A stretch of DNA of 64,000 nt from Candidatus Saccharimonadota bacterium (GTDB lineage: Bacteria; Patescibacteriota; Saccharimonadia; Saccharimonadales; Saccharimonadaceae). Made by a program: the position numbers and the translations under genes. Under the pieces are notes generated by a model, which worked only from the letters and a program-made list of their open reading frames with translations, was not told where the DNA came from and made no database searches. Below, in pieces: positions 1-64,000 of this stretch. The first letter of the stretch is position 1; each line of letters opens with the position of its first letter. Location: positions 62,001-126,000 of the forward strand of contig WRHN01000002.1 of assembly GCA_009783235.1 (NCBI GenBank), read 5' to 3'.

Positions 1-3
1 TTA

Positions 4-32
4 ACTGTATCACACTTTTATAGTTATGTCAA
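4..32 (-). promoter_or_regulatory. Promoter reading out of the window to the left
   Basis: On the minus strand a perfect -35 TTGACA (27-32) is followed after 17 bp by TACAGT (4-9). It lies just past the stop of the PAP2 gene and would drive a minus-strand gene beyond the left edge. Inferred from sequence match only. Confidence 0.5.
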
Positions 33-39
33 GTCAAGA

Positions 40-504
40 TTACGATTTCCGGCGCAGATACACCAAATACCAAACCGCGCCCAAGCTCGCCGCCGCCACT
101 CCTCCAAAAACGTCAAACGGCGTATGCACTAACCCCAAGACGCGCCCTATAGCTACCAGAGCCGCTACCACCAACAGTAGCCAGCTGATTTTTTTAAACT
201 TGCTCATAAAAATTGCCGCATAAGCCATCACGAACGCCAGCAGCGTATGGTCTGACGGAAAACCTGGGTTAGGGATATAACTAACAATCGGCTCAACACC
301 TTCTTCTACGAAAGGTCGGACTTGGTTGATTGGCAGCAAGCTCATAATTTTAGCAATCAACAATGCCGTCAGAGCGGCGATTAAAATATAGGTGAATTTT
401 TCACGACGCTCTTTTTTGCTGATGCCTAGCAGAATAACTGCGGCTACTACTGGCATCATCAAGAACAATAACCAGTCGGCTAAGAATTGCACCGCCGCTA
501 TCAT
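40..504 (-). CDS. PAP2-family membrane phosphatase (undecaprenyl-diphosphatase-like)
   Basis: A 154-residue, mostly hydrophobic protein with the three PAP2 phosphatase motifs in order: K52 to R63-P64 (KxxxxxxRP-like, with longer spacing), PSDH at 83-86, and R121...H127...D131. In this family the two histidines and the aspartate form the catalytic site of lipid-diphosphate phosphatases facing the outside of the membrane. A likely role is recycling of undecaprenyl diphosphate, the carrier for cell-wall precursors. The start codon overlaps the stop of the upstream P-type ATPase by 4 nt (ATGA), so the two are translationally coupled. The substrate is inferred from the family and could be another lipid phosphate. 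Confidence 0.85.
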   Translation of the reverse strand: MIAAVQFLADWLLFLMMPVVAAVILLGISKKERREKFTYILIAALTALLIAKIMSLLPINQVRPFVEEGVEPIVSYIPNPGFPSDHTLLAFVMAYAAIFMSKFKKISWLLLVVAALVAIGRVLGLVHTPFDVFGGVAAASLGAVWYLVYLRRKS

Positions 505-3056
505 TGCTTTTGTTTTGCTCCTGTTTGATCAATTTTTTCCGCTTTTTTGGCGTCTTCACGATTAATTATCAGTTTATAGACTTCGGTAACCGCCAGAACG
601 GTGAACGCCGTGATAACCAAGACAATCAACAGTTCGCCAATGTTGAGGTCTACCAACTTGAACAAGAATTCGCCGAACGGAGTGAACATGATGATGACTT
701 GCGCCACCAGCGATATGACGACCGCCAAAAGGAACTTACGGTTACGAACACGATATTTAAAGACGCTAGTGTGCAGCGAACGTACAGTCCAGGCAATGAC
801 GATTTGAATGAAAATTAGCGTCAAGAACGCCGTGGTGCGGGCATATTCCACCGAATGAGACTGCAACATGAAAGAGTAAATACCAAGAGTGATACCAGAA
901 GTAACTGTGGCCAAAATCATCACTAGACCGACAGAGCGACGATCGAGAATCGGTGATTTTGGATTATTGGGCGGACGCTTCATAATATTAGAATGGCCTG
1001 GCTCTAGACCAAGCGGAATCACCAGCAGCGTATCGGTGATAAGATTAATCCAAAGGATTTGCACCGCTTCTAGCGGCAGCGGCAGACCAATCAGCAACGC
1101 CCCCAAGGAAACTAGGACTTCACCAGCATTAGTCGAAATAAGATAAACCAGCATACGTTTGATGTTGGTCAGGATAATTCGCGACTCACGAATGCAGTCG
1201 ATAACCGACTTAAAATTGTCGTTCAGCAGCACAATATCACCAGCGTCTTTAGCGATTTGCGAGCCAGAACCCATAGCTATGCCGACGTCGGCCTTAGTGA
1301 GGGCCGGTACATCATTAACGCCATCGCCCGTCATAGCGGTGATTTCAGTCTTCTTTAGAATTTCTAGAATTTTAAATTTTGTCTCTGGAACCACCCGCGC
1401 AAAAACCGAAGCTGCTTTTACTTTTGCGGGCGAAACGGCCTGACGACTAAGTTCTGTGGCATCAAAAATAGCGTCGCTTTTGTCGGCTACTCCAAGTGTA
1501 TGCGCTATATTAAACGCTGTTTCGGCGTGATCGCCAGTAATCATCTTTACGTCGATGCCAGCGTATTTAGCTAATTCAATAGCGTGATGAGCGGTGGAAC
1601 GCAGGGTATCGGCAATACCCACCATACCCAAGAAATCCATTTTGGCGCCTTTTAGCTCTTCAATATTTTCTACTGGTTTTTTCAGATAAACCCGCCCAAA
1701 ACCAATCACTCGCTCACCGCGCCTAGTCATGGCGTGTAGCTCTGACATTGCTTTTTTACGGGCGGTGCGACTCATTCTGGAGTATTTAATCATTTTTTCT
1801 GGTGCGCCCTTGACATAAGCGACCAATTTGCCATTTTTCATATGCCAAACGTTACCAGACATGGTCATCTGATAATTAAACGACAGAACCGCCACAAACT
1901 TGGCTTTTATCTTTTGGTTTTTGACAAATTTATTGAGCGCCACATCAAGCGGGTCGCTGTTTTTGGTTTTCGACTCATTAGTCGACAAGGCTATTTCCTG
2001 CTCAAAACTCACGGCATCATCGTTTTCCATGCTCCAAAAATCTTGCACCGACAGTTCATTCTTGGTCAGCGTGCCGGTTTTATCGGTGGCGATTACCGTA
2101 ACTTCGCCGATATTTTCAATAGCTTTCATGTTTCGCACTAGGGCTTTACGATGCGCCATGCGCTTCATGCCAAGCACCAAAATTACCGAGATAGCCACCG
2201 GTAGACCCTCTGGCACCGCCGAAACAGCCAGCGCCAAAATAAACCGTATGGCCTCCGCCAGCTCAATGCCGCGCACCAACGCCAAGACAAAAGTGACAAA
2301 CGAAACGCTAAAAATAACAATGATTATTTGGCGCACCAGTTTGTCAATTTTCTTTTGCACTGGCGAAACTTCGTCATTTTTGCCCATGGCCGCCAACTCA
2401 GCCATATTACCAAACTGGGTGCGATTGCCCGTTTCTATCACCACCGCTTCTGCGCGCCCTGAGGTTACGAACGAACCAGCAAACAATATATTCTTCTGAT
2501 CATAAACCTGCGCGCCCTTGGTCTCGACTTTGTCTGAGATTTTTGCTATAGGCAGGCTCTCGCCCGTTAGCATCGACTCGTCAACCGAAAGCCCCGCGGT
2601 TTCAATAATTCGCGCATCAGCCGGCACCTTTTCGCCCTCGGCCAAATGAATAATATCGCCCGGCACTAATTCGGCAATCGGCAACGTAACAGTTTTACCG
2701 TTGCGTTTGACCGCCACTCTTTGTTTATCAGCAGCGCGCAGCTTACGTAATATTCGCTCGGTTGACCAAGTTTGCACCCAATCAATGCCCGAATTTAAAA
2801 CTATAACCGACAAAATGATTATCGTGTCGATTATCTCGCCCTGATACCAACTGACAACAGCAGCGATTAACAGAATCAAAATCATGACGTTTAAAAACGG
2901 TTCGATGATTTTGCGCCACATTGGCTCGCCCTTGACAACGACTTTATTCCAGCCAAATTCTTCACGGCGACTGCGCACCTCTGTGGTCGATAAACCTTGG
3001 CGAGATGTTTTAAGTTCGGCTAAAACTTCATCTGCCTCGAGATTGTAATAAATCAT
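501..3056 (-). CDS. P-type cation-transporting ATPase (P2A, calcium-pump-like)
   Basis: An 851-residue P-type ATPase. The N-terminal cation ATPase region is followed by the TGES motif (LTGES) of the actuator domain, the PEGLP motif in M4, and DKTGTLT around residue 322, whose Asp is the phosphorylated residue. Then come KGAPE, TGD and the TGDGVND hinge, and six C-terminal membrane segments. PEGLP in M4 and NLITD in M6 are typical of P2A pumps (SERCA/PMR1-like), so export of Ca2+ or Mn2+ is most likely. Length is normal for a bacterial P2 pump. An extended -10 (TGATATAAT, 3066-3074) sits about 10 nt before the ATG, so the mRNA would have almost no leader. It heads a two-gene unit with the PAP2 gene. 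Confidence 0.92.
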   Translation of the reverse strand: MIYYNLEADEVLAELKTSRQGLSTTEVRSRREEFGWNKVVVKGEPMWRKIIEPFLNVMILILLIAAVVSWYQGEIIDTIIILSVIVLNSGIDWVQTWSTERILRKLRAADKQRVAVKRNGKTVTLPIAELVPGDIIHLAEGEKVPADARIIETAGLSVDESMLTGESLPIAKISDKVETKGAQVYDQKNILFAGSFVTSGRAEAVVIETGNRTQFGNMAELAAMGKNDEVSPVQKKIDKLVRQIIIVIFSVSFVTFVLALVRGIELAEAIRFILALAVSAVPEGLPVAISVILVLGMKRMAHRKALVRNMKAIENIGEVTVIATDKTGTLTKNELSVQDFWSMENDDAVSFEQEIALSTNESKTKNSDPLDVALNKFVKNQKIKAKFVAVLSFNYQMTMSGNVWHMKNGKLVAYVKGAPEKMIKYSRMSRTARKKAMSELHAMTRRGERVIGFGRVYLKKPVENIEELKGAKMDFLGMVGIADTLRSTAHHAIELAKYAGIDVKMITGDHAETAFNIAHTLGVADKSDAIFDATELSRQAVSPAKVKAASVFARVVPETKFKILEILKKTEITAMTGDGVNDVPALTKADVGIAMGSGSQIAKDAGDIVLLNDNFKSVIDCIRESRIILTNIKRMLVYLISTNAGEVLVSLGALLIGLPLPLEAVQILWINLITDTLLVIPLGLEPGHSNIMKRPPNNPKSPILDRRSVGLVMILATVTSGITLGIYSFMLQSHSVEYARTTAFLTLIFIQIVIAWTVRSLHTSVFKYRVRNRKFLLAVVISLVAQVIIMFTPFGEFLFKLVDLNIGELLIVLVITAFTVLAVTEVYKLIINREDAKKAEKIDQTGAKQKQ

Positions 3057-3065
3057 ATGTCGACA

Positions 3066-3074
3066 ATTATATCA
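3066..3074 (-). promoter_or_regulatory. Extended -10 promoter of the P2-type ATPase
   Basis: TGATATAAT on the minus strand, with a TTGAGC -35-like hexamer about 16 bp upstream. The ATG at 3056 follows 9 nt after the -10, implying a leaderless or nearly leaderless transcript. Confidence 0.6.
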
Positions 3075-3136
3075 CAGTAACGCTTACGCTCAAAAAACTC
3101 TAAACTCTAGCGTTTTGGCTAAGGTACAATATAAAT

Positions 3137-4039
3137 ATGGAGAGTTTGACGGTGAGTCTTATCTGTTTAGTTTTTGGGGCGATAATTATCGTGATTTTGT
3201 GTCGCGTGGCTTTTGGCTTGAGCCTCGCTACCCTGTTTAAAAATCACTTTTTTTGGCTGAGCTTGGCCTGTTTGGCTGCTCTGTTGCTCTATATTATTTA
3301 CAGCCCTGTGGCTGCGCAAGCTAAAACTTCTGAAAACACTGCTGAGTTGCCCTTGCCGCCCAGCGATACACCGCCACAGCAAGACAACTGGGAGGTATTA
3401 GAGGCAGAACTTCAAGGTTTATATCAAAACGCGAATTACGCTATTTACGCCGAAGATCTAACTGATGCTTCGCGCAAAATTCTGGTAAATGCCGAAACGG
3501 AGATGCCGACCGCCAGCGTTTATAAATTGGCCGTGGCTTATTCAATGTTGCGCGCAGTTGCGGCTGGCGCTAGTTGGAATTCGCTACTTTGGAATACCAC
3601 GCTGGAGAATTGTTTTGACAAAATAATTATTGAGAGCAATAACGAATGCGCTCACGCCTGGGGTGATCAACACGGCTGGCGCGCGGTAACTAGTGAGTTT
3701 GCCGAGCTCGGATTGCATATTAACCTTTACGGGCAAACCTCTGCGACCGCTAAAGATATTGCTGGATTTCTCAAAAAGATTTATCGCGGGCAAATTCTCA
3801 ATGACGGGCTAATTGACAAATTGATGAATGCTATGAAGGCGCAGCGGTATCGCCAAGGTGTTCCCGCCGGTGCGCCAAGCAAAACCGTGGCGAACAAAGT
3901 CGGGTTCATGAACGAGGTGCTTAACGACGCCGCAATCGTATTTGGCCCGAGCGGCAACTATGTTTTGGTCATATTTACTAAAGGTTATTCGTGGGATTCT
4001 ATTGCCAAGACCGCTGAGCTGATTGATGAAAGCTATTAA
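3137..4039 (+). CDS. Membrane-anchored serine beta-lactamase-like protein (class A fold)
   Basis: A 300-residue protein with two hydrophobic segments at the N-terminus (about 5-30 and 38-60), then a Pro-rich linker and a domain with the three landmarks of class A serine beta-lactamases/transpeptidase-like enzymes: S127-x-x-K130 (SVYK), S167-N-N (the SDN position) and K254-V-G (the KTG position). In the family, Ser is the nucleophile and Lys the base. It could hydrolyse beta-lactams or act on peptidoglycan. Because it is tethered to the membrane and the SDN and KTG boxes are altered, a cell-wall role is as likely as resistance. A TACAAT -10 at 3125-3130 lies 6 nt before the ATG. It is divergent from the P-type ATPase. 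Confidence 0.78.
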   Translation: MESLTVSLICLVFGAIIIVILCRVAFGLSLATLFKNHFFWLSLACLAALLLYIIYSPVAAQAKTSENTAELPLPPSDTPPQQDNWEVLEAELQGLYQNANYAIYAEDLTDASRKILVNAETEMPTASVYKLAVAYSMLRAVAAGASWNSLLWNTTLENCFDKIIIESNNECAHAWGDQHGWRAVTSEFAELGLHINLYGQTSATAKDIAGFLKKIYRGQILNDGLIDKLMNAMKAQRYRQGVPAGAPSKTVANKVGFMNEVLNDAAIVFGPSGNYVLVIFTKGYSWDSIAKTAELIDESY

Positions 4040-4062
4040 TTTTGTTAGAATATGTGAGTTAC

Positions 4063-4136
4063 TAGGGCGTGGCCAAGTGGTAAGGCAGTGGGTTCTGGTC
4101 CCATGATCGGGGGTTCGAATCCCTCCGCCCTAGCCA
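4063..4136 (+). tRNA. tRNA-Gln (anticodon CTG)
   Basis: A complete 74-nt cloverleaf including an encoded 3' CCA (4134-4136). The acceptor stem is 4063-4069 with 4126-4132 and the discriminator is G4133. The D-stem is GCC/GGC. The anticodon stem is 4088-4092 with 4100-4104, and the loop TTCTGGT has anticodon CTG at 4095-4097. The TTCGAAT T-loop is intact. The window also encodes GatCAB, which in bacteria lacking GlnRS converts Glu-tRNA(Gln) to Gln-tRNA(Gln); this tRNA would be one of its substrates. Confidence 0.95.
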
Positions 4137-4198
4137 AAATCAGAGGTTTTCAATAAAATTTCCGCCCGCAAAGCGAGTTTAACGGATTGTTCAATACT

Positions 4199-4242
4199 GC
4201 CCCCGACAACCCTGTAGAAATACAGGCGCGTCGGGGGCTTTT
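4199..4242 (+). terminator. Rho-independent terminator downstream of tRNA-Gln
   Basis: A nested hairpin. The outer stem GCCCCCGAC/GTCGGGGGC is at 4199-4207 and 4230-4238, the inner stem is CCTGTA/TACAGG, and it is followed by CTTTT. Orientation of the T-tract fits termination of the tRNA transcript. Confidence 0.75.
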
Positions 4243-4264
4243 CCCTGTTCCAAAAAATTTATCG

Positions 4265-6901
4265 CTACAACCATTCGCCAAACTTCTTAATGTAGATTCT
4301 TTTTGTTGTCTCAATCGTCAAAGCATACCCAACCAGCAACAACAGTAACCAAGCGGCGAAAGTTAGCGGCAATCTCATCATATCAAGAGCAGCGCCAACG
4401 CCAGTAAAGCCGATTACCAAAACCAAAACCGCGACCACTAACGTCGAGAGCATCAACGGTTTTGATGCAATGCTTTGGACGAAAGATTTTTTGGCTGTTC
4501 TAATAATGTGAATTATCAACACCTGAGAAACTACGCCAAAGACAAACCACCCGCACTGGAAAATCGGCGCCAATTCGGTGGTGTTCGCTTTAATAATAAA
4601 GAACAAAATTATAAAACAAAGAATGTCGAAAATCGAGCTAATTGGCCCTAAAATATACATGAACCTTTTGATGTCTTTGGTGTCCCACTTTTTTGGTTTG
4701 CGGATAAAGTCTTTGTCAACATTATCAAACGGAATGCCGAGTTGCGACAGGTCGCAGAGTAGGTTTTGCGCCAGAATATGCAGCGGCAACATCGGCAGAA
4801 ACGGCAGAAACATGCTAGCGATTACTACCGAAAACATATTGCCAAAATTTCCGCTTGTCGCCATTTTAATGTACTTAATTATATTACCGAAAGTTTCGCG
4901 ACCCAATATAACTCCATGCTCTAACACTAGCAAATCTTTTTTGAGCAATATAATATTGGCGGTTTCTTTAGCGATATCGACCGCGTTATCAACCGAAATG
5001 CCAACGTCAGATTGCTTCAGCGGCAACGCATCATTAATACCGTCGCCCAAGTACCCTACCGTGTGGCCATTCCCCTGCAATGTTTTAACTACCCTTTCTT
5101 TTTGCGACGGCGAGAGTTTATAAAAAAGACTGCAAATCTCAACTTCGGCCTTAAGCTCCGCGTCGGTCATATTTTCAACTTCTGTGCCAGACAAGGTTAC
5201 CGCCGCGTCTATGCCAACTTTTTGACAAACAATCACCGCCACACCCTCGCTATCGCCAGTCAGAACAATATTCCTGACGCCGTGAGTCTTGAGCGCCTTG
5301 ACCGCTTTTTTGGCGCTCTCTTTTGGCGGATCCAGAAAACCAATAAACCCCACAAAAGTCATGTCGGATTCGTCTGCGACACTGTACGATTTATCAGCAG
5401 AAAAATTCGTTTCTTTTTCGGCCACGGCTAATATTCTAATGCCCTGGCTGGTGTATTTTTTATAAACAGCCTCGGCAGCAGCCCGAGTTTTTTGGTCAAA
5501 AGTCCGAACTTTATCACCATATCTCACATGTTCACAAACGGCAATAACTTCCTTGAACGAACCCTTGGTCACCATGTGTGTGTCGTGGTTTTGATGAGCC
5601 AGTACTACGCTGATTCTGCGGCGACTAAAGTCATAAGGAATCTCGTCAACGATTTGATATTCACCCGCAAAATCGTCTAGCTTCTCTGCGCTGCCGCGCG
5701 CCATAATCGCCTGGTCTATCATGTTTTTTAAACTGGTGCCAAAATGACTATTCAAATATGCCTGCCTCAGAACCGCCTCATCTTCATTGTCATGTATGTT
5801 CAAATATTTTTCCAAAACCACCTTATCTTCAGTCAAAGTACCAGTTTTGTCCGTGCACAAAATATCCATCTCGCCAAACGCCTGAATTGAACCGACACTT
5901 TTGACTATAACTTTTTGTTTCGACATTTTAACAGCGCCTGTTGCAAGCGTCGTGGTAAAAATCACTGGCAGCATTTCTGGAGTCAAACCCACAGCAATCG
6001 CGATAGCAAACAAAATCGAATTAACCAGGCCAACGTTCGTCAGCACGTTAATCACAATTATGATTGGGATCATAATCAACATAAATCTTATCAGCAGTTT
6101 GCTGATAGAATCTACGCCTTTTTCAAAATTGTTCTTGGGCGTTTTATTCGACAAAGATTTCGCCATGGAGCCAAAATAAGTGTCATTACCAGTCGCCACA
6201 ACAACCGCCGTAGCAGTGCCGCTAATGACGTTCGAACCCATAAACCCAATATTCGGTAAGTCGGTGGTGGCACTATTTTGAGCGTCAATTGGATCGCTGA
6301 ATTTTTCAACTGGATTCGATTCCCCCGTCAAAGCCGCCTGCGCAATAAACAAATCTTTCGTAGTTAAAAATCGAACGTCGGCTGGAATCATGTCCCCGGC
6401 GGCCAATTTTATGATGTCGCCGACCACAATTTCTTCCATTAATATTTCAGAAAACTCACCGTCTCTTCTGACACTGGCGGTGTTCACAATCATTTTTGAT
6501 AATTTTTCTGCTGCTCTGTTGGATTTTTCACCCTGTATAAAAGAAACCAAGCTGGCCGCCAAAACTAGTCCCAATATGATGGTGAAAGTTAAATAATCTG
6601 GCTCTGCTGCGAACACCACGTCAGTGAAAAAAGTGATTATAGCTACAGCGATTAAAACCATATTGAAAGGATTGACGACCGCTCTGAGCAATCTTCTAAG
6701 CGTGGTGTCTTTGTTGGCAATGGTGATGATGTTGGGGCCGTTTTCTTCTATTTTTTCTGATGCTTGATGGGCGGTCAGCCCGTCATCACTAGAAGATAAT
6801 TTTTTATACAAATTGTCTGGACTGGAAACACTATGCTGTCGCAAAACTGTTTCCGTTGAATCTTTTTTCGCGCCAATCTTTTTCGCAGACAGAATTTTCA
6901 T
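4265..6901 (-). CDS. mgtA: Mg2+-importing P-type ATPase (P3B)
   Basis: An 878-residue P-type ATPase with hallmarks of the MgtA/MgtB subfamily: LTGES in the actuator domain, TPEMLP in M4, CTDKTGTLTEDKV with the phosphorylated Asp near residue 348, GYLGDGIND in the P domain, and the C-terminal NLLCDLSQLGIPFDNVD segment that distinguishes Mg2+ importers. Expected role is uptake of Mg2+ across the cytoplasmic membrane driven by ATP. Length matches the family (about 860-910). The RBS-like AGGGG precedes the ATG. The leader is only about 40 nt, and I see no M-box or other Mg2+ riboswitch in it. The gene stands alone. Confidence 0.93.
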   Translation of the reverse strand: MKILSAKKIGAKKDSTETVLRQHSVSSPDNLYKKLSSSDDGLTAHQASEKIEENGPNIITIANKDTTLRRLLRAVVNPFNMVLIAVAIITFFTDVVFAAEPDYLTFTIILGLVLAASLVSFIQGEKSNRAAEKLSKMIVNTASVRRDGEFSEILMEEIVVGDIIKLAAGDMIPADVRFLTTKDLFIAQAALTGESNPVEKFSDPIDAQNSATTDLPNIGFMGSNVISGTATAVVVATGNDTYFGSMAKSLSNKTPKNNFEKGVDSISKLLIRFMLIMIPIIIVINVLTNVGLVNSILFAIAIAVGLTPEMLPVIFTTTLATGAVKMSKQKVIVKSVGSIQAFGEMDILCTDKTGTLTEDKVVLEKYLNIHDNEDEAVLRQAYLNSHFGTSLKNMIDQAIMARGSAEKLDDFAGEYQIVDEIPYDFSRRRISVVLAHQNHDTHMVTKGSFKEVIAVCEHVRYGDKVRTFDQKTRAAAEAVYKKYTSQGIRILAVAEKETNFSADKSYSVADESDMTFVGFIGFLDPPKESAKKAVKALKTHGVRNIVLTGDSEGVAVIVCQKVGIDAAVTLSGTEVENMTDAELKAEVEICSLFYKLSPSQKERVVKTLQGNGHTVGYLGDGINDALPLKQSDVGISVDNAVDIAKETANIILLKKDLLVLEHGVILGRETFGNIIKYIKMATSGNFGNMFSVVIASMFLPFLPMLPLHILAQNLLCDLSQLGIPFDNVDKDFIRKPKKWDTKDIKRFMYILGPISSIFDILCFIILFFIIKANTTELAPIFQCGWFVFGVVSQVLIIHIIRTAKKSFVQSIASKPLMLSTLVVAVLVLVIGFTGVGAALDMMRLPLTFAAWLLLLLVGYALTIETTKRIYIKKFGEWL

Positions 6902-6950
6902 TTAAATATTACCCCTATGGTTTAACTTATTATTTATTACGTTCTGTTCT

Positions 6951-6956
6951 ATTATA
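6951..6956 (-). promoter_or_regulatory. Promoter of mgtA
   Basis: A TATAAT -10 on the minus strand with AAGACA 17 bp upstream as the -35 (xxGACA). The predicted leader is about 40 nt. Confidence 0.55.
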
Positions 6957-7027
6957 GCGCACCTGGAGCGCTTTGTCTTGATTAAAAAATGTGCTGGAGT
7001 TGCAGCCTTCTCTTGCACTCTAATTCG

Positions 7028-7036
7028 TGATAAAAT
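7028..7036 (+). promoter_or_regulatory. Extended -10 promoter of the RCC1 surface protein
   Basis: TGATAAAAT on the plus strand, about 42 nt before the ATG at 7079, leaving a short leader with a weak GTAGGG ribosome binding site. Confidence 0.5.
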
Positions 7037-7078
7037 GTAGTCATATTATTATGGTTAATCAGGTGGTATTGTAGGGTC

Positions 7079-9013
7079 ATGAAAAAACGCGGCAAAAACA
7101 AACAGCGACGCATGCGTCAGCCGTGGTTTAGATTGAATTTATTGGCGTTTGGCATAACGGCCGTAGCCGTACTGGGTCTGGGCGTGGCCTACGCTGTTCT
7201 AAACACCACCCTTAATATAAGCGGGTCAGCTCAAATAGTAGAAAGTAGCGGCGTTTTTGTGAGCAAAGTAGAACTAAATACGGCCCAGACTGCTTGTGGA
7301 TATACGAGCTACGACCCGACCTGGAATGACAATCAGGTGACGATGGACGGTATGATGACCCAAACCAACTGCGAGATGACTTTCAATATCACCATCACCA
7401 ACAACACTAACGAACTGACTTTACTGAGCGAAATCATTGAAGACGCGTTTAATAATTCGTCTAATATGCAGTACGATTTTTCAATTACCCCAAACACGGT
7501 CGCGGCTTTTATACAACCGAACGACCAGTTGACTTTTAGCGTAACTTTTTCTTTCAAACCCAATCTGGGCGGACAGCCCTCGCAAATGGATTTCAGTGCC
7601 ACTTTTCATTTTATATATGACAGGGCCAATCCGCCAGTTATAACCGTTAGTAATTCTTCGCGCAACTTTGAAATATTTCGCGGCAACAATAGTTTCAACT
7701 TAGACGCGCGCCTTTCGGCCCTGGACGATATTGACGGCAATATCACATCACAAATTATAAAAACTTGCGAAAATTCCAGCGGCCAGAGCGTGAGCTGCCC
7801 GGCTAGTTGGCAACAATTGCCGCGTGGCGACTACGTTTTTATATACGACGTTACTAATTCATTTGGCCTGCAGGCCGAAACCGTGCGGCTGAACGTTACA
7901 CTTTGGGACTTTATCAAAATTGACAGCGGTACTTATCATACGGTGGCCGTTGGCAGCAACGGCAGCCTTTACACTTGGGGGTACAACGCCGGCTATCGAC
8001 AAGGCCTGGGTGACACTACGCGCCGCCCGTCGCCAGTCAAAATGAATCTCAGCAGTGCTAATATCATTGATGCCGCTGCCTGCGAAAACTCAGGGCACGC
8101 TATCGATGCCAGCGGCAATTTATATTCATGGGGCACTGGCGGTAGCTATGCGCTGGGAACCAACTCTACAGCCACGCAACAAACACCATATTTAATCGCA
8201 CCGCCCAATAACGAAAAATATACCCAGGTATCATGTTTTTACGCTAGCAGTGCCGCGCTGACTGACGCTGGCAACGTCTATGCTTGGGGCTGGTCAGCCT
8301 ACGGCGGCAACGGTGGTGGTAACGCTACCGACATACGCGTGCCGACCCTGCTATCTGGACTGTCAAACATTGTCTACGTCGATATGGGCTATTACAACGG
8401 CGGGGCCATTGACGCAAATGGCGATTTGTATTTGTGGGGTACCAACGGCGAAGGCCAGCTAGGTGTTGGATCAGCTGGTGCAGTTTCTTCACTTGGTGTA
8501 ACCGCCTACTACAATAAACCCGCAAAATACAACAACATTACTAACGCCAAAGTTTTGTGCTTTGGCGTCTATCACGCGGTATTAATAAAGAACGACGGCA
8601 CCGTCATAACCTGGGGCAATAATGCTTACGGACGGGTTGCGAACGGCACAGCCAGCACGAATGCCTATTCGCCATACACTACCGGAATTACAAACGGCGT
8701 GTCCTGCGCAGCAGACCGCTACGGCAGTGCTGTGTCAACCGCAGATGGGCTCGGCTACTTTGCTGGCGGTAATAACTACGGCGAGTTGGGTCAGGGATTC
8801 ACCAGCACCAACATCACCACCTTCACCGCCACAGCCAAGACCAATATCACCAGGGTGGCTCTGCAGCTTGATTCTGGTCATGAATTAGCGGACGGAATCA
8901 CCACTTGGGGTTTCGGCTACAATGGTAACGGCGAGCTGGGTATCGGCACCACGTCTAGCACTCCGACCGTAACCGCCTGGGCGCTAGCCGCCCCCGCGGT
9001 ATTAGAGTGGTAA
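7079..9013 (+). CDS. Secreted surface protein with one seven-bladed RCC1 propeller
   Basis: A 644-residue protein. The N-terminus is Lys/Arg-rich, followed by a hydrophobic segment (about 18-42) ending GLGVAYA and LNISGSA. This closely resembles the signal region of the TasA-like protein encoded at 11278-11829 (GLGVAFA...LQINGTA), so both are probably cleaved by the SipW-like peptidase next door. Residues about 50-180 form an unassigned beta-rich domain. About 185-280 resemble a bacterial Ig-like DUF5011 domain (LDDIDGNITS). The remainder carries seven RCC1 repeats recognisable by the x-W-G-x(n)-G-x-L-G signature, enough to close a seven-bladed propeller. RCC1 propellers are binding modules; the ligand here is unknown. 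It converges on the DUF5305-like gene with 4 nt between stops. Confidence 0.8.
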   Translation: MKKRGKNKQRRMRQPWFRLNLLAFGITAVAVLGLGVAYAVLNTTLNISGSAQIVESSGVFVSKVELNTAQTACGYTSYDPTWNDNQVTMDGMMTQTNCEMTFNITITNNTNELTLLSEIIEDAFNNSSNMQYDFSITPNTVAAFIQPNDQLTFSVTFSFKPNLGGQPSQMDFSATFHFIYDRANPPVITVSNSSRNFEIFRGNNSFNLDARLSALDDIDGNITSQIIKTCENSSGQSVSCPASWQQLPRGDYVFIYDVTNSFGLQAETVRLNVTLWDFIKIDSGTYHTVAVGSNGSLYTWGYNAGYRQGLGDTTRRPSPVKMNLSSANIIDAAACENSGHAIDASGNLYSWGTGGSYALGTNSTATQQTPYLIAPPNNEKYTQVSCFYASSAALTDAGNVYAWGWSAYGGNGGGNATDIRVPTLLSGLSNIVYVDMGYYNGGAIDANGDLYLWGTNGEGQLGVGSAGAVSSLGVTAYYNKPAKYNNITNAKVLCFGVYHAVLIKNDGTVITWGNNAYGRVANGTASTNAYSPYTTGITNGVSCAADRYGSAVSTADGLGYFAGGNNYGELGQGFTSTNITTFTATAKTNITRVALQLDSGHELADGITTWGFGYNGNGELGIGTTSSTPTVTAWALAAPAVLEW

Positions 9014-9017
9014 TATT

Positions 9018-10109
9018 TTATCTTGAAGATTTGCGTTTTTTGGTGGCCGCGTTTTTATGCAGGCTAACAATATAAGTATAGTCCGTTTCGCTGTCCTCGA
9101 TCATAAATACGCTGCAATGCCCTTCACTGACTTCTTTATAAATAATCGGTTTTTCTATGGTGTCGTGAACGTTCAGCAACTCTCCAAAATCACCGACTTC
9201 TACGGCGTTTTCTGATGACGCCCTGGGCAGATGATCGACCTCTACGATAATTTGTCCGTACTCTCTCAAAATATGCGAAACTTCTTTGTCGTAATCGGAA
9301 CGACGCGACTCACGAAAGACAAAGATGACGATAGATATTATCATAATCGACAAAAAAGCTGTCGCCGAAATATCTGCCGCGATTATCCAGGGCAGGCTCT
9401 TATTGAAATCGCGAGTTCTTTCTTCGATGGCATCGTTAGTATTGATTTCGTCTGATTCAAGCGAAACGTTGATGGTGCGTTCTGATAGCGGAATGTTTAG
9501 CGTGATTGCTTCACTGTTTTGGATTTGCTCATGAAAACCGTCGGCGCGCATCGAAAAATGCACGTTCAGCGTTACCGCAACGTTAGCCTTCAGCGTCAAA
9601 CCATAATCCGAACGGAACTGAGTAATCAGCCTGTTGTATTTGCCGTAGTCAATGTCAACGGCTTCGTCAATCGCAAATTCGCTGCCTGTTTTATGCACCG
9701 CCTGGCTAGTCATCAGCGTGTCTTCCGACTCATAAAGCACTTTGTCTGTGCTGTCGCCGTCTGTTGCCGTAACCCTGACTACAATGTCATAATTATATTG
9801 ATAATCAACTTTTTCATCCGCCCGAAAGCTATAGCGGAAATCAGTTTTAACATCTTTAATAAGCGATGCGATGTATTGTTTGCCAGCAGGCTGACATTCA
9901 TCTGTGAAATAGGTGTTCTCTTTTAGGCAAACTTTGTAATTAGCCACTCCTGACTGTTGATAATTGAAAGATTTCTTTTCGACGTCTAAGACCAAGGTCG
10001 CAAATGAATAGGCAAAAATGGCCGCAAAAACCGCCATAGCAATCATACGCGGAATAAAATGACTGTCTTTATTGCTTTCTTTGATGTGATTTTCTAATAT
10101 TTTCTTCAT
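9018..10109 (-). CDS. DUF5305-like membrane protein of the SipW-like locus
   Basis: A 363-residue protein with one membrane segment near the N-terminus (about 22-42), a roughly 200-residue external domain, a second membrane segment (about 245-270), and a cytoplasmic tail. The start of the external domain (NYKVCLKENTYF, then YIASLIKDV and FRYSFRADE) resembles DUF5305, a family of unknown function that I recall next to archaeal/SipW-type signal peptidases and TasA-like proteins. It is the last gene of the three-gene minus-strand unit TasA-like, signal peptidase, DUF5305, with 4 nt after the peptidase stop. A role in assembly or anchoring of the exported protein is inferred from context only. 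Confidence 0.7.
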   Translation of the reverse strand: MKKILENHIKESNKDSHFIPRMIAMAVFAAIFAYSFATLVLDVEKKSFNYQQSGVANYKVCLKENTYFTDECQPAGKQYIASLIKDVKTDFRYSFRADEKVDYQYNYDIVVRVTATDGDSTDKVLYESEDTLMTSQAVHKTGSEFAIDEAVDIDYGKYNRLITQFRSDYGLTLKANVAVTLNVHFSMRADGFHEQIQNSEAITLNIPLSERTINVSLESDEINTNDAIEERTRDFNKSLPWIIAADISATAFLSIMIISIVIFVFRESRRSDYDKEVSHILREYGQIIVEVDHLPRASSENAVEVGDFGELLNVHDTIEKPIIYKEVSEGHCSVFMIEDSETDYTYIVSLHKNAATKKRKSSR

Positions 10110-10113
10110 AATT

Positions 10114-11265
10114 CTATAAAGCCTGTGTTATCCAAACGGTTGGCCAACCGATAAACGGTACGTACCAGCGTACTACTCCCACTATATCATCTTCACTAAC
10201 TGTCCATGCATCTTCTTTGGCATTGGCGTCTCCTTGTGTCTGTATCTGACAGCCGTTGCGAAGGTTTTTAACATCAGTAACGCGGTGCACAATTATTTGC
10301 CCGTCGTGACGAAATGCCAGAATTGAGCCTGGCTCAATTTGCGATGCATCACCATAATTTTGGTCAATAATTGCCGCGTCGCCCATGTTTAAATTTGGCG
10401 ACATTGAGCTAGAACCAACGGCCATCGCCCAATAGCGAAATATTCCAGAGACTAAAATGACCACTGTGCCAAGGACAATTAATATCGGCGCGGCGGCAAT
10501 CCATTCGCCAGCACGACTGTATCGGGCTGGTAAGGCTCGCCTGGTCTCAAACAGCTCGTTGAACCGCATGAATAACAGCATCGGTAGCACAATGGCAAGA
10601 ACTGAGTAAATGAAGGCACCGAGATCTGGTATGATTGGTATCAACATCGGATATAGCGACATGATTAGCGCGTAAACGATTGCTGGTCGAAAGTCAGATT
10701 TCCAAGATACAAAAGTCAACATTAGATTGACGGCCAGACTGCCTAGCACCAATCGACCCACGAATTCGAACACCGCTAGCGGCAAACCCAAACTATAACT
10801 AGACAAACCGACAGCAATAGACATGATGCTAAATGACACCACCAAAATGGTGAACAGCCGCAAACTACTACCTATGCGCTTGACCAAACTGTAACGCAGC
10901 AGTTCCTGCATCACCACAATGCCAATAACTGGCAAAGTGTTTTTCAGGATAGCTAGCGGTTCCAGGCTGTAAGCGTTGCGCAAAAACCCAGTAACCAAAC
11001 CCAGAACGTAAATCAACAGCAAAAAAAATAGCGTATAAATTAAGACTATTTGAGTGGCAGATCGACCAGAACTTGATTTTTTTGGCCGAAAACCTACCAA
11101 CAGCCAGGACACGCCAAGGCTGATGACCAAGAATCCAAGATACCAAAGGCTAGTTTGATGAAATAATGAAAATTTTAAGGTACAAGCCAGGACGGCAAGT
11201 AGCATCACCAGGCTTAGTAATGCTACTTTAATCAAATTACTTCTAGAAGCAACCCCGCCCTTCAT
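10114..11265 (-). CDS. SipW/archaeal-type signal peptidase I with N-terminal multi-pass membrane domain
   Basis: A 383-residue protein. The C-terminal third is an S26 signal peptidase: SSSMSP places the nucleophile at S287, IVHRV places His at 327 where E. coli-type enzymes have Lys, and the later GDAN box has D346. A Ser-His pair is the archaeal/ER and SipW type. Ahead of it are about eight hydrophobic segments (residues about 12-275), far more than the one or two usual in SipW. One segment contains MQELLRYSL, which could belong to another membrane domain. It lies between the TasA-like precursor and the DUF5305 gene, which points to processing of that precursor and of the RCC1 protein. The role of the membrane domain is unknown. 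Confidence 0.82.
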   Translation of the reverse strand: MKGGVASRSNLIKVALLSLVMLLAVLACTLKFSLFHQTSLWYLGFLVISLGVSWLLVGFRPKKSSSGRSATQIVLIYTLFFLLLIYVLGLVTGFLRNAYSLEPLAILKNTLPVIGIVVMQELLRYSLVKRIGSSLRLFTILVVSFSIMSIAVGLSSYSLGLPLAVFEFVGRLVLGSLAVNLMLTFVSWKSDFRPAIVYALIMSLYPMLIPIIPDLGAFIYSVLAIVLPMLLFMRFNELFETRRALPARYSRAGEWIAAAPILIVLGTVVILVSGIFRYWAMAVGSSSMSPNLNMGDAAIIDQNYGDASQIEPGSILAFRHDGQIIVHRVTDVKNLRNGCQIQTQGDANAKEDAWTVSEDDIVGVVRWYVPFIGWPTVWITQAL

Positions 11266-11277
11266 TGCTATTAATTT

Positions 11278-11829
11278 TTAATTTTTCTGAACGTAAGGCA
11301 CTTGATAGGTAAAGGTGATGCCGTTAACCGCGGTGCCAAGTGGCTGGCCGCCGTAAGTCATAACCAATTTATAACCCTGGCTAGCGCTAGCATTCAGCGG
11401 GTCGTCAGCGGCAGGAGTTACACCAGAGCCGTAAGTTAGTGTCGCGGTGATATCGTTAGTAGTCAAATTAGTCAAGCTTGAAACCAATGTGCCGAGCTTA
11501 GCATCGATTGTACCACCGTTAACCGCGTCAAACGTACAAGTAACCGTGTCGCCATTTGACTTAAAGGTTGGCGTAATAGCTAAAGTATCGTCAGCCGTAG
11601 TTGTAGTGCTGATTGCTGGACTTACGAAAGTCGCTTCGCCAGTGGCCGAGCAGTTCGCATTAGCCCATCGCACGTCCCAGCTAGCAGAACTAATGTTTGC
11701 AGTACCATTAATTTGTAACATTGTCGACATTGCCGCAAAGGCAACGCCCAAGCCCAGAACACCAACAGCAAGCGCTGCAACTGCTATAGCGCGTGTTTTC
11801 CTGTGGTGATGATTTATATTTGCAGGCAT
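11278..11829 (-). CDS. TasA/camelysin-like secreted protein (SipW substrate candidate)
   Basis: A 183-residue protein. A positively charged start (HHHRKTR) is followed by a hydrophobic segment ending GVLGLGVAFAAMS, then a beta-rich extracellular domain of about 140 residues with Thr/Ser-rich strands. Small size, this signal type and a SipW-like peptidase gene immediately downstream match TasA/CalY-type fibre or matrix proteins. The overall similarity to TasA is by architecture, not by obvious residue identity. The RBS AAAGGAGG lies about 9 nt before the ATG, one of the strongest in the window, consistent with an abundant product. An extended -10 (TGGTATAGT) is at 11876-11884. Confidence 0.68.
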   Translation of the reverse strand: MPANINHHHRKTRAIAVAALAVGVLGLGVAFAAMSTMLQINGTANISSASWDVRWANANCSATGEATFVSPAISTTTTADDTLAITPTFKSNGDTVTCTFDAVNGGTIDAKLGTLVSSLTNLTTNDITATLTYGSGVTPAADDPLNASASQGYKLVMTYGGQPLGTAVNGITFTYQVPYVQKN

Positions 11830-11875
11830 AAATATTTCCCTCCTTTTGTGGATTTATTTTATTATTTACACTACC

Positions 11876-11884
11876 ACTATACCA
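11876..11884 (-). promoter_or_regulatory. Promoter of the TasA-like/signal peptidase/DUF5305 operon
   Basis: TGGTATAGT on the minus strand, about 46 nt before the TasA-like ATG. It is divergent from the proS promoter at 11942. Confidence 0.5.
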
Positions 11885-11941
11885 CCTTTTTGGCGGTAAT
11901 GCTAGTGTCTTATGTCTTTAGTCGATATTTGTTGAATTTTA

Positions 11942-11950
11942 TGATAAAAT
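11942..11950 (+). promoter_or_regulatory. Extended -10 promoter of proS
   Basis: TGATAAAAT ends 6 nt before the ATG at 11957, so transcription would begin at or next to the start codon (leaderless). Confidence 0.6.
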
Positions 11951-11956
11951 CAACCC

Positions 11957-13384
11957 ATGGCACAAAACGAAAAGGTTCTCTTGCCCAAAAAAACTGGCGA
12001 TTTGTCTGACTGGTATACGGCGGTCAATCGCTTAGCGGACTTGTTTGATTACGGCCCCGCTAAGGGTTCGATGATTTTCAAACCTTATGGCTACGCTATC
12101 TGGGAAAATATTCAAAAAGCCTTGGACGCTGAATTTAAAATTCGCGGCATTGAGAACGCCTATTTTCCTTTGCTAATACCCATGTCGTATCTAGAGCGCG
12201 AGAAAGACCACGTGGCGGGTTTTGCGCCGGAGCTGGCTGTAGTAACGGTCGGCGGCGGCGAGAAACTAGAGGAGCCCCTGGTGGTACGTCCGACGTCTGA
12301 GACCATCATGTACGAATATTATGCTAAGTGGATACAAAGTTGGCGCGATTTGCCAGTATTGATAAATCAGTGGAACAATGTGGTGCGCTGGGAAAAACGT
12401 ACCCTGCCATTTTTACGCACGTCTGAATTTTTGTGGCAAGAAGGCCACACCGCTCACGCCACCGCTGAAGAAGCGCGCGAAACCCAAACTTGGGCCATGG
12501 ATGCTTACGTAAAAATTTATCGAGAGTTTCTGGCATTGGACGGCTACACTGGCACCAAATCACAGTCCGAGCGCTTCGCGGGCGCTGAAGACACGCTGAC
12601 ATATGAAACCATGATGCCTAGCGGCAAATCGCTGCAGTCTTGCACTTCGCATTATTTCGGCCAAAAAATGGCTCGGGCTTTTAACATCAGTTTTCAAAAT
12701 CAAGACGGTAAACAAGATTTTGCCTATCAAACTTCTTGGGGGCTTTCCACTCGCTCAATCGGCGGGCTGATACTAATGCACGGCGACGATCACGGACTGC
12801 GTCTACCGCCAAAAATTGCACCTGTGCAAGTAGTAGTGGTGCCAGTCAAAACAGACGACGACATTTTGACAGAAGCTGAAAAAATCGCTACTGAATTGCA
12901 TGAAGTTGGCGTACGGGCTCAGGTTGACGCGCGCGACGGCGAGAGTTTTGGTTTTAAACTGAACAAATGGGAAGTCAAGGGCGCGCCTGTTATCATCAAA
13001 CTCGGCGCTAAAGAAATTAGCGACGGCAAAATTAGCTATCGTCGGCGCGACAGCTTAACAGACGGCGACTTTGCGCGAAAAAAATTACCTGCTAAGATTC
13101 TGCAGCTACTCGATGATATCCAAACAGACATGTTGAGCGAGTCGACCGCCCTGCGCGACAACGAGACCAGAACCGCCAAAGATTACGCCGAATTTAAAAA
13201 AATACTCAAAGAGCACAAAGGCTTCATTAAAGTACATTGGAACGAAAACCCTGAAACTGAGGCTAAAATTAAGGCTGAGACAAAAGCCAAAACTAGTTGT
13301 CGCTTAGACGAAGCCTCCGACGGCATCGATTTCTACACTGGCGAACCCGCAAAAGAAGTTTGGTTGTTTGCCCAAAGTTATTAG
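11957..13384 (+). CDS. proS: Prolyl-tRNA synthetase (archaeal/eukaryotic-like type)
   Basis: A 475-residue class II aminoacyl-tRNA synthetase that charges tRNA-Pro. Recognisable features are the N-terminal DWYTAVNRLADLFDYGPAKG block, motif 2 with RTSEFLWQEGHTAH, and motif 3 within the GDDHGLRLPPKIAP region. It then has a His/Gly/Thr-type anticodon-binding domain (PVQVVVVPVK...) and a C-terminal extension. It has no editing insertion between motifs 2 and 3, so it is the short archaeal-like ProRS, not the E. coli type. Length is normal for that form. It probably has a leaderless mRNA. Essential for translation. Confidence 0.95.
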   Translation: MAQNEKVLLPKKTGDLSDWYTAVNRLADLFDYGPAKGSMIFKPYGYAIWENIQKALDAEFKIRGIENAYFPLLIPMSYLEREKDHVAGFAPELAVVTVGGGEKLEEPLVVRPTSETIMYEYYAKWIQSWRDLPVLINQWNNVVRWEKRTLPFLRTSEFLWQEGHTAHATAEEARETQTWAMDAYVKIYREFLALDGYTGTKSQSERFAGAEDTLTYETMMPSGKSLQSCTSHYFGQKMARAFNISFQNQDGKQDFAYQTSWGLSTRSIGGLILMHGDDHGLRLPPKIAPVQVVVVPVKTDDDILTEAEKIATELHEVGVRAQVDARDGESFGFKLNKWEVKGAPVIIKLGAKEISDGKISYRRRDSLTDGDFARKKLPAKILQLLDDIQTDMLSESTALRDNETRTAKDYAEFKKILKEHKGFIKVHWNENPETEAKIKAETKAKTSCRLDEASDGIDFYTGEPAKEVWLFAQSY

Positions 13385-13401
13385 TTATTAGTTATTAGTT
13401 A
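13377..13401. repeat. Tandem heptamer repeat at the end of proS
   Basis: GTTATTA is repeated three times (13377-13397) and followed by GTTA. The first copy includes the proS stop codon. Such short arrays can expand or shrink by slippage; here it only affects the intergenic side. Confidence 0.85.
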
Positions 13402-13405
13402 AATT

Positions 13406-14041
13406 CTATTTTTTCTTGGTCGATTTAACCGCGTCAGCCAAAACATCGACCTCGGTCTTGCGAGCCGCCTTTTCTACCGCGGCCTTTTTCTTGCCAAATT
13501 CGAAAATATCCTCGATACGCAGCTGCCAAACGACATAGACCGAAACTGCCAGCCACGCAAGGTTTGCCAACAAAACTAGCCAATTAGCCGAAAACGGCGC
13601 GGAGGTGGTAAACTGTACCGCTGGGCCGACATATTGCACACCGCCAATGCCGCCAAAAGTCCAAATAGCGACGCCAGTCCAAATCCACGCTGGAAACAAC
13701 GCTAAAACACCGCTAATAAACTTCACCATTTTCGACTTAAATTTGATTTGCGCCAAAAACGGTATCGAAAATATCGCCGCAAAAACAGCAAATAAAACTA
13801 GCATTGTCGCGAAGGCCGTATTCGAGATAGTGTCGCCAGCCGCATTGATAAAGCCCAGCTGTTTAGCGAGCTCAGGTATGAGCAAGTCAATTCTGACCAA
13901 CCACGCCAGCACAAACAGCACGTTGATAACTATCAGCACCAAACCAAACGTTTTGGCCTGTTTTTCATTAATGTTAAATTTAGACCAAAAATTGCCGCTG
14001 ACAATTTTTGACTTTTGAGATTTTTGAGATTCTTTTACCAT
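13406..14041 (-). CDS. Four-pass membrane protein of unknown function
   Basis: A 211-residue protein that I do not recognise. A polar N-terminus (about 30 residues, KESQKSQKSK) precedes four hydrophobic segments at about 31-50, 74-95, 104-125 and 152-173. The C-terminal tail is Lys/Glu/Ala-rich (EFGKKKAAVEKAARK). The gene stands alone on the minus strand, convergent with proS. A TATAAT-like element at 14174-14179 could be its promoter, giving a long leader of about 130 nt. Confidence 0.75.
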   Translation of the reverse strand: MVKESQKSQKSKIVSGNFWSKFNINEKQAKTFGLVLIVINVLFVLAWLVRIDLLIPELAKQLGFINAAGDTISNTAFATMLVLFAVFAAIFSIPFLAQIKFKSKMVKFISGVLALFPAWIWTGVAIWTFGGIGGVQYVGPAVQFTTSAPFSANWLVLLANLAWLAVSVYVVWQLRIEDIFEFGKKKAAVEKAARKTEVDVLADAVKSTKKK

Positions 14042-14150
14042 AATGCCACCATTTTATCATAAACGTAATAAAACACAAAACGCTAGATGAGCCAAAGGTA
14101 GTTTTCCACAACTTGAGTTGACTTCTGCGGATTTTGCTGGTTAATTGCTA

Positions 14151-14286
14151 TTGCTTTTTCAGTTTTCTGTGCTATTATACGGTTAAGCAAAGCTCAAAAA
14201 CAAAAAATCAAAATTTGTTGGCGAATTTTGCGAAAACCACAACATACCCCTAACCCCTCGCTCTCGAGGGGTTTAACGGTTTTTTG
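14151..14286 (+). ncRNA. Candidate small RNA with promoter and terminator
   Basis: In the 253-nt gap between two minus-strand genes, the plus strand has TTGCTT (14151), 16 bp, TATTAT (14173). About 100 nt further it has a hairpin AACCCCTCG-CTCT-CGAGGGGTT (14252-14273) followed by a T-rich run (TTTTTT near 14279-14285). This arrangement could encode an RNA of about 100 nt starting near 14186. The same -10 region read on the minus strand gives TATAAT and could instead serve the membrane protein gene, so this is tentative. I do not recognise it as 6S, SRP, RNase P or tmRNA. Confidence 0.3.
14252..14286 (+). terminator. Terminator hairpin with T-tract on the plus strand
   Basis: A nine-base-pair stem (AACCCCTCG/CGAGGGGTT, CTCT loop) followed by TTAACGG and six T. 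No plus-strand protein gene lies upstream, which is why a small RNA is suspected. On the minus strand the hairpin lies beyond the CapA-like stop but has no T-tract. Confidence 0.5.
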
Positions 14287-14294
14287 CACAGTGA

Positions 14295-15488
14295 TTACTC
14301 GTAGACAACTTTAAATTCGTCACCCAAAATCTCTCGCGACTGGCCAATGAAATATTCTCGCGATGTACCCTGGGCGCGTAAATTGTGACTTCCCGCCATT
14401 TCGGCCGTGTAATCTTTCAAAAAAGTGCATCGATAATCTTTAAACCCAGCGGCCTGCCAGGTAACAGTTGGCCAAATCTCCACATCGCTCACCTCTGCGG
14501 TTTTATCATTATCGTTATATTTAATGTTCCATTTGACATATAAACCCAACATATTAAACGGCTCGTCCTGAGCTGACAAAAAATTACCCATACTATAAAT
14601 CACCAGGGTCTTGTGTTGACCATCGCTAGAAGTAATCCAACGCACAGGTTGAATGACATGCGGGTGTTCGGCCACAATAACTTCCGCGCCCAAATCTGCC
14701 AACAACTGCGCCAGGCGTTCTTGCTCAGCATTCGGCTCGGTGGCGTACTCGTCGCCCCAGTGCATAGACACCACCTGCACGTCTGTCTCGGCGTTCAATT
14801 TCTCCATGCGCTGATGAATTAAATCATCGTCAATTAAATTGACCAGATACGGCTGATCGTCCGGCAACTGAAATCCGTTCAAGCCGTACGTAAAACTCTC
14901 TAGTCCGATTTTTACACCGTTGCGCTCTAAATATTTTACTCGTTCAAACTCCTCGGCAGACCTGGCCGAGCCACTCTGCACGATATTGGGAAACCTGTCT
15001 ATCACATCTAAACTGGCCACTACGCCAGCGGCGCCACGATCAAAACTGTGGTTTGACGCCGTGTTTATCCAATCAAATCCCGTGTCAGCCAACGCGTCGG
15101 CTATTTCCGTCGGGCCGTTGAAAGTAGGATAGCTCGAAAGCCCCAACGCCGCGCCAGCAAAAGGCGTCTCTTGATTTATATACGCTACATCAACTGCCGA
15201 TATTTCGCTTTTGACGTTCTCGTAAAACGGACGAAAATCGTAACCAGCAGCAGTAGCAGCCGCCAAATAAACCGCGCCGTGAATTAAATTATCACCCACC
15301 GCGCCAAAGCTTACGGTCTTAATTGGATTTGATTTTTCAACATCAGATACCCCGGGTGAAGTCGGCTGAGGCGCCGCGGTATGCTCCCGAAAGAACAGCC
15401 AATAAGTCGCCGCACTGGTCGCCGCAACCAGAACAAGTACCACGACTAAAACCATTTTTACTCCCGTGCGTTTTTTATGAATCCGCAT
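14295..15488 (-). CDS. CapA-like metallophosphatase-fold protein, membrane anchored
   Basis: Residues are numbered from the ATG at 15488, which has the RBS GAAAGGAG 10 nt upstream; a longer frame reaches 15536 but lies inside trmD. The protein has 397 residues. A single membrane segment (about 12-33) leads to an external PGA_cap/CapA domain: GAVGDNLIH, NQETPF, NTASNHSFDRG, VSMHWGDEY, AEHPHVIQP and YSMGNFL. These are the metal-binding signatures of this metallophosphatase-like family. CapA is needed for poly-gamma-glutamate capsule formation in Bacillus, but many relatives have no such polymer, and no capB/capC is seen here. The true substrate is unknown. It overlaps trmD by 14 nt. Confidence 0.83.
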   Translation of the reverse strand: MRIHKKRTGVKMVLVVVLVLVAATSAATYWLFFREHTAAPQPTSPGVSDVEKSNPIKTVSFGAVGDNLIHGAVYLAAATAAGYDFRPFYENVKSEISAVDVAYINQETPFAGAALGLSSYPTFNGPTEIADALADTGFDWINTASNHSFDRGAAGVVASLDVIDRFPNIVQSGSARSAEEFERVKYLERNGVKIGLESFTYGLNGFQLPDDQPYLVNLIDDDLIHQRMEKLNAETDVQVVSMHWGDEYATEPNAEQERLAQLLADLGAEVIVAEHPHVIQPVRWITSSDGQHKTLVIYSMGNFLSAQDEPFNMLGLYVKWNIKYNDNDKTAEVSDVEIWPTVTWQAAGFKDYRCTFLKDYTAEMAGSHNLRAQGTSREYFIGQSREILGDEFKVVYE

Positions 15489-16131
15489 TTTTACTATTCT
15501 CCTTTCGCCATTTAGCAATTTCACCGTGATGCCCACTCAATAACACATCCGGAACGCGCATGCCTTCAAACTCTTCTGGGCGCGTGTATTGAGGAAATTC
15601 CAAATTGCCGCCGTCTGAATAGCTCTCAATTTCCGCCGAATGCTCGCCGCCCAAAACGCCAGGTAGCAGTCTAACAATCGAATCGATAATCATCATAGCT
15701 GGCAATTCGCCACCAGTGAGCACAAACTCGCCAACACTAATTTTGGCGTCGATAAACTGTTCAATCCTCGCGTCAACACCTTCGTAGCGACCGCAGATAA
15801 TTATGTAATCGTCCGAAGAGTCGGCATATTTTTGCGCCAAACTTTGGCTCCAAACCGTCTCGCTCGGCGACATCAATAAAACCTTAGCGTTAGGCAAATT
15901 TAACTTAGCTTTATCTAGCGCCTTTTTAAGCGGCTCAATCATCAAAAGCATGCCGTCGCCACCGCCATAAGGTGTATCATCAACTTGTCGTCGCGGCCCC
16001 AAACCAAAATCACGCAAATCTAACAGCTCAAATTCAACAACACCATCTTTTTGGGCCTTCCACAACATCGAAGAGTCCAGAACCTTGTCAAACATTTCTG
16101 GAAACAGCGTAATCACACAAAACTTCCGCAT
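15475..16131 (-). CDS. trmD: tRNA (guanine37-N1)-methyltransferase
   Basis: A 218-residue SPOUT methyltransferase. VITLFPEMFD opens the protein, and RRQVDDTPYGGGDGMLL and YIIICGRYEGVDARI with SVGEFVLTGGELPA form the trefoil-knot SAM site. The C-terminal region includes LPGVLGG and PQYTRPEEF. It methylates G37 of tRNAs reading CNN codons and prevents frameshifting. It is slightly shorter than E. coli TrmD (255) but has all core motifs. An extended -10 (TGGTAAAAT, 16138-16146) ends 6 nt before the ATG. It partly overlaps the CapA-like gene, and rnhB lies just upstream. Confidence 0.95.
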   Translation of the reverse strand: MRKFCVITLFPEMFDKVLDSSMLWKAQKDGVVEFELLDLRDFGLGPRRQVDDTPYGGGDGMLLMIEPLKKALDKAKLNLPNAKVLLMSPSETVWSQSLAQKYADSSDDYIIICGRYEGVDARIEQFIDAKISVGEFVLTGGELPAMMIIDSIVRLLPGVLGGEHSAEIESYSDGGNLEFPQYTRPEEFEGMRVPDVLLSGHHGEIAKWRKENSKNADS

Positions 16132-16137
16132 GCTGTT

Positions 16138-16146
16138 ATTTTACCA
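16138..16146 (-). promoter_or_regulatory. Extended -10 promoter of trmD
   Basis: TGGTAAAAT on the minus strand, 6 nt from the trmD ATG. It overlaps the 3' end of the RNase HII-YraN gene. Confidence 0.5.
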
Positions 16147-17076
16147 CCGAGCCGTCTCTAACTCAAGATATTGGTCAACCCGACAAGGATTGCCAGTCAT
16201 AGCAACCACAGCCAGGGTGTAATCATATTGATCGTCTTTCGGCTCAGCAAAATTTGCCTTCCGCCAAAGCGCAACACCCTTTTTCATCTGCTCCAATTTC
16301 TTTTTAGTAATAACGTCAAGTCCGCTCCCCGAACCAGCGTTTTTGCGATATTTAACCTCATGGAAATAAACGCTGTCGGCTTTTTTAGATATAATATCTA
16401 TTTCGCATATTTTAGTTTTCCAGTTCTGCTCCAAAACCTCGTGGCCGAGCGTTTCTAAATATTCCACGGCCAGATTTTCAGCTTGGCGACCGATGGTGTT
16501 CTGAATTTTGGCTGGCCGTTCACGCACGTTAAATGGCGCGAAACTCAGACGGTGAATCGGACTGGCGCCGTGTTTTTTAATCGCCGCCATGTGCGCCGCC
16601 GATCCATAACCAACATGACTGTCAAAACCATAAACACCCCAAATTTCACCACATTTTTTCATGTAATTATCGCGCGCAACTTTGGCGATAATCGAAGCGG
16701 CCGAAACAGCTTTGATGCGTCCGTCGGCCTTGACCATCGTGGTAACTTCGGTCCGTTCTGGCAAAAAATTAATTGTGCCGTCAATAATTATCTGGTCGTA
16801 ATCTGCCTCAACCTGTTCAACCGCCAAACGGCTCGCCAGCTTTAAACTCTCAGTAATGCCGATTTTATCTAAAATCTTTGCTGACACCCAGCCTATGCCG
16901 ATACCAGTCGCCGTCCGCTTAATTTCCCGAGCCAGCTGTTCGCGTCTTTTGGCCGTTAGCTTTTTCGAATCATTCAGCCCCTCTGGCACCACCTCGCCCA
17001 GCACCACCGCCGCCACCACAATCGGCCCAGCCAGCGGCCCGCGCCCAACCTCATCAATCCCCAAAGTTCTCTTCAT
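16141..17076 (-). CDS. rnhB: RNase HII fused to a YraN-type nuclease domain
   Basis: A 311-residue two-domain protein. Residues 1 to about 185 are RNase HII: GIDEVGRGPLAGP carries the first catalytic Asp/Glu, and IIDGTINFLP, KADGRIKAVSAASIIAKVARD and DSHVGYGS follow. Residues about 190-311 are a YraN/UPF0102 domain: GRQAENLAVEYL, QNWKTKICEIDII and VYFHEVKYRKN, the latter two matching a PD-(D/E)xK-like nuclease core. RNase HII nicks RNA-DNA hybrids and single ribonucleotides in DNA; YraN is often encoded next to rnhB, but as a separate protein. The fusion suggests the two act together in ribonucleotide or recombination repair. It starts 23 nt inside the upstream thioredoxin-like gene. Confidence 0.9.
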   Translation of the reverse strand: MKRTLGIDEVGRGPLAGPIVVAAVVLGEVVPEGLNDSKKLTAKRREQLAREIKRTATGIGIGWVSAKILDKIGITESLKLASRLAVEQVEADYDQIIIDGTINFLPERTEVTTMVKADGRIKAVSAASIIAKVARDNYMKKCGEIWGVYGFDSHVGYGSAAHMAAIKKHGASPIHRLSFAPFNVRERPAKIQNTIGRQAENLAVEYLETLGHEVLEQNWKTKICEIDIISKKADSVYFHEVKYRKNAGSGSGLDVITKKKLEQMKKGVALWRKANFAEPKDDQYDYTLAVVAMTGNPCRVDQYLELETARW

Positions 17077-17599
17077 CAGCTATAATTCCGTTTTCAACCA
17101 ACCAGTAGTAAAGTTCGTCATTCGCATTGTCGATACCCGCTTTGCGAGCGACCTCTTCACCATTCTCAATCAAAACCAATGTTGGAAATTCAACAACGTT
17201 CAGTTTTTGCAGCGCCACGGGCAAGTTAGTGTCGCCCCTGTTATTCGCAGCTACTGTATCAAAAACCACAACGGGCGGCGCGGATTTCTTTATATCCAAC
17301 AAACCTATAAAAAGCTCCGCGAGATATTCTGAACAATCCGAATCATCATCACAATCATCAATCACCAAAATCAACGCCGAATTACCACTGACAAAAATAT
17401 CCAGAATTTGCGATCCGCGGACTTCGCTGTCATTTTCCAGAGAACTCTCAGCCTGGCTATCAAGCGCGCACTGTTCTAATTCCATCAACTTAAACGCGCC
17501 AAACAAAACCCCGGCGAGCAGCAAAGCGCCTATCACCAACACTATCGCCCAGTCTAAGCGGTTGAATTTATTGTTGTCATCTTTTGCGAGCTTTCTCAC
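17054..17599 (-). CDS. Membrane-anchored thioredoxin-fold-like protein
   Basis: A 181-residue protein with a GTG start. A cytoplasmic N-terminus is followed by one membrane segment (about 18-40) and an outer domain. The stretch LNVVEFPTLVLIENGEEVARKAG has the cis-Pro and beta-hairpin typical of the C-terminal half of thioredoxins. No CxxC active site is present; the only cysteines near the expected position are in DDCDDDSDCSEY. So the fold is likely thioredoxin-like but classical oxidoreductase chemistry is doubtful. It overlaps the RNase HII-YraN start by 23 nt. TGCTAAAAT at 17606-17614 lies 6 nt upstream of GTG, giving a leaderless mRNA. Confidence 0.6.
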   Translation of the reverse strand: MRKLAKDDNNKFNRLDWAIVLVIGALLLAGVLFGAFKLMELEQCALDSQAESSLENDSEVRGSQILDIFVSGNSALILVIDDCDDDSDCSEYLAELFIGLLDIKKSAPPVVVFDTVAANNRGDTNLPVALQKLNVVEFPTLVLIENGEEVARKAGIDNANDELYYWLVENGIIADEENFGD

Positions 17600-17605
17600 A
17601 TCTTT

Positions 17606-17614
17606 ATTTTAGCA
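17606..17614 (-). promoter_or_regulatory. Extended -10 promoter of the thioredoxin-like/rnhB unit
   Basis: TGCTAAAAT on the minus strand with 6 nt to the GTG start at 17599. Confidence 0.55.
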
Positions 17615-17639
17615 TCTGTTGCAATATTTAAAACACTTA

Positions 17640-17648
17640 TGATAAAAT
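17640..17648 (+). promoter_or_regulatory. Extended -10 promoter of the 76-residue membrane protein
   Basis: TGATAAAAT on the plus strand, 6 nt before the ATG at 17655. The same element and spacing are seen at proS. Confidence 0.55.
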
Positions 17649-17654
17649 AAACCC

Positions 17655-17885
17655 ATGATGTATTCTTGGTCTTGGGGGGCGTTCGCCATAGGGTTTGTTC
17701 TTTTAATCTTGTCTGTCATATTTATGCGCTATGCCACTAAAGTCGCCGACATGTTTGGCGGAGCATACAGCAAATACCAGCTCTACTCTTATATCGCCGC
17801 TGGTGCTTCGCTGTTTATTATGTTCAATTTACATTCTTTTATAATCAGTTTTCTAGCAAACAATATTTTTGGTGGTGTAAAATAA
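17655..17885 (+). CDS. Small two-pass membrane protein of unknown function
   Basis: A 76-residue protein that I do not recognise. It has two hydrophobic segments (about 8-25 and 46-70) separated by a short polar loop with YSKYQLYSY. It is supported as a gene by the promoter 6 nt upstream and by the next gene 26 nt downstream, which has its own RBS (GAGAAAGGAAGAG). It is probably co-transcribed with the following surface protein gene. Confidence 0.6.
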   Translation: MMYSWSWGAFAIGFVLLILSVIFMRYATKVADMFGGAYSKYQLYSYIAAGASLFIMFNLHSFIISFLANNIFGGVK

Positions 17886-17911
17886 TTAACTTTTAAGAGA
17901 AAGGAAGAGAT

Positions 17912-19372
17912 ATGAATCCACAAAATGAACCAATCAGCCCAGATAACCTGGCTGGCGGCGAAGTTGGCGCAACGGCGCCACCGACCGAGGCCGCAGCGCC
18001 TACAGCCGCAGAACCAATGGCGACTGCAACTGAACCTGTTATGGACGTACCTGTCGCAACAGAGCCTGCCATGGACGCGCCCGTTACAGCTGAGCCAGTC
18101 GCTGACACTCCAGCAGATATAGAGTCGACGCCGAGCGCAGAACCAGCGATGAGCAACAATACTTTTTCAATCAGTCCGACCGAAACGACTGCGGAAACTA
18201 ACGAGCCAATGCCCACTGGCAACATCAAACTTAGCGGTAAAAAATCCAAGAAAGGCCTGCTGATTGCTATAATCGTGCTGATACTCGCTCTAGTTGGTGG
18301 TGGTGTTGCTTTCATGTTATGGAACAACTCTGACAGTAAACTAGTGTCCGACGCTTGGCACAATTTGTTCAAAGATAAAAACCAGATTTCGCTGAACCTT
18401 CAGGCAGACATTAAGTCCGCAGACGACAGCAATATCTCGCTGTCCATGGCCGTTGACAGTGTCAGCCAGGGCGAGTCCGCTAAATCTAACGCCGAAGTAA
18501 AAATCAGCGCTAACGGTACTTCGTTTGATGTTAAAGCCGAAATCATCAGCAAAGATGGCGATATTTACCTCAAAACTGACCTGGGATACCTGGCTGAGAT
18601 GCTAGGAGATGCGGCAGAATATGACGGCGAGTGGATTAAAATTTCCAAAGAGCTTATCGAGCAAATGACCGACCAAGAAAGCGATTCTTCTATGGGCATT
18701 GTTGGGGGCACCATTACCGACACATCAACCTGTTTGACTGAAGCGGCAAAAGCTCTGACCAACAGCGTAGCTCAACAAGATGAGATATTGAAAGTTATCA
18801 ACGACAGCAATGTTATAAATTATCAGCGCGCTGATGTGGACGGAGATTTAATCACTTTTGATTTGGCGCTTGACTATAATGATAAAGATGGCGCTAAGGC
18901 GCTCTCTGAGAGCATGCAGAATACGACTGTTTTCAAAAACTTGTCGGCTTGCCCTGGTTTTGACATGTATTTCAATGACGCGACCACATATTACGATGAC
19001 GAGGAAGGAATCTTGCCTGATGAGAGCACCGCGGAACCAGTCCCAACTATCTCTTTCACAATCAACAAGAAAACTCGTGAATTTCACGGCCTCAATATAA
19101 CCTCAAAAGATGGCGACAACAGCGTCGTTTTCAAAATGACCGGCTCAACCAGCAATCGCACTGACGTTAACATTTCGGCCCCAGAAGGCGACGTTGTTGA
19201 CATCACCGAAGTGCTTGAAGCCTTGATGTCTGGCGGCCTGATAGAGAGCCTGATGTCTATTGGCGGTGGCTATGGCGACACTCCGATTACTTACGGTTGC
19301 GGCTACAACTACGATGGTGAAGACGAATACGCTGCTTACGCTGACTGCGTCCCCGAAGACTATGATTTGTAG
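17912..19372 (+). CDS. Membrane-anchored surface protein with Ala/Pro/Glu-rich cytoplasmic N-terminus
   Basis: A 486-residue protein that I do not recognise by family. Residues 1-105 are disordered and rich in Ala, Pro, Thr and Glu with repeated ATEP/AEPV units. A KKSKK stop-transfer precedes a membrane segment at about 114-136. The remaining 350 residues are an external domain rich in Ser, Asp and Lys with short beta-strand-like stretches. The segment TSFDVKAEIISKDGDIYLKT resembles the beta strands of lipoprotein-like carriers. The Tyr/Asp-rich C-terminus (YGCGYNYDGEDEY) is striking. The design (disordered inside, one membrane pass, folded domain outside) recurs in the two proteins at 34257-37245. 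The RBS AAAGGAAGAG is close to the ATG. Confidence 0.7.
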   Translation: MNPQNEPISPDNLAGGEVGATAPPTEAAAPTAAEPMATATEPVMDVPVATEPAMDAPVTAEPVADTPADIESTPSAEPAMSNNTFSISPTETTAETNEPMPTGNIKLSGKKSKKGLLIAIIVLILALVGGGVAFMLWNNSDSKLVSDAWHNLFKDKNQISLNLQADIKSADDSNISLSMAVDSVSQGESAKSNAEVKISANGTSFDVKAEIISKDGDIYLKTDLGYLAEMLGDAAEYDGEWIKISKELIEQMTDQESDSSMGIVGGTITDTSTCLTEAAKALTNSVAQQDEILKVINDSNVINYQRADVDGDLITFDLALDYNDKDGAKALSESMQNTTVFKNLSACPGFDMYFNDATTYYDDEEGILPDESTAEPVPTISFTINKKTREFHGLNITSKDGDNSVVFKMTGSTSNRTDVNISAPEGDVVDITEVLEALMSGGLIESLMSIGGGYGDTPITYGCGYNYDGEDEYAAYADCVPEDYDL

Positions 19373-19407
19373 TTTTTTCACTAATTAAACCGCCAGAGCG
19401 AAAAACA

Positions 19408-19433
19408 ATACACCTCCCGTGCGGGAGGTGTAT
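19408..19433. terminator. Bidirectional terminator between convergent genes
   Basis: A perfect 11-bp stem (ATACACCTCCC/GGGAGGTGTAT) with a 4-nt loop lies between the convergent stops at 19372 and 19457. The minus strand continues TGTTTTT, so it best terminates the PilB-like gene, but the plus strand can also fold. Confidence 0.75.
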
Positions 19434-19456
19434 TTGAAGTTATTTAAATCTGCATT

Positions 19457-21088
19457 CTACAACACACGATTCACTTCTTCTAGCGTGGTTTTGCCAGCCA
19501 GCGCTTGCAAAATTCCCCGCTGCAGCATGGTTACCATGCCGTTACCGCGCGCGACTTTTTCGATTTCTGTTTCATTAATTTCAGTGATATCGCCGCGCAA
19601 AAAGGCCTGAATATTCTCTGTTACGATTAACTGTTCCATCAAAACAATCCTTCCGTCATAACCAAACGGATTAGCATCGCTCTTGCCGGGTTTGTACAGT
19701 TTAATATTATTCAAATCGGGCTTCGGCTCGCCTGGTGGCAATTCGGCCAGAACTTCGCGAATCCAATTTTTGGTTGTTTCATCTGGTTCATATTCTTGCT
19801 TGGTTGAGTCATCTAATCGACGCACCAAACGCTGACCAATAACCAACCTAACCGCTGTTGCAAAAATCGGATTAGTGCCAATCATATCAACCATGCGCGC
19901 AAAAGCCGCGGCCGCTGAATTTGCGTGAAAAGTCGCCAACACCAAGTGCCCAGTAATAGAAGCCTGAATAGCGGTTTTAGCCGTGTCGTTATCGCGAATC
20001 TCACCAACCATCACCACGTCTGGGTCGAGTCGCAAAACCGCGCGCAGCTGATCGACGAAACTAATGCCCAGATCAGTATTGACTGGAATTTGCGAAACGC
20101 CCGGAATCGAAAATTCAATCGGATCTTCCAGAGTCAAAATTTTGCGCGACGAATCATTCAGCGCGTTCAAAATAGAATACAGCGTCGTCGACTTACCAGA
20201 ACCCGTCGGCCCGACCGTCATCACCATACCGCGCGGATGCGAAATAATTTCTTGTAATTCAGTTTTTTCTTTATCAGAAATACCCAGAACATCCAGCTGC
20301 AACATGTCTGCCTCAAAATTAAACAGACGAATAACTATGTCCGTGCCAAAATTAGTCGGCACAGTCTCAATACGCATGTTCAAAACGTGCTCCTGTTTGT
20401 CGCCGCGAGCTGGAATATCCATCAAAATATGGCCAGATTGGGGCGATCGATCAGCCACCGAAATGTTTGAACGCGAAGCAATAATCGACATCAAAACACG
20501 GTATTTCTCGCTTGTCAGCACTGCCACTGGGTGCAGGGTGCCGTCAATACGCATACGAATCCGCACGTTATCACGCTGCGCCTCGAAGTGAATATCGGAG
20601 GTACCCAATTTGTCGGCCTGCTGCACGATGTAATCTAAAACGTCATCTGGCAAAACTTCGTCCATGGCCTTTGATACCACGTCAAGCGTTACGCTGTCGC
20701 CCTCTTTGGCGATGGTTACGTCATCATAAATAGTCTCTTTCGGCGGATTGTAGCGATCCATCATCGCCCGATATCCAAAATTAGAAATCAAGACAAACTG
20801 CGCCGCCTCTGCCCTGTCGTTATATTCTTTCGTCAGCTCGTCAATTTTACTCGACGGAGTAGAACTGGTTACCGCAAAAATTGTTGGCTTGGAATCACTA
20901 CCGGGTTTGAGCGGCACCATTTTAAACTGATACATGTCGTCAATGGTCATAAGACCTGACGTCAACGGCAGAGTTTCTTCAATTCCGCGAGTGTCAAGAT
21001 AAGTGAGGTGCAACAAATTAGCTCGGTGCTCAGTCGAGAGTTCTTCTTGCTCGCGTACGCGCTCTTGTCGCTTAGCCTCTTCGTTCAC
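19457..21088 (-). CDS. pilB: PilB/GspE-family type IV pilus assembly ATPase
   Basis: A 543-residue secretion ATPase with a GTG start. The N-terminal third matches GspE/PilB N-domains loosely. Then come a LGTSDIHFE block (usual ASDIHxE), Walker A GPTGSGKSTTLYS, the Asp box LTLEDPIEF, Walker B DPDVVMVGEIRD and the His box TGHLVLATFHAN. The four-Cys zinc motif usual before the C-terminus of GspE/PilB is not seen. ATP hydrolysis by the hexamer drives pilin polymerisation. No other pilus genes are in the window, so it may serve a pilus cluster elsewhere or a reduced system. PilB rather than PilT is preferred because of its length and N-domain. Confidence 0.88.
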   Translation of the reverse strand: MNEEAKRQERVREQEELSTEHRANLLHLTYLDTRGIEETLPLTSGLMTIDDMYQFKMVPLKPGSDSKPTIFAVTSSTPSSKIDELTKEYNDRAEAAQFVLISNFGYRAMMDRYNPPKETIYDDVTIAKEGDSVTLDVVSKAMDEVLPDDVLDYIVQQADKLGTSDIHFEAQRDNVRIRMRIDGTLHPVAVLTSEKYRVLMSIIASRSNISVADRSPQSGHILMDIPARGDKQEHVLNMRIETVPTNFGTDIVIRLFNFEADMLQLDVLGISDKEKTELQEIISHPRGMVMTVGPTGSGKSTTLYSILNALNDSSRKILTLEDPIEFSIPGVSQIPVNTDLGISFVDQLRAVLRLDPDVVMVGEIRDNDTAKTAIQASITGHLVLATFHANSAAAAFARMVDMIGTNPIFATAVRLVIGQRLVRRLDDSTKQEYEPDETTKNWIREVLAELPPGEPKPDLNNIKLYKPGKSDANPFGYDGRIVLMEQLIVTENIQAFLRGDITEINETEIEKVARGNGMVTMLQRGILQALAGKTTLEEVNRVL

Positions 21089-21106
21089 TACCCCACCCTA
21101 AAATGA

Positions 21107-21475
21107 TTATTCTGCTTTTTTGGTAACGGAATCAGCAACTTTTTTGGCAGATTTGGTAGCTTTTTTAGCGGAAACTTTTGCTTCACCCGCTACTATCTTA
21201 GCCTCTGCGCTCGTTTTGTCGCCAACGGCTTTGGCCGAAGTTTTGGCAGTTTCTATTACATTTTTGGCGGATTTTTTGGTGGTCGAAGCCAATTTTTTAG
21301 CCTCGCCCGCTACCACTTTTGATTCTTTCTTGGCTGTCTGACCAGCCTTGGACGTGGTGTCTTTAATGTCTTGCCTGGTTTCTTTACCAGCTTTCGGAGC
21401 GGTCAAAACGCCAGCCACCGCACCAGCGGCCGCGCCTAGTAGCGCTCCCAAGAAAAATTTACCTTTTTTTGCCAT
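21107..21475 (-). CDS. YtxH-like protein with Lys/Ala-rich repeat tail
   Basis: A 122-residue protein counted from the ATG at 21475, which has AAGGAGG 7 nt upstream; an upstream ATG at 21502 lacks a good RBS. The N-terminus (FFLGALLGAAAGAVAGVLTAPKAGKETR) is the glycine-zipper segment typical of YtxH/general stress proteins. The rest is a low-complexity Lys/Ala/Ser/Thr helix with repeats such as AKKVADS, AKVSAKKA and KSAKKV, similar to histone H1-like tails and to LEA-like coiled regions. Function is uncertain: membrane-associated stress protein, or nucleic-acid binding through the basic tail. It overlaps the upstream 89-residue gene by 17 nt. Confidence 0.65.
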   Translation of the reverse strand: MAKKGKFFLGALLGAAAGAVAGVLTAPKAGKETRQDIKDTTSKAGQTAKKESKVVAGEAKKLASTTKKSAKNVIETAKTSAKAVGDKTSAEAKIVAGEAKVSAKKATKSAKKVADSVTKKAE

Positions 21476-21728
21476 TTTTTTCCTCCTTTTTTTCATTAGC
21501 AAAGTTGACTATTTTTTCCACCAGCGCCTGAAACAAAGCTGGGGTCGCCCACTTCTTCACGCTCTCAACTGTTGCGTGTGCACTATCGACGGTTTTTTCT
21601 ACCGCGTCCGTCACGCGCTTGATTTGAGTAGTAATTTTAATCAAAAGCACTACCAGCACTATCCCAAGGATTAGCGCCACAAATAGCGTAATGGACAAAA
21701 TCACTACTAATATTTGAAATGCGTCCAT
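21459..21728 (-). CDS. Small DUF948-like membrane protein
   Basis: An 89-residue protein with a long N-terminal membrane segment (about 7-32), then an amphipathic helix with regularly spaced hydrophobic residues (ITTQIKRVTDAVEKTVDSA) and a charged Lys/Glu tail. This layout is that of DUF948-type proteins, which often precede a YtxH gene, as here. The pair probably forms a membrane-associated unit of unknown role. Confidence 0.6.
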   Translation of the reverse strand: MDAFQILVVILSITLFVALILGIVLVVLLIKITTQIKRVTDAVEKTVDSAHATVESVKKWATPALFQALVEKIVNFANEKKEEKNGKKR

Positions 21729-21764
21729 AGCTAAATATTAGCATAATCTGGGGTTACTATCAAA

Positions 21765-22640
21765 TTATTTTTTGGACTTCAAAAACTTTCTAATGTCCGC
21801 CGCGTAATCTTCATTATCGAGAACATATTGTAAATGTGTGGTGAAGTAGTTTTTGGGGTCGCCCGTAGTCATCCACCGCCCCTTGGTTTTCTCAACGTAA
21901 ACTGAACCTTTGGTGGCCATGCGCGTGATAGCGTCAACCGTCCACAGTTCGTTGTCCAGTCCCGTGTTCTTCGGCACTAATTCATCAAAGACTTCTGGCG
22001 TCAGCAAATACCGACCATACGAAGCGAGCGCAGACGGAGCCTTGTCCACTTCTGGTTTTTCGACAATATAATCTAATCGATTACCATTCTTTAGCTGAAA
22101 AATACCGTATCTAGAAACTTCTGTTGGTGCAATTTCTTGCGCCATGACCACGCCGCGCGCATCTGGATGTTTATTAAAACTGTCCACCAAAGTTTTGACG
22201 TCGCTACTGCCAAAAACCAAATCGTCCGAATATAAAACTACAAACGCTTCGTCGTCCTGAATATAGTCCCGCGCCGAAGCAATGGGTGAACCGTTGCCGT
22301 ACGGCAAAGACGGATCCTGAGTGATAACAGTAATTTTAGGAAAGTCCAGCACTTCTTGCACCGCCGAATAACGCGCGCCGTTACCATGGGCAATTAATTG
22401 CTTGCGCACATGGTTGACCGAATTGTTAAAATAGTCCTCGTAAATCGGCTTGCCTTCTGGCGTCGCCACAATAATAATGTGCTTGATCCCTGCCTCTACG
22501 CACTCTTCTACGCAAAACTGCATAATCGGACGGTTGCCAATCGGCAACATGCCTTTTGGAATAGTCTTGGCGATTGGTAGATAGCGTGATGCAAAACCAG
22601 CATCTGTTATGATGGCTTTAGTTGGTGACTTATATTTCAT
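21765..22640 (-). CDS. galU: GalU-like UTP-glucose-1-phosphate uridylyltransferase
   Basis: A 291-residue sugar nucleotidyltransferase. The N-terminus (KAIITDAGFASRYLPIAKTIPKGMLPIGNRP) aligns with GalU, and IQEVL-like (VQEVLDF), PYGNGSPI, VLYSDD and IVEKPEVDKAPS also match. In GalU the first loop reads GxGTR; here it is GFASR, keeping the Arg but replacing the Gly and Thr, so nucleotide specificity could differ. It supplies an activated sugar such as UDP-glucose for surface polymers. The RBS AAGGAGG lies 6 nt before the ATG. TGGTAAAAT (22665-22673) is the promoter, just beyond the terminator of the repeat cassette. Confidence 0.85.
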   Translation of the reverse strand: MKYKSPTKAIITDAGFASRYLPIAKTIPKGMLPIGNRPIMQFCVEECVEAGIKHIIIVATPEGKPIYEDYFNNSVNHVRKQLIAHGNGARYSAVQEVLDFPKITVITQDPSLPYGNGSPIASARDYIQDDEAFVVLYSDDLVFGSSDVKTLVDSFNKHPDARGVVMAQEIAPTEVSRYGIFQLKNGNRLDYIVEKPEVDKAPSALASYGRYLLTPEVFDELVPKNTGLDNELWTVDAITRMATKGSVYVEKTKGRWMTTGDPKNYFTTHLQYVLDNEDYAADIRKFLKSKK

Positions 22641-22664
22641 TATTCCTCCTTGCTTTATAACTCA

Positions 22665-22673
22665 ATTTTACCA
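22665..22673 (-). promoter_or_regulatory. Extended -10 promoter of galU
   Basis: TGGTAAAAT on the minus strand, about 25 nt before the ATG. It lies right after the terminator at 22682-22707, so galU is transcribed separately from the cassette upstream. Confidence 0.5.
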
Positions 22674-22680
22674 CACAAGT

Positions 22681-22707
22681 AAAAGGCCTCGTAAGAACGA
22701 GACCTTT
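22681..22707 (-). terminator. Terminator closing the repeat-rich RNA
   Basis: The minus-strand RNA forms AAAGGTCTCG-TTCTTA-CGAGGCCTTT, a ten-pair stem with one G-U pair, followed by TTTT. The G-U pair becomes a mismatch on the plus strand, so the orientation is minus. It marks the end of transcription through the repeat region. Confidence 0.7.
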
Positions 22708-22847
22708 ACATTTACCTACGCCAGTTTCCTGGCCTGTGCTGCGCGCCACGTTGCTTGACCATGATGCTGTGCCGTTGCTTCGCTTTGCCTCTACACCACG
22801 GTGCGTCGCGTTGCTTTGCCTTTGCCGTGTTGTGCTCCGCTTCGCCA

Positions 22848-22882
22848 TGCCATAGCGGTACTTTGCGTCACACTGCCGTTGC
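22848..22882 (-). repeat. Long direct repeat B, copy 1
   Basis: An imperfect 35-nt repeat with its partner at 23045-23079. The minus-strand core is CGCAAAGTACCGCTATGGCA preceded by GCAACGGCAGTG; the two copies differ mainly in three bases between those blocks. Copies are 197 nt apart. Confidence 0.8.
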
Positions 22883-22946
22883 ACTGCCATACCAGACAAT
22901 ACCCCGCTCCGCCTTTGCTGAGCGTTGCCCTGCCATTGCTGTGCCC

Positions 22947-22969
22947 TGCTTCACACTACCACGCCTTTG
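22947..22969 (-). repeat. Long direct repeat A, copy 1
   Basis: A 23-nt repeat with its partner at 23180-23202. The minus strand reads CAAAGGCGTGGTAGTGTGAA in this copy, with GTT in place of GTG in the other. Copies are 233 nt apart, so A and B together outline a duplicated unit of roughly 200-230 nt. Confidence 0.8.
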
Positions 22970-23044
22970 GGCTGCCATGCGTTGCTGTGCCGTGCCTTTG
23001 CTGTGCACTAGTCTGCCACGCCGTTGCGGCGCTTAACTGAGCCC

Positions 23045-23079
23045 TGCCATAGCGGTACTTTGCGGCTCACTGCCGTTGC
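23045..23079 (-). repeat. Long direct repeat B, copy 2
   Basis: Second copy of the repeat at 22848-22882. Here the flanks TGAGCC and GGCTCA on the minus strand can pair and close a hairpin around the repeat core; copy 1 cannot form the same closing stem. Confidence 0.8.
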
Positions 23080-23179
23080 GATGCAGTACCTCACTAGGCA
23101 TAGCCTTCGCTATGCTGCACCCTGCTGTGCCTTTGCTTTGCCCCGCTATGTGTTGCATTGCCTTTGCAACAGTCCGCGG

Positions 23180-23202
23180 TGCTTCACACTACAACGCCTT
23201 TG
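23180..23202 (-). repeat. Long direct repeat A, copy 2
   Basis: Second copy of the repeat at 22947-22969, differing at one base. Confidence 0.8.
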
Positions 23203-23223
23203 CAATACTCCACCGCGCTAAAC

Positions 23224-23244
23224 AAAGCCGCGCCAAAGCGGCTT
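23224..23244 (-). terminator. Weak hairpin just after the RAMP-like gene
   Basis: The minus strand forms AAGCCGC-TTTGGC-GCGGCTT, followed by TGTTT. The broken T-run suggests partial termination, allowing read-through into the repeat region. It could also be a processing site. Confidence 0.45.
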
Positions 23245-23247
23245 AGG

Positions 23248-23862
23248 CTAATTCAACCGTTTGTACTCGTAATCGAACCTTCCATTGCCGGCATTGCGCC
23301 ACTGGCCGAAGCCGTGATGCCTGCCGAAGTCCAACCATTCTAGGAATAGCTGTTCATGTGCAGACTCAAGAAGTTCAACCTCAAACTCAACAGTACTACC
23401 GGGCGGAATAGACTCAGAACAAGCCAGCGCCACGCGCGGACCCTGGGCCGTTTCCGCCCTCAGCGGACGCTGACGCATCCCTACTTTGCTGCCTTCTGGT
23501 AGCACAATAGGGATATAGTCTGGCTCCACAAAAATATTCAAATCGATGACTTTTTTATAGGCCGTAAGATCCTTTGAAAGCGATTCTGGAATCCTGCGCA
23601 GAGCACTACAAGCTTCTTTGAAAAAGCCAGTGACCATGTATGCGCGTAGACAGCAGTTGCCGTTTTCGTCACGATAGAACACGCTAGTACCACGCTCGAT
23701 TTCCTCATTGACATTAAAACTTTCGAGATCTTTTAAGGTCTGTTCTTTAGTCGGAGCTTTAGTCGCCATGTAACTGGCAAACAACTCCTCGTCGTTCGGC
23801 TGAGAACCAAGTAACTCTTTGGTAAAAGTAATTTTCACCTGCAAAAACCGCGGCTCTTTCAT
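23248..23862 (-). CDS. Stand-alone protein with RAMP-type (Cas5/6/7-like) glycine-rich loop
   Basis: A 204-residue soluble protein. The C-terminal GFGQWRNAGNG (184-194) fits exactly the RAMP consensus G-x-G, five residues including Arg, G-x-G, the loop that binds RNA in Cas5, Cas6 and Cas7 proteins. The central YMVTGFFKEACSALRR (about 75-90) resembles the helix following the first strand of Cas7-type folds. IPPGSTVEFEVELL (about 152-165) looks like a RAMP-type beta strand. No cas1, cas2, cas3, cas10 or CRISPR array is nearby. The RBS AAAGGAAG lies 8 nt before the ATG. The gene has two candidate promoters with palindromes upstream and an unusual repeat-rich stretch downstream. I recall similar proteins in gut phages but cannot confirm that. 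RNA binding is an inference from the loop. Confidence 0.65.
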   Translation of the reverse strand: MKEPRFLQVKITFTKELLGSQPNDEELFASYMATKAPTKEQTLKDLESFNVNEEIERGTSVFYRDENGNCCLRAYMVTGFFKEACSALRRIPESLSKDLTAYKKVIDLNIFVEPDYIPIVLPEGSKVGMRQRPLRAETAQGPRVALACSESIPPGSTVEFEVELLESAHEQLFLEWLDFGRHHGFGQWRNAGNGRFDYEYKRLN

Positions 23863-23920
23863 TGTGGCTTCCTTTCTGTCGTAATCAGTAAATGTAATCT
23901 AAAAGTGCTAGACATCAAAG

Positions 23921-23927
23921 TTGTCAA
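23921..23927 (-). promoter_or_regulatory. Second -35 element of the RAMP-like gene, abutting a palindrome
   Basis: TTGACA on the minus strand (23922-23927) touches the end of the 24-bp palindrome. A -10 is less clear: TTTTAG or TTTAGA fall 17-18 bp downstream. A protein bound at the palindrome would contact RNA polymerase here. Confidence 0.4.
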
Positions 23928-23950
23928 GTCTTTCTATTAATAGAAAGACT
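23927..23950. promoter_or_regulatory. Perfect 24-bp palindrome, probable operator
   Basis: The half-site AGTCTTTCTATT is followed directly by its exact complement. It overlaps the adjacent 18-bp palindrome by 3 bp and abuts the -35 hexamer at 23922. It is likely a site for a dimeric regulator, or an RNA hairpin in the leader of transcripts from the upstream promoter at 24046. Confidence 0.6.
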
Positions 23951-23965
23951 CTGTAGCTACAGAGT
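23948..23965. promoter_or_regulatory. Perfect 18-bp palindrome, probable second operator
   Basis: ACTCTGTAGCTACAGAGT is fully self-complementary. It shares ACT with the neighbouring palindrome but has a different half-site, so two different dimers or two hairpins are possible. Confidence 0.55.
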
Positions 23966-24013
23966 AAAATATCACCTGCGGCCACCACACTTATAATGTC
24001 CTTATTGTGTTGT

Positions 24014-24039
24014 GTAGACTAGTTTTTTAAAAAGTCTAC
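24014..24039. promoter_or_regulatory. Inverted repeat at the predicted transcription start
   Basis: GTAGACT (24014-24020) and AGTCTAC (24033-24039) flank an A/T-rich centre. The right arm coincides with the start expected from the promoter at 24046-24074, a position where a repressor would block initiation. Confidence 0.45.
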
Positions 24040-24045
24040 GAGCTC

Positions 24046-24074
24046 ATTGTATCAATAATAATCTAAGTTGTCAA
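24046..24074 (-). promoter_or_regulatory. Strong promoter of the RAMP-like cassette
   Basis: On the minus strand a perfect -35 TTGACA (24069-24074), 17 bp, then TACAAT (24046-24051) preceded by TGA, giving an extended -10. It is the best promoter match in the window and sits just after the gatB stop. It gives a leader of about 180 nt containing the palindromes. Confidence 0.7.
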
Positions 24075-24078
24075 TATT

Positions 24079-25476
24079 TTAAACAATCTTTTGGCGGATA
24101 ATTTTCTGCACGATACCAGGGTTAGCCTGGCCCTTAGACGCTTTCATGACTTGACCAACTAGGAACCCTATGGCCTTGTCGTTGCCAGATTTTACATCAT
24201 CAACGGCTTGTTGAGCGGCCGGGTCACGCAAAACCTGGTCGATTATTTCAGTAATTTCATCTTCGTCATTACTCTGAATCAAATTCTTGTCTGTGGCAAT
24301 TTTACGCGCGTTTTTCGTGCCACCCAAAAGTTCCTTGAAAATCACATCGCCAGCATTTGAGTTAATTTCTGATGAACTTAGCATCTTCGCCAGCTCCACT
24401 AAGTCGGCTGTCTCGGGAATCTTAATATCTCCTTCGAACGATAGCCCCGCAAACATGTTAGCGATTTTTTTGGCCGGCTCTAGGCCTGAACTACTAAGTA
24501 CCTGGCTCACAGCTTCGGCGGTTTCTTGGTTAGATAAAATCACGTTCAAAACCGAGCTGTCGACTTTTAGATCTTTAAATTCCTGGCGATATTGCGCGGG
24601 CATTTTAGGAAAATCTTTTTGCAAATCGGCAATTTTTTCTTTTGACAGCACAATTGGCGGAATATCTGGGTCTGGCATATAGCGATAATCCTCTGCGTTT
24701 TCCTTTGAACGCTGCGACGTGGTAACGCCCTGATCGTCCAACCAGCCGCGAGTTTCTTGCACGACCTTACCACCACTTTCTAAAATTTCGGTCTGACGTT
24801 TAATTTCATAAGCCACTACCGCCTCGACCGAGCGAAAACTATTGAGGTTTTTTATCTCCGTACGAACCCCCAGTTTGTCAGAATCCGATATCGACACGTT
24901 AACATCAAATCGCATATTACCATGATATAAGTCGCCGTGCGTTACTTCAGCAAAAGTCATCAACTTGTGCAGCTCTTCAGCAAAAATGCGTGCGTCGGCA
25001 GCCGAATGAATATCTGGTTCAGAAACAATCTCAATCAACGGTGTTCCCGCACGATTTAAATCAACCAAAGAATGGTTGTCGTGATGAGTGAGTTTTCCGG
25101 CATCTTCTTCGAGATGCGCGTGATTGATGCGCACTTTTACACCACCGTGTAATTCTACCAGCCCCGCCAAAATCGTCGGCTGGTACATCTGCGAAATCTG
25201 ATAGCCTTTGGTCAGATCAGGATAAAAATAATGCTTGCGATCAAAACGCGAGACGTTAGCCACTTTTGCGTTCAGAGCTTTAGCCGCTCGCGCCGCCAGA
25301 CGCACTGCTTCCTCGTTCAAATACGGCAGCATACCCGGCAAAGCAAAATCAATTTCCGAAACTTTCGAATTAGGCTCTGCCTGGCGCGCATCATTGTCCG
25401 TGCGCGAGAACAACTTGGTTTTAGTCGCCAATTGCACGTGGCACTCAATGCCAATAGTCGGAACATATTTACCCAT
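24079..25476 (-). CDS. gatB: Asp-tRNA(Asn)/Glu-tRNA(Gln) amidotransferase subunit B
   Basis: A 465-residue GatB. VPTIGIECHVQL and RKHYFYPDLTKGYQISQ carry the catalytic-domain signatures for ATP-dependent activation of the misacylated tRNA, and HLEEDAGKL, DLNRAGTPLIEIVSEPD and TEIKNLNSFR follow. The C-terminal YqeY-like tail domain (VGQVMKASKGQANPGIVQKIIRQKI) binds tRNA. With GatC and GatA it makes Gln-tRNA(Gln) or Asn-tRNA(Asn) from Glu- or Asp-charged tRNA. The start overlaps the stop of the HEPN-like gene by one base (TAATG). It is the last gene of gatC-gatA-HEPN-gatB. Confidence 0.96.
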   Translation of the reverse strand: MGKYVPTIGIECHVQLATKTKLFSRTDNDARQAEPNSKVSEIDFALPGMLPYLNEEAVRLAARAAKALNAKVANVSRFDRKHYFYPDLTKGYQISQMYQPTILAGLVELHGGVKVRINHAHLEEDAGKLTHHDNHSLVDLNRAGTPLIEIVSEPDIHSAADARIFAEELHKLMTFAEVTHGDLYHGNMRFDVNVSISDSDKLGVRTEIKNLNSFRSVEAVVAYEIKRQTEILESGGKVVQETRGWLDDQGVTTSQRSKENAEDYRYMPDPDIPPIVLSKEKIADLQKDFPKMPAQYRQEFKDLKVDSSVLNVILSNQETAEAVSQVLSSSGLEPAKKIANMFAGLSFEGDIKIPETADLVELAKMLSSSEINSNAGDVIFKELLGGTKNARKIATDKNLIQSNDEDEITEIIDQVLRDPAAQQAVDDVKSGNDKAIGFLVGQVMKASKGQANPGIVQKIIRQKIV

Positions 25477-25904
25477 TAGAGCGCCCCCAACTCTCTTAGG
25501 CTACGTTTAAAAATCGCCAAAGCCTTGCGCGCAGTCATAACGTTCAATTTAAAATCTGCCTCATGCGCGACTTGATTGCGCAATTTATGAGCATACCAAA
25601 CATCGTTAATTTTGCTAAATTTATGGCTCGAAACTTTTAGCCGATCCCCCATAGTCACGCCTGGCGTACCAATCTGTTTCAAGGCCTTGTCGAGCAATTT
25701 ATCGGCCGCTAAAATCGCCATCTGCATGGTCGAGCCGTTGCTAGTATCCACAGAACTAATAATTTTCTGCCACTCCGCGCCATATTCTTTCTTATTCAGC
25801 GCGTCAACGTGTTTGCGAGTTGTTGATAAAAATATCAACATAAACACGCCCAGCAGAACAATCAATATCAAAGTTACCACTATCATCGGGCTCAAACTAA
25901 TCAT
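25476..25904 (-). CDS. Membrane-anchored HEPN-like protein within the gat operon
   Basis: A 142-residue protein from the ATG at 25904 (RBS GGAAGGAGC about 8 nt upstream; longer frames overlap gatA more). One N-terminal membrane segment (about 6-28) precedes a soluble helical domain. Near its end LRNQVAHEADF shows the RxxxxH motif (RNQVAH) typical of HEPN domains, many of which are RNases in toxin or defence systems while others only bind. The gene sits between gatA and gatB, overlapping gatA by 8 nt and gatB by 1 nt, so it is co-translated with the amidotransferase. A tRNA- or RNA-related role is suggested only by this position. Confidence 0.6.
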   Translation of the reverse strand: MISLSPMIVVTLILIVLLGVFMLIFLSTTRKHVDALNKKEYGAEWQKIISSVDTSNGSTMQMAILAADKLLDKALKQIGTPGVTMGDRLKVSSHKFSKINDVWYAHKLRNQVAHEADFKLNVMTARKALAIFKRSLRELGAL

Positions 25905-27894
25905 TTTTTGCTCCTTCCACTGACCTAGCGAAGCCGAGTAACGCCCCGTCATCTTTCATCCTACCAATAATCTGCACTCCTATCGGCAACCCATTCTTAT
26001 CAATACCAGCTGGCAGCGACAACGCTGGTAGTCCGGCCAAACTGGCCGGTGCAGTCATAATGTCTGCCATGTACATCTTGAGTGGATCAGCAATATTTTC
26101 ACCGATTTTGAATGCTGGCGTCGGTGCTACTGGCCCAATTAGAAAATCATATTCTTCGAATAGCTTATCAAATTCGCGGATCAGTAGTGTTCGAGCTTTT
26201 TGAGCCTGTAGATAATAAGCATCGAAATAACCACTGCTAAGCACATACGAGCCAATCATAATGCGACGCTTGTTCTCATCAACAAAGCCCTGATCGCGGC
26301 TACGACCATAGACCTCAGCCAGGGTTTTTGCGTCTGCTGCCCTTAGCCCATAACGTACACCGTCATAGCGCGCCAAGTTACTACTCAGTTCAGCTGGTGT
26401 TACAATATAATAAATCGGTAGAGCATATTTTGCCATTGGTAGACCTACCTCCTCAACTGTATGGCCAAGCTTTTCTAGCTTTGCTGCAAATTCATGTGTC
26501 CGATCAATAACTGATTGATCTACGCCATCGCCAATGAATTCTTTAGTCAAGCCGATTTTAAGCTTTCGTGACACACCGACAGTTTCGTCCTGGCTTTGGC
26601 TTAGAATTCTATCAATATCTTTAATGACTTTTTCAGTATCGTCAAACAAGACTCCCAACATTCCCAGCGCTGTCGCTGCATCGACATTTGCCTGACTGTC
26701 ATCAACAAAAATACATTCTTCAGGCTTCACGCCTAACCGTCGAGCAGCTAATTCGTAGATCTTCGGATCAGGCTTTACAAGTTTTTCCTGGAACGACAAA
26801 ACAACATCGTCGAAATATTTTTTTTCTTCTTCTGGTGTAAAATAAATTTCAAAAAGGCCAGGGGTAACGTTAGATAGTAGACCAATCTTGTAATTCTTTT
26901 TCCAATTTTCAATTGATGATAGAAACTTTTCATTTCGCTTCGCTTTGGATCTTGCACCTTGAATCTTTTGTAACATATCTTCCTGGTTGCTCCCAACAGC
27001 ATCCGCATATGTTTTTACGAACTGCTGAAACGTCCCCTCGCCCTTATCGAAAGGCTTGTGCATTTCGAATATTTCATTATGATGTTTTGGGTATAATTCG
27101 TCTAAATAATCCAGAATTCCCGTGCTCAAAACACCGAAACAATCGGTAATAATCGCTTTTATTCTCCTTTTACTAAAATAATTTGGAAATACCGTGCCAT
27201 CACGTCCATCAGGACCGGCCAGAATTTTACATAGTAACTCAACATCTTCGACGCTGCGAGCAATCGGGCCAACCACATCAGTACTACTAGCCATTGCTAC
27301 TACGCCGTAACGGCTAATCATACCATAAGTTGGTTTATAGCCAATTACACCGTTGAAGGATGCAGGCTGGCGAATTGATCCGCCAGTGTCGCTACCTAAC
27401 GCAAATGGCACAATACCACGCGCCACGACTACAGCCGATCCACCACTAGAGCCACCAGCGACCCTTGTTTCATCAACGGCATTTTTAGTCACACCAAAAG
27501 CGCTGTTCTCAGTCGATCCGCCATGTGCAAATGAATCTAGGTTAGACTTACCTATACAGATAGCACCTTCTGCTTCTAATCGCTCAATTGCCGTAGCCTG
27601 AAGTGGCGCCTCAAAGTTCTCCAACATTTTGCTAGCAGCCGTAGTTTTACTGCCCAATGTAAGAAAATTGTCCTTGGCAATAAACGGTACACCTGCTAGT
27701 CGCCCAGCGTCCTTGCCCGCTACGATTTTTTGATCAATTTCATCAGCTCGCTTTAGTGCTCGTTCACGAACGATCTCTAAAATGGCATTAGTTTTGTCAG
27801 CTTCAGCACGAGAAATAGCAGCCTCGACTTCCGCGTGAGCCGAACTTTTACCGCTTTTAACGCTTTTTACTATGCGCAGGATTTCGCTACTCAT
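25897..27894 (-). CDS. gatA: GatA amidase subunit with inserted HAD hydrolase domain
   Basis: A 665-residue protein; typical GatA is about 480-490. Residues 1-238 and 432-665 together make a complete amidase-signature GatA. The catalytic Lys74, Ser149 (GGSSGGSA) and Ser173 (DTGGSIRQPA) and the C-terminal LPALSLPAG block are intact. Between them, residues about 239-431 are a HAD hydrolase: IITDCFGVL (motif I, nucleophile D251; the second Asp is replaced by Phe), LLSNVTP (S341), VKPDP (K374) and FVDDSQANV (D398, D399). The join is in frame, so one polypeptide is expected. GatA releases ammonia from glutamine or asparagine for the tRNA-dependent step. What the HAD domain acts on is unknown. Confidence 0.9.
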   Translation of the reverse strand: MSSEILRIVKSVKSGKSSAHAEVEAAISRAEADKTNAILEIVRERALKRADEIDQKIVAGKDAGRLAGVPFIAKDNFLTLGSKTTAASKMLENFEAPLQATAIERLEAEGAICIGKSNLDSFAHGGSTENSAFGVTKNAVDETRVAGGSSGGSAVVVARGIVPFALGSDTGGSIRQPASFNGVIGYKPTYGMISRYGVVAMASSTDVVGPIARSVEDVELLCKILAGPDGRDGTVFPNYFSKRRIKAIITDCFGVLSTGILDYLDELYPKHHNEIFEMHKPFDKGEGTFQQFVKTYADAVGSNQEDMLQKIQGARSKAKRNEKFLSSIENWKKNYKIGLLSNVTPGLFEIYFTPEEEKKYFDDVVLSFQEKLVKPDPKIYELAARRLGVKPEECIFVDDSQANVDAATALGMLGVLFDDTEKVIKDIDRILSQSQDETVGVSRKLKIGLTKEFIGDGVDQSVIDRTHEFAAKLEKLGHTVEEVGLPMAKYALPIYYIVTPAELSSNLARYDGVRYGLRAADAKTLAEVYGRSRDQGFVDENKRRIMIGSYVLSSGYFDAYYLQAQKARTLLIREFDKLFEEYDFLIGPVAPTPAFKIGENIADPLKMYMADIMTAPASLAGLPALSLPAGIDKNGLPIGVQIIGRMKDDGALLGFARSVEGAKND
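26602..27180 (-). other. HAD-domain insertion inside gatA
   Basis: This DNA segment encodes the extra HAD domain. It is bounded by GatA sequence DGTVFPN on one side and LKIGLTKEF on the other, where GatA proteins are normally continuous. At the upstream join the minus strand reads AAAAGGAGAATAAAAGCG, an RBS-like run followed by ATA in frame at the point where a free HAD gene would begin, which hints that a complete gene with its RBS was inserted. Confidence 0.75.
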
Positions 27895-28178
27895 TACAAC
27901 ACCTTCGGTACTTTTACGCAGTTATCGCGCACCGCAGGAGCCAACGCCAATAACTCCTCGCGCGTTAAATGCTCGCCCACCTCGTCAGCCTGCCAAACGT
28001 TTTCTAAGCCCGTTACTTGATAAGTCGGCTCAACGCCCACGGTGTCTAGCTCAGACAATTCCGAAATATAATCCACAATTTTTTCTAAATCACCGCTCAA
28101 ATAATCAATTTCTTCATCGGCCAAAAAAATATTAGATAACTCGGCCAGACGCCTGACCTCTTCTCGCGTAATTTTCAT
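27894..28178 (-). CDS. gatC: Asp-tRNA(Asn)/Glu-tRNA(Gln) amidotransferase subunit C
   Basis: A 94-residue GatC with the conserved N-terminal ITREEVRRLAELSNI, a middle helix YLSGDLEKIVDYISEL, and the C-terminal REDxx-like LTREELLALAPAVRDNCVKVPKVL tail that wraps GatA. It acts as a scaffold between GatA and GatB. The stop overlaps the gatA start (TAATG). Promoter TGGTAAAAT (28188-28196) lies about 9 nt before the ATG. Confidence 0.95.
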   Translation of the reverse strand: MKITREEVRRLAELSNIFLADEEIDYLSGDLEKIVDYISELSELDTVGVEPTYQVTGLENVWQADEVGEHLTREELLALAPAVRDNCVKVPKVL

Positions 28179-28187
28179 GTCAAAAGC

Positions 28188-28196
28188 ATTTTACCA
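28188..28196 (-). promoter_or_regulatory. Extended -10 promoter of the gatC-gatA-HEPN-gatB operon
   Basis: TGGTAAAAT on the minus strand, 9 nt upstream of the gatC ATG, with no room for a normal leader. Confidence 0.55.
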
Positions 28197-28219
28197 TAAA
28201 CCCGGGCACTTTCCAACCC

Positions 28220-31200
28220 CTAAAAGTCCGCGACGACCGTGTATCTGACCTGGGTGCTATAATTACCGCTCGGCAAAACGGCGTTGATGTTAGTGCCGTA
28301 AAATATCGCTGTACTGTCGCCAGTTTCATTGGCAGTATTGGTTGATTTAATCTGGATTGGCGAATTTAGCGGCGGCACCAAAGACCAAATTAGCGCACTA
28401 GCAGTTTGAGTAGGATTCAACGTGAAGCCCCACTGATTAATACCCAAAGCAGACGCCGTAGCAAAAGCAGGATCAAAAGTACCTATGACCGGGATGATAT
28501 TATCACTCAGGCTGGTGTGATTAAGATTAGAATGTCCCTTGAGCGTCTCAATCGACAACCTATAGCCGCTCGGGCTATTGGTCGCAGTAGTCAAAGCGTT
28601 GGAGGCCGTAGCAAAAGTACCAGCAGCACTCCCGTCAACAATGCCGTCTAGCGTGGAGTCATCAAGCGTAACGTTGACGCTGTCAAGATCTAGAGTTATA
28701 TAAATTTCTTCGTACAGAAAACCAGAGGTTACATTAGTTCTATCATCACCTCGCGCCTCGCCAGAATCAAGCATACCGTTACAAGCCGTACTATTAGCCA
28801 CGTCGCAAACTGCTGGCAAAGTGCCACTAATACCACCGACTTTTACCGTTACATCAACCAAACCAGGCACATGTGCCGAAGTTGTGCAAGTTAGCTCCGT
28901 ATCAGAAATAACCACGACATCAGTGCAAACCGCCGGCGTGCCGTTAATATCAAATATTACTGTAGGAGTTTGTTTTGGTAAACCAGTCGTGTCGATCGTT
29001 ACTGGCATGTAACTTACATACTCTTCGTCAAAATCGTCATCAACACCAAGTTCACCCTGATGATTTCTGCCCCAGCAATAAACTTTGTCGTTACTGCTAT
29101 CACTAGTGTTACCAGCGATAGCACATGTGTGGCCGTAGCCAGTTGAAGTTTGCTTTACTGATAGCCCATCCAGAAGGCCACTGGTATCGACCGCCACTGG
29201 GACGTAACCGTTATAAATGCCACCGTTATTCTGATCATAATCTACGCCGAGTTCACCGCTACCATTATCACCCCAACAGTAGGCTCGATCGACGTTGCTG
29301 TTATTGGCATTACCAGCAATAGCACATGTCTGTAAATAACCAGCCTCTATATGCTTAATAGTCAGACCGCTTAGTACGCCGCTAGTATCGACGGCTACCG
29401 GTAAGTATTCATAGCCGTAATAACCAGGAGTATTCAAATAATCTTTGACGCTGCCTACTTGTCCAAGCCCGTTATAACCCCAGCAATAGGCTTGGTTATC
29501 GCTGGCGATGACGCAGGTATGGTACTGGCCAGCAGTTACACTAAGAATAGTTTTACCAGCCAAAACACCACTGGTATCGACTGCCACTGGGACGTTGCTT
29601 ACAGAAGTTAAATCATTTTCACCTATACCAAGTTCACCAAGGTTATTACCGCCCCAGCAGTATACCTTATCGCTGTTACTGTCGCCCGCGTCCCCCGCAA
29701 CCACGCAGGTGTGAGAATAGCCGTGACCATCACCAACTGATATTTGTTTGACAGCAAGGCCGTTTAAGACGCCTGTGGTATCAACAGCAACGGGCTCGAA
29801 TTCATAGCCATCATAACCAGGAGTCTCATAATCTTTGCCGTTACCCAATTCTCCGCCATAGTTATAGCCCCAGCAGTAGGCTTTATCATCGCTGGCGATT
29901 ACACAAGTATGATTAACGCCCGCTGATATTTGCTTGACGGTTAGACTACTTAGCGGCCCGGTAGTACCGACGGCTACTGGTTCGTAACTTTCATTGATAC
30001 CCGTCTGCCAATCATTGTCGACACCCAGCTGGCCGTTCCAATTGGCTCCCCAACAGTAGACTTTGTCGTCGCTGGTATCATTTGCGTTGCCAGCAATGGC
30101 GCAGGTGTGGTAAGTTCCAGCTGAGATTTGTTTGACGAACAGGCCATTTAATAAACCGCTGGTATCGACAGCTACTGGGACGGTGCTCATATAAAAACCA
30201 CCGTTATTCTCATCATAATCTACGCCAAGTCTGCCACTGTAGTTGGAGCCCCAACAATAAGCTTTACCGTCGCTGGTGATGGCGCAGGTATGATTACCAG
30301 AAATTCCAACTCCAGTTGAAACCTGCTTCCACTCAAGATCTCGCTCAAACCCCGATCCAGTGATAGTTACGCTCGTGCCACCAGCTTCGATGCCGTAATT
30401 TGGTGTGATGGACGTGACGGTTGTCGGTTTATAGTATGTATAAGCGTATGGCAATGTCGCAGTTTGATTACCAATATCGACCGATACGTTTACTGAACCA
30501 GCAGCGTGAATCGGAGTCGTACAAGTCAGTTTGGTGTCAGAAACCACCACTACGTTGGTACAAGGTGCACCGCCCAAAGTAACGCTTGGGGGAACAATTT
30601 GTGAACCTTGCTCAAACGCCTCACCGGTAATGGTAACCTGTTGCCCACCAGTAATCGGCCCTCGGTCTGGCGTAATCGCGGTAACAATCAGCGGCCTTTC
30701 GTACTCATAAGCAGAATTCAGGCTAGCGCTGGGCGGGGTTGGATCATTGTTGTTAACCGATACCACAATGTTGACGAAGCCAGGACTGTGCGCTGGCGTT
30801 ACGCAGGTTAACTCGGAATCTGACACAATGGTTACATTTGTGCACTCCAAGCCGTCCAATTTCACCGTCAACTCCACACCTGGCTTGCTACTGCCAAACA
30901 CACCCGAACTGTCGACTGGTACCGGCACAAAACTCTCATACAAATAGTCGGGATCGCCTGCATTAAGGCCGATCTCGCCATAACTGTTGCTACCCCAGCA
31001 GTAGATCTGCCCGTCGCTGGCAATAGCACAAGTGTGATTATAACCAGCTGAGATTTGCTTGGCAGTTAAACCACTGAGAGCGTCGCTGGTGTCAACAGCC
31101 ACTGGCATGTAGCTTGTACCATTACCACCAAAATCGTCATCAACGCCCAGTGTTCCACTCCAGTTGGCTCCCCAACAATAAGCTTGGTCGTCGCTGGCGA

Positions 31201-34180
31201 TGACGCAAGTATGCTCCCCACCACTCGAAATTTGTTTGGCAGTTAAACCACTCAGGGCGTCGCTGGTGTCGACAGCTACCGGTTCGTAACTTTGGTATGT
31301 GCCAGTACTGTAATCGTTATCAACGCCTAGTTGGCCGCTCCAGTTAGCTCCCCAACAGTAGACTTGGTCGTCGCTGGCGATGACGCAAGTATGCTCCCCG
31401 CCACTCGAGATTTGTTTGATAGTTAAACCGCTCAGGGCGTTGCTGGTATCAACGGCCACTGGTTCGTAACTTTGTGGTGTGCCAGTATCGTAATCGTTAT
31501 CGACACCAAGTTGGCCGCTCCAGTTAGCTCCCCAACAATAAACCGCGTCGGCAGTGGTGTCATTCGCGTTGCCAGCAATCACGCAAGTGTAATCATGGCT
31601 AGCTGAGATTTGCTTGACGATTAAACCGTTCAAAACACCGTTCGTATCAACTGGCACCGGCACGAAACTTTGATAACTGTTATCGAAATCATCATCAACA
31701 CCCAACTGACCGCTTCCGTTATACCCCCAACAATAGGCTTGGTCATCGCTGGCGATAGCACAGGTGTGATAATAACCACTAGCCGAAATTTGCTTAATAT
31801 ATAAACCGCTGAGGGCGTCGCTGGTGTCAACAGCCACTGGCAAGAAAGATTGGTAATAATAAGGAGTATCAGAAACATCAGCACCCAACTGACCGCTTCC
31901 GTTATACCCCCAACAATAAGCTTGGTCGTTGGTGTTGTCGCCCGCACTACCCGCAACTGCACAAACATGGTTGTAAGCAACCGCCACCTGCTTAATCACC
32001 TTGCCGTACAGCGGACTGTCCAAGGTATCGCTCAGCACTGGCTTGTATTCGTCGTTGTTCCAAGAACGAGTGCCGTTGCCAAATTGTCCATAATAATTTT
32101 TACCCCAGCAATAAAGTCGATTGTCTGTGGTGATTCCGCAACTAATACCCTGATTAGCTGCAACTTGTTGCCATTCCGCACCGTAATCATATTGCTTGAA
32201 ACCACTGCCGTTCACCGTAATAGTTTGTCCGCCCGCTATTGGTCCTGAACCTGGAGTTACCGCAGTAACAGCCAGCGGGATATATTCGTAAGCACCAACC
32301 AACACCTGAGTTTCGCCGTTAATAGTAACCGAGACATCGACCACGCCAGCCGAATGTGCCGAAGTAACGCAGGTTATTTCGGTGTCAGAAATTGGCCTGG
32401 CACTGCGGCAAGGTTCGCCACCAACCGTAACTTCTGGAGTGGCTCGCGGCATGTTAATCGGCGTCGGCGACCAGTCATAATCATCGCCAAAACTCAAACC
32501 CTCATACTTCAGATAATCAACGCTGTAACCCCAGCAATACAACTGTTGATCGCTGCCCAATATACAACTGGCGTAATATCCTCCAGCTTCTATTTTGCTG
32601 GATGTTACGCCGTTTGGCAGACGGCCAGTGTCCACTGCTACAGGCACCGAACTCCTTTCAATAAATCCAGGATCACCACCCCAAGGTTCATAGCCCAGCC
32701 CTAGTTCACCTTCCCTGTTATCTCCCCAACAGTAGGCTTGGTCGTTGGTGTTATCATTGGCGTTGCCGGCGATGGCGCAGGTGTGTCGGTTGCCAACTGA
32801 AATATACTTCACCACCAACCCGCTCAAAACGCCACTGGTTTCAACGGCAACCGGCAAAAACTCCACGCCATCATAACTGGGGGCATCGTCTTGATAGCTT
32901 TTACCGTTACCCAATTCACCAAAATCATTATAGCCCCAACAGTAGGCTTGATCGCTGGTGTTATCATTGGCGTTGCCAGCGATAGCACAAGTGCGTTCAT
33001 TCCCAGCTGAGATTTGCTTGACGATTAAACCGTCCAGGACGTCGCTGGTATCGACGGCCACCGGCACGAAACTTTGATAACTGTTATCGAAATCATCATC
33101 AACACCCAATTGGCCAGCACCGTTAGCTCCCCAACAATAGGCTTGGTCGTTGGTGTTGTCGTTGGCGTTACCAGCGATGGCACAAGTATGTTGAGCGCCA
33201 GCCGAGATTTGCTTTACCGTCAAGCCGTTCCATATACCGTTGGTTTCAACGGCTACCGGTTCAAGACTTTGATGAGTGCCAGTATAGTAATCGCCATCAA
33301 TGCCCAACTGTCCGCCGCCGTTATCACCCCAACAGTAAACTGCGTCGCTAAGATTATCATTCGCATTTCCAGCGATGGCGCAGGTGTGATAATAGCCGGC
33401 CGAGATTTGTTTTATGGTTAGGCCAGCCAAAACACCGTCAGTTTTAACAGCAATCGGAGTTATAACATATTCCCTGTCATAATAGTCATAATAATCAGTA
33501 CCGTCGCCCAATTGGCCGCTGGCGTTCTCACCCCAGCAATAAGCTTGGCCATCAGCCACGGCACAAGCGTGGGCGTGACCGCCAGAAATCTGTTCTACTT
33601 TGGCGCCGGACGGCATATCGCCCTGTTTCAGTGGATACAGAGTATACGAACCACTGTCGCCATACGGGTTTGAGTTAAAAATAGCACAGTAAATCTGTCC
33701 GTCCAGCATCAACGAACAGCTGTACCCGTCGTCGATGGTAGCCATCTGGTCGACACCAGCGTATTGCAGGAAATCCGTACCAGTAATCGTGATTTGTTGA
33801 TTGCCAGTGTCGGGGCCTTGATTTGGGCTAACTGTGCTGACATTCAAAGCTTGCGTAGCTGGAAACAGCGCCCAGAGTCCGACTAAAACCAGACACGGAA
33901 TAACGACGCTAGGCAGCAGTTGTAGAAGAATACGTTGATTTTTATGTTTTCTAACTAAGGCGTTGATGTCGATAACTTCGATCTTAAGCTTCGAACGAGC
34001 GTCTTTGAGTGAAGGATATAATTTGTATATACCAGAAGAGCGCGCTAAACCGCGCATCTTAAGGTGTCGACGAATGAACAGCATAAGCGCCACAGACAGC
34101 CCCAAAGCCAAGAAAACAAATAGCACTAGCAACAAGATTGGCACTTGCCTACCGAACATATCAATACTTACCCCTAACAT
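28220..34180 (-). CDS. Giant surface protein: three RCC1 propellers nested in IPT/TIG domains
   Basis: A 1,986-residue protein. Two membrane segments (about 13-36 and 84-107) precede a large external part. IPT/TIG domains start near residues 113, 635, 1165 and 1253. The first, second and fourth are each split: strands up to GTDF, GSGF and GSGF come first, then a seven-repeat RCC1 propeller (about 145-575, 660-1095, 1280-1735), then the second half of the IPT (for example VTVGGEPC...TEITCVTSAHSAG). The third IPT is uninterrupted. Most blades have HTCAI...YCWG with two cysteines, which suggests stabilising disulfides. The last 200 residues form a beta-rich domain (YSTQVRYTVVADF end). Binding to host or environment is an inference. 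Blade DNA repeats are nearly identical in places. The RBS GGAGGAGG lies 14-17 nt upstream; GTG at 34183 is an alternative start. Confidence 0.85.
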   Translation of the reverse strand: MLGVSIDMFGRQVPILLLVLFVFLALGLSVALMLFIRRHLKMRGLARSSGIYKLYPSLKDARSKLKIEVIDINALVRKHKNQRILLQLLPSVVIPCLVLVGLWALFPATQALNVSTVSPNQGPDTGNQQITITGTDFLQYAGVDQMATIDDGYSCSLMLDGQIYCAIFNSNPYGDSGSYTLYPLKQGDMPSGAKVEQISGGHAHACAVADGQAYCWGENASGQLGDGTDYYDYYDREYVITPIAVKTDGVLAGLTIKQISAGYYHTCAIAGNANDNLSDAVYCWGDNGGGQLGIDGDYYTGTHQSLEPVAVETNGIWNGLTVKQISAGAQHTCAIAGNANDNTNDQAYCWGANGAGQLGVDDDFDNSYQSFVPVAVDTSDVLDGLIVKQISAGNERTCAIAGNANDNTSDQAYCWGYNDFGELGNGKSYQDDAPSYDGVEFLPVAVETSGVLSGLVVKYISVGNRHTCAIAGNANDNTNDQAYCWGDNREGELGLGYEPWGGDPGFIERSSVPVAVDTGRLPNGVTSSKIEAGGYYASCILGSDQQLYCWGYSVDYLKYEGLSFGDDYDWSPTPINMPRATPEVTVGGEPCRSARPISDTEITCVTSAHSAGVVDVSVTINGETQVLVGAYEYIPLAVTAVTPGSGPIAGGQTITVNGSGFKQYDYGAEWQQVAANQGISCGITTDNRLYCWGKNYYGQFGNGTRSWNNDEYKPVLSDTLDSPLYGKVIKQVAVAYNHVCAVAGSAGDNTNDQAYCWGYNGSGQLGADVSDTPYYYQSFLPVAVDTSDALSGLYIKQISASGYYHTCAIASDDQAYCWGYNGSGQLGVDDDFDNSYQSFVPVPVDTNGVLNGLIVKQISASHDYTCVIAGNANDTTADAVYCWGANWSGQLGVDNDYDTGTPQSYEPVAVDTSNALSGLTIKQISSGGEHTCVIASDDQVYCWGANWSGQLGVDNDYSTGTYQSYEPVAVDTSDALSGLTAKQISSGGEHTCVIASDDQAYCWGANWSGTLGVDDDFGGNGTSYMPVAVDTSDALSGLTAKQISAGYNHTCAIASDGQIYCWGSNSYGEIGLNAGDPDYLYESFVPVPVDSSGVFGSSKPGVELTVKLDGLECTNVTIVSDSELTCVTPAHSPGFVNIVVSVNNNDPTPPSASLNSAYEYERPLIVTAITPDRGPITGGQQVTITGEAFEQGSQIVPPSVTLGGAPCTNVVVVSDTKLTCTTPIHAAGSVNVSVDIGNQTATLPYAYTYYKPTTVTSITPNYGIEAGGTSVTITGSGFERDLEWKQVSTGVGISGNHTCAITSDGKAYCWGSNYSGRLGVDYDENNGGFYMSTVPVAVDTSGLLNGLFVKQISAGTYHTCAIAGNANDTSDDKVYCWGANWNGQLGVDNDWQTGINESYEPVAVGTTGPLSSLTVKQISAGVNHTCVIASDDKAYCWGYNYGGELGNGKDYETPGYDGYEFEPVAVDTTGVLNGLAVKQISVGDGHGYSHTCVVAGDAGDSNSDKVYCWGGNNLGELGIGENDLTSVSNVPVAVDTSGVLAGKTILSVTAGQYHTCVIASDNQAYCWGYNGLGQVGSVKDYLNTPGYYGYEYLPVAVDTSGVLSGLTIKHIEAGYLQTCAIAGNANNSNVDRAYCWGDNGSGELGVDYDQNNGGIYNGYVPVAVDTSGLLDGLSVKQTSTGYGHTCAIAGNTSDSSNDKVYCWGRNHQGELGVDDDFDEEYVSYMPVTIDTTGLPKQTPTVIFDINGTPAVCTDVVVISDTELTCTTSAHVPGLVDVTVKVGGISGTLPAVCDVANSTACNGMLDSGEARGDDRTNVTSGFLYEEIYITLDLDSVNVTLDDSTLDGIVDGSAAGTFATASNALTTATNSPSGYRLSIETLKGHSNLNHTSLSDNIIPVIGTFDPAFATASALGINQWGFTLNPTQTASALIWSLVPPLNSPIQIKSTNTANETGDSTAIFYGTNINAVLPSGNYSTQVRYTVVADF
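31065..31530 (-). repeat. Near-identical tandem blade repeats inside the giant RCC1 gene
   Basis: Consecutive blades encoding GANWSGQLG or GANWSGTLG recur with a period of about 180-190 bp. Stretches of tens of bases match almost exactly between 31140-31260, 31320-31440 and 31500-31560. This level of DNA identity indicates recent duplication or gene conversion, unlike the diverged blades elsewhere in the gene. Confidence 0.75.
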
Positions 34181-34235
34181 CACAAAATATGGTTTACCTC
34201 CTCCGTTTTATTGTAGCAAAAACACCATTGTGTAT

Positions 34236-34253
34236 CAAGGGTAAAAACCCTTG
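34236..34253. other. Hairpin between anchored protein gene and giant RCC1 gene
   Basis: CAAGGGT-AAAA-ACCCTTG, a perfect 7-bp stem. It follows the stop of the 440-residue protein gene but has no T-tract, so read-through into the RCC1 gene is likely. Confidence 0.5.
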
Positions 34254-34256
34254 TGA

Positions 34257-35579
34257 TTATTTAAAATTACAAGCATAACCAATGTCCTCTAGGTTCATCT
34301 TGACTTCATTCACCAACTGCTCTGGCGTGCCGTGATAAGCGTTCAGATCTGCACTGACTCCTCCCAATATCCCCATATAATTACTTTTGTACGTTGTGGA
34401 AAAATTGACTCGACTGTCTTGCAAAATCGCGCCGCTGTTACTTCTGACATACTCAGCGTCGCTAGCCACCATAGCCTCTGAGACGCGACCCTCGCCGCCG
34501 CTGTTAATATAATTTTGAGCGTCAACACTGTTTCTAAACATCAGAGATACGCCAGTAGTGATATCGCTGAAACTGTCGCCAGCTAACCGCACGTTAAACG
34601 ACACTTCGTAACTGACTAGGTCGGGCACGTTATTGTTTTGACCGTTAATATTGCACGACAAAGTCTTGGCGCCAGCTCGAGAAATCATGCCGAAAACTAT
34701 CACCACGGCCGCACCAACAGCGGCAAAAACCAGCGTAGACATGAATACCGTGAGTTTTTTGCGCGACTTTTTAGGCGGGGGCGGCGTAGGAGCTGCTTCT
34801 GGATTCTCCGAGTAGCCACCAATGGTCTGAGTAACTTTCCAGGAGTTTTGCGGTTTAGGGTCATTGTCATGGGAATGATCAATGGTCGCGTGAGGGCCTA
34901 TTTCAATGGCGGGAGCCTGCGGAGGTTGTTCGGGCGGATACGGTTGCTGTTCAGGCTGCATTGGCTGCTCGGGTTGTTGCGAGGGTTGTTCAGGTGGGTA
35001 TGGCTGTTCGGGCTGCGGTGCATATTCGGGCTGGGTCGGTTGAGCAGGTTGCTCAGACTGTGGCGCCATTTCGGGTTGAGGCTCTGTTGGTGGCTGGGCG
35101 GGCTGTGGTTCAACTGGCGGCTGCTCTTGAGGCATTTGGATCGGCGCCTGCGCCAATTGCGACGGCTGATAATCTTGTTGGTTTTGAAATTCCGTCTGTC
35201 TAGCAGCTTGTTGCTCTGGCGACAGCCACGGCTGATTGAACACCGGCTGATCTTCGCCAGCCTGCTGGTTTATCTGCTCCAGACGTTGCTGATAAGCATT
35301 TGGGTCGGACTGCACCTGAGGTGGTGGCGCGGTTTGTTGATATTGTTCCGAGCGCAATTGATCTTGACGTTGCTGTTGGGCAATTTGCTGCTGCAACCAT
35401 TCTTGATAGGCGTCTGAAGTTCCATCTGTAGGCTGCGCGGCAGGCTGAACATTGCCCTGTCCAGTCTGAGCCTGCTGCTGGGCCGCCAACAATTCCCGCT
35501 GTTGCTGCTCTGGCGACATTTGATTCCAGACTTCCTGGGTCATGGCGTTATTTGCGCCGCTCTGCTGTCCGTTATCCAT
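34257..35579 (-). CDS. Anchored protein with Gln/Pro-rich disordered N-terminus (paralog 2)
   Basis: A 440-residue protein. Residues 1-270 are low-complexity and rich in Gln, Pro, Glu and Ala (many QPEQP and PPEQP units), predicted cytoplasmic. KKSRKK precedes a membrane segment (about 278-302). The external domain begins LSCNING and ends YACNFK. The two cysteines at its ends could form a disulfide. The external domain resembles that of the upstream neighbour in layout (LSC at the start, GYxC at the end) and the two genes are separated by one nucleotide, so they are tandem paralogs. Function is unknown; the disordered part could bind a cytoplasmic partner. Confidence 0.75.
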   Translation of the reverse strand: MDNGQQSGANNAMTQEVWNQMSPEQQQRELLAAQQQAQTGQGNVQPAAQPTDGTSDAYQEWLQQQIAQQQRQDQLRSEQYQQTAPPPQVQSDPNAYQQRLEQINQQAGEDQPVFNQPWLSPEQQAARQTEFQNQQDYQPSQLAQAPIQMPQEQPPVEPQPAQPPTEPQPEMAPQSEQPAQPTQPEYAPQPEQPYPPEQPSQQPEQPMQPEQQPYPPEQPPQAPAIEIGPHATIDHSHDNDPKPQNSWKVTQTIGGYSENPEAAPTPPPPKKSRKKLTVFMSTLVFAAVGAAVVIVFGMISRAGAKTLSCNINGQNNNVPDLVSYEVSFNVRLAGDSFSDITTGVSLMFRNSVDAQNYINSGGEGRVSEAMVASDAEYVRSNSGAILQDSRVNFSTTYKSNYMGILGGVSADLNAYHGTPEQLVNEVKMNLEDIGYACNFK

Positions 35580-35580
35580 A

Positions 35581-37245
35581 CTACTTGCCCCCCAGAGTAC
35601 AGGTGTAACCCAGGCCGTCTAATTTGCTGCTGGCCAGCTCCACTATTTCTTCGCTAGAGTTGTTTGATGATTGTTCGCCAATCAACCTATTCAAAAACTC
35701 TTGCGGCGCATAATTAACTGTAGCGGTAATATTGTTTTCCTTGGTGACTGGCTTAGTTGTGTTGTCAATATAAATCTTGAAATCCCTATTGATATCCTCG
35801 GCCATACTAATGGCCGTCTTGGGCGCAACACCGTCAGCCTCCACATTGTCATTATAAATAAACTTGTAACTAATGCCGGCCGCCACTGGTTTTTTGCCGA
35901 CCAGGCTAATTTTTAAATCGGCACTGTACGGCGGAATTTGCGCATCAGAGTCAGCGCTAGATCTAGTAGAACAGCTCAAAGTTCGCTCCATGAGGTTTTG
36001 CGAAATGTAATTGTAAGTTACAAAACCGATGGTGCACAAAATCGCCGCAACCACTACGGCCAAAATCAGCGCACCAAATTTGCGTTGTTTTTTAGGCGGT
36101 CTGATATTGCGTTCGTCAACCTCGCGACCGGTCGAGCTAACTTGTTTATCAACTCTTATGAACCTTACGTCGCTGATTTCGCTGATTGGATTTGGTTTTT
36201 TTGGCTTTTCAAATGGCGCTGGCAAAAATTCAGATTTGGGTTTAATTTCTTCTGCTTTTGGTGATGTCTGCTCTGCTTCTGACGGCGCAGATTTTTCATC
36301 AGGTTTTGCATCGGTTGCCTTTGGCTCTTCTTTGACTACTGTTTCTTCGTCATCTTCGCTCGGCGGAACCAAGTTTTTATGAGCTGGCACTGGCGTGCCT
36401 TCGGGCGTAACTGGGTGTTCGGGCTTGGCCTCAGGAGCAGTTTGCGCCTTAGGGGTCGGCTCGGAATCCGCGGGCGCGTATGGCGGCGGCGTAGCGACTT
36501 CTGGTTGCGACTCGACGGGTTGCATAAAAGACTCTGGCGAGCCCTGAACCTCTGGTCGCTCAAACACTTTGCCCGGCCTTAGGTCGATGCCTGGTTTGCT
36601 ATACGGCGATTGAGCAGTGCTTGCCTTGGTGTCGCTATTTAGCTGCTCGTCTAAAAGTTGGCTGATTTCTTCTAGCGTCGGAGTAGCCGCCTGAAATGCT
36701 GGCGGGCTGGGCTCCTGTTGCGGCGGCGCAAGCTGAGGAGCGGCAGCAACAACCGGCACAGGTGTAACTGGCGAAACAAACAACGGCGGTGCGGGCTGGA
36801 GTTCTAGCGGAGTGGGCTGCGATACTGGCGTCTGGGTTGGCAACACTGTCTGCTCAACCGGCTGCGCAGGAGTGGTCGAAACCACTGCCTGGGAAGCATC
36901 CGTGTCTACCGGCATCGGCACTGAAGCTGGGGCTGGGGCCTGAGCTGGCGGTGAAGATGGCGGAGACATAGCAACCGGTTGAACAACTGGTGGTGGCGAA
37001 ATTGAAGGTGATGAAACTGGCGCCTGCGGAGTTGGCGGCGGGGTCGGTTGCGTGGGTGAGGCAGGCACGGCAGGTTGACTAGAATTAGGCGGCGGCAAAG
37101 ACGGCACAGGATTTATCGGCGGCAAAGGTGGCAATGACTGCTGAACCAGTTGAGGAACGCCGACTGGCGCCACCGGCGGCGGGGTCAACGAAACAGCCGC
37201 AACTGGTCGCGGCTGCCCAGAAACACCGTTACCTTCGTTCATCAA
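35581..37245 (-). CDS. Anchored protein with Pro-rich disordered N-terminus (paralog 1)
   Basis: A 554-residue protein. About 390 residues are Pro/Ser/Ala/Glu-rich low complexity, first Pro-dominated (PPPV, QPTP), later acidic and Lys-rich (VVKEEPKATDAKPDEKS). A basic KKQRK cluster leads to a membrane segment (about 393-417), then an external domain of about 135 residues that starts LSCSTRS and ends GYTCTLGGK. It is paralogous to the following gene. Proline-rich cytoplasmic tails on single-pass proteins are common docking modules, but no partner is evident. Extended -10 TGCTATAAT is at 37265-37273. Confidence 0.75.
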   Translation of the reverse strand: MMNEGNGVSGQPRPVAAVSLTPPPVAPVGVPQLVQQSLPPLPPINPVPSLPPPNSSQPAVPASPTQPTPPPTPQAPVSSPSISPPPVVQPVAMSPPSSPPAQAPAPASVPMPVDTDASQAVVSTTPAQPVEQTVLPTQTPVSQPTPLELQPAPPLFVSPVTPVPVVAAAPQLAPPQQEPSPPAFQAATPTLEEISQLLDEQLNSDTKASTAQSPYSKPGIDLRPGKVFERPEVQGSPESFMQPVESQPEVATPPPYAPADSEPTPKAQTAPEAKPEHPVTPEGTPVPAHKNLVPPSEDDEETVVKEEPKATDAKPDEKSAPSEAEQTSPKAEEIKPKSEFLPAPFEKPKKPNPISEISDVRFIRVDKQVSSTGREVDERNIRPPKKQRKFGALILAVVVAAILCTIGFVTYNYISQNLMERTLSCSTRSSADSDAQIPPYSADLKISLVGKKPVAAGISYKFIYNDNVEADGVAPKTAISMAEDINRDFKIYIDNTTKPVTKENNITATVNYAPQEFLNRLIGEQSSNNSSEEIVELASSKLDGLGYTCTLGGK

Positions 37246-37264
37246 GCCCCATCCCTTTTCTAAA

Positions 37265-37273
37265 ATTATAGCA
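37265..37273 (-). promoter_or_regulatory. Extended -10 promoter of the anchored-protein pair
   Basis: TGCTATAAT on the minus strand, about 19 nt before the ATG at 37245. A GGGATGGGG run lies between and may serve as ribosome binding site. Confidence 0.6.
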
Positions 37274-37296
37274 TAATCTTGATAAAAACACTCAGA

Positions 37297-39264
37297 TTAT
37301 TTTTTCGCTTGAATATCCGCTATCGTGTCGCGCAGTTGTGCAGCTTTTTCAAATTCCAAATTCGCCGCCGCCAACTCCATTTGACTGGTCAGATCACGCA
37401 CTAAGTTTGGAAATTCTTCCCTAGGAATTTTTCGCAAATCAATTTTTGGTTTGTCGTCTTTCATAGGAATTAACGCGCGCAGGCCCTCGTCTATTTTTTT
37501 CTTAATCCCCTTTGGCGTGATGCCGTGTTCGCGATTATAATCCTCTTGAATTTGGCGTCGCCTATTGGTTTCATCAATTGCCCGCTGCATCGAACCCGTC
37601 ATCGTGTCAGCATACATAATCACAGTGCCGTCAATATGGCGCGCCGCCCGACCAATAGTTTGCGTCAGCGCCTGTTCACTGCGCAAAAAACCTTCCTTGT
37701 CCGCGTCAATAATAGCCACCAGCGAAACTTCCGGAAGATCAAGGCCTTCGCGCAAAAGATTAATCCCGACCAAAACGTCATAAACGCCAGTGCGCAGATC
37801 TTTCAAAATATCGCCGCGCTCCAGCGTATCAATTTCGCTGTGGATATATGCAACTTTTAACCCAAGACCCTCAAGGTGCAACGACAAATCTTCGGCCATT
37901 CGCTTAGTCAAAGTAGTAACCAGCACGCGCTGATTTTTAGCTACGCGTTTTTCGATTTCAGAAATTAAGTTGTTTATTTGGCCCTCACTCGAACGCACCT
38001 CGACCCGCGGATCAAGCAACCCAGTAGGACGAATAACCTGCTCCGCAATTGGCTTGGCGCTACGCCTCAACTCGTACTCGCCCGGCGTCGCCGACACATA
38101 AATCACCTGGTTGATATGCTTGGTGAATTCATCAAAATTTAACGGGCGATTGTCAAGCGCACTCGGCAGTCGAAAACCGTACTCCACCAAAACTTCTTTG
38201 CGCGCACGATCGCCATTGTACATACCGCGCACCTGCGGCAAAGTCATGTGCGATTCGTCAATCAGCAGCAAAAAATCATCTGGAAAATAATCTAGCAAAG
38301 TTGCCGGCTGTTCGCCAGGCGCTCGATTCGTCAAATAGCGCGAATAATTTTCGATACCACTGACAAAACCAGTCTGCTCAAGCATTTCAATATCGTATTT
38401 AATGCGCTGACTCAGCCGCTGCTCCTCCAAAAACAAATCTTTCGACAGAAAATATTTCTTGCGCTCAGCATATTCTTTTTTGATATTTTTAATGACGTCG
38501 GGAATACGATCTTGTGGCGTGGCGTAGTGCGAAGTCGGAAAAATTTGCGCGCTTTTTGGCTCCTTAATGACCTCGCCGGTCAGCGGATTAATTTCTAGGA
38601 CACGCTCTATTTCATCACCAAAAAACTCTACCCGGACGGCCGTTTCGCCGTTGGCTGGATAAACGTCCACCACATCGCCCCGCACGCGAAAACTACCGCG
38701 CGCAAAATCAATGTCATTGCGATTATATTGAATGTCGTTCAAATGCCGAATAAATTTATCACGATTGTATTTTTGGCTCACTTCAACCGTGAGGCTCAAA
38801 TCGCGATAATCTGCCGGCGAACCTATACCATAAATGCACGATACAGACGCAACAATAATAACGTCTTTGTGCGTGAGTAGCGCGTCGGTCGCGGCGTGGC
38901 GCAAACGGTCGATTTCTTCGTTGATTTTAGAATCTTTTTCAATGTAAATATCAGAAGACGCGATATAGGCCTCGGGCTGATAATAGTCAAAATACGAAAC
39001 AAAATAATGCACTTCGTTGTCTGGAAAAAAAGTTTTGAGCTCGCTGAATAATTGCGCTGCCAGAGTTTTATTATGCGCCAACAACAACGTCGGTTTGCCG
39101 TGTCCCGCAATAATATTAGCCATGGTAAAAGTTTTGCCAGAACCCGTTACGCCAAGTAGCGTCTGTTCTTTTGCACCACCCCGCAGACCGTCCAGCAACT
39201 GCGAAATCGCCGTCGGCTGGTCGCCCGTCGGCTGAAATTTTGTGTGCAATTTAAACAACGCCAT
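37297..39264 (-). CDS. uvrB: UvrABC system protein B
   Basis: A 655-residue UvrB from the ATG at 39264. FxPTGDQPTAI and GVTGSGKTFTMA (Walker A) are at the N-terminus, then the beta-hairpin YFVSYFDYYQPEAYI and LLIDESHMTLPQVRGMYNGD. Helicase motifs VSATPGEYE, GINLLREGLDLPEV and QTIGRAARH follow, and a C-terminal UvrC-binding UVR motif (MELAAANLEFEKAAQLRDTI). It loads damage onto UvrC for nucleotide excision repair. TGTTAAAAT at 39273-39281 overlaps the earlier in-frame ATG at 39282, so the later ATG is chosen and the mRNA is nearly leaderless. Confidence 0.96.
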   Translation of the reverse strand: MALFKLHTKFQPTGDQPTAISQLLDGLRGGAKEQTLLGVTGSGKTFTMANIIAGHGKPTLLLAHNKTLAAQLFSELKTFFPDNEVHYFVSYFDYYQPEAYIASSDIYIEKDSKINEEIDRLRHAATDALLTHKDVIIVASVSCIYGIGSPADYRDLSLTVEVSQKYNRDKFIRHLNDIQYNRNDIDFARGSFRVRGDVVDVYPANGETAVRVEFFGDEIERVLEINPLTGEVIKEPKSAQIFPTSHYATPQDRIPDVIKNIKKEYAERKKYFLSKDLFLEEQRLSQRIKYDIEMLEQTGFVSGIENYSRYLTNRAPGEQPATLLDYFPDDFLLLIDESHMTLPQVRGMYNGDRARKEVLVEYGFRLPSALDNRPLNFDEFTKHINQVIYVSATPGEYELRRSAKPIAEQVIRPTGLLDPRVEVRSSEGQINNLISEIEKRVAKNQRVLVTTLTKRMAEDLSLHLEGLGLKVAYIHSEIDTLERGDILKDLRTGVYDVLVGINLLREGLDLPEVSLVAIIDADKEGFLRSEQALTQTIGRAARHIDGTVIMYADTMTGSMQRAIDETNRRRQIQEDYNREHGITPKGIKKKIDEGLRALIPMKDDKPKIDLRKIPREEFPNLVRDLTSQMELAAANLEFEKAAQLRDTIADIQAKK

Positions 39265-39272
39265 AATGCTAC

Positions 39273-39281
39273 ATTTTAACA
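39273..39281 (-). promoter_or_regulatory. Extended -10 promoter of uvrB
   Basis: TGTTAAAAT on the minus strand, 8 nt upstream of the uvrB ATG at 39264. Confidence 0.55.
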
Positions 39282-39298
39282 TTACTGACCAGTTTTAG

Positions 39299-40612
39299 CT
39301 ATTCGTCGTCAGTTTCAGCGTCGGCAAATTCTTGTTCGTAAAGATATTCTTTTTTGGCTCGCCACTCGGGGCTTTGACGCACTAATTTATCGTGTTCGGT
39401 TTCAAAGACAATTATTTTAACTGCCTCTTCCATATAAATTCCACCCTGGGAACCTTTGAACAAAACTACTGGATTTTTTTCTGGATCTAATACTTTATTG
39501 GCGGCAATTCCAGCTTCAATTGGCGTCTTGGTTTCAAAAACCGTGATGCCCTTAGCACGCGCAATCGGCGCAAAATATTTATTTGCCATGTTGCCCATAG
39601 TTACTAAATAACTCAGATACGTCCCGTCAAAAAATTCTGCTACGTCTTTGTGGCCCTGCTCAGCATATTCGCCCAGCTCATTCATGCCGCCAAAGACAGC
39701 TATGCGCTCATCTGAAACTGTTTCATACAAAGTTCGCAGCGCCGCAATGGCCGCCGCGGGAGAGCTATTATAGGTGTCGTCCAAAATCACCGAGTTTTTA
39801 TTGCCGCGCAAAATATTCATGCGCCCTGGAGCTGACTGCACTTGCGTCAAACCGTGCTGAATTTTAGCTGCGTCAAGGCCCAGCTCGGTCGCCACGCCCG
39901 CCGCCGCAATACCCGCTCGCAAATTATGCTCACCGACCAATTTAATATCTTTAACGTCAATAGCGCCATTTTTCTTAGAAATAAATTGGCCACTATAACC
40001 CTTCAGAGGATCGTCAACTTTCGCCTTAATGGTATAGTCTGCATGCTCATCAAAGCCATACAACAAAACCTTGGCCGGATCGACATATTGCAAACACTCA
40101 ATCGGCGTGTCGTCAATATTCACCATCACTTTTTTACTAACCGCCGCGAGCGCGAACTCTTCCTGTGCGACCGCCTGTAGAGTTTTAAAGAATTCCATGT
40201 GCTCTGGCGTAACAGCAGTGATAATAGTAATGTCAGGTTTTAAGTATTTCGCAAAATGCGGAATTTCGCCCGGATGATCAGTGCCCAGTTCTTGGACAAT
40301 CACCGCAACGTCCATGTCTTTCGCCTGATGTTTGCAAGCTTTAAAAACTGTGCGCCAAGTCGACAGCTTGCGCAGCTCTGACGTTGGCGGATAGTTAACC
40401 CCGAGGATGCTACACGGCACAGCAATTTGCTCGTTAAAATCAGAAACGTCGCCTTGTAACTTAAAACTGCTCGCCAACATAGTGGCAACCGCGCGTTTAG
40501 TAGTAGTCTTTCCCACCGAGCCCACAACAGCCACCAATTTAGTATTTGGGTGTCGCTTAAAATACTTTTTGACGTACCCTTCCAAACGGTGCTTCACAAA
40601 CCATTTAAACAT
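39299..40612 (-). CDS. murF: MurF-like Mur ligase
   Basis: A 437-residue Mur ligase. AVVGSVGKTTTKRAVATML is the ATP-binding loop. Then come VQELGTDHPGEI, ITAVTPEHMEFF, LVGEHNLRAGIAAAGVA, DDTYNSSPAAAIAALRTL and AVFGGMNELGEY, all diagnostic of MurF/MurT-type ligases; DDTYNSSP in particular fits MurF. MurF adds D-Ala-D-Ala to UDP-MurNAc-tripeptide. The usual MurF N-terminal UDP-binding domain of about 80 residues is missing; the protein begins only 25 residues before the P-loop. So the substrate may be recognised differently, and cyanophycin-synthetase-like or other Mur-family roles are possible. A leaderless-type promoter is upstream. Confidence 0.82.
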   Translation of the reverse strand: MFKWFVKHRLEGYVKKYFKRHPNTKLVAVVGSVGKTTTKRAVATMLASSFKLQGDVSDFNEQIAVPCSILGVNYPPTSELRKLSTWRTVFKACKHQAKDMDVAVIVQELGTDHPGEIPHFAKYLKPDITIITAVTPEHMEFFKTLQAVAQEEFALAAVSKKVMVNIDDTPIECLQYVDPAKVLLYGFDEHADYTIKAKVDDPLKGYSGQFISKKNGAIDVKDIKLVGEHNLRAGIAAAGVATELGLDAAKIQHGLTQVQSAPGRMNILRGNKNSVILDDTYNSSPAAAIAALRTLYETVSDERIAVFGGMNELGEYAEQGHKDVAEFFDGTYLSYLVTMGNMANKYFAPIARAKGITVFETKTPIEAGIAANKVLDPEKNPVVLFKGSQGGIYMEEAVKIIVFETEHDKLVRQSPEWRAKKEYLYEQEFADAETDDE

Positions 40613-40618
40613 AAGTCA

Positions 40619-40627
40619 ATTGTAACA
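40619..40627 (-). promoter_or_regulatory. Extended -10 promoter of the Mur ligase gene
   Basis: TGTTACAAT on the minus strand, 6 nt before the ATG at 40612. Confidence 0.55.
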
Positions 40628-40720
40628 CATTTTCCCAATATTCTCAGAAAATATGTTCAATGGCACTAGCAAAAATTAATATTTTGATTGTCCAGAAGAA
40701 CGAAAAAAGCGACTATTTGA

Positions 40721-40729
40721 TGTTAGAAT
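40721..40729 (+). promoter_or_regulatory. Extended -10 promoter of the GNAT gene at 40738
   Basis: TGTTAGAAT on the plus strand, 8 nt before the GTG start. Confidence 0.5.
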
Positions 40730-40737
40730 AGAACTAG

Positions 40738-41181
40738 GTGAACAGTTACGTAATTAAAAAAGCAGAAAAGAAAGACCGAGATTTTATTCTTTTTGCGAAT
40801 CAAAAAGTGAACATCGCCTCGGGCATCAAGGAAAGTTTTCTCGCAGAAAATATCGAGCGAGACGTTTTATGCGACGATCCGAAATGTGAGTGCCTGGTGG
40901 TGCAAAAAGAAAATGAGCCAGTCGGCATGTGTTTATATTCTAAAATATACTGGGCGGATTTTGGCCAAGGAATATATTTGTCTCAAGTTTATGTCAGGCC
41001 CGAGCACAGAAAAAATGGTATTTTCAAAATGCTTGTAAATTACATGTTCGAAAACGGCGAAGATATCAAATTTGTTACCTGCATGGTTGGCGATGAAAAT
41101 GCTGCAATGCAAAAAGTTATGACCAAGACTGGCTGGAAAACGTTTGACTTAAAATATTATTACCTGATGAATAAATGCTAA
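40738..41181 (+). CDS. GNAT-family acetyltransferase
   Basis: A 147-residue protein with a GTG start. The GNAT core is recognisable: VQKENEPVGMCLYS (beta 3-4), LSQVYVRPEHRKNGIFKMLVNYMF with the acetyl-CoA binding Q/RxxGxG/A-like turn (HRKNGIF), and a C-terminal ENAAMQKVMTKTGWK. It transfers an acetyl group from acetyl-CoA to an unknown amine substrate. The gene is more AT-rich than its neighbours and lies alone between the Mur ligase and uvrA genes, so it may be acquired. Confidence 0.8.
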   Translation: MNSYVIKKAEKKDRDFILFANQKVNIASGIKESFLAENIERDVLCDDPKCECLVVQKENEPVGMCLYSKIYWADFGQGIYLSQVYVRPEHRKNGIFKMLVNYMFENGEDIKFVTCMVGDENAAMQKVMTKTGWKTFDLKYYYLMNKC

Positions 41182-41183
41182 TT

Positions 41184-41354
41184 TTATAGATTTCCAAACA
41201 ACAAAAATTCAATATAAACAATCGCTGCTAAAAACACAAAGAATGACACGAGCGATATTATGAATCTAATGGCTGTATGTAATTTAGTTTTGCCCTGTAT
41301 CATATAGTAAACAACAAAGGTCAGTGTCATTGCTATACCCAGTTCTATTATCAT
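41184..41354 (-). CDS. Small two-pass membrane protein
   Basis: A 56-residue protein from the ATG at 41354 (RBS GGAAGGAG about 9 nt upstream). Two hydrophobic helices (about 5-18 and 27-50) with IQGKTKLHTA between. I do not recognise it. Promoter TGCTATAAT at 41393-41401 and a good RBS support it as a real gene despite its size. Confidence 0.55.
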   Translation of the reverse strand: MIIELGIAMTLTFVVYYMIQGKTKLHTAIRFIISLVSFFVFLAAIVYIEFLLFGNL

Positions 41355-41392
41355 TTTATTTACTCCTTCCACTTTAGTTAATTACACCAAAA

Positions 41393-41401
41393 ATTATAGC
41401 A
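41393..41401 (-). promoter_or_regulatory. Extended -10 promoter of the 56-residue membrane protein
   Basis: TGCTATAAT on the minus strand, about 38 nt before the ATG, with an RBS in between. It adjoins a seven-C run. Confidence 0.55.
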
Positions 41402-41444
41402 CCCCCCCGTAAGTCAAGTGGGCACTTGTTTTTGCAATAGATAA

Positions 41445-44255
41445 TTACAAAGACAGCGTGGTTTTTAAATATTGCCCGGTGTATGAATTTTTATTTTCTG
41501 CAACATCTTCAGGCGCGCCCTCAGCGATGATTTGACCGCCCTCATCGCCGCCTTCTGGCCCCATGTCTATAATATAATCAGCACATTTAATAACGTCCAA
41601 GTTATGTTCAATAATAATCATCGAATTGCCGCCGTCCACCAGAGCCTGCAATACCTGAAGCAAATTTTTAACGTCCGCCGCGTGCAGACCCGTGGTCGGC
41701 TCATCGAGAATATAAAGCGTTTTACCCGTCGAACGCTTAGACAGCTCAGTGGCCAGCTTAATACGTTGAGCCTCGCCACCCGAAAAAGTTGTGGCTGGCT
41801 GACCCAGCGTAATATAGCCCAAACCAACCTCGCGCAAAGTTTCAAGTTTGCGCGAAATACTCGGATTATTAGCAAAAAACTTGGCCGCTTCGTCAATAGT
41901 CATAGCCAGCACTTCGGAAACAGATTTACCGTTCCACTTAATTTCTAGCGCTTCTTTATTGTAGCGTTTGCCATGACATTGCTCGCAAGTTACATAAACG
42001 TCTGGCAGAAAATGCATCTCAATTTTAATCACACCATCGCCCTGACAATGTTCGCAGCGACCACCCTTAACATTAAACGAAAACCTCCCGGACTTATAAC
42101 CACGAATATTGGACTCGGGCGTGCTAGCAAACAACTCACGAATCGGCGTAAATATTCCAGTATAAGTCGCCGGGTTAGACCGCGGCGTGCGACCGATTGG
42201 GCTCTGGTCAATGACGATAACTTTGTCGAGCTGATCGATTCCTTCTATATTGTCGTGTCTACCCGCAACCGTGTGCGCTCGATTAAGTCGTCGCGCGAGT
42301 TCCGCCGCTAAAATGTCGTTAACTAATGTCGATTTACCAGACCCCGAAACGCCCGTTACCACCGTCATCAGACCCAGTGGAAACTTAGCGTCAATATTTT
42401 TCAAATTATGCTCCGTGGCGCCGCGCACCGTCAACAAACGTGCGCTGTCATATTTACGGCGTTTTTTTGGTACCACAGTTTTGTCTTTACCGCTCAAAAA
42501 TAGTCCCGTCGCCGAATTAGGATTTTTTGCCACCATGGCTGGTGTGCCCTCGGCAACGACCCGACCGCCATTAACGCCCGCGCTCGGGCCAATGTCAACC
42601 AGCCAATCGGCCTGACGAATCGTGTCTTCATCGTGCTCGACCACAATGACCGTATTGCCAAGATCGCGCAAATGTTTCAACGTGTCAATCAACTTACCAT
42701 TATCGCGCTGGTGCAGACCAATGGACGGCTCGTCCAGAACGTACAGCACGCCCTGCAGCCCGCTGCCGATTTGAGTAGCCAGACGAATACGCTGGGCCTC
42801 ACCGCCCGATAAAGTGTTAGCCGCGCGTCGAAGTTCCAAATAGTTCAGCCCCACATTGTTCATAAACTGCAACCGTTCAATTATTTCTTTGAGAATTTGT
42901 TTGGCAATTTGCTGCTCAGTTTCGGTCAACTGCAAATTCTTAAACACTTCCAGAGCCTTAACGACCGACAACTCACAAATATCAACAATGTTTTTGCCGT
43001 GCACAGTTACTGAGCGCACGACGGGTTTAAGCCGCGTCCCCGCACATTCGTCGCACGGCAAATCACGCATATAACGTTCAATTTCACGACGCATAAAATC
43101 ACTATCGGTCTCGCGCCAACGCCGCTCCAAATTCGGAATGACCCCTTCGTAATCCGTGTCAAAATAACGCCCGCTGCCAAGCTCGATAGTATATTTTTGC
43201 TCGCCAGTCCCATGGAGAATTTTCTCGAGTGCGCTAGCTGGCAAATCGCGCAACGGCACCTTCAAAGAAAGATCATGAGCCTCAGCTACGGCCGCCAATT
43301 TTTTAATATTGAATGATTCATAAGTCATGCGATTAAATGGTTTGATCGCGCCCTCTAAAATCGTCAAATTATAGTTCAGTAACAAATCAGGATCGATGAC
43401 TTTACGAAATCCCAAACCCGTGCAAACCGAGCAAGCACCGTACGGCGCATTAAACGAAAATAGGCGCGGCTCGAGTTCCGGGATGATTCCACTGGGGTGA
43501 TTAACGCAGGCATAGTTTTGGCTGAACACTCGCACTTCATCAACATCAACCAACAAAACCTCAACAATGCCAGTGCCAATTTCCAAGGCCTGCTCAACCG
43601 ACTGGCTCAAGCGACTGCTCACATTCTTTCCCAAAACAAATCGGTCAACCACCAACTCAATGTTATGCTTAATTTGCTTCTCTAATTTAGGAAATTCGTC
43701 CAGCGCATATATTACTCCGTCCACACGCACGCGCGCAAAACCTTTGCGCATATACTGTTCGGGGATATGCTCAAACTGACCTTTTTTGCCCTTGGCCAGA
43801 GGCGCCAGTAAAATCAACTTGGTGTCTGTTTCGATTGACATGATATCTTCAACAATGGCGTCAAGAGTACGTTTGCTCACTTCTTTACCACAAATTGGAC
43901 AGTGCGGCACACCAATACGCGCAAAAAGCAGGCGCAAATAATCGTAAATTTCTGTTACTGTTGCAACGGTCGAGCGCGGATTGCGCGAGGCGGATTTTTG
44001 GTCAATCGAAATCGCTGGCGAAAGTCCGGTGATTTTATCAACATCAGGCTTGTCCATACTCCCCAGGAACATACGAGCGTAGGAATTTAGCGACTCCATG
44101 TAGCGACGCTGCCCTTCCGCATAAATCGTATCAAAAGCCAGCGAAGATTTGCCAGAACCCGAAACCCCAGTAATCACCACAAATTTGTCCCGTGGAATTT
44201 CCAACGAAATGTTTTTCAGGTTGTGCTCTCTAGCGCCAACAATCTTGATAGACAT
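41445..44255 (-). CDS. uvrA: UvrABC system protein A
   Basis: A 936-residue UvrA from the ATG at 44255. It has two ABC ATPase halves: the first with GVSGSGKSSLAFDTIYAEGQRRYMES, the second with GVSGSGKSTLVNDIL. Signature motifs are NTLSGGEAQRIRLA and TFSGGEAQRIKLA and Walker B regions are VLDEPSIGLHQRD and ILDEPTTGLHAADV. Zinc-binding Cys pairs are CPIC, CSVC and, in the second half, CEHC and CEQC. UvrA recognises damage and delivers UvrB. Length matches the family. TGATACAAT at 44267-44275 is 11 nt before the ATG; no RBS is seen. Confidence 0.97.
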   Translation of the reverse strand: MSIKIVGAREHNLKNISLEIPRDKFVVITGVSGSGKSSLAFDTIYAEGQRRYMESLNSYARMFLGSMDKPDVDKITGLSPAISIDQKSASRNPRSTVATVTEIYDYLRLLFARIGVPHCPICGKEVSKRTLDAIVEDIMSIETDTKLILLAPLAKGKKGQFEHIPEQYMRKGFARVRVDGVIYALDEFPKLEKQIKHNIELVVDRFVLGKNVSSRLSQSVEQALEIGTGIVEVLLVDVDEVRVFSQNYACVNHPSGIIPELEPRLFSFNAPYGACSVCTGLGFRKVIDPDLLLNYNLTILEGAIKPFNRMTYESFNIKKLAAVAEAHDLSLKVPLRDLPASALEKILHGTGEQKYTIELGSGRYFDTDYEGVIPNLERRWRETDSDFMRREIERYMRDLPCDECAGTRLKPVVRSVTVHGKNIVDICELSVVKALEVFKNLQLTETEQQIAKQILKEIIERLQFMNNVGLNYLELRRAANTLSGGEAQRIRLATQIGSGLQGVLYVLDEPSIGLHQRDNGKLIDTLKHLRDLGNTVIVVEHDEDTIRQADWLVDIGPSAGVNGGRVVAEGTPAMVAKNPNSATGLFLSGKDKTVVPKKRRKYDSARLLTVRGATEHNLKNIDAKFPLGLMTVVTGVSGSGKSTLVNDILAAELARRLNRAHTVAGRHDNIEGIDQLDKVIVIDQSPIGRTPRSNPATYTGIFTPIRELFASTPESNIRGYKSGRFSFNVKGGRCEHCQGDGVIKIEMHFLPDVYVTCEQCHGKRYNKEALEIKWNGKSVSEVLAMTIDEAAKFFANNPSISRKLETLREVGLGYITLGQPATTFSGGEAQRIKLATELSKRSTGKTLYILDEPTTGLHAADVKNLLQVLQALVDGGNSMIIIEHNLDVIKCADYIIDMGPEGGDEGGQIIAEGAPEDVAENKNSYTGQYLKTTLSL

Positions 44256-44266
44256 AAACGCGGCTA

Positions 44267-44275
44267 ATTGTATCA
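44267..44275 (-). promoter_or_regulatory. Extended -10 promoter of uvrA
   Basis: TGATACAAT on the minus strand, 11 nt before the ATG chosen for uvrA; the upstream in-frame ATG at 44276 lies outside the transcript. Confidence 0.55.
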
Positions 44276-44306
44276 TATTTTCTCTTATAGGTCAACTGGA
44301 CGACGC

Positions 44307-44332
44307 GCAAAAACCCGCCCCTCAAGGGCGAG
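44307..44332 (-). terminator. Terminator of the DUF5684-like gene
   Basis: On the minus strand CGCCC-TTGAG-GGGCG is followed by GGTTTTTG. It lies about 25 nt after the stop at 44355. Confidence 0.6.
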
Positions 44333-44354
44333 TTCAAGCACGGTGAAAAATTAT

Positions 44355-44927
44355 TTATTGTGTAGTTGTGGTATCTTCAGTCTCGGTTTCTGCTGGAGAA
44401 TCTTCAACTGGCGCGGCGTCTTCAGTCACAGGTTCAGCAAAATCGACCGGCTCGACTGGCTTAGCAAACACAGCTTGGTCAGCAGTGATACCCAAACCGG
44501 TTACGTCTACTCCAGCTGACGCCGCATCATCAACCAGCGTTGTCGACTTCAGAGCCATGATAATAAACCAAACTGGCGCCAAAAATAGATACAACAAAAC
44601 AAAAACACCGTCCTTGCCAAACTTCAACCCAATGTTATAAGCTGCAATGATCGGAAAAATGAAACTAGCAATCGGCACAAACTGCCACCAACCGTGCTGG
44701 CCGCCCAGCTCCATAAAAGTCCAGGTGTTCACAAACGGCACCCACGCTTTCCAGCCAGCGACGTTAAACTTTTTGAACATCTGCATCATTAAAAGCGACA
44801 TGATTATATAAACAGCCGCCACAATCGCCATAATAAAAACGAGACCTACAAGAAAATAAAGAAGAAATTCTGAGGAGTCAACACCCCTCCCGCTAGATAA
44901 ATTGTATGAATAATTTCCTTTTACCAT
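44355..44927 (-). CDS. DUF5684-like multi-pass membrane protein
   Basis: A 190-residue protein from the ATG at 44927 (RBS AAAGGAG 6 nt upstream). Membrane segments lie at about 22-44, 72-95 and 105-130. KAWVPFVNTW, GGQHGWWQFVPIASFIF and NIGLKFGKDGVF match the DUF5684 pattern (Trp-Pro, small aromatic clusters, KFGK). The C-terminal 60 residues are acidic and Thr-rich (ETETEDTTTTQ). The function of the family is unknown; it often sits near signal-peptidase or surface-protein genes. Confidence 0.7.
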   Translation of the reverse strand: MVKGNYSYNLSSGRGVDSSEFLLYFLVGLVFIMAIVAAVYIIMSLLMMQMFKKFNVAGWKAWVPFVNTWTFMELGGQHGWWQFVPIASFIFPIIAAYNIGLKFGKDGVFVLLYLFLAPVWFIIMALKSTTLVDDAASAGVDVTGLGITADQAVFAKPVEPVDFAEPVTEDAAPVEDSPAETETEDTTTTQ

Positions 44928-45012
44928 TTTTTCTCCTTTAATCAATTTTACAACGTTATTTAAACATTATCATTACAACATACCCCCCCACTTTGCGCAA
45001 ACGGGCCCCGTA

Positions 45013-45030
45013 AAAAACGCCTTCGTTTTA
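45013..45030 (-). terminator. Possible terminator of the ABC-2 permease gene
   Basis: AAAACG-AAGG-CGTTTT followed by TT on the minus strand. The hairpin overlaps the last base of the stop. The short A/T-rich stem makes it weak. Confidence 0.4.
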
Positions 45031-45822
45031 GCGCGTTCTCAAATCGCGCCTAGCAAAAACCGGTAGCGCAGCGATTAGCGGCACAATAACTATGCCGAGC
45101 AGAACCAACACATTTTTAATATCAAAACTATTGTACATTAGATCTGGTTCATTGTAGTAATGAAACGGCGTCAGTTGACCAAGCGTGGTCAGAATATCTG
45201 CTGCACCGCTCATTGAGGCGATAAAATACCCTAGCACCGCATAAAATCCAACTAGCGCGCCGGCCAATGCACCATTTGCAAAAATCGCGCCAATGGCAAA
45301 AGTCAAACTACCCAAACCCAGCGCCAGCAGCGTAATGCCGACGGCCCCGTTGGCTAGTTCGCACGGAGTAATCACCTCGCCCAACATCAACGTCCCCAAA
45401 CTAGTCCCCAGCACAAAACCGACCATGACGAGAACCAAAGCTGCTGCGTACGCCAGATATTTTTGTATAAAGAACGACACTCGACTGACTGGGCGCGCCA
45501 ATTGCGTAAGCAGCAGCCCAGATTTTTCTTCACCCGCTAAAACAGACGAAGAAAAAACAATACCGAACACCACTACCGCTAGAGACATTTGACCAAACAC
45601 CTCTAGGCTGACATAGCCCTTGAGCGACGTTAGCGCCTGAGAATCGTTACCAAAAAGAGCGGCCAGCGACTCGGGCAGATCGGTCATCATTTCCGACAGC
45701 GCTTCTTTCATCGGCGGAAAAATCTGCACCAGCGCTAGGTTCGTTACAAAAACTGCCAGCGTCCAAATCAAAATCATCCAGCGTTTCTCGAACAAAGTTT
45801 TGCCAAAAACCGTCCTAAGCAT
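45028..45822 (-). CDS. ABC-2 type transporter permease
   Basis: A 264-residue membrane protein from the ATG at 45822, which overlaps the stop of the ATPase gene by 8 nt; the longer reading frame upstream lies inside that gene. Six hydrophobic segments are present, with a large first external loop (about 40-80). The VFGIVFSSSVLAGEEKSGLLLTQLARPVSRVSFFIQKYLAY segment is typical of ABC-2 permeases. It pairs with the ATPase at 45815-46627 to form an exporter of unknown substrate. Confidence 0.85.
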   Translation of the reverse strand: MLRTVFGKTLFEKRWMILIWTLAVFVTNLALVQIFPPMKEALSEMMTDLPESLAALFGNDSQALTSLKGYVSLEVFGQMSLAVVVFGIVFSSSVLAGEEKSGLLLTQLARPVSRVSFFIQKYLAYAAALVLVMVGFVLGTSLGTLMLGEVITPCELANGAVGITLLALGLGSLTFAIGAIFANGALAGALVGFYAVLGYFIASMSGAADILTTLGQLTPFHYYNEPDLMYNSFDIKNVLVLLGIVIVPLIAALPVFARRDLRTR

Positions 45823-46627
45823 CGCTGACCTCTTTTTCTTCGTAAAACTGCATAAACGTTCCTTCGAGATCATTGGCGGTAATCTCATATTGCACACCCT
45901 GTTTTTCAAGCAGCTCAATGATTTTCTTGCGGTTTTTGCCCAGCTGAATAGTCATCACCTCGCCAGATTGTTTGCCCAACTCCTCCTTGGTCATTTTGGC
46001 CACAATGCGTCCTTTTTTGATAAAAACAAATTCGTCGCACAACTCATTAATCTCGCTCAAAACATGGCTGGATATAAAAACCGTTGCGCCTCGCGCCTTA
46101 GTTTCCAAAATAATTTTGTTAAATTCTGCCTTCACCAACGGATCAAGCCCGTTAGTCGGTTCGTCTAAAATTAACAAATCCGGCTGCTTCATTAGCGCCA
46201 AAATCAACGCTACTTTTTGATGATTGCCCGTCGACATTTTGCTAATTTTAGCATCCAAATCCAAACTCAAACGCTCCGCCAATTTCTCAACGTGCCTCTT
46301 ATTATAACCGCGCGCCAAATGTCCAAAATATTCAATTTCTTGCCTGGCCGTCAAACTTTTATCAAGCACCATGCCGCTAGACAAAAATCCTATGTCAAAG
46401 TGCGGCTTAATATTGGAAACGCTAACTCTCTGATCAAAAAGCCTCGCTTCGCCCGAAGTTGCCGAAATAAAACCCATCAAAATATTCATGGTTGTCGATT
46501 TACCAGCGCCGTTAGGCCCCAAAAAACCTACTATCGTTCCCGTTTTAATCTCAAGATTGACGTTTTTGACCGCCTCCACTTGACCAAATTTTTTGGTCAA
46601 CTTTTTCAAAGAAATAACCGTGTCCAT
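45815..46627 (-). CDS. ABC transporter ATP-binding protein
   Basis: A 270-residue ABC ATPase. Walker A GPNGAGKSTTMNIL, signature MSTGNHQKVALILALM (shifted from LSGGQ to MSTGNHQ), Walker B LLILDEPTNGLDPLV and switch His in FISSHVLSE. The CcmA/DrrA-type sequence fits an ABC-2 exporter for antibiotics, lipids or polysaccharide. Its C-terminal extra domain (residues about 215-270) is common to the group. It has its own promoter (46638-46646) and is followed by the permease with overlapping frames. Confidence 0.9.
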   Translation of the reverse strand: MDTVISLKKLTKKFGQVEAVKNVNLEIKTGTIVGFLGPNGAGKSTTMNILMGFISATSGEARLFDQRVSVSNIKPHFDIGFLSSGMVLDKSLTARQEIEYFGHLARGYNKRHVEKLAERLSLDLDAKISKMSTGNHQKVALILALMKQPDLLILDEPTNGLDPLVKAEFNKIILETKARGATVFISSHVLSEINELCDEFVFIKKGRIVAKMTKEELGKQSGEVMTIQLGKNRKKIIELLEKQGVQYEITANDLEGTFMQFYEEKEVSDA

Positions 46628-46637
46628 GTTTGGGTCA

Positions 46638-46646
46638 ATTATAGCA
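46638..46646 (-). promoter_or_regulatory. Extended -10 promoter of the ABC-2 transporter pair
   Basis: TGCTATAAT on the minus strand, 10 nt before the ATG at 46627. No ribosome binding site fits in the gap. Confidence 0.6.
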
Positions 46647-46654
46647 CGAATTAT

Positions 46655-48712
46655 TTATTCTCCAGCAAACTGCGCATTGTAAAGTTCAGCGTAAAAACCA
46701 TTTTTGGCCAACAAGTCTTCGTGGCGGCCCTGCTCAACAATGTCGCCGTCTTTCATCACCAAAATCACGTCGGCGTTTTTAATAGTCGAAAGCCTGTGCG
46801 CAATCACAAAACTAGTGCGTCCCTTAGTCAGTTTTTCCATGGCATTTTGTATCAAAATTTCTGTGCGCGTATCGACCGACGAAGTCGCTTCATCTAAAAT
46901 CAACATCGGCGCGTCAGCCAGCATAGCCCGCGCAATAGTCAACAACTGCTTTTCGCCCATTGAAACGCTTTCGTTGTCTTCCTCCAAAATCGTTGAGTAA
47001 CCTTGCGGCAAACTTTTTACGAAATGATTAACATGCGCGGCCCGCGCTACGCTCTTAATTCTCTCAACGTTCGCGCTCGTGTCGCCATACTTTAAATTAT
47101 CGGCTATGGTGCCGCTGAACAACCAAGTGTCTTGCAGAACCATACCAAACATTTTGCGCACATCGGCTCGTTTCATGTCGCGCGCGTCCACGCCATCAAT
47201 TCTAATATGTCCTTTTTGTGGATCATAAAAACGCATTAACAAATTCACAATTGTCGTTTTGCCAGCGCCAGTCGGGCCGACAATGGCAACTTTCTGACCT
47301 GGCTTAATATGCGCCGAGAATTTTTTAATAACAACCTTGCCTTTTTCATAGCTAAAACGCACATTCTCAAACTCTACTTCGCCGCGCACTTGGTCTAAAG
47401 TCGCCACGTTTGCTTTATCCGACACCTCTTCTTTTTCATCAAGAAAATCAAATACACGTTCGGCGGCTGCCACCGTTGACTGCAGCAAATTTGCGATTTG
47501 CCCAACCTGCACAATCGGTTGGTTAAACTGACTCATGTACTGGATAAAAGCCTGAATATCACCAATCGACAAGCGTCCGTTCAGCGCCAACCAACCGCCA
47601 GCTACGGCCGTTGCTACATAACCAAGATTAGAAATAAAATGCATAATCGGCATCATCAAACCTGAAAGAAACTGCGACTTCCAAGCCGATTCGTAAAGCC
47701 TGCCGTTCACTTCGTCAAAATGTTTCTCCATGCGCTCTTCTGCGCCAAACGCTTTGACTATGGTGTGCCCAGCATAATTTTCTTCAATATGACCGTTCAA
47801 AGCGCCCAGACGATTTTGCTGATTTTTGAAATGCTTTTGCGAACGCTTAGTGATAAACGCCACAAAACCAAAGCTCATCGGCAAAACAATCAACGCGATT
47901 AATGTCAACTGCCAAGAAATCGAAAACATCATCGCCAAGAATCCGACTAACATAATGACCGACGACAAAGCTTGGCTAGCTGCCTGGTTAAGCGACTGGC
48001 CAATGGTGTCGACGTCGTTGGTCACGCGGCTCAAAACATCGCCGTATTGATTTTTATCAAAATAACTAATCGGCAAACGGTTGATTTTGGCCGACAAATC
48101 TCTGCGCAATTTATAAACAATTTTTTGGGTAATACCAGCAAAAATCCAACCAGAAATGTAATTGGCGATGGCTGAAATAACGTAAAGAATCACCAACATC
48201 GCGGCAATTTGTCCTAAAATCTCATAGTGAAAACTCGGCGCCTGAGAAAGATCTAGATTTTCTATCAACTCTCGCTGAGCTTCTGGAACTTGCGAATAAT
48301 CATCGGCGTTTTGATCATGATCCATCTCACCAATGCGCTGCATTTGCTCGGCGTTTAGTTTGCCCGTTGCAGCCAATTCGTGCAAAGTTTCTGGCAGTTC
48401 GGCTATGGTCGTACCCTCTGGCAACTGAACATCTTCAAGATTTTTTTGAACCGCATTGTAAACCTTCGCTGAAATGAAATCGTCAACAATTTGGTTTGTC
48501 ATATTGCCCAAAATTTTTGGACTGATAATTGAGAAAATTGTCGCAATAATAGTCAGCACAATCGTGATGCCTATAGATATTTTATGCGGCTTAAGCACGC
48601 CCCACAATTTAAGCAGCGACTTTTTAAAATGCTTGGGTTTCTCGGCCGTCATTCGCACTGGCCCACCGCCCATCGGTCCGCGCTGTTTAGCCTGCGTTTG
48701 TTTTTTATCCAT
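46655..48712 (-). CDS. Heterodimeric ABC exporter, subunit with extended external loop
   Basis: A 685-residue half-transporter with six membrane segments and a C-terminal nucleotide-binding domain (Walker A GPTGAGKTTIVNLL, signature VSMGEKQLLTIARAML, Walker B MLILDEATSSVDTRTE). Between the first two membrane segments there is a large insert (about residues 68-150, rich in Glu, Gln and Asp), longer than in MsbA-like exporters. The VSMGE motif instead of LSGGQ is seen in one subunit of heterodimeric exporters such as LmrCD/BmrCD-type pairs. It overlaps the upstream partner gene by 8 nt. Multidrug or lipid export is likely. Confidence 0.88.
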   Translation of the reverse strand: MDKKQTQAKQRGPMGGGPVRMTAEKPKHFKKSLLKLWGVLKPHKISIGITIVLTIIATIFSIISPKILGNMTNQIVDDFISAKVYNAVQKNLEDVQLPEGTTIAELPETLHELAATGKLNAEQMQRIGEMDHDQNADDYSQVPEAQRELIENLDLSQAPSFHYEILGQIAAMLVILYVISAIANYISGWIFAGITQKIVYKLRRDLSAKINRLPISYFDKNQYGDVLSRVTNDVDTIGQSLNQAASQALSSVIMLVGFLAMMFSISWQLTLIALIVLPMSFGFVAFITKRSQKHFKNQQNRLGALNGHIEENYAGHTIVKAFGAEERMEKHFDEVNGRLYESAWKSQFLSGLMMPIMHFISNLGYVATAVAGGWLALNGRLSIGDIQAFIQYMSQFNQPIVQVGQIANLLQSTVAAAERVFDFLDEKEEVSDKANVATLDQVRGEVEFENVRFSYEKGKVVIKKFSAHIKPGQKVAIVGPTGAGKTTIVNLLMRFYDPQKGHIRIDGVDARDMKRADVRKMFGMVLQDTWLFSGTIADNLKYGDTSANVERIKSVARAAHVNHFVKSLPQGYSTILEEDNESVSMGEKQLLTIARAMLADAPMLILDEATSSVDTRTEILIQNAMEKLTKGRTSFVIAHRLSTIKNADVILVMKDGDIVEQGRHEDLLAKNGFYAELYNAQFAGE

Positions 48713-50471
48713 TTGCCCGCTCCTTGGCCACTTTTAAAGGAGCTTTCAACTCATCATCGCCCAATTGCGATGCAGCAATTTCTCGATAAACTGCGCAAGA
48801 CTTGAGAAGCTTCTGGTGCGTACCAACTCCTACCACTCTACCTTTATCAAGCACCACAATTTGATCGGCATGTTTAATCGTGCCAACGCGCTGAGCCACA
48901 ATCAATACCGCTGCATTTTTAGTCGCTGGCTTGAGCGCTTCGCGTAACGCCAAGTCTGTACGAAAATCTAGCGCCGAAAAAGAATCGTCAAAAATATAAA
49001 TTTCTGGATTTTTGGCCACCGCGCGCGCAATACTTAAACGCTGCTTTTGCCCACCCGAAACATTAGCTCCACCCTGAGCAATATGCGACTCAAATTGATG
49101 ATCAAGTTTTTCCACAAAGTCTTGCGCTTGCGCAACGCGCGCCGCCTCGCGAATTTGTTTTTTTGACAAACCAGCAGAACCAAACGCAATATTAGAACTG
49201 ACCGTGCCGCTAAACAACACGCCTTTTTGCGGCACGAAACCAATTTTGCGCACCAGTTCTTTTTGATTATAATCGCGCACATTCACACCGTCGACTAAAA
49301 CCTGCCCCGCCGTTGCGTCATAAAATCTCGGCACCAAGTTAATAAGCGTCGACTTTCCAGAACCAGTTGAACCGATAAAAGCTGTGGTCTGTCCAGCTTT
49401 GGCAATAAAGCTAACGTCTTTGAGCACCGATTCTTCCGCCCCGGGATACTTGAACGAAACGCCGCGAAACTCAACTGTACCGCGCTGAGCAGTTTTGGCG
49501 TTTTTTGACTTAGCTGCTGACTTAATAGATAACGGCGTGTTCAAAACTTCAGTGATACGCTGCCACGACACCATAGCGCGAGGCACCATAATAAACGCCA
49601 TCATCAAAAACATGAAGCTCATCATCACCTGCATGGCGTACTGCATAAACGCCATCATATTGCCAATTTCAATGGCGCCAGAGTCAATTAAGCCCGCGCC
49701 AAACCAAATCACCATTAGCGTCGTAAAGTTCAAAATCAGCTGGACTATCGGAAAAGTAACCACCATTACGCGCGAGACAAATAAGTTAACCCTTGTCAAC
49801 TCCTTGTTCGCAGCATCAAATTTTTTCTCTTCGTGTGTTTCGTTATTAAATGCCCGCACCACCCGCAAGCCCGACAGATTTTCGCGCGTTACCAAATTAA
49901 CTTTATCAATCAGCTTCTGCAGCAGCTTAAATTTCGGCACCGCTACCACAATCACCGACACCACCAACATCAGCAACAACGCCACCGCCAACATAATAAT
50001 CCAGCTCATTCCTGGCGCAGTGTCTAGCGCTTTCAAAATTGCCCCCACGCCCATAAGCGGCGCCTGGCAACTCATGCGCAGAACCAAAATAGTTACCATT
50101 TGAATCTGCATAACGTCATTGGTAGTTCGCGTAATCAAACTAGAAGTTGAAAACTTGGAAATTTCCGAAATTGAAAAATTCATGGTTTTTTTGAAAACTT
50201 CTTCGCGCACATCGCGCGCCAAGCCCGAGCCCACGCGTGAAGCAAAAAATCCCGCTATGAGCATGCCCGCGCCACCAGCTAGCGCCACCAGGAGCATTAA
50301 TATACCCTCGCCCATGATGAAATCTTGGTCGCCACCAACAATACCCTTGTTCACAATTTGGCTCATCATGTCAGGTAACTGCAAGGCGCTCCAAACCTGC
50401 ACGCTTAACCCCGCGAACAGCAGAAGTACTTGCCACCAGTAGTGACTCAGGTATTTTAGATATTTAATCAC
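48705..50471 (-). CDS. Heterodimeric ABC exporter, partner subunit
   Basis: A 588-residue half-transporter: six membrane helices (residues about 15-300), then a nucleotide-binding domain with Walker A GSTGSGKSTLINLV, signature NVSGGQKQRLSIARAV and Walker B YIFDDSFSALDFRTD. The Walker B Glu is replaced by Asp-Ser (IFDDSFS), the usual degenerate catalytic site of one heterodimer partner, while its signature LSGGQ-like motif is intact. It overlaps both neighbours (AbrB-like gene by 8 nt and the second subunit by 8 nt), consistent with a single operon. Confidence 0.9.
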   Translation of the reverse strand: MIKYLKYLSHYWWQVLLLFAGLSVQVWSALQLPDMMSQIVNKGIVGGDQDFIMGEGILMLLVALAGGAGMLIAGFFASRVGSGLARDVREEVFKKTMNFSISEISKFSTSSLITRTTNDVMQIQMVTILVLRMSCQAPLMGVGAILKALDTAPGMSWIIMLAVALLLMLVVSVIVVAVPKFKLLQKLIDKVNLVTRENLSGLRVVRAFNNETHEEKKFDAANKELTRVNLFVSRVMVVTFPIVQLILNFTTLMVIWFGAGLIDSGAIEIGNMMAFMQYAMQVMMSFMFLMMAFIMVPRAMVSWQRITEVLNTPLSIKSAAKSKNAKTAQRGTVEFRGVSFKYPGAEESVLKDVSFIAKAGQTTAFIGSTGSGKSTLINLVPRFYDATAGQVLVDGVNVRDYNQKELVRKIGFVPQKGVLFSGTVSSNIAFGSAGLSKKQIREAARVAQAQDFVEKLDHQFESHIAQGGANVSGGQKQRLSIARAVAKNPEIYIFDDSFSALDFRTDLALREALKPATKNAAVLIVAQRVGTIKHADQIVVLDKGRVVGVGTHQKLLKSCAVYREIAASQLGDDELKAPLKVAKERANG

Positions 50472-50724
50472 GATTTTTCTTTGCTTTTAATTTCTGTCTT
50501 TTCAAAATACTACCCATTTGATCGTAGTGTTTTTGCATGTGCGCTAAGTGCCGGTTAAAAGTTTCCTCGTTCATAATAATAACTGATTTTTCATCTGGAA
50601 AACCCGCCACCATGACTTTATCGCCTGGTTGAAAGTTCAACTCTTCCCTAGCTTCAGCCGGAATCACCACTTGACCTTTCGGGCCAATCTTACCTACACC
50701 ATAAAATTCAAATCTACGTACCAT
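50464..50724 (-). CDS. AbrB/SpoVT-family DNA-binding regulator
   Basis: An 86-residue protein from the ATG at 50724. The N-terminal swapped-hairpin region reads VGKIGPKGQVVIPAEAREELNFQPGDKVMV, the AbrB/SpoVT signature; the C-terminal helix is Lys-rich. It likely binds DNA as a dimer and regulates the ABC exporter genes with which it is co-transcribed. The promoter contains an inverted repeat (GTATAAC/GTTATAC) between the -35 and the ATG, a plausible autoregulatory site. A longer frame to 50775 would place the start upstream of the promoter and is rejected. Confidence 0.85.
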   Translation of the reverse strand: MVRRFEFYGVGKIGPKGQVVIPAEAREELNFQPGDKVMVAGFPDEKSVIIMNEETFNRHLAHMQKHYDQMGSILKRQKLKAKKNRD

Positions 50725-50749
50725 GTATAACATTTTATACAAGTTATAC
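50725..50749. promoter_or_regulatory. Inverted repeat operator in the AbrB/ABC exporter promoter
   Basis: GTATAAC (50725-50731) and GTTATAC (50743-50749) form a perfect 7-bp inverted repeat that overlaps the -10 (TAAAAT, 50732-50737) and reaches the ATG at 50724. The AbrB-like product is a natural candidate to bind it. Confidence 0.6.
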
Positions 50750-50760
50750 ACGCATGTCAA
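50732..50760 (-). promoter_or_regulatory. Promoter of the AbrB-ABC exporter operon
   Basis: A perfect -35 TTGACA (50755-50760), 17 bp, then TAAAAT (50732-50737). Transcription would begin at or next to the ATG at 50724, giving a leaderless transcript. Confidence 0.65.
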
Positions 50761-50774
50761 GTCTTTAAAATTCA

Positions 50775-50799
50775 CAAAAGGGGCCCTGTTAAGACCCCT
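50775..50799 (-). terminator. Terminator downstream of the MBL pseudogene
   Basis: The minus-strand RNA pairs AGGGGTC with GGCCCCT around TTAACAG and is followed by TTTT. It separates the AT-rich gene pair from the AbrB operon. Confidence 0.6.
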
Positions 50800-50844
50800 G
50801 AGCCCGTGACGGCCACACGATATTCTCTCGCGGATTTTTCTTCA

Positions 50845-51449
50845 TTAAATAATATAGAGTGTTTTTTCAGTTGGTTTTTTATAATCTAAATTATTGCTAT
50901 CTGATTTTACTATTTTATAATCTTTTATGTTATCAATAAACTTATCTAACAAATCAATAGGCTTATCAGTTTCCCAATTATCAGTTAAATAATGCATTGG
51001 GATAACTACACTAGGGTTTAATTGCTTTATGACCTCTATTGCTTCTTGATAATTAATAGTATAAAATCCTCCAACTGGAATTAAAAGAATATCAATGTCT
51101 CCAATTTGTTTTACTTGTTCGTCAGTTAAGATAGCCCCTAAAGCTCCTAAATGGCAAATTCTAGTATCTTCCGTTCGATTACGTGAATAATATTTGTTCC
51201 TCTTAAATTACCTTGCTCTTTATCGTGGTAACTATCTATTTTACTAATTACAAAACTACCTACATTATCCTCAACTTTAATATTTTCAATATTGTTGTGG
51301 TCAAAATGATTGTGACTAACTAATAAATAATTAACAGTTTCAGTTTTATATTCATAACCGAAACTATTATCAGCGGGGTCAATGATTAAACTTTCTTTAT
51401 CATTTTCAATTAAAAAACCAGCGTGTGCTAAATGAGTAATTTTTAACAT
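50845..51449 (-). pseudogene. Frameshifted metallo-beta-lactamase-fold hydrolase (UlaG-like)
   Basis: The first frame (51449 to 51147) encodes LAHAGFLIEN, LIIDPADNSFGYEYK and LLVSHNHFDHNNIENI, the HxHxDH metal site of an MBL-fold hydrolase. The second frame (about 51150 to 50845) continues with the rest of the fold: HLGALGAILTDEQ, IDILLIPVGGFYTINYQEA and NPSVVIPMHYLTDNW. A one-base change near ATCGAACGGAAG, where one extra A would restore the frame, separates them. Together they make a protein of about 200 residues resembling UlaG-type hydrolases. It is AT-rich relative to its neighbours. Either an inactivated import or an assembly error. It is translationally coupled (TAATG) to the GNAT gene upstream. 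Confidence 0.8.
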
Positions 51450-51917
51450 TATTTTTCCTCCTCAACTATATATTTTAAAGTTGTGTTATATTCGTCAAAC
51501 AAATTCTTTCTGTAAAAGTTAATTGCATTGATATTTTGACTTGAGGCAGTTACAACAATACTTTTTACATTTTCACTTTTACACCATTCTTTAAAGGTGT
51601 TAAAAAGTTGCGAGCCGACTCCTAACTTTCTATAATCAGAGTTAATACACATATTATCGAGTTCAGCTCTTTTTTTCAGATATACATGAATTGGCGAGAA
51701 TAGATCCTGCTAAATAGCCTGCAATTTTATTCTCTTCATCAGCAACAAACACAGTTCCGTCTTTAATAACTTCTATAAAATAATCTTTACCGACTTTTTC
51801 ATAAGTCCAACCGACTTTAAGTGTGTCATCAAAATTATCAAATTCTAATTCAAAAAGACTATGATTTAATTCTAATATACTATTTAAATCACTTTCAGTT
51901 GCTTTTCTAATAATCAT
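51449..51917 (-). pseudogene. Frameshifted GNAT acetyltransferase
   Basis: The first frame from 51917 encodes MIIRKATESDLNSILELN and VFVADEENKIAGYLAGSI. The second (ending 51449) encodes CINSDYRKLGVGSQLFNTFKEW, the acetyl-CoA binding loop, then ASSQNINAINFYRKNLF. The frames break at an A7 run (AAAAAAAG); adding or skipping one base gives KKRAELDNMCINSDYRKLG, a clean GNAT sequence. AT-rich like the MBL gene that follows, probably acquired together. A homopolymer sequencing error, phase variation or true decay are all possible. Confidence 0.8.
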
Positions 51918-51957
51918 ACTACGTCTCAAAAACTATTTCTATTACACGTCTAGTATA

Positions 51958-51967
51958 CCCCCCCCCC
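51958..51967. repeat. Ten-base C homopolymer upstream of the GNAT pseudogene
   Basis: A run of ten C sits in the gap between the GNAT pseudogene and the DedA-like gene. Shorter C runs occur in other gaps (near 41400 and 44986). Such tracts mutate by slippage and could change promoter spacing. Confidence 0.8.
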
Positions 51968-52024
51968 GCACCGAAAACACAAGTTTAAGGGTTGGTAACC
52001 AGTAGCCAATCGAGGGCTCGCTCG

Positions 52025-52768
52025 CTACTTCTTAGACGCAATTTGTTTCTTGCGCTTTTTAAAACTTTTGCGTAAAAAATTAAGTTTTTTATTAGACTTG
52101 ATAAATTTATCCAGCCAGTCTTTTTGCCAATACGCCAGAGCAAACACTATCAACGAAAACACCAGCAAAGCAACAACCAGTTTAGCATTGGCGTCTTGCA
52201 CGCTAGAGCCAAGCATGTTAAGCACTAAGTAACCCGGCAGGCGCCCGATAATGGCAATGATTACCAAATTGCGAAAACGTATTTTTGTCAGGCCCGCTAG
52301 GTACGCCAATAAATCATCTGGGATAATTGGCAACAAAAACCCAATGAACAAAAACGAAACGCCGCGCCTGTTCGCGATAAAGTCGAATTTTTTAATTTGT
52401 TCTGGTTTAAAGAATTTCTCTAACAGCGGTCGCCCAAACCTGCGGCTAAGCGCAATGACTATGATGAAGCCAACGGTTGCGCCGATAATTGTCAGCGGCA
52501 AACCCCACCAACCATACAAAAAACCACTGACGATTGAGGTAAATTGCCCTGGAATTGGCGCTATAACTACTTGTACAATTTGTAAAAAAATTACAGCCAG
52601 AGGACCCCAAATGCCTAGCGACTTGATGAACGCCTCTAGGTTTTCTCTGTTGCCAAAGGTATATGCTACTGGCTCCCAGAAAAAATACGCCAAAAGAAAC
52701 AAGCTCAGCAAAACCAAAATGGTGATGGCGATGTTCCTAAAAGTAAAAAACTTTCTTAAAGCTTTCAT
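52025..52768 (-). CDS. TVP38/DedA-family membrane protein
   Basis: A 247-residue protein from the ATG at 52768, 6 nt after TGCTATAAT; the longer frame to 52804 starts upstream of the promoter. It is a VTT-domain protein: QVVIAPIPGQFTSIVSGFLYGWWGLPLTIIGATVGFIIVIALSRRFGRPL is the family core with the conserved Pro and the GxxG helix turn. A Lys-rich tail (KKRKKQIASKK) ends it. DedA/TVP38 proteins are linked to lipid scrambling or undecaprenyl-phosphate recycling and proton-driven transport; the exact role here is open. Confidence 0.88.
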   Translation of the reverse strand: MKALRKFFTFRNIAITILVLLSLFLLAYFFWEPVAYTFGNRENLEAFIKSLGIWGPLAVIFLQIVQVVIAPIPGQFTSIVSGFLYGWWGLPLTIIGATVGFIIVIALSRRFGRPLLEKFFKPEQIKKFDFIANRRGVSFLFIGFLLPIIPDDLLAYLAGLTKIRFRNLVIIAIIGRLPGYLVLNMLGSSVQDANAKLVVALLVFSLIVFALAYWQKDWLDKFIKSNKKLNFLRKSFKKRKKQIASKK

Positions 52769-52774
52769 GTTAAC

Positions 52775-52783
52775 ATTATAGCA
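52775..52783 (-). promoter_or_regulatory. Extended -10 promoter of the DedA-like gene
   Basis: TGCTATAAT on the minus strand, 6 nt before the ATG. Leaderless mRNA expected. Confidence 0.65.
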
Positions 52784-52859
52784 TAGCCAGTTCTTCCTTG
52801 ACACTCCTATAACACGGATGAACTGAGCGCCGCAGCATTTACCATCGCGGCTGAGCCTA

Positions 52860-53528
52860 CTACTTATTTTGACGAATTAGCGAGATCGTCATAGCATCTT
52901 CAACGTCATATTGCCCAATCTTGGTGCGCCGCAGCTCCAAGCAGTAGCCGCCAACACCCAACGCTTCGCCAATTTGCTCAGCTAGAGTGCGAATATAAGT
53001 ACCAGATGAAACTTTGGTGCGGATTTTTAAAAGCGGGTATTGATAATCCAAAAACTCTAACTCATAAATCATCACCTCGCGCTCTGGTATTTCGGGCATT
53101 TCACCTTTTCGCGCCAATTTATACGCCCTTTGCCCATTAACTTTGACGGCACTATAAATTGGCGGTCGCTGTTTGAGTTTTCCCTCAAAACTTTTCAGTA
53201 CTTTAATAACCTCCTCTCGCGTTGGCTGAGCGTCAGAAACCTTGGTCAACTCCCCTTCCGGATCGCCAGTCGAACTTTTGGCGCCTAAAAAGATTGTCGC
53301 TTCGTATTCTTTATCAAGCTTTAAAAATTCATCTGATTTTCGCGTGTTCTGACCAGAAAGCAAAATCAACAACCCGGTCGCGAAAGGATCAAGCGTTCCC
53401 GTGTGGCCTACTTTGACCTTGCGCCCCGCCTCGTCGCGCAGCTGCGCGCGCACTCGTGCGACTACACCAAAACTAGAAATGCCGCTGGGCTTATCTACCA
53501 AAATGGTCCTATTGAATCCTTCGTTCAT
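52860..53528 (-). CDS. truB: tRNA pseudouridine55 synthase
   Basis: A 222-residue TruB from the ATG at 53528; the ATG at 53537 overlaps the -10 and is rejected. DKPSGISSFGVV, KVGHTGTLDPFATGLL with the catalytic Asp, then KLDKEYEATIFLGAKSSTGDPEG and GTYIRTLAEQIGEALGVGGYC. It makes pseudouridine 55 in the tRNA T-loop. The PUA-like C-terminal domain of longer TruB proteins is absent, as in several small genomes. Confidence 0.95.
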   Translation of the reverse strand: MNEGFNRTILVDKPSGISSFGVVARVRAQLRDEAGRKVKVGHTGTLDPFATGLLILLSGQNTRKSDEFLKLDKEYEATIFLGAKSSTGDPEGELTKVSDAQPTREEVIKVLKSFEGKLKQRPPIYSAVKVNGQRAYKLARKGEMPEIPEREVMIYELEFLDYQYPLLKIRTKVSSGTYIRTLAEQIGEALGVGGYCLELRRTKIGQYDVEDAMTISLIRQNK

Positions 53529-53535
53529 ATTGAAC

Positions 53536-53544
53536 ATTCTAACA
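53536..53544 (-). promoter_or_regulatory. Extended -10 promoter of truB
   Basis: TGTTAGAAT on the minus strand, 7 nt before the ATG at 53528. Confidence 0.55.
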
Positions 53545-53594
53545 CATGGGCCTGGTAGCGTTCATTTGCTCAGAAACGCCACGCGCATCAATTA

Positions 53595-54371
53595 TTAATT
53601 TTTTGATAATTGGTCTGTAATTTTCAGCCAATCTGAAATCGACAAATCCTGTGCGCGCAGATCTGAATTCACGCGCGCCCGCTTCAGTAAGTCTTCAACT
53701 TCGGGTTTAGATAAATGCAAACCGCCAGCCAAACTCGAGCGCAATTTCTTGCGACGCTCAGAAAATCCAGCCTTGACCGCCCGAAAAAAAACTTTTTCGT
53801 TTTTAATATTAAATCTATTTTTGGGATTTAAAATCACCACTTGAGAATCAACTTTTGGCACTGGCTCGAAACTCTCAGCTGGCACGATAACGCCAAGTTC
53901 CACTTGCGCATAGACCTGCGCCGAAATGCCCAGAACTGAATATTCACCAGGCCCAGCGGCCAATCTTTGAGCAACTTCTTTTTGCACCAACAGCACAATT
54001 TTGCTTGGTCGGTTCTCGGCCGTCAGCAACTTTTGAACAATCTTACTAGTGATATAATACGGCACGTTAGCAGCCACTTTGTACCCTGCTGGTAACTGAT
54101 CGAGATTAAATTGCAAAAAATCGCCTTGCTCAATTTTTAAATTATGAGCCTGGATTTTATTTAAGATCGCTATTAAATCTTGGTCAATTTCTATGGCTAA
54201 AACCTGGCTTGAGACTTCAGCCAGTTTTTGCGTCAAGGCTCCTCGCCCGGGCCCAATTTCTAAAACAAAATCCGAATCGTCTAAATCGGCCTGTTGAACA
54301 ATATAGTTTAAAGCCGCTTCGTCGCGCAACCAATTCTGCCCCAGCGATTTTTTCGCTCGCGCAGACTCCAT
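53595..54371 (-). CDS. rsmA: 16S rRNA A1518/A1519 dimethyltransferase (KsgA)
   Basis: A 258-residue methyltransferase. KKSLGQNWLRDEAAL opens the protein (usual KKxLGQxFL), EIGPGRGALT is the SAM-binding motif I, and NVPYYITSKIVQKLL is the NLPY-type catalytic motif IV, followed by LVQKEVAQRLAA and the C-terminal GFSERRKKLRSSL. It dimethylates two adenines near the 3' end of 16S rRNA, a late check on ribosome assembly. Its ATG overlaps the stop of the upstream DUF348/G5 protein gene (TAATG). yabE-rsmA order is also seen in Bacillus. Confidence 0.95.
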   Translation of the reverse strand: MESARAKKSLGQNWLRDEAALNYIVQQADLDDSDFVLEIGPGRGALTQKLAEVSSQVLAIEIDQDLIAILNKIQAHNLKIEQGDFLQFNLDQLPAGYKVAANVPYYITSKIVQKLLTAENRPSKIVLLVQKEVAQRLAAGPGEYSVLGISAQVYAQVELGVIVPAESFEPVPKVDSQVVILNPKNRFNIKNEKVFFRAVKAGFSERRKKLRSSLAGGLHLSKPEVEDLLKRARVNSDLRAQDLSISDWLKITDQLSKN

Positions 54372-55510
54372 TATTTATGACTCTCAAAAATATTGTAAGC
54401 ATACTGCATACGCATCGGCGTATTGCAAATGCCGCAGCGCTCATAGCCATTTTGAAAAGCCAACACCGCATCTTCAATGGTCGGCGAACTCAGCAAGCGA
54501 TTCTTAGTTGCCAAATAACCACCGTTCAATTCCCACATCAGAAAATCTAATTGCGTATAAATATTGTAAGGATTCTCTCGACTCATCAAGTTGGCCTTAC
54601 GGCCGCCCGTCCATTGCGCTAAACCGTCGCCGTCAGTGTTAAAATGATGTTCTTGTTTTAGGTTGCCCATTATCCCAGCTGTCTGTTCGCGCGAAAAACC
54701 CTGTGCCAATAAATAACTCCAAGTTATAGATTCATTTTCTGACGGCGTGGTGTAGACTCCGGAATATTTAACGCCGACTTTTTCGATTTGAGTTTTTGGT
54801 TCTTTTGTGACCACGCTCGTGATGAGCTCGCGCGCGACTTCGCGACCAGCTCGTATATACACACGATAAGTATTTTGACGCTGGCCAATTTCGCCCGTAG
54901 TAACCACCTCTTTGTAATCTTTGTCCTTGGTGAATTCTTTTTGCTGCTCTGTTTGATACGGTATAGCCTCAACCTCTGAGAGTTCCATAGTGGTATCGTT
55001 GCGCGTAATGTTCATTTCCAGACCAGCGCCGCCCACGCCAGCAACGTCAGTTACCGTCTTGAGCTCCACCGTGTCTTGGTCGTATAGCATAATGCCAGCG
55101 GCATCGATAATCCCGTCGATAGTTCTCTCAGCAGTTAAAATCTTCATAACCACCCCCTGGTCTAAAATGATAACTGGGTGAGCCCGCGCAATAATCAGCT
55201 CGTAATAAGCTTCGGTCAGTTGGTCATAGCGCGACATATTAATATAGTCAGAGTCGTCAATGGCAATATTTTCTTCTTTGAGCAACTGCTCCACCGAACC
55301 AGCGCGGGTGAGAACTTGGCGCTCTTTGTCATCGTCGACGATCTTAATCAGCCGACTCTGATTTGACAAATCGTTAAAACTCGAACCAGCAATAGCATAA
55401 TTTTGAATTCCATAAAAGGACAGCGCAATAACGAACAGCAAACCCAGCTGCACCCTTAGTGGCGGCAGGGTAAACTTAACAATGCCGCATCGTCCTAATT
55501 TTTTACTCAC
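54371..55510 (-). CDS. YabE-like secreted protein: DUF348, G5 and lysozyme-like domain
   Basis: A 379-residue protein counted from GTG at 55510 (-10 TATACT 10 nt upstream; an in-frame TTG at 55549 lies before it). A membrane/signal segment at about 17-37 is followed by a DUF348 domain (RAGSVEQLLKEENI), a second similar repeat, then a G5 domain (AIPYQTEQQ...GQRQNTYRVYIRAGREV). The C-terminus (LLAQGFSREQTAGIMGNLKQEH, DGLAQWTGGRK) matches phage-type lysozyme domains (Phage_lysozyme2), with the first Glu of EHH as likely catalytic acid. It should cleave peptidoglycan, similar to resuscitation-promoting YabE/Rpf proteins. It is in one unit with rsmA. Confidence 0.85.
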   Translation of the reverse strand: MSKKLGRCGIVKFTLPPLRVQLGLLFVIALSFYGIQNYAIAGSSFNDLSNQSRLIKIVDDDKERQVLTRAGSVEQLLKEENIAIDDSDYINMSRYDQLTEAYYELIIARAHPVIILDQGVVMKILTAERTIDGIIDAAGIMLYDQDTVELKTVTDVAGVGGAGLEMNITRNDTTMELSEVEAIPYQTEQQKEFTKDKDYKEVVTTGEIGQRQNTYRVYIRAGREVARELITSVVTKEPKTQIEKVGVKYSGVYTTPSENESITWSYLLAQGFSREQTAGIMGNLKQEHHFNTDGDGLAQWTGGRKANLMSRENPYNIYTQLDFLMWELNGGYLATKNRLLSSPTIEDAVLAFQNGYERCGICNTPMRMQYAYNIFESHK

Positions 55511-55554
55511 GGTCAGTTTAAGTATATGATTTTTAACGTTTTTTTGCAAGTTAG

Positions 55555-57675
55555 TTATAAAACCTTTTCGAGCGGCGCGAAAGCGGCGTTCAAGCGCCGA
55601 ATTTTACCACCAAAATCAACCGTCACAATCGTGCCGTCAACGCTTTGCACCGTGCCAAGACCAAAAATTTGGTGGCGAACTTTGTCGCCCGGACTGAGCG
55701 CTACTTCTTCTGGCACAAAATCTACTCCATCAAAATCATCTCGATTTTTTGGCACATTATAACTAGGCTGTTCAAATTTTTGCTCATAGCCAATGTCCTC
55801 CAAAAAACGCGAGGCTTGATTGTATGCGGATTGGCCAAACAACATGCGCTGGCTAGCAAAAGTCAAACATAATTCTTCCATAGCGCGCGTAAACGCAACA
55901 TACGCCAATCGCCTCTCCTCTTCCATCGCCGCTGGCTCATAAAACGCTCGACTGTGCGGAAAGACCGACTCCTCCATACCCACGACAATAATAACTGGGA
56001 ACTCCAAACCTTTGGCCGCATGCACGGTCATAAGCGTTACAGCATCGCCGTCGGCAGATTCGTCAGCGCCCGAAACCAACGCTACTTCTGCCAAAAAATC
56101 TTCCAGACTAAGGCCCGCGTATTCTTTAGCCACGCTCAGCAGTTCTTTCACATTTTCAACTCTTGTCTCGCCCTGCAAAGTTCCGTCGTTTAAATGCTCA
56201 AGAAAACCAAACTCTCTAATCACTTTTTTAACAAAACTCTCCAAGTCTAACACGCTGTCAACTTGTTTATTTAGGTTTTTTAGTTTCTGACCCAAAGTAG
56301 AAAAACTGTTGCGCGCCTTAGGCGTAAACTGCGTGTCATTTTTAGATTCAATCAGAGCGTCAACAATAGTCCTGCCTCCACGTGTCGCCAAAAACCTTTC
56401 AACACTCACGCCGCCCAATCCACGCTTTGGCACATTAACAATGCGCTGAAAACTAGTGATGTCTGACGGTTGATAAATCAAACGTAAATAAGCAATGACA
56501 TCTTTAATTTCCGCACGATCATAAAAACGCACACCGCCGACAATCTTGTACGAAATTCCTTCACGCAAAAAAACTTCCTCAATCGCTCGCGACTGAGCGT
56601 TGGTGCGATATAAAATCGCAAAGTCAGAAAGCTTACGGCCGCCAATTGACGTCTCGCTATAAATTTTGTTTGCCACCATTTCAGCTTCGTGCCGCTCGTT
56701 TTGCGCCGTAAAAACCCCCACCTCCCGACCGTCAGAATTTTTCGTCCATAAATTTTTTTCACTACGCATTTCGTTCTTGGTGATAACTTGATGTGCAGCT
56801 TGTAAAATATTTTTGGTTGAACGATAATTCTGCTCCAATTTAACAACCAGCGCGCCAGAAAAGTCTCGCTCAAAATTTAAAATATTAGTAAAATCCGCGC
56901 CACGCCACGAATAAATTGACTGCCAATCATCACCCACCACGCAAATATTTTTATCTTTGCTTAAAATCTGTTTGATAAATTGATATTGAATTTTATTGGT
57001 GTCTTGATATTCATCAATCAACACGTAGCGAAACTTGCCTTGCAGTTCTTCGCGCACAGATTTTATTTTCAGCAGCTTCACCACCCTCAACAATAAATCG
57101 TCAAAATCTAGCGAATTATTTTCCGAACAAAGTTGCACATAATTTTTATAAACCTGCGCCGTCTTTTTTTGAATTGGTGTGGCGGCTGCGTCAGCATAAG
57201 ACTTCTCGTCCACACCGTCGTTTTTGGCATTAGAAATTAAGCTCGCCACAGATTTCGGGTTGTATTGCTTGGGGTCGATATTTAGTTTTTTAAAACATTG
57301 CTTAATTAAACCTAGTTTGTCAGTTTCGTCTAAAATCACAAAATTATTCGGAATCTTAATATTGTCGCCGTACATTCGCAAAATCCTTACTGCAATTGAG
57401 TGAAAGGTGCCCATCCACGGCATGAAACGTCGCTCGGTGCCGTCCTGACCAAGCAAAGAACCCAGCCGCTCACGCATTTCACCAGCGGCTTTATTGGTGA
57501 AAGTTACCGCCAAAATATTCCAGGGCGCAACGTTTTTTACTTTCAGCAAATAAGCAATGCGGTGAGTTAAAACCTTGGTTTTACCAGACCCCGCGCCCGC
57601 TAAAACCAAAACTGGACCCTCGGTCTGCTCCACGGCCTCTTTTTGTTTTTCATTCAGTCCCGCTAAAATATCCAC
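55555..57675 (-). CDS. uvrD: UvrD/PcrA-type DNA helicase
   Basis: A 706-residue superfamily 1A helicase starting at GTG 57675. LNEKQKEAVEQTEGPVLVLAGAGSGKT gives the Q-motif and Walker A. VTFTNKAAGEMRER is motif Ia, LIDEYQDTNKIQ Walker B, VVGDDWQSIYSWRGAD motif III, LEQNYRSTKNIL motif IV, and VTLMTVHAAKGLEFPVIIV and EERRLAYVAFTRA the later motifs. The C-terminal 60 residues (VRHQIFGLGTVQSVDG) form the RNA-polymerase-binding Tudor-like domain of PcrA. It unwinds DNA in repair, alongside uvrA and uvrB of this window. TGTTACAAT (57682-57690) lies 6 nt upstream, so leaderless. Confidence 0.96.
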   Translation of the reverse strand: MDILAGLNEKQKEAVEQTEGPVLVLAGAGSGKTKVLTHRIAYLLKVKNVAPWNILAVTFTNKAAGEMRERLGSLLGQDGTERRFMPWMGTFHSIAVRILRMYGDNIKIPNNFVILDETDKLGLIKQCFKKLNIDPKQYNPKSVASLISNAKNDGVDEKSYADAAATPIQKKTAQVYKNYVQLCSENNSLDFDDLLLRVVKLLKIKSVREELQGKFRYVLIDEYQDTNKIQYQFIKQILSKDKNICVVGDDWQSIYSWRGADFTNILNFERDFSGALVVKLEQNYRSTKNILQAAHQVITKNEMRSEKNLWTKNSDGREVGVFTAQNERHEAEMVANKIYSETSIGGRKLSDFAILYRTNAQSRAIEEVFLREGISYKIVGGVRFYDRAEIKDVIAYLRLIYQPSDITSFQRIVNVPKRGLGGVSVERFLATRGGRTIVDALIESKNDTQFTPKARNSFSTLGQKLKNLNKQVDSVLDLESFVKKVIREFGFLEHLNDGTLQGETRVENVKELLSVAKEYAGLSLEDFLAEVALVSGADESADGDAVTLMTVHAAKGLEFPVIIVVGMEESVFPHSRAFYEPAAMEEERRLAYVAFTRAMEELCLTFASQRMLFGQSAYNQASRFLEDIGYEQKFEQPSYNVPKNRDDFDGVDFVPEEVALSPGDKVRHQIFGLGTVQSVDGTIVTVDFGGKIRRLNAAFAPLEKVL

Positions 57676-57681
57676 TCAAAT

Positions 57682-57690
57682 ATTGTAACA
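57682..57690 (-). promoter_or_regulatory. Extended -10 promoter of uvrD
   Basis: TGTTACAAT on the minus strand, 6 nt before the GTG start. Confidence 0.6.
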
Positions 57691-57697
57691 CAAAAGG

Positions 57698-57718
57698 CTC
57701 GCGCAGACCTCCCGAGAT
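57698..57718 (-). terminator. Possible terminator of the 190-residue protein gene
   Basis: CTCG and CGAG arms around an 11-nt loop followed by CCTTTTG on the minus strand. The short stem makes it weak. Confidence 0.35.
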
Positions 57719-58291
57719 CTATCGTCCAACTTTAGAAGTTATAATCAAATAAACAATTACCAGCTTTTGCGCCCAATCACCGTCTTCTTTATCACTGACG
57801 CCGTCAATAATATAGTCTCGACGCTTATCAAATGCATCTTTAAATTCTTGCCAACTAACTTTCAAATCATCAAACGGGCCGTCCTTAATTTCTCGATCAA
57901 GACCGTCAACAGCCACAATAAATTCCCTCAACATGGTTTGAGCTTCCGGGTCGTTGCTAAAGTCAATTTTAGTGGCACTTTGGCCGTACTTGCTGTCAAC
58001 GTGGTTGCTAAATTTGTCGTAGAGTTTTTCAACTTTATCAGCATGGTTTTTTAGCGCGGTAGTGTCATAGCCAACTTCCGCTTCCTGAGCTTTGGCTTCT
58101 TGTTTGGTGGCGCTGGTTGAATCATTTTGACTGGTCGACGCATTTTTGTTTTGCGGACTTATAAATATTGTCGCCACAACACTACCAGCAAAGGCCACAA
58201 ACGCCACCGCGACCATAATAATCGTTTTGGTGTCCATTCTCTTTGGTATTTTGTCTTCTGTGGTGTCTGGTTGCTGATTGTCGTCATTCAT
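57719..58291 (-). CDS. Single-pass membrane protein of unknown function
   Basis: A 190-residue protein. The N-terminus (DDNQQPDTTEDKIPKRM) is polar, followed by a membrane segment at about 24-46 and an external helical domain rich in Asp, Lys and Glu, with a Ser/Thr/Gln linker in between (SQNDSTSATKQEAKAQEAEV). I do not recognise it. Promoter TGCTATAAT (58311-58319) supports the start. Confidence 0.65.
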   Translation of the reverse strand: MNDDNQQPDTTEDKIPKRMDTKTIIMVAVAFVAFAGSVVATIFISPQNKNASTSQNDSTSATKQEAKAQEAEVGYDTTALKNHADKVEKLYDKFSNHVDSKYGQSATKIDFSNDPEAQTMLREFIVAVDGLDREIKDGPFDDLKVSWQEFKDAFDKRRDYIIDGVSDKEDGDWAQKLVIVYLIITSKVGR

Positions 58292-58310
58292 AACATAAAC
58301 ATTATAGCAC

Positions 58311-58319
58311 GCCAGCTGC
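58311..58319 (-). promoter_or_regulatory. Extended -10 promoter of the 190-residue protein gene
   Basis: TGCTATAAT on the minus strand, 19 nt before the ATG at 58291. Confidence 0.6.
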
Positions 58320-58332
58320 TCGAATCACGATT

Positions 58333-59660
58333 TCACTCTATTTGAGTGAAATCCAGTTTCCAGAAGTCGTCTTCGTTGCATATGTATGTATTTGCGCTGT
58401 CTTCTTTAGCTCCACAATAAATACTACTGTCAAAATGATAGTGTGCCCGTTGGCTATATCCTTCTCCTCTGGATTCACTATGAAGACTATATTTGCTTTT
58501 AACTAAATTTCCATCGCTGTACCATAAGTACACTTCGTAAAGGCTGTTCCGTCCTCTGTTATGTTCACTGTCTTTAACTTCAATATGCACATAGGCGTTA
58601 CTGAACCTATAACTAGAAATGTGATCCCCAAGACCTTTGAGGCCAGACGGAGGTATAATACTATTAACGTGCAGTCGTATATCTAAGTTTGATAATAAAC
58701 TGGAACCGGCGACGTTTTTGATACTAATATTCCTGGGCCAAAATGCTTCGTTAGACGCAACCGAAGAAAGTGTGCCACCGCCACGATGGTGGGGGGCATC
58801 AAGAAGTTCAACCCAGACCGCACTAGGAAGCCTACCGCTCGAAAGTTCGGGGTCATAACTAGGCTGCCAATAGCCGTATGTTTCTAGTTCTTTGTCACGA
58901 TTTGGCGCTATAGTGACATCGTACCTATCGACTATGTCTTTTTTGATAATATTTGACAACGTATACATTGAACAGCCCAATAAGCTGGTTTGAATATCTC
59001 GATGTGTATCAAAATTGCACGCAACTTCATCTCCGTCGCTGTTGTTGAAAGTCAGCTTCACTGTTTTGTATAAAGTTTTGTGCCCGCCGAAAAAGTAAGT
59101 GATGCTGTCAGTTCTTTTTGTTTCGCCGATTTTTTGCCAGTCTCCCAACGTATTGTTAATTGCCTTTTTGTTTTTCGATACCACGTTAACGTTGCGAAAA
59201 TTTGAAATGCTACTAAAAGGGTTGTGACCATCGTAAAATATCCCGTTAGTAGTGGCTAAAATTAGATAAATGGAAGGTGTCACGGTCATTGTCATGAAGA
59301 TCACGGCGGCTTTAAAGGCAATTTTCCGCCCCTGTGTTTTTTTCATGACCGCCATTGTTAGTATGCTAGGAACAGATAATAAGAATATTATTATCAATGG
59401 TGCATCGGGTCTAGCATGAATGCCCAGACCAGAATGGACCATCACCACCTCCACAATTATAGGCATGATGAATACAGAAATCATAGCGTATTTTAAGAAT
59501 GGACTCTTGAGTTTTTGCTTTTGTGTGTCTGGATTTGTGCTTAAATCGGACTCTGGTGCCGACCCTATTTCGGATTCTACAGTCTCTACGTCTGATCCTA
59601 ACGCAGACGCACCCCCCCCTGAGCGTCAAGGCCAAACATCTTTTTGTATCTGTCGTCCAT
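58333..59660 (-). pseudogene. Membrane protein gene broken at a G8 tract (possible phase-variable gene)
   Basis: The coding frame open from 59484 continues upstream without stops to a run of eight G (59612-59619). There it falls out of frame with an ATG at 59660 that has an extended -10 TGCTATAAT at 59671-59679. With nine G the reading would join: MDDRYKKMFGLDAQ, a disordered acidic linker, then three membrane segments and a large external domain of about 270 residues. Without that, translation from 59660 stops soon after the tract. The external domain is not recognised; it has several Cys and many Asn/Ser. Phase variation, decay or an assembly error are the options. Confidence 0.6.
59612..59619. 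repeat. Eight-base homopolymer (G8 on the coding strand) in the start region of a membrane protein gene
   Basis: C8 on the plus strand. Changing its length by one base restores a continuous frame from the ATG at 59660 into the long membrane protein frame, as in known contingency loci. Confidence 0.75.
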
Positions 59661-59670
59661 AATTAACCAG

Positions 59671-59679
59671 ATTATAGCA
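59671..59679 (-). promoter_or_regulatory. Extended -10 promoter of the G8-tract gene
   Basis: TGCTATAAT on the minus strand, 10 nt before the ATG at 59660; the same perfect element occurs at four other genes. Confidence 0.6.
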
Positions 59680-59696
59680 TAACAGTAATGGACAAA

Positions 59697-60656
59697 CTAA
59701 TCCCGCTTCAGCATAACAGTGAAGGCTTCGGATGGAATATCGACTTTACCAAAACGCTTCATGCGTTTTTTACCCTTGGCTTGCTTGGCTAAGACTTTTT
59801 TCTTGCGGCTGACATCTCCACCATAGAGTCCAGTTGTGACGTCCTTTCGATAGGCCGACAAATCTTCGCGGGCAATAAATTTACCACCAATCGCCGCCTG
59901 TAATGCCACTTCAAAATTCTGACGTGGTATAACTTCTTTTAGTTTTTTGGTAATTGTGCGGCCGATGTTTTGAGACTCAGATCGATGAGCCATGATGCTG
60001 AGTGCGTCAACCATTTCACCGGCAACGTAAAAATCAATACGAACCAGATCTTGAATGCGATAATCGTCCAGTTCGTAATTGAACGACCCGTAACCTGAAG
60101 TAATGGATTTGAGCTGGTCATAAAAATCAGTGAGTAAGTTGGCCATTGGCGCCTCGAACGCAATAACAGCACGGTTTTCAATGTAACTAATATTCTTATG
60201 TAATCCACGCTTACTGACAATCAGTTGTAGAACTGCGCCAATATATTCGCTTGGCACGATGATTTCTCCCTTGATCCATGGCTCGGCTATTTCATGAACT
60301 TTGCTGGTATCAGGCAAATCGCTAGCTGATTTAATATCCAGTTCTTCACCGTTCATTAACACAACATGATAATCTGTCGAGGGATTTGTTACTACCAGAT
60401 CTAAACCATATTCACGTTCTAATCGTTCACGAATAATATCCATGTGAAGTAGGCCGAGAAAGCCAATCCGAATACCAAAGCCCAGCACGGGAGAATTTTC
60501 TGGTGCGAACTGCAAAGCTGAGTCGGATAGTGCGAGCTTCTCAACTGCATCTTTTAGATTCTGATAATCCTCGTTACTGACTGGGAAAAAACCAGCGTAA
60601 ACGAAGGGTTTTATTTCTTTGTAACCAGGGAGAGGTTCAATTACATGATTAGGCAT
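59697..60656 (-). CDS. lepA: Elongation factor 4 (LepA), C-terminal half as a separate ORF
   Basis: A 319-residue protein corresponding to LepA domains III, V and the C-terminal domain: IEPLPGYKEIKPFVYAG, LGFGIRIGFLGLLHMDIIRERLEREYGLD, then GFG and YGSFNYELDDYRIQDLV, MVDALSIMAHR, and the CTD with TTGLYGGDVSRKKKVLAKQAKGKKRMK that enters the ribosomal A site. Normal LepA is one chain of about 600 residues; here the N-terminal GTPase half (281 residues) is encoded 1.07 kb upstream and the two add up to full length, so nothing has been lost. It starts at a new ATG with RBS AAGGAG (8 nt away) overlapping the GNAT gene. The halves probably reassemble. Confidence 0.9.
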   Translation of the reverse strand: MPNHVIEPLPGYKEIKPFVYAGFFPVSNEDYQNLKDAVEKLALSDSALQFAPENSPVLGFGIRIGFLGLLHMDIIRERLEREYGLDLVVTNPSTDYHVVLMNGEELDIKSASDLPDTSKVHEIAEPWIKGEIIVPSEYIGAVLQLIVSKRGLHKNISYIENRAVIAFEAPMANLLTDFYDQLKSITSGYGSFNYELDDYRIQDLVRIDFYVAGEMVDALSIMAHRSESQNIGRTITKKLKEVIPRQNFEVALQAAIGGKFIAREDLSAYRKDVTTGLYGGDVSRKKKVLAKQAKGKKRMKRFGKVDIPSEAFTVMLKRD

Positions 60657-61182
60657 TTTTTGCTCTCCTTATCATCTCCTGCTCTCTCATTTTTGGTAAA
60701 TGGTTAATGTACGAATTACCAGTCTCAACAAAACCAAACTTGTGGTAAAAATTCCTGGCACGTTTATTGTTTTCAGCAACACCAAGATAGATGTCTTCGT
60801 TTATGCCAATCCATGTCAACCCTTTTTCCATTAGCTCTCGCCCTAACCCAGAGCCATGATATGCCTTATCCGTGTATAGACGTAGAATTTCATTCTTGCG
60901 ATTATCTTTGACCGCAATGAGTTGTCCGACTACCTTGCCATCCGGACTTTTTGCTACAAGAACGTTAATGTGATCATCATTTAGTTTTTTAAGGATTTTT
61001 TTTCGTTGTATTAGCAATCCATCGGGCGTAAACATCGGCAGAAATTTTGCATCTACGAACTCCTTTGTTAGATCTCCAGTTGCATCAACATAGGTATCCA
61101 GCCATGATTGATACCTCATTCTATCAGCTGATTCTACATCATCAACCGACATTGGCACAATTTTATATTTTGATAATTTCAT
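60649..61182 (-). CDS. GNAT acetyltransferase inserted in lepA
   Basis: A 177-residue N-acetyltransferase. VAKSPDGKVVGQLIAVKDN, EILRLYTDKAYHGSGLGRELMEKGLTW (acetyl-CoA binding loop) and LGVAENNKRARNFYHKFGF are the GNAT motifs A and B. Substrate unknown; N-terminal RYQSWLDTYVDA resembles acetyltransferases acting on small molecules or proteins. It begins ATGA-overlapping the kinase gene and ends 8 nt inside the start of the C-terminal LepA ORF, so it is tightly translation-coupled. Being lodged between two halves of lepA is the striking feature. Confidence 0.88.
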   Translation of the reverse strand: MKLSKYKIVPMSVDDVESADRMRYQSWLDTYVDATGDLTKEFVDAKFLPMFTPDGLLIQRKKILKKLNDDHINVLVAKSPDGKVVGQLIAVKDNRKNEILRLYTDKAYHGSGLGRELMEKGLTWIGINEDIYLGVAENNKRARNFYHKFGFVETGNSYINHLPKMREQEMIRRAKNA

Positions 61183-61730
61183 TTCGTATCCTTTGTGAAA
61201 TATTTTGCAAGTATTACTGTATCCTCGAGTTGTTTTAGGCTCTCGGCTCTGCGCATACCAGAAGTATTTAACACGTAACTTTGTTCGGCATATTTTAATC
61301 TTTTGGATTTTTTAACTAACTGTCTATCAAGTGCTCGTGGCAAAACGTAGCCGCGTGTTTTTTGACGCTTACGACGGACAATCTCACTAGCCGTTAATAC
61401 AACTGGTATAAATCGGTAATTAGCTTTGACTGCCCATTCATCGAACTCATGCAGCCGCAGTGGACCGTCCACAAACGCCCCCGACACCAGAATATTTTTG
61501 CCAACTTCTGCGTAGTCATTTATCACAGCTAACATGTTTTTTGCACCTAATGCTATGTCTTGTCGCCGAGCAATTCGTTTTATCTTACTAGCAGGGTTCA
61601 TAGTGAATACAAAATTATCTTCCTCGACTAGCGCATAGTCATGTCTTTTGGCAAATTCACGAGATAGCGTTGACTTGCCCGTGCCTGGTGGACCAACAAC
61701 AACTAAAAGTAGGCGTTCGCGATGGCTCAT
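61179..61730 (-). CDS. P-loop kinase-like protein inserted in lepA
   Basis: A 183-residue AAA_33-type ATPase/kinase. [30 protein letters not shown] gives Walker A and a DxD-like acidic pair, and [20 protein letters not shown] is the lid/arginine region. Such small P-loop kinases phosphorylate nucleosides, antibiotics or other small molecules. It starts at the ATGA overlapping the stop of the LepA N-half. Its end ([15 protein letters not shown]) copies the end of that half ([15 protein letters not shown]), encoded by a 26-nt DNA direct repeat with one mismatch. The duplication indicates that the gene was inserted within lepA with part of the lepA end. Confidence 0.85.
61198..61223 (-). repeat. 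26-nt direct repeat, copy at the end of the kinase gene
   Basis: Identical at 25 of 26 positions to 61746-61771 at the end of the LepA N-half ORF; matching continues less perfectly into AAAGGA and ATGA. The two copies flank the kinase gene and are 548 bp apart. Confidence 0.85.
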
Positions 61731-62572
61731 TGTTTCTCCTTTCCAAAATATTTTGCAAGTGTTACTGTATCACCAACCTTCGCGTCACGAGTAGTTTTGA
61801 GGTTTGTCACAATATATCCAATTTCACCAGTTGCCAGCTCAGCATCGGCAGTCATTTTTGGATTGAGATACCCCACTTCTAACGCGATGCCGCGCGCACT
61901 TGTCGCCAGCATTTTGATCTCGGCGTTTTTGCTAATCCGGCCATCAACCACACGTACGTACAAAATTACACCGCGATAGTCATCGTAATATGAATCAAAA
62001 ATCAAAGCACGAGTCGGTTTATTCGGTTCACCCTGTGGTTCGGGAACTTTTTTGACAATAGAATCTAAAACTTTTTTCACACCCTCACCAGTCTTGGCGC
62101 TAATTTTAATAATATCGTTCTCATCACAACCTAGTAAGTTCATGACCTCCTTACTGACTCGCTCTGGATTAGCTGCCGGTAGATCAAGTTTATTAAGCAC
62201 CGGAATAATTTCCAAATTAGCCTCCAGAGCCAGATAAACATTGGCCAGCGTCTGAGCCTGAATTCCTTGGCTAGCGTCAACCACTAAAACTGCACCCTCG
62301 CAAGCAGCCAACGACCTGGAAACTTCGTAACTAAAATCGACATGGCCAGGTGTGTCAATTAGATTTAGATCAACACCTTGCCATTTCATTCGTACCGGCG
62401 CCAGTTTAATTGTGATACCCTTTTCGCGCTCCAGATCCATTGAATCAAGTAACTGCGACTTCATCTCACGTTTCTCGACCGTGCCGGTCATCTCCATCAT
62501 TCGATCTGCTAGAGTAGATTTGCCATGATCAATATGGGCGATAATGCAAAAATTGCGAATGTTGTTTGTCAT
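61727..62572 (-). CDS. lepA: Elongation factor 4 (LepA), N-terminal GTPase half as a separate ORF
   Basis: A 281-residue translational GTPase domain plus domain [18 protein letters not shown] is G1; [19 protein letters not shown] contains G2; [12 protein letters not shown] is G3; NKLDLPAA is G4; [12 protein letters not shown] is G5. Domain II ends at [16 protein letters not shown] and a stop that overlaps the ATG of the inserted kinase gene. LepA back-translocates or remodels stalled ribosomes. The split lies exactly between domain II and domain III. It is translation-coupled to rnpA (ATGA overlap). Confidence 0.92.
61746..61771 (-). repeat. 26-nt direct repeat, original copy at the end of the LepA N-half
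   Basis: Encodes the end of the LepA N-terminal fragment (DTVTLAKYF). The second copy is at 61198-61223. Confidence 0.85.
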
Positions 62573-62904
62573 TTTAATTCCGAAATTAATTTTTTTAATT
62601 GTTCTTCTAGTTCTTGGCGACTAGCTATCAAAACTTCGTCCGAAAAAACCGTCACCGCAATATCATATGGTATTTCAAAATTAAAGTGCTGACGCAAAAT
62701 TTCATAGACCTTTCTGCGCATACGATTTCGTTTAACTGCAGACTTGGCTATTTTTTTTGACACAATTACCGTTAACCGCGGGTGGCCACGGTGCAGGTTT
62801 TCAACATATCTCAATCCAAAAAACTTACTGCGCGCACCTTCGCCGTTTTGAAAAAGATATTTTAGACTACCGTAACCGTGAAATCGAAATTTTTTACTTA
62901 TCAT
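62569..62904 (-). CDS. rnpA: Ribonuclease P protein component
   Basis: A 111-residue RNase P protein. [27 protein letters not shown] opens it (usual RF..V...G...R), and [29 protein letters not shown] is the RNR motif region that contacts P RNA. It helps the ribozyme remove 5' leaders of tRNA precursors. It sits between murJ (1 nt gap) and lepA (4-nt overlap), not next to rpmH, a rearranged order. Confidence 0.95.
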
Positions 62905-64000
62905 TTACAAGAATAGCGCCTTCTTAATCGCTTTAAGTACAGGGTTGGCTTCTTCGAGCTTCAGCAATTTTGACAATGCCAAATAAACTGAGAGCGACAC
63001 CGCCATGATAACACCTAGTTTCGGCAAAACCGTCATCATAGTTTGGTTGACAAACCGCAAGTCTAAAACCTTAACCAAGAAATAACACAGAACACCCATG
63101 ATAGCCGCGGCAATAATCATTTTAAGCACAGCGGCGATAAATCTAATTGTGAATAAGTTTTTAATTTTGTGGCCCATGATTATAAATAATATCGAAACTT
63201 CCAAAACCGCCCATATAACTTGTGCGAGCGCCAGGCCGTAGGCGCCCCAACCAAGCACCATGGTAAAAACAATTGCACAAACTATGGAAATGATTATCGA
63301 AAAAAGTGAAATTAGTAATGGGGTTTTCGTGTTTTGTTGAGCATAGAAACTACGCGTGGCCAAGTGAAAGACGGACCTGATTAAAATCACCATGGCGAAT
63401 ACCCCTAAGAGTCCAGCGATTAAGCTGTCGCCGCCCTGTTTGATGATGGAAACTATATAACCACGAGCGAAGAAAAACATCACCGCAACCGGCAACGCCA
63501 GCCAAATAATCACCCGCAAAACTCCCTGCAGTTCTTTGGCGAATAAGTCCGGACGACCTTGTGAAATCCGTTCTGTCATTTGCGGGAAAGCTGCAGTAGA
63601 GATAGCAATGCCAATGAGATTAATTGGCATTTGATAAAGTGTTGTTGCCTGGTTGTATGACCTGACCGTTCCCTCTACCATGCGCGAGGCCAAGTTCGTG
63701 TCAACCAAAGTTGAAACGTAATCAATGCCTTGATCAGCCGAGCGTGCTGGCAACAATTTCAGAACTTTTCTAAAGCCCAGGTTTTTCCAAAAAATTTTAA
63801 ATTCATATTTAAAATCAAGACCCGCTAGGCCAAAAGAAGAAACTATGAGCTGCAACAACGCGCCCGCTACTACGCCCAACGCCACTCCCATAATACCGCC
63901 GGAAAACAATTCTACACCAAAAGCGCTAATGCCGTTAGTCAAAACTAAAATGCCAAAAATAATTCCTAAATTATAAAGCGCTGGGCTAAGCGCAAAAAAC
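62905..64000 (-). CDS. murJ: Lipid II flippase MurJ (partial, 5' end outside window)
   Basis: The frame is open from the stop at 62905 to the window edge (about 364 residues); the N-terminus is missing. Reading begins ...FFALSPALYNLGIIFGILVLTNGIS, then MPINLIGIAISTAAFPQM and LIRSVFHLATRSFYAQQNTKTPLLIS, all typical of MurJ/MviN in the MATE-like superfamily. Many membrane segments. It flips lipid II across the membrane for peptidoglycan synthesis. TTG at 63942 is not a start because the frame continues through it. It heads the visible part of the operon murJ-rnpA-lepA. Confidence 0.93.
   Translation of the reverse strand, partial: FFALSPALYNLGIIFGILVLTNGISAFGVELFSGGIMGVALGVVAGALLQLIVSSFGLAGLDFKYEFKIFWKNLGFRKVLKLLPARSADQGIDYVSTLVDTNLASRMVEGTVRSYNQATTLYQMPINLIGIAISTAAFPQMTERISQGRPDLFAKELQGVLRVIIWLALPVAVMFFFARGYIVSIIKQGGDSLIAGLLGVFAMVILIRSVFHLATRSFYAQQNTKTPLLISLFSIIISIVCAIVFTMVLGWGAYGLALAQVIWAVLEVSILFIIMGHKIKNLFTIRFIAAVLKMIIAAAIMGVLCYFLVKVLDLRFVNQTMMTVLPKLGVIMAVSLSVYLALSKLLKLEEANPVLKAIKKALFL

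Follow-up and report, generated by a model that had tools for sequence, protein, structure and literature searches.

The DNA analysed here, a stretch of 64,000 nucleotides that we refer to as the window, comes from a Saccharibacteria genome of 678 kb in six contigs. Between gatB and galU lies a compact unit in which a RAMP gene is followed on the same strand by a long array of five-nucleotide repeats. In four relatives from the same family, galU is found ~30-50 nt after gatB, whereas 1438 nt separate the two genes in the window, so the 1.4-kb unit was inserted here. Its parts are as follows (the names vipr and vrRNA are taken from phage systems described below).

22641..24078, no strand: whole inserted unit, from gatB (24079-25476) to galU (21765-22640), as judged from the short gatB-galU gap in four family relatives
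24046..24074, minus strand: sigma-70-like promoter, TTGACA-17-TACAAT, extended -10 (preceding TG), 11/12 in a consensus scan
23927..23965, no strand: two adjoining leader palindromes, AGTCTTTCTATT/AATAGAAAGACT and ACTCTGTAG/CTACAGAGT, candidate operators or leader hairpins
23868-23873, minus strand: putative Shine-Dalgarno AGGAAG of the vipr-like gene, read from the sequence
23248..23862, minus strand: vipr-like gene for a 204-aa solitary RAMP protein with C-terminal G-loop GFGQWRNAGNG (homologs, AF2, Foldseek, profile match to SUSP1 Vipr)
22764..23240, minus strand: vrRNA-like array of 92 pentamers N-G-H-N-N, 477 nt (periodicity, HMM parse, statistics of gene association and strand across 206 loci)
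22710..22763, minus strand: non-repeat 3' stretch with a small predicted hairpin, CCAG-gaaa-CTGG; candidate vrRNA tail
~22680..22709, minus strand: terminator-like hairpin at the end of the unit, able to work in either direction (z=-4.2)

This layout agrees well with the initial annotation of the DNA, which had proposed a strong promoter, palindromes in the leader, a 204-residue ORF with the loop GFGQWRNAGNG near its C-terminus, a closing terminator and an absence of cas genes. The promoter, which is a match to consensus only, is the top-scoring site of the scan in the 21-26 kb stretch. The palindromes are a perfect one of 24 bp at 23927-23950 and one of 18 bp at 23948-23965, and the fold of the 5' leader has z=-5.1. 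For the terminator-like region (22655-22720), none of 200 shuffles was equally stable. No cas genes were found within the unit, and an Rfam search returned one tRNA and nothing else. The leader contains the palindrome TGTAGCTACA at 23952-23961, and two copies of it are also found near the other Saccharibacteria unit considered below (L006, ~3118-3175). Two further genes of the window have unusual domain structures. In GatA (25897-27894, minus strand; amidase E=1e-137), the amidase domain is interrupted at residues 245-411 by a HAD-hydrolase domain; several relatives lack this insert, and the two amidase parts are contiguous in the alignment. The second (28220-34183, minus strand) encodes a 1987-aa protein that has RCC1-type repeats, five TIG domains and a hydrophobic N-terminus, and that may be a large protein of the cell surface.

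Structure prediction and profile comparison both indicate that the 204-aa protein is a RAMP, as had been suggested from its loop. The AF2 model, built on an input alignment of 107 sequences, has a pLDDT of 88.5 and a pTM of 0.82, and its best Foldseek matches in the PDB are type VII Cas7 chains (E=1.3e-8) and Csm3 (9e-8), with TM ~0.6. A profile of homologs searched against the PDB likewise matches type VII Cas7 (E ~1e-4) and Csm4 (E ~1e-3), while no Pfam model matches the window protein. The earlier proposal would have failed on a fold with no ferredoxin/RRM-like core; the model instead matches type VII Cas7 and Csm3. We therefore have a solitary RAMP with an RRM-like core and a glycine-rich loop, unaccompanied by cas genes. 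Its closest viral match (45% identity) is named Cas system-associated RAMP protein.

The DNA downstream of the gene had been described as a repeat-rich noncoding stretch. Repeats are indeed present; the implied low complexity is not random, however, and the stretch parses as 92 pentamers. The self-match frequency of the noncoding stretch, read on the minus strand, reaches 0.43 at lag 5 and peaks again at 10, 16 and 21; in gatB the value at lag 5 is 0.22. The DNA beside the gene has this period of 5 in the window and in each of the first five homologous loci inspected, together with peaks at 10, 15-16 and 20-21, and gatB does not show it. A hidden Markov fit gives the unit N-G-H-N-N, in which G reaches 94%, and places a +1 insertion behind 16.5% of the pentamers. 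In the window array, an extra base occurs every 3-7 pentamers, mostly 5-7. These insertions are not random: 87% are followed by G and the preceding dinucleotide is mostly AA or GA. The +1 'RA+N|GGC' marks divide the array into segments that are mostly 5-7 units long. The statement that no regular spacer array is present must accordingly be corrected, since there is a regular array of 5-nt period with +1 insertions, and a periodic guide array is a better description of the RNA than a structured repeat. Comparison of near-identical segments finds differences at G in 5% of cases, at H in 13% and at each of the remaining three positions in 19-21%, for which the natural reading is a fixed GH, a variable NNN and a reset of G at the marks. 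Because position 1 of the pentamer varies as much as the NN positions, we write the consensus as GH/NNN and not GGY/NN. As a separate observation, two loci of the window type (L129 and L138) occur in one Porcincola intestinalis isolate genome; their arrays are irregular, and a two-segment unit recurs in them.

We then asked how often the gene and the repeats occur together. The homolog set comprises 206 loci, mostly from gut and rumen phages and Clostridia MAGs, and a tract was counted when an array of at least 12 pentamers lay at most 800 bp from the gene; 518 random places, none closer than 3 kb to the gene start, served as controls. Tracts adjoin the gene in 200 of the 206 loci and in 15 of the 518 control places, and 299 of 307 tracts are on the same strand as the gene, with 8 on the opposite one; the pairing is thus not due to chance. 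The tract is downstream only in 112 loci, upstream only in 55 and on both sides in 30; in L003 it lies upstream. Two of the 6 loci without a tract stop at a contig edge, and the other four (L146, L051, L252 and L019) have room on the contig and no pentamer tract within 800 bp of the gene. L146 comes from a Lokiarchaeota MAG. Small tracts at other places in the genome that contains the window fall in coding DNA and look spurious. The earlier suggestion that protein and repeat RNA form one unit in a common orientation is therefore upheld, and homologs that consistently lack the repeat stretch, which would have spoken against it, were not what we found. The proposed phage connection also stands: a query with the alignment recovered 384 relatives among IMG/VR viral contigs, where a scan with the single sequence had recovered zero. 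The family thus occurs mainly in viruses and proviruses, even though no phage genes adjoin the unit in the window. The homologs are surrounded by genes for phage replication and regulation (HTH, SSB, exonuclease); in the family clusters inspected, none of these is a constant partner, and no cas-like gene recurs as a neighbour.

A system of this kind has been reported, so the initial designation as undescribed does not hold. A 2026 preprint describes VIPR, in which a solitary phage RAMP is accompanied by vrRNAs; these consist of GGY/NN pentamers and use a gapped code to bind DNA (PMC13142463). The preprint divides VIPR into seven types and describes SUSP1 among the type II systems; it demonstrates for both SUSP1 and P. 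fulva that the vrRNA is expressed and co-purifies with Vipr, and for SUSP1 DNA binding by a 1-nt-skip code and repression. Other types have arrays that are staggered, their vrRNAs overlapping, and a repeat consensus related to this one, and an accessory vap gene is typical without being universal (PMC13142463). The window protein has only weak sequence similarity to SUSP1 Vipr, but the homology, while remote, is full length. An hhalign comparison of 110 homologs with SUSP1 Vipr gives E=4.5e-5 over nearly the full length, at a probability of only 69, and the sole PHROG match of the window protein is phrog_4652 (E=0.036, full length), the family to which SUSP1 Vipr itself belongs (E=1.4e-96). 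Applied to the whole SUSP1 genome, our lag scan finds tracts at four positions around a pair of genes, one of them upstream and the other three downstream, and these are the four vrRNA positions given in the preprint (PMC13142463). The adjoining RNA of the window is likewise made of tandem pentamers, with a consensus, NGHNN, that is related to GGY/NN and not identical to it. No vap gene is present in the window, and the family has no conserved neighbour. The two kinds of locus also meet on one phage contig (L086; IMGVR_UViG_3300013426_000044, 4202-6639), in which a gene with separate GGYNN guides is followed ~1 kb on by a window-type gene with punctuated arrays; the first gene appears to be canonical Vipr-like, going by its GICGIGEWR-type ending and GGYNN tracts, a reading of the sequence and not a profile search. 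Based on these data, we propose with a probability of about 0.87 that the window locus is a VIPR system: one-gene, phage-derived and RNA-guided.

The distribution of the family among hosts is consistent with rare horizontal capture. When 380 genomes from the phylum and 198 from the order, which are overlapping sets, were searched with the profile, only the window's own copy was returned, and among all Patescibacteria genomes searched by profile or protein only 2 have family-level matches. The other copy (in a family-level relative, G030) is 37% identical, has its own array and lies at a different site, adjoining genes that resemble khpA and rpsP. Rare matches, an insertion between gatB and galU and a second site in another genome all fit such a history.

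Several other explanations can be offered for the unit. It might be a VIPR captured from phage that is now an inactive remnant between gatB and galU, as the two family-level matches in Patescibacteria, the lack of phage genes nearby and the lack of any target found would allow. However, the ORF is intact, the promoter matches consensus, the Shine-Dalgarno and the terminator hairpin are in place, the array of 92 pentamers is unbroken and the second Saccharibacteria genome has an independent and equally intact unit elsewhere, and we regard decay as unlikely. We hold it slightly less likely again that the RAMP-RNA complex acts on RNA, as antisense or decoy, or merely packages its own RNA instead of binding DNA. 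The nearest solved relatives of the fold are type VII Cas7 and type III Csm3, which belong to RNA-targeting effectors, and the repeat consensus of the window family is unlike that of the tested type. Nevertheless, the array offers its variable positions with the same periodicity, and the only VIPRs tested bind and repress double-stranded DNA (PMC13142463).

The remaining two explanations conflict with the family as a whole. Weak matches to Csm4, Cas7 and Cas6 models and the RAMP fold itself could point to a solitary Cas5, Cas6 or Cas7 left over from a degenerate class 1 CRISPR-Cas system. This is very improbable, as the unit has neither the cas genes nor the repeat-spacer array of class 1, and hundreds of homologs share the two-part layout, in clusters whose inspected members show no constant cas-like neighbour; the conserved layout contradicts such an origin. 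Short ORFs cross the tract, as they might if it were ordinary low-complexity or coding DNA that happens to lie beside the gene. A period of 5 does not agree with codons, and together with the tract's presence in 200/206 loci and the strand bias of 299 to 8 it contradicts that reading, to which we give next to no weight.

For the VIPR reading that we prefer, a mechanism can be outlined. The Vipr RAMP would polymerise on the pentamer-repeat RNA with one subunit per 5 nt, both components being made from the same promoter. In each pentamer the protein would grip the near-invariant G and the constrained H, leaving the hypervariable bases exposed to pair, with gaps, with the DNA of competing phages or plasmids; the complex would in this way block transcription with no nuclease. 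The punctuation (an extra base per ~5-7 pentamers, then GGH) probably marks guide or processing boundaries. By analogy with the tested VIPRs, the window locus would be expressed, its protein would bind the RNA, and a comparable reading rule would define its targets. A more specific version, which we offer tentatively and consider rather less likely than its alternatives, is that the family has a distinct code: GH/NNN with three variable bases, in a continuous array where the +1 base and GGH restart split the guides, which may overlap or else be read blockwise. This format would have spread among Clostridia phages and entered Saccharibacteria chromosomes on two occasions.

No target emerged from our searches, and DNA targeting at the window locus is accordingly something that we infer by analogy. 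The only high scores from decoding across local loci (3.2 Mb counting both strands), then by seed-and-extend, were those of repetitive arrays (L064, L070 and L084), of overlapping copies of a single contig (L056/L159) and of a match of an L010 guide to L126. The last is the best 1-nt-skip case, with 27/30 letters, and is not significant once AT-rich composition is considered; it lies where an ORF of non-phage appearance begins, within AT-rich host DNA, and may have arisen by chance. An all-against-all comparison of guides at skips of 0-3 over 243 loci (3.3 Mb, own-genome DNA included) found no rule that scored above shuffled guides. In IMG/VR, exact matches to one window guide and one gut-phage guide had flanks at chance level, and another window guide had zero exact matches. 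In ~390 Saccharibacteria genomes, one window guide had six matches, no more than a backwards control, and the other had one, with flanks at chance. As these searches covered at most a few Mb of local sequence and, elsewhere, exact matches or one guide at a time, the missing targets are weak evidence against targeting.

VIPR, whose targeting code is gapped, is proposed to be a sister group of the CRISPR RAMPs that resembles their ancestor. The window places it in an ultra-small epibiotic, that is tiny parasitic, bacterium, as a 1.4-kb unit between two core genes, with a unit at a different site in a second genome, and through this locus a large family from gut phages is defined, with repeats in a format unlike the tested one. 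The kind of system is already known (PMC13142463), while the repeat format and the host may be new. GH/NNN, the punctuated array and the absence of vap set it apart from the tested type, and the supplement of the preprint may cover these features. The number of bases read per pentamer, three versus two, and the role of the punctuation would show how flexible the code is.

Comparison with known systems places the unit closest to VIPR. The type VII CRISPR Cas7 proteins (9j9e, 8z4l) and type III Csm3/Csm4 share its RAMP fold and G-loop; they belong to multi-gene operons with CRISPR arrays and a 6-nt Cas7 spacing, none of which the window unit has. TIGR-Tas systems, named for their tandem interspaced guide RNAs, are also phage-associated and built on short tandem repeats, but Tas proteins carry a Nop domain whereas the window protein is a RAMP. 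The SUSP1 VIPR is alike in its solitary ~20-kD RAMP with a C-terminal G-loop, its minimal locus, its phage association and its adjoining same-strand RNA of tandem 5-nt repeats with a fixed G and hypervariable bases. It differs in having GGY/NN rather than GH/NNN repeats, separate ~100-nt vrRNAs with tails rather than one continuous punctuated array, a vap1 gene that the window unit lacks, and a phage location, whereas the units of the two Saccharibacteria sit between core genes. As for the other VIPR types, the punctuated continuous array of the window could be exactly the staggered layout of overlapping vrRNAs that the preprint ascribes to them.
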